A stretch of DNA of 35,045 nt, taken from Gallionellaceae bacterium (GTDB lineage Bacteria; Pseudomonadota; Gammaproteobacteria; Burkholderiales; Thiobacillaceae). The notes below the pieces were generated by a model. It was not told the DNA's origin and made no database searches. It worked only from the letters and a program-made list of their open reading frames with translations. This document shows, one piece after another, positions 1-35,045 of the stretch (its first letter is position 1; every line of letters begins with the position of its first letter). The stretch covers positions 8,878 to 43,922 of the forward strand of contig JAQVJE010000006.1 of assembly GCA_028695325.1 (NCBI GenBank), written 5' to 3'. A program made the position numbers and the translations under genes.

Positions 1-456
1 CAGATCTCCAGGTCGCGCAGGGTAAACAGCAGGCGCCAGGCGAGCAAGCTGAGGGAGGAACCCTTCTTCTCGGTGGAGTGGTTCAGTTCGTGCAGGTAGG
101 CCTTGGCGTGAATGGCCAGGATGTGGTTGTCGCGGCAGGCCGCCACGCTGTAGGGCTAGGGTGAGCCGGTGAGCAGGCTGGCCTCGCCGTAGCCTTCGCC
201 CGGTGACTGCAGGGTGATGATGCGCTCGGTGCCGTTCGCTAGGGGGATGAACAGGCGCAACTGGCCGCTGATCAAGACATTCAGATGGTCAGCCGGATCA
301 CACTGGTTGAGCAGGAGGGTGTCCCTGGCGGCCACGAACCGCATCGAGTTGGCCGCCAGGAGGGCGATCAGGGCCGGATACCAGCCTTGGAAATAGGCCA
401 GGCACCCATGGTGTCGCGCCGCTGCGCAGGCGCCATGCACAGGCTGTTCATCACCA
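1..456 (-). pseudogene. Crp/Fnr-family cyclic-nucleotide-binding domain protein, disrupted (truncated by window edge)
   Basis: Minus frame reads ...YFQGWYPALIALLAANSMRFVAARDTLLLNQCDPADHLNVLISGQLRLFIPLANGTERIITLQSPGEGYGEASLLTGSP, then TAG (156-158), then continues in the same frame PYSVAACRDNHILAIHAKAYLHELNHSTEKKGSSLSLLAWRLLFTLRDLEI. A plausible native start with SD (GGAAGAGGAG-ATG at 456) lies in a different frame. Confidence 0.7.
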
Positions 457-655
457 TCTCCTCTTCCAACCGCGCGGCCCGCACCGGGCCTTGATTTTAT
501 GGTTGCGGCGGCCCCAGGCCGCCTGCATGGCGCTTATACATCCAAAATTCGATCCCAGGGAAACGCCTATGCAGGGCATGGGGATTCCGAACGATGCCGC
601 TCTTGATAACCATCAAGTACGGCGCGCGGGCGGAGCGGACCCGCGCGCCGTGGTC

Positions 656-2701
656 CTACTGCTCGTCCTCGACCGGCTTGAACTGGGTCGCCAGCTGTTG
701 CTGCACGGGCGGCGGCACCTGCTCGTAGTGGCTGAGCTCCAGGGTGTAGGAACCCTGGCCGCCGGTGAGTGCCTTGAGGCGTTGCTGGAAGTTGTCCAAC
801 TCGGCCAGCGGCACCTGGCCGTCCAGCACCATCATGCCGCCGCGTCCGGCCTGGCTGCCGGTGATCTGGCCGCGCCGGCCGGAGAGGTCACCGCTGACGT
901 CGCCGAAATAGGCCTCCGGCACGGTCAGCTCGATGTTGACGATGGGTTCCAGAACGATCGGCCGGGCCTTGGCCATGGCGTCCTGGAAGGCCTTCTTGCC
1001 GGCGGTGACGAAGGCGATCTCCTTGCCGTCGACCGGGTGGGTCTTGCCGTCGTAGACGGTGACCCGGATGTCCTGCAGCGGGAAGCCGGCCGCCGCGCCC
1101 AGGCCCATGGCCTGGCGCACGCCCTTCTCCACCGCCGGGATGAAGGTGCCGGGGATGACACCGCCCTTCACGGCGTCGACGAACTCGAAGCCCTTGCCGC
1201 GTTCCATCGGCTCCACCCGCAGGTAGACCTCGCCGAACTGGCCGGCACCGCCGGACTGCTTCTTGTGCCGGTGGTGGCCCTCGGCCGGGGCCAGGATGGT
1301 CTCGCGATAGGGGATGGTGGGCGGATGGGTGTCGACGTCGAGGCGGAACTGCTCACGCATCTTCTCCAGCACGTTGGCGAGGTGCATCTCGCCCAGGCCG
1401 CGGATGACCGCCTCGTGGGTGGTGGCGTCGTGCTCGACGGCAAGGCCGGGGTCCTCGGCGGTGAGCTTGTGCAGCACCTCGGCCAGCTTGGTGGCGTCGG
1501 CCTGCTTCTTCGGCCGCACCGCCAGGCCGAACACGGCATGCGGGAAGTCGAGCGGCCGCATGTGGATGTGATCGTCCTCGGCGGCATCGTGCAGGACCGC
1601 ATCGAAGCTCAGTTCGTCGATCTTGGTGATAGCGCAGATGTCGCCCGGCACGCAGGCGTCGACCTCGATCAGCTGCTTGCCCTGCAGCATGTACAGGTGG
1701 CCGACCTTGAACGGCTTGCGCGACTCGCCGATGTAGAGCTGGCTCGCCGGCGTCACCGTGCCCTGGTGCACGCGCAGGGCGCAGATCTTGCCGACATAGG
1801 GGTCCATCTCGACCTTGAAGCAGTGGGCGATGACGTGCCGGGACGGGTCCGGCACCGAGTTGAACGGCTGCGCCGCCTCGCCCTCGCCCCTGACGAACAG
1901 GGGTGGGTTGCCCTCGGTCGGGTTGGGCAGCAGCCTGGCCGCGATGTCGAGCAGTTCGGCGACGCCGGCGCCGGTCTGGGCGGAGACGAAGCACACCGGC
2001 ACCAGGTGGCCCTCGCGCAGGGCCTGCTCGAAGGGGGCATGCAGCTGGTCGGGCTGGACCTCGCCCTGCTCCAGGTAGACGTTCATCAGGCCCTCGTCCA
2101 CCTCGACCACCTGGTCGACCAGGGCACGGTGGGCCTCGGCGACGGAGGAGAAGTCGGCCTCGCCGCCGGGGTTGAAGAAGCAGTCGGTGACCCGACTGCC
2201 GCTGCCGGCGGGCAGGTTGATGGGCAGACACTCGCGTCCGAAGGCGGCCTGGATGTCGACCAAGAGGCCGGGCAGATCGACGCCGGGGGCATCGATCTTG
2301 TTCACCACGATCATGCGGTCCAGCTTGCGGGTCTGGGCCCAGTGCATCATGCGGCTGGCGGTCAGTTCGATGCCCTTCTGGGCATCGATCACCACCGCCA
2401 CGGTCTCGACGGCGTCGAGCGCGCACATCGCCTGGCCCATGAAGTCGGGATAGCCGGGGGTGTCGAGCAGGTGGACGCGGACGCCCTGGTGTTCCAGGTG
2501 GGCGACCGCCAGCTTGACCGAGTGCAGGTGTTCCTTCTCCAGCGGGTCGTAGTCGCACACGGTGCTGCCCCTGGCCACGCTGCCCGGCGCGGATATGGCG
2601 CCGGCGCGGGCCAGCATGGCCTCGATCAGGCTGGTCTTGCCGGCCCCGCCATGGCCGGCCAATGCGAGGGTTCGGATGTTCTCGGGCTTGAGGTTGGGCA
2701 T
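656..2701 (-). CDS. fusA: Elongation factor G-like translational GTPase (EF-G2/FusA2-like)
   Basis: MPNLKPENIRTLALAGHGGAGKTSLIEAMLARAG (P-loop), NKIDAPG, EF-G domains IV/V (GSYTLELSHYEQVPPPVQQQL). Internal ATG at 2701 chosen over the longer ORF because of domain start. Confidence 0.9.
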   Translation of the reverse strand: MPNLKPENIRTLALAGHGGAGKTSLIEAMLARAGAISAPGSVARGSTVCDYDPLEKEHLHSVKLAVAHLEHQGVRVHLLDTPGYPDFMGQAMCALDAVETVAVVIDAQKGIELTASRMMHWAQTRKLDRMIVVNKIDAPGVDLPGLLVDIQAAFGRECLPINLPAGSGSRVTDCFFNPGGEADFSSVAEAHRALVDQVVEVDEGLMNVYLEQGEVQPDQLHAPFEQALREGHLVPVCFVSAQTGAGVAELLDIAARLLPNPTEGNPPLFVRGEGEAAQPFNSVPDPSRHVIAHCFKVEMDPYVGKICALRVHQGTVTPASQLYIGESRKPFKVGHLYMLQGKQLIEVDACVPGDICAITKIDELSFDAVLHDAAEDDHIHMRPLDFPHAVFGLAVRPKKQADATKLAEVLHKLTAEDPGLAVEHDATTHEAVIRGLGEMHLANVLEKMREQFRLDVDTHPPTIPYRETILAPAEGHHRHKKQSGGAGQFGEVYLRVEPMERGKGFEFVDAVKGGVIPGTFIPAVEKGVRQAMGLGAAAGFPLQDIRVTVYDGKTHPVDGKEIAFVTAGKKAFQDAMAKARPIVLEPIVNIELTVPEAYFGDVSGDLSGRRGQITGSQAGRGGMMVLDGQVPLAELDNFQQRLKALTGGQGSYTLELSHYEQVPPPVQQQLATQFKPVEDEQ

Positions 2702-2837
2702 GTTGTTTTTTCCTGAACGGGCTGTGAATGCGGGGTTTTGCGACCAGTATAGGGTTGCCGGCCATGCCCCACAACGGACATAAATATCTTCAATAAGTTG
2801 GCCTATCATGGCCGCACCGATCACCGGGAGACACCTC

Positions 2838-3419
2838 ATGCTGGCCTTCATCGTCGTCGTACTCGGCGTCCTGCTGCTGACCCTGATCTATGGCATCTCG
2901 ATCTACAACAGCCTGGTGCAGATCAAGCACAACGTGAGCATGGCCTGGTCCAACATCGACGTCCTGCTCAAGCAGCGCCACGACGAGTTGCCCAAGCTGG
3001 TGGAGACCTGCCGGCAGTACAAGGAATTCGAGCAGGCCACCCTGGAACGGGTGACCGAGGCCCGCAGCCGGGTCCAGGAGGCGCGCGCGAGCCACGACGT
3101 GGCCGGCCTCGGCCTCGCCGAAGGCGCCTTGCGCGCCGGCCTGGGCCAGCTGTTCGCGGTGGTGGAGGCCTACCCGGAACTGAAGGCGAACGAACAGTTC
3201 ATGCAGTTGCTCAAGCGCATCACCGCCCTGGAGGACGCCATCGCCGACCGCCGCGAGCTGTACAACGACAGCGTCAACATCAACAACGTGCGCATCGAGC
3301 AGTTTCCCGACGCCATCGTCGCCGGCCTGTTCCGCTTCCGGCGCGCCCAGCTGCTGAAATTCGCCGAGGCCGAGATGGCCGATGTGGATATCAAGGCGCT
3401 GTTCGGTGGAAATGCGTGA
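2838..3419 (+). CDS. lemA: LemA family protein
   Basis: MLAFIVVVLGVLLLTLIYGISIYNSLVQIKHNVSMAWSNIDVLLKQRHDELPKLVETCRQY: N-terminal TM plus LemA signature. Start 2838 favoured by the upstream GGGAG; alternative start 2808. Confidence 0.92.
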   Translation: MLAFIVVVLGVLLLTLIYGISIYNSLVQIKHNVSMAWSNIDVLLKQRHDELPKLVETCRQYKEFEQATLERVTEARSRVQEARASHDVAGLGLAEGALRAGLGQLFAVVEAYPELKANEQFMQLLKRITALEDAIADRRELYNDSVNINNVRIEQFPDAIVAGLFRFRRAQLLKFAEAEMADVDIKALFGGNA

Positions 3420-3487
3420 CGGTCAGGGCGGGCCGGGTTTTCGTCACGCCGTTCCTGTCACGCTTTCTTTGTCACGCCGTTCACCCC

Positions 3488-4369
3488 ATGAAGCGCTACT
3501 GGCTGGACTGGCTGTCCGGGGGCGGCTACCTGATGCTGGTGTTCCTGGGCCTCAAGCTGGAATCGGCAGGCGCCTGGGCGGGCGTCGCCGCCGCCACCTT
3601 CGCCCTTGCCGTGCTCGCCTGGCAGATCAACCTGCGCCGCCAGCGCGCCATCATCGACACCCCGACCTCGCGCATCGCCTCGGCCGCTCAGGGCTACGTC
3701 GAGCTGGTGGGGGTCGGCCGCGCCTACGACGACCTGCCGGTGCTGAGCCCCACCCACCGGCTGCCCTGTCTGTGGTACCGCTACCGCGCCTACGTGAAGG
3801 ATAACGACAAGTGGCGCCAGACCGACATGGACGAGAGCGTGTCACCCTTCCTGCTCGACGACGGCAGCGGGGTGTGCGAGATCGACCCGACCGGCGCCGA
3901 GGTGTCGGCCAGCCGCAAGGAGACCTATGTCCAGGGCGAACACAAGGTCGAGGAGGAACTGCTCCTGGCCGGCGACCGGCTCTACGCCCTGGGTGAGTTC
4001 ATCAGCGACGGCGGCGGCCATGCCCGCTTCGACGAGCGCCGGGAGCTGGCCGACATCCTGAACGACTGGAAGGACTATCCGGACGATCTCAAGCGCCGCT
4101 TCGACCTGGACCGGAACGGCGCTCTCGACGAGCAGGAATGGCAGTTGGCGCGCGCGGCGGCGGAAAAGGAGATGGAGTCGCGCCGGGAAGCGGCGCGCAG
4201 CCGGGCGGTCAGCCACACCCTGAGCCGGCCGCGCCATGGCCGGCCGTTCCTGGTGGCCGCCTTCGCGCCGGAAATGCTGGCCGGGCGTTACCGGCTCAGG
4301 GTGTGGCTGCACGGCCTGGCTGGCGCGGCCAGCCTGGCCGGGCTTGCAGTGGCGTTGCAGGCGATCTGA
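3488..4369 (+). CDS. GIDE-domain (MULAN/E3-like) membrane protein with an EF-hand-like loop
   Basis: MKRYWLDWLSGGGYLMLVFLGLKLE (TM), TPTSRIASAAQGYVELVGVGR...LPCLWYRYRAY typical of GIDE proteins encoded next to lemA; DLDRNGALDEQE loop; C-terminal TM. Confidence 0.8.
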   Translation: MKRYWLDWLSGGGYLMLVFLGLKLESAGAWAGVAAATFALAVLAWQINLRRQRAIIDTPTSRIASAAQGYVELVGVGRAYDDLPVLSPTHRLPCLWYRYRAYVKDNDKWRQTDMDESVSPFLLDDGSGVCEIDPTGAEVSASRKETYVQGEHKVEEELLLAGDRLYALGEFISDGGGHARFDERRELADILNDWKDYPDDLKRRFDLDRNGALDEQEWQLARAAAEKEMESRREAARSRAVSHTLSRPRHGRPFLVAAFAPEMLAGRYRLRVWLHGLAGAASLAGLAVALQAI

Positions 4370-4374
4370 TGTCG

Positions 4375-4392
4375 TTCCCGCGCAGGCGGGAA
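4375..4392. repeat. REP/dRS3-like palindrome TTCCCGC-GCAG-GCGGGAA
   Basis: Perfect 7-bp inverted repeat just after the GIDE-gene stop, in context GTCGTTCCCGCGCAGGCGGGAATCC. Confidence 0.75.
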
Positions 4393-4466
4393 TCCCGTTC
4401 AGTCGGGCTGGGTCCCCGCCGCCGCCTGCCCTCGAAGGGGTTGGGCCGGGGGCGGGGATGCCTGAA

Positions 4467-10320
<5,854 letters not shown>

Positions 10321-10595
10321 TTTTTCTGATCGCCGAGTCGAACTGTCTGGGTAAAAGGGCGGGAATTCTAGCGCGTTCAAGGGCTTGCGCCAACCCGGCA
10401 TTGCCCTCACCGCCTGTCGCGACTGCCCGGCCAGTGCATTTCCGGGAGGTGGCGTCCCTGGAGTTGGGTGTAACAGCTGAGGTGCCTGGGCTGGCCCGCT
10501 AGGCGCCAGCTGCGAGGCATCGCGGGCATTTGCCTGGCGGGGTGCCGGCAACCCACCCGACGTCGCAGTTGCAGGCGCGATGCTGAAAACAGCAG

Positions 10596-11021
10596 CTAGT
10601 CGTCGCCGCCCACCACCCGGCGCACCACGTCGAGAGGGAAACCGCGTCCGGCCAGGAAACGCATCTGCCTGGCCCGCTCGGCGGCATCGCCGGCCGGCCG
10701 GCCGAATTTCTTCGCCCACACCGCACGCGCCGCATCGAGGTCACCGGCGCGCGCCTCGCGCACCACCTCGGCGGCCACCTCATCGGCCACACCCTTGGCA
10801 CGCAGGTCAGCCTTGAGGCGCTGGCTGCCATGGCGGCCGGCGCGGCTCACGGCCAGGCTCTCGGCATAGCGTTGGTTGGACAAGAGGTTTTCCCGCTCCA
10901 GGTCGTCGAGCAGGGTGGCGATGGCGTCCGCCCCGCCGTGCGGGGCCAGCTTGCGAGCCAGTTCGGCCCGGCTGTGCTCGCGCCGTGCCAGCAGGCCCAG
11001 CGCGCGCTCGCGCAGGGTCAT
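10596..11021 (-). CDS. recX: Regulatory protein RecX
   Basis: [29 protein letters not shown]...[32 protein letters not shown]; overlaps recA by 4 nt (ATGA). Confidence 0.92.
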
Positions 11022-12034
11022 GCGGCAGTGGACTGGCCGGCCGGCTTGACGCCGAGACGCTCGCGTATCTGGGCCTCGATCTCGGCCGCCATGTCGGGGT
11101 GCGCCTTCAGGTATTCGCGCACGTTGTCCTTGCCCTGACCGATCTTCTCGCCCTGGTAGGCATACCAGGCGCCCGACTTGTCGATCAGCTTGTGGGCGAC
11201 GCCCAGTTCGATGATCTCGCCCTCGCGCGAGATGCCCTCGCCGTACAGGATGTCGAACAGGGCCTCCTTGAACGGCGGCGCCACCTTGTTCTTGACCACC
11301 TTGACGCGAGTCTCCGAGCCGACCACCTCGTCGGCCTTCTTGATCGCGCCGATACGGCGGATGTCCAGGCGCACCGAGGCGTAGAACTTGAGGGCGTTGC
11401 CGCCGGTGGTGGTCTCCGGATTGCCGAACATGACACCGATCTTCATGCGGATCTGGTTGATGAAGATGACCAGGGTGTTGGTGCGCTTGATGTTGGCGGT
11501 CAGCTTGCGCAGTGCCTGGCTCATCAATCTAGCCTGAAGCCCGACGTGGGAGTCGCCCATCTCGCCCTCGATTTCCGCCTTCGGGGTGAGCGCCGCCACC
11601 GAGTCGATGACGATCACGTCCACCGCGCTGGAGCGCACCAGCATGTCGGCGATCTCCAGGGCCTGCTCGCCGGTGTCAGGCTGGGAGATCAGGAGATCGC
11701 CGATGTTGACGCCCAGTTTCTGGGCATAGACCGGGTCCAGCGCGTGCTCGGCGTCGATGAAGGCGGCGGTGCCGCCCAGCTTCTGCATCTCGGCGATCAC
11801 CTGCAGGGTCAGGGTAGTCTTGCCCGAGGATTCCGGACCGTAGATCTCCACCACGCGGCCGCGCGGCAGGCCGCCCACGCCGAGGGCCACGTCCAGGCCC
11901 AGGGAGCCGGTCGACACCACCTGCAGGTCCTCGGCGATGCTGCCATCGCCCATCTTCATGATGGAGCCCTTGCCGAACTGCTTCTCGATCTGCGAAAGGG
12001 CGGCCGCCAGGGCCTTGCTCTTGTTGTCGTCCAT
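11018..12034 (-). CDS. recA: Recombinase A
   Basis: [32 protein letters not shown]...[20 protein letters not shown]...[35 protein letters not shown]. Confidence 0.98.
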
Positions 12035-12065
12035 TGCTGTCTTCTCCAAAATCCAGTGCGGCCGA

Positions 12066-12572
12066 TTATGGCATAGCCACCAGGGCCGCCCGCATCTCAC
12101 TAAAGGCATAGGCGACCGCCTGCATGCGCACCTGGCCACGGTCACCATCGAATCGTCGCGTCGCCGTGCGGAGCGGGCCGCCGGTCGTCGCCCAGGCGAA
12201 ACATACCGTACCCACGGGCTTAATATCCGAGCCTCCCGAGGGCCCGGCGATGCCGCTGATGGCGAAGGCGGCCTGGGCACGACTGTGGCGCAGCGCCCCG
12301 GCGGCCATCTCCGCAACGGTCGCCTCGCTCACCGCGCCGTGGCGCGCCAGGGTCGCGGCGGTGACGCCCAGCATGTCCATCTTGGCCTCGTTGCTGTAGG
12401 TGACGAAACCACGCTCGAACCAGGCCGAACTGCCGGCCAGCGCGGTCATGGCCTGGGCCGCCCAGCCGCCGGTACACGACTCCGCCGCCGCCAGCAGCAT
12501 GCCGTGCCGCTGCAACTCGGCGCCCAGTTCGGCGGCCAATCGTTCGAGGTCTTCCTGGCTCAGTTCAGCCAT
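12066..12572 (-). CDS. pncC: CinA-family / nicotinamide-nucleotide amidase (PncC-like)
   Basis: [45 protein letters not shown]...[21 protein letters not shown]. Confidence 0.93.
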
Positions 12573-13054
12573 GCCGTCACCCCCATGAGACACAACACGG
12601 CATACCCTGCCGCCAGGACATCGTCGAGCATGACGCCGAGGCCACCGGGCACGCGCGCGTCCAGCCAGCCGATGGGAAAGGGTTTCCAGATGTCGAACAG
12701 GCGAAACAGCCCGAAGGCCAGGACATGGCCCCACCAAACGGCGGGGGCGAAGGGCAGCACCAGCAGGAAGGCGGCGATCTCGTCCCAGACGATGCCGCCG
12801 TGGTCGTGCACGCCGAGTGCCCGGCCGGCGCGGCCGCAGACCCACACCCCGGTGACCAGGAAGATGGCCGCCAGCCCCCAATAGACGGGCGCGGCCAGAC
12901 CCTGCATGGCGAAGTAGAGCGGGTAGGCCGCCAGGGTGCCCACGGTGCCGGGCGCCCTGGGCGACAGGCCGGTACCAAAACCGAAGGCGAGGAAGTGGGC
13001 CGGGTGGGCGCGCAGGAAGCGCCAGTCGGGCCGCCTAGCCGGCGAAGTGGTCAT
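12560..13054 (-). CDS. pgpA: Phosphatidylglycerophosphatase A
   Basis: FGFGTGLSPRAPGTVGTLAAYPLYF...VHDHGGIVWDEIAAFLL...FRLFDIWKPFPIGWLD: PgpA signatures. Confidence 0.92.
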   Translation of the reverse strand: MTTSPARRPDWRFLRAHPAHFLAFGFGTGLSPRAPGTVGTLAAYPLYFAMQGLAAPVYWGLAAIFLVTGVWVCGRAGRALGVHDHGGIVWDEIAAFLLVLPFAPAVWWGHVLAFGLFRLFDIWKPFPIGWLDARVPGGLGVMLDDVLAAGYAVLCLMGVTAWLN

Positions 13055-13991
13055 AGCCGGCCACCTCCATGTCGAGCAGGCTGCCGTCGGGACGCCGGAT
13101 GCTGAGGCCGGGCACGGCGACGATACGGCCGATGCGGCTGACCGGGACACCCGTCGTGGCGCCGGCCGCCTGGATGGCGCCGCGACGGTCCGGCGCCGCG
13201 GTGAAGCAGAGTTCGTAGTCGTCGCCACCGGCGAGCAGGCAGTTCAGGGCAGCGGCATCAAGCCTCGCCGCCAGCGCGGCGTCGGCCGGCACGGCGGCCA
13301 GCTCAATCTCGGCCCCCACGCGCGAGCGTTCCAGGATATGGCCGAGGTCGGCAACGAGGCCATCGGAGACGTCGATGGCGCTGCTGGCCACCCCGCCCAG
13401 GGCGAAGCCGAGGGCGACGCGCGGCTCGGGGACGTGCAGGCGGGCCAGGCAGGCCGCCGCCTCGGCCTCGTTCAAGGCGACCTCGCCGAGCAGGTGACGC
13501 AGGCCGAGGGCGGCGCCGCCCAGTTCACCCGACACCCAGACGTCGTCGCCGACGCGGGCGCCATCGCGGCGCAACGCGCGGCCGGCCGGCACCTCGCCCA
13601 GGATGGTAACGCTAAGGTTGAGGGGGCCACGGGTGGTGTCGCCGCCGACTAGGTCGACGTCGAAGCGTTCGGCCAGTGCGTGGAAGCCTTGTGAGAACCC
13701 TGCCAACCAGGCCTCGTCCGCCGCCGGCAGGGCCAGTGAGAGCAGTGCCCAGCGCGGCGTCGCGCCCATTGCGGCGAGGTCGGACAGGTTGACGGCCAGG
13801 GCCTTGTGGCCCAGTTGCGCGGGATCGGCGTCGGCCAGGAAGTGGCGGCCGGCCACCAGCATGTCGGCGGAGACGGCCAGTTCCATGCCGGCGGCGGGCC
13901 GTATCAGGGCGGCGTCGTCGCCGACGCCGAGCACGGCGCTCCGGGCCGGGCGGTCGAAGTAGCGGGCGATGAGGTCGAACTCGGAGACCAT
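13035..13991 (-). CDS. thiL: Thiamine-monophosphate kinase
   Basis: MVSEFDLIARYFDRPARSAVLGVGDDAALIRP...LAVNLSDLAAMGATPRWALLSLALP...VGGDTTRGPLNLSVTILGEVP. Confidence 0.95.
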   Translation of the reverse strand: MVSEFDLIARYFDRPARSAVLGVGDDAALIRPAAGMELAVSADMLVAGRHFLADADPAQLGHKALAVNLSDLAAMGATPRWALLSLALPAADEAWLAGFSQGFHALAERFDVDLVGGDTTRGPLNLSVTILGEVPAGRALRRDGARVGDDVWVSGELGGAALGLRHLLGEVALNEAEAAACLARLHVPEPRVALGFALGGVASSAIDVSDGLVADLGHILERSRVGAEIELAAVPADAALAARLDAAALNCLLAGGDDYELCFTAAPDRRGAIQAAGATTGVPVSRIGRIVAVPGLSIRRPDGSLLDMEVAGYDHFAG

Positions 13992-14000
13992 CGCCGTCCG

Positions 14001-14444
14001 TCAGGAGCGGCCCGCCGCCCCGATCTCGACTTGGCGCACCTCGCGGGCCAGCTTGTCGAGCACGCCGTTGACGTACTTGTGGCCGTCGGTGCCGCCGTAG
14101 GCCTTGGCGAGATTGACCGCCTCGTTGATGGCCACCTTGTAGGGGACGTCCAGGCTGTGAGTCAGCTCGTAGGCGCCGATCAACAGGATGCCGTGCTCGA
14201 TGGGGGAGAGCTGTTCGAGCGGGCGGTCGATGTGCCGGGCCAGGGCCAGGTCGAGGGCCGCAGCCTCAGCCAGCACGCCTTCCAACAGCTTCTTCAGGAA
14301 CCCGGCGTTGGCGTCGGGGTATTCCTCCGCCTCCTCGACCTGGACCAGCAGGCGGGCGAGGTCGTCGCCGGTCAGGCGCCACTGGTACAGGGCGCGCAGG
14401 GCCAGCTCGCGGGACAGTTTGCGGTTGCCGCGTTTCTTGCTCAT
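14001..14444 (-). CDS. nusB: Transcription antitermination factor NusB
   Basis: [18 protein letters not shown]...[55 protein letters not shown]. Confidence 0.95.
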
Positions 14445-14911
14445 AGGGTCTTCAGCAGTCTCGCCATCTCGACGGCGCAGTGGGCCACGTCACGGCCTTT
14501 CTCGGTCATGCGGGCGACGGCCTGGTGCTCGTTCTCCGTGGTGAGCACGGCGTTACCGATCGGCACCCCGGTGTCGAGTTGGACCCGGGTGATGCCGGCG
14601 GCCATCTCGTTGGCGACGATCTCGAAGTGGTAGGTGTCGCCGCGGATCACCGCACCGATGGCGATAAGGGCATCGTACTTGCCGGAACGGGCCATCGCCT
14701 GCAGAGCCAGGGGCAGCTCCAGGGCACCGGGCACGGTGACCAGGATGATGTCCTGCTCGCCGACACCGACCTTGAGCAGGGTGGCCGTGGCAGCCGACAG
14801 CAGGCCATCGCAGATGTCCTTGTTCCAGCGCGTGGTGGCGATGCCGATCCTGAGGCCCTGGCCGTCCAGGGCGGCCTCGATCTCGGCGATGTTGTCGCTA
14901 CGCTGTGCCAT
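14441..14911 (-). CDS. ribH: 6,7-dimethyl-8-ribityllumazine synthase
   Basis: [68 protein letters not shown]. Confidence 0.96.
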
Positions 14912-14912
14912 G

Positions 14913-16004
14913 TCACACCTCCTCGTAGTAGCCGGTCACTTCCAGGCCGAAGCCATCCATGGCCGGCATCTTGCGCGGCGTCGCCAGCAGCCGCATCTTG
15001 CCGACGCCGAGGTCGCGCAGGATCTGGGCGCCGGTACCGTAGTTGCGCAGGTCGAACTTGCGTGCCGGCGGTGCATCCTCGGCCGGCAGGGCGCGCTCGG
15101 CCAGGTCATCGGCCGACTCCGGGCGGTGCAGCAGGACAATGGCGCCCTTGCCTGCCGCGGCGACAATCCTGAGCGCGTTGGGCACCGAGTAGGTGTGGCC
15201 GGCGGCGCCGGCGTCGAGCACGTCGATCAGCGACACCGGCTCGTGCACACGCACCAGCGTCTCGCTGTCGGGGCCGATTTCGCCGCGGGTCAGGGCCAGG
15301 TGGGTAGCGCCGCCGATCTTGTCGCGGTAGACCACCAGGCGGAAATCGCCATAGGGAGTGGCGATCTCCCGCTCGCCGGCGCGCTCCACCAGGCTCTCGT
15401 TGGCGGCCCGGTAGTGGATCAGGTCGGCGATGGTGCCGATCTTGAGGCCGTGTTCCTTGCTGTATTCGAGCAGGTCCGGCAGACGGGCCATGGTGCCGTC
15501 TTCCTTGAGGATCTCGCAGATCACCGCCGCCGGCTCCAGGCCGGCCATGGCGGCGAGGTCGCAGCCCGCCTCAGTGTGGCCGGCGCGCACCAGGACGCCG
15601 CCGTCCTGAGCGCGCAGGGGGAAGATGTGGCCGGGCTGGATAATGTCGGTCGGCTTGGCGTGCTTGGCCACGGCGGCCTGGATGGTGACGGCGCGGTCGG
15701 CGGCGGAGATGCCGGTGGTAACCCCCTCGGCCGCCTCGATGGAGACCGTGAAGGCGGTGCCGTGCGGGGTCTGGTTGTCGCTCACCATCTGCTTCAGGCC
15801 CAGCTGCCGGCAGCGGTCGCCGGTCAGGGTCAGGCAGACCAGGCCGCGGCCGTGCTTGGCCATGAAGTTGATCGCCTCAGGGGTGACATGCTCGGCGGCC
15901 ATCACCAGGTCGCCCTCGTTCTCGCGGTCTTCCTCGTCGACCAGGATGACCATGCGGCCGGCCTTCAGCTCGGCGACGATTTCTTCGGTAGTTGCCAGGG
16001 TCAT
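14913..16004 (-). CDS. ribBA: 3,4-dihydroxy-2-butanone-4-phosphate synthase fused to a GTP cyclohydrolase II-like domain
   Basis: [61 protein letters not shown]...[17 protein letters not shown]. The C-terminal RibA-like half lacks the usual zinc Cys cluster I would expect in an active GCH II. Confidence 0.9.
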
Positions 16005-16040
16005 GCGTTTACTCCAGCGCGCCAAAGGCGCTCAGCGTCC

Positions 16041-16064
16041 CCCTCTCCCGCAGACGGGAGAGGG
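16041..16064. repeat. REP-like palindrome CCCTCTCCCG-CAGA-CGGGAGAGGG
   Basis: Perfect 10-bp inverted repeat in the ribE-ribBA spacer, followed by CAGGGGTGAGGGGAGA. Confidence 0.8.
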
Positions 16065-16103
16065 CAGGGGTGAGGGGAGACCGGCCAAAGCCTTTCATGC
16101 CGG

Positions 16104-16727
16104 TCAGTCCTTGTCGGTTTCTTGCGTGTAGGCCAGCAGGCGCTCGGCGTAACGGGCCAGCATGTCGGCCTCCAGGTTGACCTTGGCGCCCGCCCGCAGG
16201 TGGCGCAGCATAGTGTTCTCCAGGGTGTGCGGGATCAGGTTGATGGAGAACTCGTTGCCGCGCACCCGGTTGACGGTGAGGGAGACGCCGTTCACCGCCA
16301 CCGAGCCCTTCACCGCCATGTAGCGGCCCAGGGTGCCCGGCGCCAGGATGTCGAGGCGCCAGCTGGCGTCCTCGGCCCCATGCGCCACCGGCGCGAAATG
16401 GACCACCTCTCCGACCCCGTCGACGTGGCCGGAGACGATATGGCCGCCCAGGTGGTCGGACACCCGCAGCGCCTTCTCCAGGTTGACCGCCTCGCCGGGG
16501 GTGAAGCCGATGGTGCAGTTGAAGGTCTCCTGGGAGACGTCGACCGCGAAGTGCTCGGCACTGCGCTCCACCACGGTCAGGCAGACGCCATTGCAGGCAA
16601 TCGAGTCGCCCAGGGCGACGTCGTTGAGGCTGAGGCCGCCGCCCGCGATGGTGACGCGGGCGTCGCCGCCGCCCTTCTCGGTGAGCGAATGGATGTTGCC
16701 GACGGCCTGAATGATGCCGGTGAACAT
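16104..16727 (-). CDS. ribE: Riboflavin synthase alpha chain
   Basis: MFTGIIQAVGNIHSL...DSIACNGVCLTVV...LGGHIVSGHVDGVGEV...VAVNGVSLTVN. Confidence 0.96.
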   Translation of the reverse strand: MFTGIIQAVGNIHSLTEKGGGDARVTIAGGGLSLNDVALGDSIACNGVCLTVVERSAEHFAVDVSQETFNCTIGFTPGEAVNLEKALRVSDHLGGHIVSGHVDGVGEVVHFAPVAHGAEDASWRLDILAPGTLGRYMAVKGSVAVNGVSLTVNRVRGNEFSINLIPHTLENTMLRHLRAGAKVNLEADMLARYAERLLAYTQETDKD

Positions 16728-16764
16728 GTGGGTGCCCGGTTAAAGATGCAAAAGGGTCGGTATT

Positions 16765-17859
16765 TTACGCGCTGGCGGGGCGCAGCACCAAACGCAGGTC
16801 ACCGCCCACGCGGGCGACATCGCGCAAGGCGAAGCCACGCCGCTCCGCCATGTCGGTCAGGGCAGGCAGGTCGAAGAGGCCGCGTGCATGGTGGCCTATG
16901 ACCATGGGCGCCATATAGGCGACCCATTCGTCGACCAGACCTGCCGCCAGCAGGGTGCCATTCAGGGTGGCGCCAGCCTCCACGTGGACCTCGTTGATGC
17001 CGCGCCGGGCCAGTTCCATGAGCAGCATAGTCAGACCCACCCGGCCGGCCGGGCCGGGCAGATGGATCACCTCGGCGCCGGCTGCCGCCAGGGCGGCCTG
17101 GCGGGCGGGGTCGTCAGCCGCGCAGGCGACGAGGACCCCACCACCGGCCAGGATGCGCGCCGTCGGCGGCGTACGCAACGTGCTGTCGACGATCACCCGC
17201 AGAGGCTGCCGGGCCGTCCCCTCCAGGCGCACGTTCAGCTCCGGGTCGTCGGCCAGGACGGTACCGGAGCCGGTCAGGATGGCGCAGGCGCGCGCGCGCC
17301 AGTGCTGCACGTCCGCGCGCGCCGACGGGCCGGTAAGCCATTTCGACTCGCCGTTCTCCAGGGCGGTCTTGCCATCCAGCGAGGATGCCGTCTTGAGCCG
17401 CAGCCAGGGCCGGCCGCGGGTCATGCGGGCGACGAAGCCGACGTTGAGTTCGCGCGCCTCCGCCTCCATCAGCCCCACCTCGGCCCGTATGCCGGCCAGG
17501 GTGAGGAGTTGGATGCCCTGCCCGGCCACCCGGGGGTTGGGGTCGGTCATGGCCGCCACCACGCGGGCGACGCCGGCGTCGATCAGTGCGTTGGCGCAGG
17601 GCGGCGTGCGGCCGTGGTGGCTGCACGGCTCCAGGGAGACATAGACGGTGGCGCCGCGCGCCCGCGCGCCGGCCCTGAGCAGGGCATGCACCTCGGCATG
17701 AGGCTCGCCGGCCCGTGCGTGCCAGCCCTCGCCGACCACCTCGCCGTCCCTGACGATGACGCAGCCGACCCGCGGGTTGGGGGTCGCCGTGTTGAGGCCC
17801 TGTTCGGCCAGGCGGATGGCGCGCGCCATGTGGCCGTGATCGGCGGCGGAAAAGCTCAT
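16765..17859 (-). CDS. ribD: Bifunctional riboflavin deaminase/reductase
   Basis: [60 protein letters not shown]...[29 protein letters not shown]. Confidence 0.96.
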
Positions 17860-18305
17860 TTATCGAGGTCGTCGATGACGTCGCGGAAATCGTCGACGTC
17901 CTGGAAGCTGCGGTAGACCGAGGCGAAGCGGATATAGGCCACCTTGTCCAGCTTGCGCAGGGCGTGCATCACCATCTCGCCCAGTGCGCGCGAGGGGATC
18001 TCGCGCTCGCCCAGGCTGAGCAGGCGCTGGCGGATGCCATCGATGGCCTCCTCCATCAACTCGGCCGACACCGGCCGCTTGTGCAGTGCGCGGCTGAAGC
18101 CCTCGCGCAGCTTGTCGACCTTGAAGTCCTCGCGGATGCCGTTGGCCTTGACCACCTGGGGCAGGCGGATGTCGGCCGTCTCGAAGGTGGTGAAGCGCTT
18201 CTCGCAGGACGGGCAGCGCCGACGCCGGCGGATGGTGGCGCCATCCTCGGACAGGCGCGTCTCGATGACCTGGGTGTCGGCGGCGCCGCAGAAGGGGCAT
18301 TTCAT
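17856..18305 (-). CDS. nrdR: Transcriptional repressor NrdR
   Basis: [42 protein letters not shown]: zinc ribbon plus ATP-cone; overlaps ribD. Confidence 0.97.
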
Positions 18306-18308
18306 TTC

Positions 18309-18388
18309 AGTGACAGAGTGACGAGTGACAGAGTGACGAGTGAGGGCTCCACGCCTTTGTCACTCGTCACTTTGTCACTTTGTCACTG
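18309..18388. repeat. GTGAC/GTCAC repeat hairpin between glyA and nrdR
   Basis: AGTGACAGAGTGACG repeated twice (18309-18338). 18309-18330 versus 18358-18379 form a 22-nt inverted repeat with one mismatch; the glyA stop lies inside. Confidence 0.9.
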
Positions 18389-19631
18389 CTCCATAGACGG
18401 GGAACTTTGCCGTCAGCTTGGCCACCTCGGCCTGGACGCGGGCGATCACCGCCTCGTCGTTGGGAGCGTCGAGGACGTCGGCGATCATGTGGGCCAGTTC
18501 CTCCGCCTCCGGCTCCTTGAAGCCGCGCGTGGTCATCGCCGGAGTGCCGATGCGGATGCCGGAAGTGACGAAGGGCTTCTGCGGGTCGTTCGGGATGGCG
18601 TTCTTGTTCACCGTGATGTGGGCGCGGCCCAGGGCGGCCTCGGCCTCCTTGCCGGTCAGGCCCTTGGCCTGCAGGTCGACCAGGAAGACGTGGCTCTCGG
18701 TGTGGCCGGAGACGATGCGCAGGCCGCGTTCGGTGAGCACCTTGGCCATGACGATGGCGTTGGAGCAGACCTGTTCCTGGTAGTGCTTGAATTCCTTCGA
18801 GGCGGCTTCCTTGAAGGCCACCGCCTTGCCGGCGATGACATGCTCGAGCGGGCCGCCCTGGAGGCCGGGGAAGATGGCGGAGTTGATCGCCTTCTCGTGC
18901 TCGGCCTTCATCAGGATGATGCCACCGCGCGGGCCGCGCAGGGTCTTGTGGGTGGTCGAGGTGACCACGTCGGCGTGCGGCACCGGGTTCGGGTAGACGC
19001 CGGCGGCGATCAGGCCGGCGTAGTGGGCCATGTCGACCATGAAGATGGCGCCGACTTCCTTGGCGATCCGGGCGAAGCGGGCGAAATCGATGCGCAGGGC
19101 GAAGGCGGAGGCGCCGGCGATGATCAGCTTCGGCTTGTGCTCGCGCGCCTTGGCCTCCATGGCCTCGTAGTCGATGTTCTCGTTCTGGTCGAGACCGTAG
19201 GCGACCACGTTGAACCACTTGCCGGACATGTTCAGCGCCATGCCGTGGGTGAGGTGGCCGCCCTCGGCCAGGCTCATGCCCATGATGGTGTCGCCCGGCT
19301 TCAGGAAGGCCATGAAGACCGCCTGGTTGGCCTGGGAGCCGGAGTTGGGCTGCACGTTGGCCGCCTCGGCGCCGAACAGCTTCTTGACCCGGTCGATGGC
19401 CATCTGCTCGACCTGGTCGACCCATTCGCAGCCACCGTAGTAGCGCTTGCCGGGGTAGCCCTCGGCGTACTTGTTGGTCAGCACCGAGCCCTGCGCCTCC
19501 ATGACCGCCGGGCTGGTGTAGTTTTCCGAGGCGATCAGCTCGATGTGGTCTTCCTGGCGGCGGGCTTCGCCCTGGATGGCGGCCCAGAGTTCGGGATCGG
19601 TATTCCTGATGGTGTGGTCGGCGGCGAACAT
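18375..19631 (-). CDS. glyA: Serine hydroxymethyltransferase
   Basis: [42 protein letters not shown]...[21 protein letters not shown]. Confidence 0.97.
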
Positions 19632-19702
19632 GATGGTAAAAAGCCCGAAAAATCAAAGGCGCAATTCTACCGCGCCGGCGTTGTAATGGCGATGGCGGCA
19701 GT

Positions 19703-20047
19703 TCAGGCGCGGAAGATGAAGTACACCGCCCCCATCAGGCACAGGCCGGCCCAGAGGAAGTCGAGCTTGACCGGCTCGTGCATGTACAGCACCGCGAAGG
19801 GCACGAACACCGACAGGGTGACGACCTCCTGCAGGATCTTCAGCTGCGGCAGGCTCAGCATGGTGTAGCCGATGCGGTTGGCAGGCACCTGGATCAGGTA
19901 CTCGAATAGGGCCACACCCCAGCTGGCCAGGGCGGCGAACCACCAGGGCCGGTCCGACAGGTGCTTGAGGTGGGCGTACCAGGCCACCGTCATGAACAGG
20001 TTGGACAGGGAAAGCAGGAAGACTGTCTTCAGAATGACGATGTTCAT
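19703..20047 (-). CDS. DMT/DUF486 family small membrane protein
   Basis: MNIVILKTVFLLSLSNLFMTVAWYAHLKHL...ALFEYLIQVPANRIGYTMLSLPQLKILQEVVTLSVFVPFAVLYM. Confidence 0.85.
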   Translation of the reverse strand: MNIVILKTVFLLSLSNLFMTVAWYAHLKHLSDRPWWFAALASWGVALFEYLIQVPANRIGYTMLSLPQLKILQEVVTLSVFVPFAVLYMHEPVKLDFLWAGLCLMGAVYFIFRA

Positions 20048-20086
20048 GGCGGCTGGCGCAAGGGTTATGCGGCGCCGGTGCTACGC

Positions 20087-20605
20087 TCAGTGGCCGCCGC
20101 TCACTGCCGCCAGTATGCCCTGCAACAGCGCGGTCGGGGTGGGCGGGCAACCCGGCACCTCGACGTCAACCGGGATGACGTTCGACACCTTGCCGCAGGA
20201 GGCATAGCTCTCGCCGAACATCCCGCCGGTGCAGCCGCAGTCGCCCATAGCCACCACCCACTTCGGCTCCGGGGTGGCGTCGTAGGTGCGCCGGAGCGCC
20301 GTCTCCAGGTTGCGCGAGACCGGCCCGGTCACCAGCAGCACGTCGACGTGGCGTGGGCTGGCGGCAAACTTCACGCCCAGGCCCTCGATGTTGTACTGCG
20401 GGCTGTTGAGGGCATGGATCTCCAGCTCGCAGCCGTTGCAGGAGCCGGCGTCGACGCAGCGGATCGCCACCGCCTGGCCGAATACCTTCAGTATCTCGGC
20501 CTGCAGTTCCTGCTCGCGGGTGCGCATGGCCGGGTCGGCGGCCGGGGCCGGTTCGGACAGGCGGCCGGTCTTGAGTATCTTCTGGAGGATGAGGTGGGTG
20601 GCCAT
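20087..20605 (-). CDS. hyfI: Hyf/NuoB-like small (Fe-S) subunit, HyfI-type
   Basis: CVDAGSCNGCELEIHALNSPQYNIEGLGVKFAASPRHVDVLLVTGP...MGDCGCTGGMF...VPGCPPTPTALLQGI: all four proximal-cluster Cys motifs present. Confidence 0.9.
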   Translation of the reverse strand: MATHLILQKILKTGRLSEPAPAADPAMRTREQELQAEILKVFGQAVAIRCVDAGSCNGCELEIHALNSPQYNIEGLGVKFAASPRHVDVLLVTGPVSRNLETALRRTYDATPEPKWVVAMGDCGCTGGMFGESYASCGKVSNVIPVDVEVPGCPPTPTALLQGILAAVSGGH

Positions 20606-22134
20606 TACAGATCCTGCCCGGAGTAGCTGAGGTTGAAGGATTTGTTGATGAGCGGGAAGTCCGGCACGATGTTGCCCAGTATGCCCACTTCCAGTAGCGG
20701 CCAGTTCTGCCACGAGGGGTCGTGCGGGTGCACGCGGTCGAGGCGGCCGTCGGCCGAGATGCGCACGGCCACCACGACCTCGCCGCGCCAGCCCTCCACC
20801 CAGCCCAGACCCTCGCGCACCGCAGCCACGGCCGGCAGCTCGGCGCGTACGGCACCGCCTGGCAGGTGCTTGAGGATGTCGCGGATCAGGCGCAGGGACT
20901 CGAACACCTCGGCGAAGCGCACCTCGGCGCGGGCCAGGACATCGCCCTTGCGCTGGGTCGCCATGTTCACCGCCAAGCGGTCGTAGGGCGGCTGTGGGAA
21001 CTGCATGCGGGCGTCCCAGGCCTGCGCGCTGGCACGCCCGGCCAGGCCGGTCAGGCCCAGGCGCGCCGCCATGTCGGGCTTGACGATGCCGGTATTGGCG
21101 AAGCGGTCCTGCAGGGTAGCGTGCTCGTCGTAGATGCGCTTCAACTGGGCCACCTCGTCGTCCAGCCGGCGCGTCATGCGATTGAGGTCGTAGCCGTCGT
21201 CGGCGAGATCGACGGCGATCCCGCCGGGGACGACGCTGTCGAAAAGGTAGCGGTGGCCGAACATCCTGGCGGTCAGGCGCAGCCAGTCCTCCTTCCATTT
21301 CCAGAACTGGTTGAAGCCGAATGCCAGGGCGACATCGTTGCCCAGGTAGCCGAGGTCGCCCAGGTGGTTGGCCACCCGCTCCATCTCCAGGAACAGGGCG
21401 CGCAGCCACACGGCGCGCTCCGGCACCTCGGCGCCCACGGCCTGCTCGACCGCCATGCAGTAGGCCCAGGCGTAGGCGACGTGGGAGTCGCCCGAGACCC
21501 GCCCGGCCAGGCGGGCGCCGGTGGCCAGGTCCATGCCCTCGAAGCGCTTCTCGGTGCCCTTGTGGGTGTAGCCCAGGCGCTCTTCCAGCCTGAGCACGCG
21601 GTCGCCGATGATGGTGAAGCGGAAATGGCCGGGCTCGATGGTGCCGGCATGGATGGGGCCGACCGGGATCTCGTGCGGGCCGTCGCCCTCGACGCGGACG
21701 AAGGCATAGGCGTCCGGCTCGTTCACCGTCGCGGCCGCGTAGTCCTTGCGCAGGGGGAAGGCGTTGGCGGGCCAGGCGCCGTGGCGCAGCCACTTGCGGG
21801 TATCCTCGGCGCCCTCGGCGCGGATGCCCAGCAGGTCATGGGTGGCGCGCTGCATGCGCCCGGCCTGCGGGAAGACGGCCGCGAGGTCGGCATGGGCGGG
21901 GTCTTCGACGGCCAGCGCGACGGTGGCCCAGAGCATGCCCAGGGAGGTCATGAATGCGGCGTGCAGGCCATAGCCGGCGCCGAGCGGGCGGTCGTCCGAG
22001 CCCCACAGGGCGATGAGCTGGCCGCCCTCCTCCTTGACCGCGCGGGCCAGGGCGACGAGTTGATCGGCCGCGGGACGGACGCGCCAGACATGGCGGCCGG
22101 CCGTCTCCAGGGTCAGGTTGGCGAATTCTGCCAT
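20605..22134 (-). CDS. hyfG: HyfG/HycE/NuoD-like large subunit lacking NiFe-site cysteines
   Basis: N-terminal NuoC-like region, then EIPVGPIHAGTIEPGHFRF (HycE-like), AGRVSGDSHVAYAWAYCMAVE (in place of RVCGICxxAHxxAY), C-terminal INKSFNLSYSGQDL (in place of DPCxxC). Confidence 0.88.
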   Translation of the reverse strand: MAEFANLTLETAGRHVWRVRPAADQLVALARAVKEEGGQLIALWGSDDRPLGAGYGLHAAFMTSLGMLWATVALAVEDPAHADLAAVFPQAGRMQRATHDLLGIRAEGAEDTRKWLRHGAWPANAFPLRKDYAAATVNEPDAYAFVRVEGDGPHEIPVGPIHAGTIEPGHFRFTIIGDRVLRLEERLGYTHKGTEKRFEGMDLATGARLAGRVSGDSHVAYAWAYCMAVEQAVGAEVPERAVWLRALFLEMERVANHLGDLGYLGNDVALAFGFNQFWKWKEDWLRLTARMFGHRYLFDSVVPGGIAVDLADDGYDLNRMTRRLDDEVAQLKRIYDEHATLQDRFANTGIVKPDMAARLGLTGLAGRASAQAWDARMQFPQPPYDRLAVNMATQRKGDVLARAEVRFAEVFESLRLIRDILKHLPGGAVRAELPAVAAVREGLGWVEGWRGEVVVAVRISADGRLDRVHPHDPSWQNWPLLEVGILGNIVPDFPLINKSFNLSYSGQDL

Positions 22135-22135
22135 G

Positions 22136-23587
22136 TCAGCCTCCCAGCAGGGCCGCCGCCTGGCGATACCAGTCGGCGAGATAAGGCGGGATGAATAGGC
22201 CCAGCATCAGGACCAGGCCCAGGTGCACGAATACCGGGGTCAAGGCGGGCTGGTGCGGCAGGCGTGGCAGCTCGGTTTCGCCGAACACCATCGGCTGCAC
22301 CTTGCCGAAGATGGAGGCGAAGGCCACCCCCAGGGCGGTGAGCAGGAAGGGCGTGGCCCAGGGGTGCTCGTGCATGGCGGTGGTGATGATGAGGAATTCG
22401 CTGGCGAACACCCCGAACGGCGGCACCCCGAGGATGGCCACGGTGCCCAGCATCAGGCTCCAGCCGATGGTGGGGTGGGTCTTGATGAGGCCGCGGATGC
22501 CGTCCATCAGCTGGGTGCCGGCGCTCTGGGTGGCGTGCCCCACCGCGAAGAAGATGGCCGACTTGGTGAGCGAATGCATGGTCATGTGCAGCAGGCCGGC
22601 GAAGCTCGCCACCGCCCCGCCCATGCCGAAAGCGAAGGTGACGAGGCCCATGTGCTCGATGGAGGAGTAGGCGAACATGCGCTTGACGTCGGTCTGGCGC
22701 TTGATCAGGAAGGCCGCCACCACCACCGACAGGAGGCCGAAGCCCATCATCAGGTTGCCCGCCAGGTCGGTGCCCAGGGCGCCGTCCACCAGCACCTTGG
22801 AGCGCATCACCGCGTACAGGGCGACGTTGAGCAGCAGGCCGGAGAGTACCGCCGAGATGGGGGTCGGGCCCTCGGCGTGGGCGTCGGGCAGCCAGTTGTG
22901 CAGGGGGGCGAGTCCCACCTTGGTGCCGTAGCCCACCAGCAGGAAGACGAAGGCCAGCGACAGCACGGTCGGCTCCAGCTGCTCCTTGACACCGTTGAGG
23001 TGGGTCCAGAGCAGGGCGGTGCCGCCGGCGCCGAGCACCTTCTCGGCCGCGAAGTAGAGCAGGATGGTGCCGAACAGGGCCTGGGCGATGCCGACGCCGC
23101 ACAGTATAAAGTACTTCCAGGCCGCCTCCAGCGAGGCAGGGGTGCGGTAGAGGGAAACCAGCAGCACGGTGGCCAGGGTCGCGCCCTCCATGGACACCCA
23201 CAGGATGCCCATGTTGTTGGTGGTCAGGGCCAGCAGCATGGCGCCGATGAAGATCTGGTAGCTGGCGTGGTATAGGCGCAGGCGCTGGTCGTTCAGCCGC
23301 CCATGCTCCTTCTCGATGCGCATGTAGGGACGCGAGAACAGGGCCGTGGTGAAGGCCACGAAGGCGGTCAGGGCGACCAGGAAGACGTTGAAGGAGTCGA
23401 TGAAGAACCAGCCGTCGCCGACCATGATGGGCCCCTCGGCGACGATGCGCGCGGTCAGCGCCGCCGCCGCCAGCAGGGTCAGCAGACTGAACAGTGCGTT
23501 GATCTCGGGGGCATTGCCGCGATTGCCCCAGAGCGCCAGGAATAGCCCACCGGCGAGCGGGATGCCGAGTACCCAGTAGATTTCCAT
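22136..23587 (-). CDS. hyfF: HyfF/NuoM/N-like proton-translocating antiporter subunit
   Basis: ILWVSMEGATLATVLLVSLY; GTKVGLAPLHNWLPDAHAEGPTPISAVLSGLLLN; KRMFAYSSIEHMGLV. Confidence 0.9.
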   Translation of the reverse strand: MEIYWVLGIPLAGGLFLALWGNRGNAPEINALFSLLTLLAAAALTARIVAEGPIMVGDGWFFIDSFNVFLVALTAFVAFTTALFSRPYMRIEKEHGRLNDQRLRLYHASYQIFIGAMLLALTTNNMGILWVSMEGATLATVLLVSLYRTPASLEAAWKYFILCGVGIAQALFGTILLYFAAEKVLGAGGTALLWTHLNGVKEQLEPTVLSLAFVFLLVGYGTKVGLAPLHNWLPDAHAEGPTPISAVLSGLLLNVALYAVMRSKVLVDGALGTDLAGNLMMGFGLLSVVVAAFLIKRQTDVKRMFAYSSIEHMGLVTFAFGMGGAVASFAGLLHMTMHSLTKSAIFFAVGHATQSAGTQLMDGIRGLIKTHPTIGWSLMLGTVAILGVPPFGVFASEFLIITTAMHEHPWATPFLLTALGVAFASIFGKVQPMVFGETELPRLPHQPALTPVFVHLGLVLMLGLFIPPYLADWYRQAAALLGG

Positions 23588-24256
23588 TTAGCGTTCTTTC
23601 AGCTTTTCCATGTGCTTGAGGTCGAGCGAATCGAAGGTCTCGCGGATCTGGAAGAAGAAGATGCCGAGCACGAAGACGCCGACCAGGACGTCAAGGGCGA
23701 CGCCCATCTCAACCACCAGCGGCATGCCGTAGCTGGCGCTGGTGGCGGCGAAGAAGAGGCCGTTTTCCATGGCCAGGAAGCCGATCACCTGCGGGATCGC
23801 CTTGCTGCGCGTGATCATCATCAGGAAGGCGAGCAGCACCGAAGCCATGGCGATGCCGAGGGTGGAGCGGGTCACCGTGCCGGCCATCTGGGAGATGGGT
23901 AGGGCCAGGTTAAAGGCGAAGATGACCAGGACGATGCCGATCAGCATGGTGGTCGGGATGTTGATCATCGGTTCCACCTCGCGGTCGACGTCGAGGCGCT
24001 TGATCAGGCGGAAGAAGTACCAGGGCATGGCGACCACCTTGAGCACGACGGTAAGCACCGCCGAGTAGTAAAGGTGGTGCTGACCGGTCGACCAGGCGAC
24101 GATGGCAGTGGAGGCGGCCAGCGCCCCCCCCTGCCAGGCGAACAGGGTGACCAGGCCGGCGATGCGGCGCTGCGACAGCATGGCAAAGGCGATCAGCAGC
24201 AGCAGCGCCGCCAGCAGATTGACCACTTGCAGGGTGTAGCTCAGTGCCACGATCAC
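23588..24256 (-). CDS. hyfE: HyfE-like (NuoK-like) membrane subunit
   Basis: GTG start overlaps the hyfC stop (GTGA); hydrophobic, ENGLFFAATSASYGMPLVVEMGVALDVLVGVFVLGIFFFQIRETFDSLD. Confidence 0.87.
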   Translation of the reverse strand: MIVALSYTLQVVNLLAALLLLIAFAMLSQRRIAGLVTLFAWQGGALAASTAIVAWSTGQHHLYYSAVLTVVLKVVAMPWYFFRLIKRLDVDREVEPMINIPTTMLIGIVLVIFAFNLALPISQMAGTVTRSTLGIAMASVLLAFLMMITRSKAIPQVIGFLAMENGLFFAATSASYGMPLVVEMGVALDVLVGVFVLGIFFFQIRETFDSLDLKHMEKLKER

Positions 24257-25197
24257 ACCTCCAGGATGAAGTGGGTCAACATGCCCAGCACGGCGAGCAG
24301 GAAGGCGGTGCCGAGGAACTCGGGGGCGCGGAACAGGCGCATCTTGGCCGAGATGGTCTCCAGGAAGGCGAGTCCCGCCCCGCCCGCGAGCAACTTGCCG
24401 AGCAGCGCCAGAACGGCGAGCGGCAGGGCGGCCAGGTCGCCGGCCTGGGCGATGCCCCAGGGCAGGAACAGGGCGATGCCGAGGGCGGAGTAGACGAACA
24501 GCTTGAGCGCCACCGCCCACTCGATCAGGGCCAGGTGGCGGGCCGAGTATTCCAGGATCATGGCCTCGTGGATCATGGTCAGTTCCAGGTGGGTGGTGGG
24601 GTTGTCCACCGGGATGCGGGCGTTCTCCGCCGTCGACACCATCCAGAACGCCACCGCCGCGAAGGCCAGGCTGGGGTAGATGACGAACTGCTTGTGCGCC
24701 AGGGTCTCGACGATCACCGGCAGCTCGGTGGACTGCGAGATCAGGCTGGCGGTGAAGAACACCATCAGGAGTGCCGGCTCGGCCAGGAAGGAGATGAGCA
24801 TCTCGCGCCGCGCCCCCAGGGTGCCGAAGGAGGTGCCGATGTCCATGGCGGCGAGCGCCAGGAACACCCGCGCCAGGGCGAAGATGCCGACCAGGGCAAT
24901 GACGTCGGCGGCCGGCGAGAACGGCAGGTCGTTGACGATGGTGGGCACGATGCCGGCTGCCAGGGCCATGCAGGCGAAGATCATGTAGGGCGCGAAGCGG
25001 AACAGGGGCGAGGCGTCGTGGGCGATCACCGCGTCCTTGTGGAACAGCTTGCGGATCACCCGGTAGGGCTGCGTGATCGGCGGTGCCGAGCGGCCCTGCA
25101 GCCAGGCACGGCACTGGTTGACCCAGCCCATCAGCAGGGGGGCCAGCAGGATCGCCAGCAGGGTCTGTAAAACTTGCAGGAGAATGCCGGTGGTCAT
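24253..25197 (-). CDS. hyfC: HyfC/HycD/NuoH-like membrane subunit
   Basis: AENARIPVDNPTTHLELTMIHEAMILEYSARHLALIEWA signature. Confidence 0.9.
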   Translation of the reverse strand: MTTGILLQVLQTLLAILLAPLLMGWVNQCRAWLQGRSAPPITQPYRVIRKLFHKDAVIAHDASPLFRFAPYMIFACMALAAGIVPTIVNDLPFSPAADVIALVGIFALARVFLALAAMDIGTSFGTLGARREMLISFLAEPALLMVFFTASLISQSTELPVIVETLAHKQFVIYPSLAFAAVAFWMVSTAENARIPVDNPTTHLELTMIHEAMILEYSARHLALIEWAVALKLFVYSALGIALFLPWGIAQAGDLAALPLAVLALLGKLLAGGAGLAFLETISAKMRLFRAPEFLGTAFLLAVLGMLTHFILEV

Positions 25198-25201
25198 GGG
25201 G

Positions 25202-27199
25202 TCACCGCGTGAAAACGAGCAGGAAGATCAGGGTGGCGAAGCTGTACACCAGATACCACTGGATGCGGCCGTGTTGCAGTCGGCCGGCCTGCGCCGACAG
25301 CCAGGTTGCCAGGTCGGCGATCGGCTGGTAGAGCAGCAGCCAGATCTTGTCGCGGCTGTCGCCGCGGTAGTGCGGCTTGCGGTCGAACGGGTCGGGCATC
25401 TCGCGCTCCACCCGCATGAAGACATCGAAGACCTGCCGGATCGGCTGGCCGAAACCCTCGGCGCTGTCCTGCATGCGTGCGTCCTGCTCGGCGTAGCCGC
25501 AGTCCCACGGGTCGGCGCGGCGGATGCGGCCGTGGTAGACCCGGCGCACGGCCAGGAAGGTGACCAGGAGGACGGCCAGCACCACCAAGAGGAAAACCAG
25601 CGGGGCGTAGCTGGCACGCTCGGCCGAAACCGGCGCCAGGAACAGCCAGTTGCCGTCGTTGACCAGGGTCTGGCTGATCAGCAGCCGGGTCACCGGGGCC
25701 AGGGCGTCGATCACCATGGCCGGGAACAGCCCCAGGAGGACGCAGGCGGCCGCCAGCCAGAGCATGCCGAGGCGCTCCGGCCAGCCGGCGTCGTGGGCAT
25801 GTTTGAGGTTCTCGGCGCGCGGCTGGCCGAGGAAGACCACGCCGAAGAACTTGACCATCACGTAGGCGGCCAGCGCGGCGGCCATGGCGATGGCGGCGGC
25901 GGCCACCGGGATCACCATGTTGAGGTAGTTGTGTGCCAAGCCCGGGGTGAGCAGGAAGGCCTGCAGCAGCAGCCACTCGGAGACGAAGCCGTTGAGCGGC
26001 GGCATCCCGGCGATGGCGAGCGCCCCCACCAGGGTCAGCCAGGCGGTCCACGGCATGCGCCGGATCAGTCCACCCAGGGCGCCCATGTGGCGCACCCCGG
26101 TACTGTGCAGCACCGAACCGGTGCCGACGAACAGCAGGCCCTTGAAGAAGGCGTGGTTGAGGGCGTGGTAGAGCAGCGCAGTCATAGTGAGTGCCGCCAG
26201 GGCGCCCTTGCCGTCGGCGAAGAAGATCACCGTGAGGCCGAAGCCGGCCAGGATGATGCCGATGTTCTCGATCGACGACCAGGCCAGGAGCCGCTTCATG
26301 TCCGACTGCACGGCGGCGAAGATCACCCCGTACAGGGCGGTGAGCAGGCCGAGCGCCAGGGCCAGGGTGCCCCACCAGGCGATCTGCACGTTGAGCAGAT
26401 CGAAGGTCACCCGCAGGAGGCCGTAGATGGCGGTCTTCAGCATCACCCCGGACATCAGGGCCGACACCGGCGAGGGTGCCGCCGGGTGGGCCTCGGGCAG
26501 CCAGACGTGCATGGGCACCAGGCCAGCCTTGGCGCCGAAGCCGAACAGGGCAAGCAGGAAGGCGACCGAGGCCCAGAACGGGGTCAGCTCGGCAGAACGC
26601 ATGTAGTCGAAGGTGTAGGCACCGTGGCCGCCCTGCAGGACGCCGAAGCAGAGCAGCAGGGACACCGCGCCGACGTGGGCGATCAATAGATAGAGGAAGC
26701 CGGCGCGGCGGATGTCCGAAATCTTGTGGTCGGTGGTGACCAGGAAGTAGGACGACAGCGCCATCAGCTCCCAGGCCACCATGAAGGCGTAGGCGTCGTC
26801 AGCCAGCAGCACCAGCACCATGCCGGCCAGGAAGAGGTGGTACCAGAGCGACAGCAGGGCAAGGGGGCCGGCCGCCATGGTGCGGAAGTAGCCGACCGCG
26901 TAGACCGTGACGCCGAATGCGGCACCGCCCAGGAGTACCAGGAAGAAGCCCGACAGTGCGTCCAGGCGCAGGTGGAAGGGCAAGTCGGGCAGGCCGATGG
27001 GCAGCACGAAATGCCCACCTGGCAGCACCAGCCCGGCCACCCCCACCGCCGCGATGGCCAGCGCACCGAGGGCGCCGAGCGGCATGACGAGACTCGTAAC
27101 CAAGTGGCCGCGGCGCTGCAGCAGCAGGCTGGCGCCGGCCAGCAGCAGCCAATAGAGGACTATGCCCCAGGCCCATTGCAGGGGAATCGGTTCAGGCAT
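25202..27199 (-). CDS. hyfB: HyfB/NuoL-like antiporter subunit
   Basis: FMVAWELMALSSYFLV; GAKAGLVPMHVWLPEAHPAAPSPVSALMSGVMLK; LLAWSSIENIGIILAGFG. Confidence 0.9.
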   Translation of the reverse strand: MPEPIPLQWAWGIVLYWLLLAGASLLLQRRGHLVTSLVMPLGALGALAIAAVGVAGLVLPGGHFVLPIGLPDLPFHLRLDALSGFFLVLLGGAAFGVTVYAVGYFRTMAAGPLALLSLWYHLFLAGMVLVLLADDAYAFMVAWELMALSSYFLVTTDHKISDIRRAGFLYLLIAHVGAVSLLLCFGVLQGGHGAYTFDYMRSAELTPFWASVAFLLALFGFGAKAGLVPMHVWLPEAHPAAPSPVSALMSGVMLKTAIYGLLRVTFDLLNVQIAWWGTLALALGLLTALYGVIFAAVQSDMKRLLAWSSIENIGIILAGFGLTVIFFADGKGALAALTMTALLYHALNHAFFKGLLFVGTGSVLHSTGVRHMGALGGLIRRMPWTAWLTLVGALAIAGMPPLNGFVSEWLLLQAFLLTPGLAHNYLNMVIPVAAAAIAMAAALAAYVMVKFFGVVFLGQPRAENLKHAHDAGWPERLGMLWLAAACVLLGLFPAMVIDALAPVTRLLISQTLVNDGNWLFLAPVSAERASYAPLVFLLVVLAVLLVTFLAVRRVYHGRIRRADPWDCGYAEQDARMQDSAEGFGQPIRQVFDVFMRVEREMPDPFDRKPHYRGDSRDKIWLLLYQPIADLATWLSAQAGRLQHGRIQWYLVYSFATLIFLLVFTR

Positions 27200-27233
27200 T
27201 TTGGCTCATCGTCGTGGCTCGCTGGGACAGGTC

Positions 27234-27253
27234 GGCTTGGCTTGCGCCAAGCC
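27234..27253. other. Intercistronic hairpin GGCTTGGC-TTGC-GCCAAGCC
   Basis: Perfect 8-bp stem, 4-nt loop in the sulP-hyfB spacer; no U-run on the transcribed strand. Confidence 0.8.
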
Positions 27254-27265
27254 CTGAATCATCCA

Positions 27266-29389
27266 TCATGCATTGGCCGGTTTCAAGGCGCAGAACAGGT
27301 CATCCGCCGCCTTGTCGCCCAGGCGGGCGTAGATCGCGGCGATGGCCTGGTCCTCGGTGGCGAAGATATTGTCCTGGCCGACCAGGTCGATGAGGCCGGT
27401 GTGGCGCATGACGTCGAGCACCTGCCTCTTCAGGCCGGAGAAGACGATCTGCATGCCGCCGTCGCGCAGGCGGCTGACCAGGTGGTGCATCACCTCCTCG
27501 CCGGAGGCGTCGAGCTGGTTGATGGCGTCGCCCACCACAAGGACATACTCGGCCTTCGGCTTCGCCGCCACCGCCTCCAGGATGGTGTCCTCGAAGTAGG
27601 CCACGTTGGCGAAATAGAGCGAGCCGTCGAAGCGGATGGCGACGATGTGGTCGCTGGTAGGCAGGCCCGGGTTGACCATGACGTCGCGCAGGGTGCCATC
27701 GCTGTAGCGACCTAGCTGGGCGACGCGTGGCTTCATGGTGCGGTACAGGTAGAGGACGATGGCGAGGCCGGCACCCACCATGATGCCCTTGTCCAGGTGC
27801 GGCGCCATGAGCAGGGTGGCGGCGAAGGTGACGACGGCGGCGATGCCGTCGTGGCGGCTGGCGTGCCAGGCATGCCTGACGGCGCCGAAGTTCACCAGGC
27901 CGATCACCGCCATGATGATGATGGCGGCCAGCACCGCCTGCGGCAGGTGGTAGAGCAGCGGGGTGAGGAACAGCAGGGTGAGCAGCACGAACAGGGCGGT
28001 GATCACCGCGGCGAGGCCGCTCCGCGCCCCGGCGTTGTAGTTCACAGCCGAACGTGAGAAGGAACCCGACACCGGGAATGCCTGGGTGAAGCCGCCGACG
28101 ATGTTGGCCAGGCCCTGGCCGACCAGTTCCTGGTTGGGGTCCACCTTCTGCTTGGCCTTGGTGGCCAGCGCCTTGGCGATGGAGATGGCCTCCATGAAGC
28201 CGACCAGGGAGATGACGATGGCGGCCGAGAGCAGCGAGCCGATGGCGCCCAGGTCGAGGCTCGGCATGGACACCGACGGCAGTCCCTCGGGGATCTTGCC
28301 CACCACCTCACCGCCGCCCACCAGCTTGAATTCGCCGGCCTTGATGCCGCGGATACGGTAGGTGTGACCATCGCCGGTCACGCCGGGCGGAAGGCGGTCG
28401 GCGGCATGGATCGCCACGGTATTGCCATCGCCGTCCGCCACCCGCAGCACGGCCACCTTGCGCAGCGTCTTCCTCAACTTGGTGGCCTCCGCCTCGGTCG
28501 CCTGTGCCTCGATGGCGGCCAGCTCCATCTCATATTCCAGGCGCGCGGCCTGCGGGCTGTGCTTGCCGTGCTCGTGCTGGGCCGCCTTCAGCTCGCTCGC
28601 CTTGGCCGCCTTGGCGGCGGCCAGTTCCTCGTGGTGCGCGGTGAGGGCGGCGACGTCGGCGACCATGGCGGCCAGCTCGGCATCAGCGATCTGGTCGATG
28701 CGGCCGCTGGTGTTCTTCTCGAAGCCGATCGCCCAGGACAGCGTAGTGGTCACCGCCACGGCAATCAGGACGCCCGGCCACTTCGGCCGGTAGCGCTTCA
28801 CCGCCCACATCATGGCGATGCCCAGGATGCCCATGGCCAGGGTGGGCAGGTGAGTGTCGCCCAGCTGCAGGGCCACCCCCCAGATGTCGTTAAGGAAGTG
28901 CTCGGAGCGGCCCATGGGCACGCCGAACAGCTTGGACACCTGGGACAGGCCGATGATGATGGCCGCTGCATTGGTGAAGCCGACGATCACCGGGTGGGAG
29001 AGGAAGTTCACCACCACCCCCAGCTTGAACAGGCCGAGGACCAGCTGGACGATGCCGACCAGCAGTGCCAGCAGGATGGCCAGGGCAACGAACTGGTCGG
29101 AGCCGGGCGCCGCCAGGGGGGCCAGCGAGGAGGCGGTCAGCAGGGACACCACCGCCACCGGACCGGTGCCGAGGAAGTTGGAGGACCCCATCATCGAGGC
29201 GACAGCCACCGGCAGGAAGGCAGCATAGAGGCCGTAGTAGGCCGGCAGGCCGGCCAGCTGGGCATATGCCATGGACTGCGGGATCAACACCAGGGCGACG
29301 GTTACACCGGCAACGAAGTCGGGCTTGACGGTGTCTAGCCGGAGGGGGAACCAGCGCAGGAAGGGCAGGAAGCGGGCGAGATTGTGCAT
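27266..29389 (-). CDS. SulP/SLC26 inorganic anion transporter with C-terminal STAS domain and large internal insertion
   Basis: DFVAGVTVALVLIPQSMAYAQLAGLPAYYGLYAAFLPVAVASMMGSSNFLGTGPVAVVSLL...QAFPVSGSFSRSAVNYNAGARSGLAAV...STAS: VRFDG-like SLYFANVAYFEDTIL, ILVVGDAINQLDASGEEVMHHL. Confidence 0.95.
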   Translation of the reverse strand: MHNLARFLPFLRWFPLRLDTVKPDFVAGVTVALVLIPQSMAYAQLAGLPAYYGLYAAFLPVAVASMMGSSNFLGTGPVAVVSLLTASSLAPLAAPGSDQFVALAILLALLVGIVQLVLGLFKLGVVVNFLSHPVIVGFTNAAAIIIGLSQVSKLFGVPMGRSEHFLNDIWGVALQLGDTHLPTLAMGILGIAMMWAVKRYRPKWPGVLIAVAVTTTLSWAIGFEKNTSGRIDQIADAELAAMVADVAALTAHHEELAAAKAAKASELKAAQHEHGKHSPQAARLEYEMELAAIEAQATEAEATKLRKTLRKVAVLRVADGDGNTVAIHAADRLPPGVTGDGHTYRIRGIKAGEFKLVGGGEVVGKIPEGLPSVSMPSLDLGAIGSLLSAAIVISLVGFMEAISIAKALATKAKQKVDPNQELVGQGLANIVGGFTQAFPVSGSFSRSAVNYNAGARSGLAAVITALFVLLTLLFLTPLLYHLPQAVLAAIIIMAVIGLVNFGAVRHAWHASRHDGIAAVVTFAATLLMAPHLDKGIMVGAGLAIVLYLYRTMKPRVAQLGRYSDGTLRDVMVNPGLPTSDHIVAIRFDGSLYFANVAYFEDTILEAVAAKPKAEYVLVVGDAINQLDASGEEVMHHLVSRLRDGGMQIVFSGLKRQVLDVMRHTGLIDLVGQDNIFATEDQAIAAIYARLGDKAADDLFCALKPANA

Positions 29390-29399
29390 GATGTGCCTA

Positions 29400-29774
29400 T
29401 TAGGTTTCTTCGGGCAGGCCAGGTTGGTCGGAGGCCGCCACCAGCGGGCAGTCGAGCCGGGACCAGGGGTCCTGGCCTGCGCCTGCCCAGGCCTTGGGCC
29501 GGCCCACCACCACGGAGACGATGCATTCGTGCCGATGGGCATGGTCGACCACGTCCTTGGCCTTGAGGTCGGCCACCGGGGTCAGACGCCCCGCAATGCC
29601 GGCCGCATCGAGGGCCTGTAGCCTGGAACGCACCTCGGCCCAGTCTGGCCGGGCCGGATCGGCCAGCACCTCCAGCTCGGCCTCCAGGCGCCGGCACAAG
29701 CCGGCCGCCGCCGTGAACAGGCGATCGAGCGGCGAAGCCAGGCGCAGGGCGAGGAGGACGCGACGCTTGGTCAT
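29400..29774 (-). CDS. Small UspA-like protein
   Basis: MTKRRVLLALRLASPLDRLFTAAAGLCRRLEAELEVL...ALDAAGIAGRLTPVADLKAKDVVDHAHRHECIVSVVVGRPKAW: Usp-like fold pattern; 10 nt upstream of sulP. Confidence 0.6.
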   Translation of the reverse strand: MTKRRVLLALRLASPLDRLFTAAAGLCRRLEAELEVLADPARPDWAEVRSRLQALDAAGIAGRLTPVADLKAKDVVDHAHRHECIVSVVVGRPKAWAGAGQDPWSRLDCPLVAASDQPGLPEET

Positions 29775-29780
29775 GCCGTC

Positions 29781-29888
29781 TCAGCGCAGCCGGCGGGCGC
29801 TGACGGCACAGGAACGCTCGGACAGGGCCGCGCCGGGCAGGGCGATGGCCTTGAGCAGGTCTCTCGCGAAATCGAACAATGCACGCAT
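29781..29888 (-). CDS. 35-aa small ORF at the head of the usp-sulP-hyf operon
   Basis: MRALFDFARDLLKAIALPGAALSERSCAVSARRLR; GGAG 7 nt upstream of ATG; lies ~20 nt after the predicted sigma54 transcription start; below the ORF-track length cutoff. Confidence 0.55.
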   Translation of the reverse strand: MRALFDFARDLLKAIALPGAALSERSCAVSARRLR

Positions 29889-29918
29889 GGTGGGTCTCCA
29901 AAAAAGTCGGCATCTCCA

Positions 29919-29935
29919 TTGCAGGAACCATGCCA
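29919..29935 (-). promoter_or_regulatory. Sigma54 (-24/-12) promoter for the usp-sulP-hyf operon
   Basis: Minus strand TGGCATG-GTTC-CTGCAA versus consensus TGGCACG-N4-TTGCA; GG and GC at correct 12-nt phasing. Confidence 0.65.
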
Positions 29936-30083
29936 TCCCCACCACAACTACAACGCATTGTTTTTATTATGTTTTACTGACGCCATTTGGAACCACTACC
30001 ACCAGGCCATTACAAAATGCAACCATTCCAGCGCCCTCGTTAACCAGCCATTAACAAAACAAGGCTTTAACCCGCAAACAGTT

Positions 30084-30119
30084 TGTTGCGTAGTGCAACA
30101 TTCGGATAGACTTGCAACA
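30084..30119. promoter_or_regulatory. Candidate response-regulator binding region (TGTTGC-N5-GCAACA plus an extra GCAACA)
   Basis: Perfect inverted repeat 30084-30089/30095-30100 and a third half-site at 30114-30119; about 150-165 bp upstream of the sigma54 promoter. Confidence 0.45.
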
Positions 30120-31573
30120 TGCGCTCACTGCAGGGAAAGATCGTCCTCGTCTACCTGGCCCTTGCCGGCCTGGCCATCGGCCTGTCGCTGATGTCCTTGC
30201 TGGAGCTGCGCCTGATCACCGCCAAGGTGCATGCCGGCAGCAAGGTGTCGGAATTCTTCGACACCACCCTGGAACTGCGCCGTTTCGAGAAGAACCACTT
30301 CCTCTACCGCCAGGCCACCGATCTGGCCGAGAACACCCGCTACACCGCTCACGCCCTCACACTGCTGCGCCGCGACGGCCAGGTCTTCGCGGCACTGATC
30401 GGCGCCCCCGCAGTGGCGGCCCTGGAGGCCGACCTGGCCCGCTACGGCCAGCTGATGGCCGGGCACGGCGGCCGCCCCGACGACGAGGACCTCGCCGAGG
30501 CGGTGCGCCAGCTGGGCTATCGCATCGTCACCGCCGGCGAGGGCCTGGCCGAGCTGGAGCGCGACAAGCTGCGCGATGCCCTGGCCGTCTACCAACGCAA
30601 CCTGTTCATCTCGGTGGCGGCGGTGGTCGGCCTGCTCCTGCTGGCCGGCTTCTCCCTGGCGCGCGGGGTGACGCGACCACTGCAGGCCATGGAGACCCGC
30701 ATGGAGGCGGTCGCCCAGGGCAGCCTCGCCCGCCTCGACCTCGACCTGCGCGAGCGCGAGCTGGCCTCCCTGACACAGGCCTTCAACCACGTCCTCGACG
30801 AACTAGAACGCCGCCAGCACACCCTGGTGCGGGCGGAAAAGCTGGCCTCCCTGGGCACCCTGCTGTCGGGCGTCGCCCACGAGCTCAACAATCCGCTGTC
30901 CAACATCTCGTCATCGGCGCAGATACTCAACGAGGACCCGGACATCGCCCCCGAACTGCGCCACGAGCTGCTCGCCGACATCGACCGCGAAACCGGGCGC
31001 GCCGCCCGCATCGTCCGCTCCCTGCTCGACTATGCCCGCGACCGCGACTTCCAGCGCCGGCCAGTCGACCTTGCCGAGCTGGTCGACGAGACCCTGCGCT
31101 TCCTGAGGAGCCACAAGGCACCCGGCATCGAGGTCCGCCTGGACATCCCGGCCGATCTCAGCGTGGCGGCCGACCGCGCGCGCCTGCAGCAGGCCCTGCT
31201 CAACCTGATCAGGAACGCCTTCGAGGCCATGGGCAACTACGGCGAACTGGTCGTCACGGCCCGCCGCAGCATCGCCGGCCGCGACCGTGGCGACCTCCCT
31301 GCCATGGCCGGCAGCTGCCGACCCGGCACCGCGATGGTCGACCTCGTCATTGCCGACAGCGGCCCCGGCATCCCGGCCGCGTTGCTGCCGCGCATATTCG
31401 ACCCTTTCTTCACCACCAAGCCGGTCGGCCACGGCAACGGCCTCGGCCTGTTCATCGCCCACGAGATCGTTGACGAGCACGGCGGCTGCATCGGCGTCGA
31501 CAGTCCGCCCGAAGGTGGTGCCCGTTGCCATATCCGCCTGCCCATCGGCGAGCCCAACAGCGAGAAACCATGA
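30119..31573 (+). CDS. Membrane sensor histidine kinase (TM-periplasmic-TM-HAMP-HisKA-HATPase)
   Basis: Two TM segments, GVTRPLQAMETRMEAVAQG (HAMP), SGVAHELNNPLSNISSSAQIL (H-box), LLNLIRNAFEAM, DSGPGIPA, GHGNGLGLFIAHEIV. Confidence 0.95.
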   Translation: MRSLQGKIVLVYLALAGLAIGLSLMSLLELRLITAKVHAGSKVSEFFDTTLELRRFEKNHFLYRQATDLAENTRYTAHALTLLRRDGQVFAALIGAPAVAALEADLARYGQLMAGHGGRPDDEDLAEAVRQLGYRIVTAGEGLAELERDKLRDALAVYQRNLFISVAAVVGLLLLAGFSLARGVTRPLQAMETRMEAVAQGSLARLDLDLRERELASLTQAFNHVLDELERRQHTLVRAEKLASLGTLLSGVAHELNNPLSNISSSAQILNEDPDIAPELRHELLADIDRETGRAARIVRSLLDYARDRDFQRRPVDLAELVDETLRFLRSHKAPGIEVRLDIPADLSVAADRARLQQALLNLIRNAFEAMGNYGELVVTARRSIAGRDRGDLPAMAGSCRPGTAMVDLVIADSGPGIPAALLPRIFDPFFTTKPVGHGNGLGLFIAHEIVDEHGGCIGVDSPPEGGARCHIRLPIGEPNSEKP

Positions 31574-32928
31574 CCGCACGCCTCCTCATCGTCGACGACG
31601 AAAAGATCGCCCTGCGCAACCTTGAACACGTGCTCACCAAGGAGGGCTACCAGGTCACCGCCACCCAGAGCGGCAGCCAGGCACTCAACCTGCTCGACAG
31701 CCAGCCCTTCGACGTGGTGCTGACCGACCTCAAGATGGACAAGGTGGACGGCATGCAGGTGCTGCGCCGCTGCAAGGCCGAGTACCCGGACATCGAGGTC
31801 ATCATGATCACCGGCTTCGCCACCCTGGAATCGGCGGTCGAAGCCATGAAGGAAGGTGCCTTCCACTACGTGGCGAAGCCGTTCCGCCTCGACGAGGTCA
31901 GGAAGACCGTGGCGGACGCCCTGGAGAAGATCGGCCTCAAGCGCGAGAACCATGCCCTGCGCGAACAGCTGTCCGCCTTCCAGGGCAAGACCCGCATCAT
32001 CACCCGTGACGGCCCCATGCAGAAGCTGCTCGACATGGCCCGCCAGGTCGCCCCCACCGGCTGCAACGTCCTCATCTCGGGCGAATCCGGCACCGGCAAG
32101 GAGCTCTTCGCGCGCTACCTGCACGAGCATGGCGCCCACCCGGACGGCCCCTTCCTGGCGGTCAACTGCGGCGCCTTCAACGAGGAACTGCTGGCCAACG
32201 AGCTGTTCGGCAGCGAGAAGGGGGCCTTCACCGGCGCACCCGGCAAGCAGGGCCTCATCGCCGCCGCCCACGGCGGCACCCTGTTCCTGGACGAGATCAC
32301 CGAGATGGCGCCGGCCATGCAGGTCAAGCTGCTGCGCGTCATCCAGGAGCGCGAGGTGCTGCCCCTCGGCGCCACCCGGTCGATCAAGGTGGACGTGCGC
32401 TTCATCGCCGCCAGCAATCGCGACATGAAGGAATGGGTGGCCGACGGCCGCTTCCGCCAGGACCTCTGGTTCCGCCTCAACGTGGTCAACCTGCACATCC
32501 CGCCCCTGTCGCAGAGAAGGGAGGACATCCCGCTCCTGGCCCAGCACTTCCTGGCCCGCTCGGCCCCGCTCATGGGCAAGCGCATCGACGGCTTCTCGGA
32601 GGAGGCCATGGCCCTGCTCAAGGCCTACGACTTCCCCGGCAACGTGCGCGAACTGGAGAACATCGTCGAGCGCGGCGTGGCGCTGTGCCAGGGCGAGCGC
32701 ATCGAGGCCGCCCACCTGCCCGACGACCTCAGGGAACTGACCATCCGCGCCTTCCGGCGCAAGGACGGCCAGGTGCCGACCCTGGAGGCGCAGGAGCGTG
32801 ACTACATACTGTGGGTGTTGGATGAAGCCAACGGCAACCAGACCCTGGCGGCCCAGATGCTCGGCATCGACCGCGTGTCGCTGTGGCGCAAGCTGAAGCG
32901 CTACAACGTGGCGAAGAGCGAGGGGTAG
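31570..32928 (+). CDS. Sigma54-dependent NtrC-family response regulator
   Basis: [14 protein letters not shown]...VVLTDLKMD (receiver), [30 protein letters not shown]-terminal Fis [27 protein letters not shown]; 4-nt overlap with the kinase gene. Confidence 0.97.
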
Positions 32929-32930
32929 AA

Positions 32931-32965
32931 GCCGGCGGATGGCCGGCGGCGGTTTGCCCTTTTTG
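32931..32965 (+). terminator. Possible terminator after the response-regulator gene
   Basis: GCCGGC-GGATG-GCCGGC followed by GGCGGTTTGCCCTTTTT; T-run is displaced. Confidence 0.3.
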
Positions 32966-33149
32966 GGACGCACAGCAGGCGTTCAGCAAGCGCCGCCCCT
33001 GGCCAGCAGCAACCACGGCATGTTTTCAAGGCGAACGGCAGCCACGCCCATTAGGTTGCCATGTGCACGGCCCCGCCTGCCCCATTGCAATCTTCAATAC
33101 CTACCCACCCATCCAGGTTTTACCAATATATTAATCAACAACTTATTGC

Positions 33150-33165
33150 TGGCATGCGGCATGCA
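33150..33165 (+). promoter_or_regulatory. Sigma54 (-24/-12) promoter upstream of the second Usp-like gene
   Basis: TGGCATG-CGGC-ATGCA versus TGGCACG-N4-TTGCA; correct GG/GC phasing; ATG at 33201 with GGAG at 33191. Confidence 0.55.
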
Positions 33166-33200
33166 TAGCACTCCTCAGCCTATCCCTACCGGAGTCCGTC

Positions 33201-33614
33201 ATGCCTGTTGCCCACCGTCGAATCGGACTTTATCTCGACACCTACCTGTCGCCCGCCCTCATGGCCCATGTCGTCGAGTTGTGCCGTGACCTGGACGCGG
33301 GCCTGCTGTGCCTGGCGCCGCCGCCGGGGAACCTGGCAGTCTCCCGGCTGGAGCCGCACCTGGCCGCGCTGGCGTGCGCGGGGGTGGAATGGGAGATGCG
33401 GCCGGTGGCCGGCGAGGTCGGCCGCGACCTCGCCGGGTTGCCCGAGATGCTGCGCATGGTCTGCGAAGGCGGTTCCGCCCTGGGCTGCCATCGGGGCGCC
33501 TTGCCGGCGCCGCTCGTGATCCTGCTCAACCCGGTAACGCCGCTGTCCCGGCCCCAGGCCCGGCCGGCGCCCGAGATCGACTGGCTGGCGCCCCGCCTGC
33601 ACCGAGGGTTCTAG
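33201..33614 (+). CDS. Usp-like protein, possible paralogue of the sulP-proximal one
   Basis: MPVAHRRIGLYLDTYLSPALMAHVVELCRDLDAGLLCLAPPP...AALACAGVEWEMRPVAGEV; SD GGAG 6 nt upstream. Confidence 0.6.
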   Translation: MPVAHRRIGLYLDTYLSPALMAHVVELCRDLDAGLLCLAPPPGNLAVSRLEPHLAALACAGVEWEMRPVAGEVGRDLAGLPEMLRMVCEGGSALGCHRGALPAPLVILLNPVTPLSRPQARPAPEIDWLAPRLHRGF

Positions 33615-33646
33615 GGAAAGGCTGGTTCGATACCGTCGCTGCGCGC

Positions 33647-33663
33647 AATCCGGTGCCCGGATT
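33647..33663. terminator. Possible bidirectional terminator hairpin AATCCGG-TGC-CCGGATT
   Basis: Perfect 7-bp inverted repeat between convergent genes; no strong T-run. Confidence 0.35.
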
Positions 33664-33716
33664 CATGCTGGCTCCGGTACCAGTCCGCGCGGACATGATG
33701 AAAGATCGCGGCCTGC

Positions 33717-34277
33717 CTAGAACTCGTTGCGTATCCGCTTGTAGCCGCGCACCAGTTCCAGGTTGGCCTGGGCCACGCTCTCGGAGAAGCCGGCCTGGTC
33801 CGGGGTGACTGGAGTGATGGTGGCCAGCTCGGCGTCGGAGTGGATGTTGCTGGTGGAGGGGATGTAGAAGCCGGGCGGCACCTGGCAGCCCTCGACCACC
33901 GAGTTGTGGCGCACCACCGAGCCATCGCCCACCACGCAGTTGAACAACACCGAGTTGAAACCGATGAAGGCGCCGTCGCCCACCTTGCAGGGGCCATGCA
34001 CGATGGAGCGGTGGGCGATGGAGGCGCCGCGGCCGATGGTCACGCCGCCGCCGGCCTTGCAGTGGATCACCACGCCGTCCTGGATGTTGGAGTTGGCGCC
34101 GATGACGATGGGCTCCATGTCCCCCGCCTCGTCCACCTCGTCGGCGCGGATCACCGCGTAGGGGCCGATGAAGACGTTTTCCTCGACGATCACCTTGCCG
34201 CACAGGATGGCGGTGGGGTCGACGAAGGCGGTTTCGTGGACGACGGGAACGTCGCCGTTGGGGTTACGTCGGATCAT
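33717..34277 (-). CDS. Gamma-class carbonic anhydrase (Cam/CcmM-N-terminal-like left-handed beta-helix)
   Basis: AVIRADE...IVIGANSNIQDGVVIHCKAGGGVTIGRGASIAHRSIVHGPCKVGDGAFIGFNSVLFNCVVGDGSVV: matches Cam RSDE/NVQDGVVLH/SLAHQSQVHGPA motifs with all three Zn histidines. Confidence 0.87.
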   Translation of the reverse strand: MIRRNPNGDVPVVHETAFVDPTAILCGKVIVEENVFIGPYAVIRADEVDEAGDMEPIVIGANSNIQDGVVIHCKAGGGVTIGRGASIAHRSIVHGPCKVGDGAFIGFNSVLFNCVVGDGSVVRHNSVVEGCQVPPGFYIPSTSNIHSDAELATITPVTPDQAGFSESVAQANLELVRGYKRIRNEF

Positions 34278-34380
34278 GGCTTCTCCGGGCGGCCTGACGG
34301 GACCGCTATGCAAGGCCGTAGATTCTACCTTGCACAGCCCGACCGTTTACACCAGCAACATAGACATTGCTCAATGCATC

Positions 34381-34848
34381 TCAGGCGTGCCCGTGTGCCG
34401 TCTGGCCGAAGGCGCCGCCCAGTCGATCGAACAGGCCGCTGCATTTCACCGTCAGGACGTCGGGCGGCTCGACCGTGAGGTCGTGGGCCAGGTCCGCCGA
34501 GTGCAGATCGGCGCAGGTCACCACGAGGTCCGGTTGCCATTGCCGGATGAAGCCGGTCATGGTGGGACGCGGTTCTCCACAGAGCACGCGTGCTTCGGCC
34601 CAGGCCAGGTTGTTGCGGGCCAGCAGCAGGTCGAGACGCTTCCTGGCGCCGGGCACCTGGCGGGCCACCCGGTCGCCGGCCAGCTGCCCGGCCGGGCCGT
34701 CGGACTCGAAGCCGCTGCGGGTGTCGAGCACCTGCACGACCATCATCTCGCCGCGCCCGTGCGGCAGCATCCCGGCGGCCCGGCGCAGGAGGATTTCGCC
34801 GCGCCCGTCGGCCGGCATGGGGATGAGTATGCGTTGATAGGCTTTCAT
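34381..34848 (-). CDS. Universal stress protein (UspA) family
   Basis: MKAYQRILIPMPADGRGEILLRRAAGMLPHGRGEMMVVQVLDTRSGFESDGPAGQ...FIRQWQPDLVVTCADLHS. Confidence 0.75.
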   Translation of the reverse strand: MKAYQRILIPMPADGRGEILLRRAAGMLPHGRGEMMVVQVLDTRSGFESDGPAGQLAGDRVARQVPGARKRLDLLLARNNLAWAEARVLCGEPRPTMTGFIRQWQPDLVVTCADLHSADLAHDLTVEPPDVLTVKCSGLFDRLGGAFGQTAHGHA

Positions 34849-34850
34849 GG

Positions 34851-35033
34851 TCAGGCTCCTTGCAGGGCGTGGGCAGATGGAGTGGCCAGGACGGCCGTTT
34901 CGGCCGGGCGGCGGCAGACACGGAAGATGCGGTGCGGGCAGGTCGCGCAGACGCCAGGGTCCAACCGGGGATAGAGCGCTTCGGCCGGGCGCGACTTGGC
35001 CGGGTACAGGTTGGCCTCGCCGATCTCGGCCAT
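34851..35033 (-). CDS. Small cysteine-motif protein (CxxC-x6-C)
   Basis: MAEIGEANLYPAKSRPAEALYPRLDPGVCATCPHRIFRVCRRPAETAVLATPSAHALQGA; strong SD AGGGAGG upstream; stop 2 nt before the usp start. Confidence 0.6.
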   Translation of the reverse strand: MAEIGEANLYPAKSRPAEALYPRLDPGVCATCPHRIFRVCRRPAETAVLATPSAHALQGA

Positions 35034-35045
35034 GAAGCCTCCCTG

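Follow-up and report, generated by a model that had tools for sequence, protein, structure and literature searches.

The repeats between lemA and the following GIDE-domain gene are probably a worn copy of a dispersed, non-coding family of REP-like palindromes, whose copies would be placed at the DNA level at the 3' ends of genes and may there influence the mRNA. The window analyzed, a stretch of 35,045 nucleotides, belongs to a Thiobacillaceae MAG of 2.58 Mb in 261 contigs (hereafter G000). The features of the lemA-GIDE junction, in window coordinates, are the following:

2838..3419, + strand: lemA (LemA family), the upstream gene (Pfam PF04011, E 2.7e-43)
3417-3419: the lemA stop codon TGA, overlapped by the left arm
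3414..3421, + strand: left arm, the single surviving unit GCGTGACG (from the sequence, with its inverted partner identified)
3422..3441, no strand: element centre GTCAGGGCGGGCCGGGTTTT, which differs between copies (from the sequence)
3442..3456, + strand: right arm, unit 1, (C)GTCACGCCGTTCCT (sequence and Tandem Repeats Finder)
3457..3470, + strand: right arm, unit 2, GTCACGCTTTCTTT (sequence and Tandem Repeats Finder)
3471..3484, + strand: right arm, unit 3, GTCACGCCGTTCAC (sequence and Tandem Repeats Finder)
3488..4369, + strand: the downstream GIDE-domain gene (Pfam PF12483, E 4.5e-07; sequence)

The first-pass annotation of this DNA had reported three 14-bp copies at 3443-3484, and both its letters and its coordinates are right; Tandem Repeats Finder called a period-14 array at 3443-3482. 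The inverted pairing it described is also present in the sequence, GCGTGACG (3414-3421) being the reverse complement of CGTCACGC (3442-3449) with the lemA TGA inside the left arm, as is the downstream ATG at 3488, which lies 3 nt past the last unit and is not preceded by a clear Shine-Dalgarno sequence. Within the window, lone GTCACGC heptamers show no enrichment (7 observed vs 9.3 expected), so the case stands on their arrangement. The element has 1+3 units at 13/14 spacing (type A, see below) and is a degraded member of its family, since its left arm keeps one unit only. The lemA TGA is probably the native stop codon rather than one donated by the element, because it occupies the same codon position in the element-free relative G001 (...LFGGNA* here, ...LFGGHA* in G001). 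A scan of the window with Rfam gave 0 matches above the gathering score.

The annotation had also proposed a repeat family rather than chance, and the host genome bears this out. The exact pattern GTCACGC-N7-GTCACGC occurs at 40 places in G000 vs 0 for the reversed pattern, and GTGAC-N2..10-GTGAC-N10..40-GTCAC gave 127/126 matches vs 0 for the reversed control. A covariance model for each of the two spacing types yielded 84 and 99 matches at E<=0.1, both strands counted. Of the 15 elements that a motif-agnostic detector picked up in 379 kb, every one was built on GTGAC; block-shuffled sequence gave 0. The further genomic copies that the annotation anticipated amount to 64 catalogued elements in G000 and at least 30 more in four relatives. 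Three pairs of near-duplicate G000 contigs (C174/C230, C176/C201 and C113/C183) carry the same elements and are probably strain variants in the MAG. At C14:11375 (L054:1400-1700), GTCAC-N6-GTCAC motifs adjoin an apparent IS630-type transposase end and may be an unrelated terminal repeat.

In its usual form, an element consists of four GTGAC units opposite four GTCAC units around a centre of 10-40 nt, and these canonical 4+4 elements span about 70-120 bp. In type B the units, GTGAC plus two or three purines, are spaced 7/8 nt apart (8-7-8), and in type A the unit is GTGACGCAAAGGC or similar, spaced 13/14 nt. The GTGAC pentamer is nearly invariant and the linkers are variable, a pattern partly built in by a catalogue selected on the pentamer; linker drift is confined to purines, and the spacing is fixed. 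A subset of type B centres carries a homologous core (16 pairs vs 0 in shuffles), which occurs in both orientations relative to the genes. This homology implies that the elements sharing it are copies of one ancestor. In a profile search across species for a common core hairpin, the result was no better than reversed controls, although the core is significant within G000.

Two arrays are expanded. At G000:C79 (L165:139-262), the 13-bp unit GTCACGCCCTTGC is repeated ten times in tandem as a one-sided expansion beside a class I (W/Y) tRNA synthetase gene, and at G000:C180 (L167:1497-1643), 15 heptamer units stand opposite 4 units; the latter array is a strong candidate for a length-polymorphic locus. 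Both show that slippage happens, but as a source of the whole family, chance or simple tandem slippage around stop codons is refuted by the genome-wide counts and has next to no probability left: reversed patterns and shuffles give zero matches, and facing arrays with a common core cannot arise from slippage alone.

The window holds a second member of the family, located as follows:

18310..18386, - strand: glyA-nrdR family member, type B, 4+4 units, spacing 8-7-8 / 7-8-8 (catalogue entry C56:27187)
18375..19631, - strand: glyA, serine hydroxymethyltransferase (Pfam SHMT, E 1.1e-167)
17856..18305, - strand: nrdR, starting shortly beyond the element (Pfam Zn_ribbon_NrdR and ATP-cone)

The two junctions had been described as sharing one architecture. 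Here the glyA stop codon falls within the element and nrdR starts just after it; the two elements are of different subfamilies (7/8 spacing here vs 13/14 at lemA-GIDE).

The placement of the elements relative to genes in G000 was taken from a simple codon-based gene caller. Both neighbours were callable for 61 of the 64 elements. Of these, 53 have co-directional neighbours, as the annotation had expected, 8 have convergent and none has divergent ones; of the other three, one is in an ORF and two are at contig edges. The background, drawn from 379 kb of large contigs, is 263/36/37 gene pairs (co-directional/convergent/divergent) and 18.5/2.7/7.3 kb of intergenic bases in the same order. The divergent share expected by chance over intergenic bases is ~28%, and the probability of 0 divergent cases in 61 is ~2e-9 by intergenic bases and 8e-4 by gene pairs. 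The relatives G003, G004, G006 and G009 gave 28 co-directional, 5 convergent and 1 divergent case, the last between a lipoyl synthase-like gene and cobW. As to the polarity stop-GTGAC...GTCAC-ATG, with which the annotation had described its family, the choice of gene pair is informative, but the order of GTGAC before GTCAC is not, because the element is its own reverse complement.

Stop codons are mostly inside the first unit or a few nt before it, and start codons mostly 0-25 nt beyond the last unit. A Shine-Dalgarno core precedes 9/41 downstream genes vs 108/246 elsewhere (p 0.0095, on predicted start sites). The genes adjoining the elements are unrelated housekeeping genes, and the occupied junctions include an Mrp-type ATPase gene with dcd, def-fmt, ftsH-folP, nadK-recN and glyA-nrdR. 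The element in an ORF, at position 3138 of G000:C23 (L055:1335-1865), is a complete 4+4 copy lying in-frame within an ABC-F-type ATPase gene, where it contributes ~25 residues after the second ABC domain and ahead of the C-terminal part.

This placement bears on the idea that the arrays are sites for a GTGAC-recognising DNA- or RNA-binding protein, so that the copies make up a regulon or a set that organises the chromosome (matS-like or TRAP-like). matS sites are chromosome-organising sites and share the GTGAC / GTCAC half-sites with the present family. A kept pentamer with linkers drifting within purines at fixed spacing, the 4+4 symmetry and the occurrence of GTGAC as a half-site of the E. 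coli matS motif GTGACRNYGTCAC (PMC6907758) are all consistent with bound sites. We nevertheless consider this explanation unlikely: a spacing of 7/8 bp fails to hold the sites on one DNA face, the divergent (promoter) regions are avoided, and the adjoining genes do not form a related set. Furthermore, the spacing and arrangement differ from those of matS, and MatP (PF06303) is absent from seven Thiobacillaceae genomes, the E. coli control being positive.

The comparison with relatives argues for addition of REP-like copies at the DNA level. In the other Thiobacillaceae for which the sequence downstream of lemA was read, lemA is never followed by a GTGAC array ahead of the next gene; the two genes are separated by a short spacer in G001 and joined by a TGATG overlap in G005. 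A further ~19 sites of G000 are without a GTGAC array in G001 and/or G002, so that addition is supported by array-free relatives at ~20 sites. At one of these junctions, def and fmt overlap by 4 bp in G001 and G002, and the element separates them in G000. Other junctions are shared: glyA-nrdR and ftsH-folP are also occupied in G003 and G009, and the recN, sixA and regA sites in G004. By GlyA identity to G000, G001 is the closer relative (95%, vs 90-91% for G003 and G009), and yet, where compared, it is without elements at junctions occupied in the more distant ones, which means that either G001 has lost them or the junctions concerned have been used more than once.

The family is lineage-restricted, occurring in some Thiobacillaceae. 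It is dense in G000, G004 and G009 and sparse in G003, G006 and G002, with the other members of the family Thiobacillaceae at background level. The B form was found in 0/368 other genomes sampled across the class, and the named records with type A are Thiobacillus MAGs, except for one Catellatospora site without an array cluster.

Array-free sites in relatives and a patchy distribution, together with palindromic ends and about 60 or more copies, would also suit a MITE derived from a known IS family, with the autonomous copy lost or hidden in an assembly gap. Indeed, dispersed palindromic repeats with array-free orthologous sites are a likeness to MITEs and to stem-loop sequence families in general. 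Several observations make this origin improbable. No signature of target-site duplication was detected (flank similarity 3.63 within elements vs 3.58 between elements), neither a transposase between the arrays nor a parent transposon with the same ends was seen at the junctions examined, and both ends are internally repetitive arms rather than one terminal repeat. In addition, the B array had no match in 2.9 million viral contigs. A phage vehicle was rejected on the same search.

Neither target-site duplications nor an autonomous partner were found, and two of the three genomes richest in the elements have no RAYT; we infer the mobility of the family from the empty sites only. The founder form of the palindrome probably had two facing arrays of about four pentamer units each around a short centre, ~70-120 bp overall, with GTGAC-RR/RRR units every 7/8 nt or GTGAC-GCAAAGGC-like units every 13/14 nt. 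A copying or mobilising activity, presumably acting in trans on the arrays, would have added copies at the DNA level to gene 3' ends, chiefly at tight operon junctions. Once inserted, a copy would displace the native ribosome-binding region and be transcribed, and the transcript could form a long hairpin that separates the upstream gene's stop codon from the following start codon. The likely effect would be altered mRNA end protection, processing or translational coupling between cistrons, as with REP elements elsewhere.

A related reading, to which we give a rather low probability, is that the elements are maintained as RNA hairpins, which loop out the inserted DNA, bring stop and start together and so restore coupling, or else insulate the cistrons. 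The position exactly between stop and start codon is consistent with this, as is the depletion of downstream Shine-Dalgarno cores given above. The hairpins are also strong: the median energy is -48.7 kcal/mol vs -27.2 kcal/mol for mononucleotide shuffles, and the glyA-nrdR hairpin is significant (z -6.4 to -8.0 vs shuffles). However, the lemA-GIDE copy shows no significant gain in folding over its shuffles (z -1.5). G-U and A-C mismatches occur equally often on the sense strand (97 vs 94, p 0.88), and an arm resembles its partner in the same element no more than it resembles arms from other elements. The absence of a G-U bias and of arm covariation means that there is no positive sign of selection on the RNA hairpin.

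Among known systems, REP elements occupy the same genomic niche. They are short extragenic palindromes near the 3' ends of co-directional or convergent genes, may donate stop codons and are sometimes found in-frame in ORFs (PMC3733652). As in the GTAG- and CGTC-tagged REP / BIME families, the Thiobacillaceae elements are extragenic palindromes in many copies on the transcribed side of genes. Unlike a REP, which is a single hairpin of 20-40 bp (criterion about 14-40 nt), they are facing tandem pentamer arrays of ~70-120 bp that hug the downstream start codon too. They have no GTAG; CGTC is present inside CGTCAC units and not as a one-sided end tag. The proposal that they are genuine REP elements, moved by a RAYT tyrosine transposase, is already largely refuted and very improbable. 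The niche is the same, and GTAG REPs, too, can provide stop codons and be found within ORFs (PMC3733652), but there is no GTAG end tag, architecture and length differ, and the search for RAYT (Y1_Tnp) genes gave one match in G009 but nothing in G000 or G004, which are among the three richest genomes. The cognate RAYT of GTAG REPs is missing in those two genomes; CGTC REPs are likewise without a dedicated RAYT.

The TAACTGA repeats of marine Beggiatoaceae are intergenic tandem heptamers directly 5' of start codons, and the regions that hold them have few canonical ribosome-binding sites (PMC4679880). They resemble the present family as intergenic heptad arrays at start codons of sulfur oxidisers, but they are one-directional, with one inverted case among 170 sets (PMC4679880), whereas the Thiobacillaceae arrays are nearly all facing and built of another unit. 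In the open-access literature, we found no description of facing pentamer or heptad arrays of this kind. The most fitting class for the family is that of REP-like palindromes, with a new architecture; it is a lineage-specific palindromic repeat whose build and placement depart from the described REP families. It fills the whole stop-to-start gap in operons, even parting the overlapping def and fmt, with no transposase of the kind that explains GTAG REPs, and it offers a testable system for studying how operons cope with hairpins inserted again and again between their cistrons.

Heptad palindromes with other units were also found. In the sister genome G002, co-directional gaps show an excess at lag 7 and lag 14, which was not found in G002 coding or divergent sequence, nor in G085. 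The intercistronic heptad arrays of this genome are mostly palindromic, with TCAGC/GCTGA, GTGAAGG, CAAGATG, GGGAAA and TTGCCCC units. G002 has a heptad palindrome of its own at 4/13 co-directional junctions that are GTGAC-occupied in G000 and at ~5/137 other junctions (p ~0.003), after by-eye removal of non-heptad-array or off-site matches from raw script counts of 6/15 and 6/138; this re-use is suggestive only. It is conceivable, and we put it forward tentatively, that the class is defined by architecture and not by sequence, as facing tandem heptads (period 7/8 or double) between an operon's stop and start, whose units are swapped between sister genomes as the junction stays occupied. If true, this would point to template-independent or recurrent copying, or to selection for the architecture as such. 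A turnover of unit sequences at junctions that stay the same, of which there is a hint here, would be relevant to the origin of such repeats.

Examples of the G002 heptad arrays are at L278:5089, L282:13797, L284:13907, L188, L215 and L198, some of them at junctions that are GTGAC-bearing in G000. G000, too, has arrays of GTGAG or CAAGATG units between cistrons, either palindromic or tandem, at L235:8972 and 18761, L228:12970 and L233:3630.
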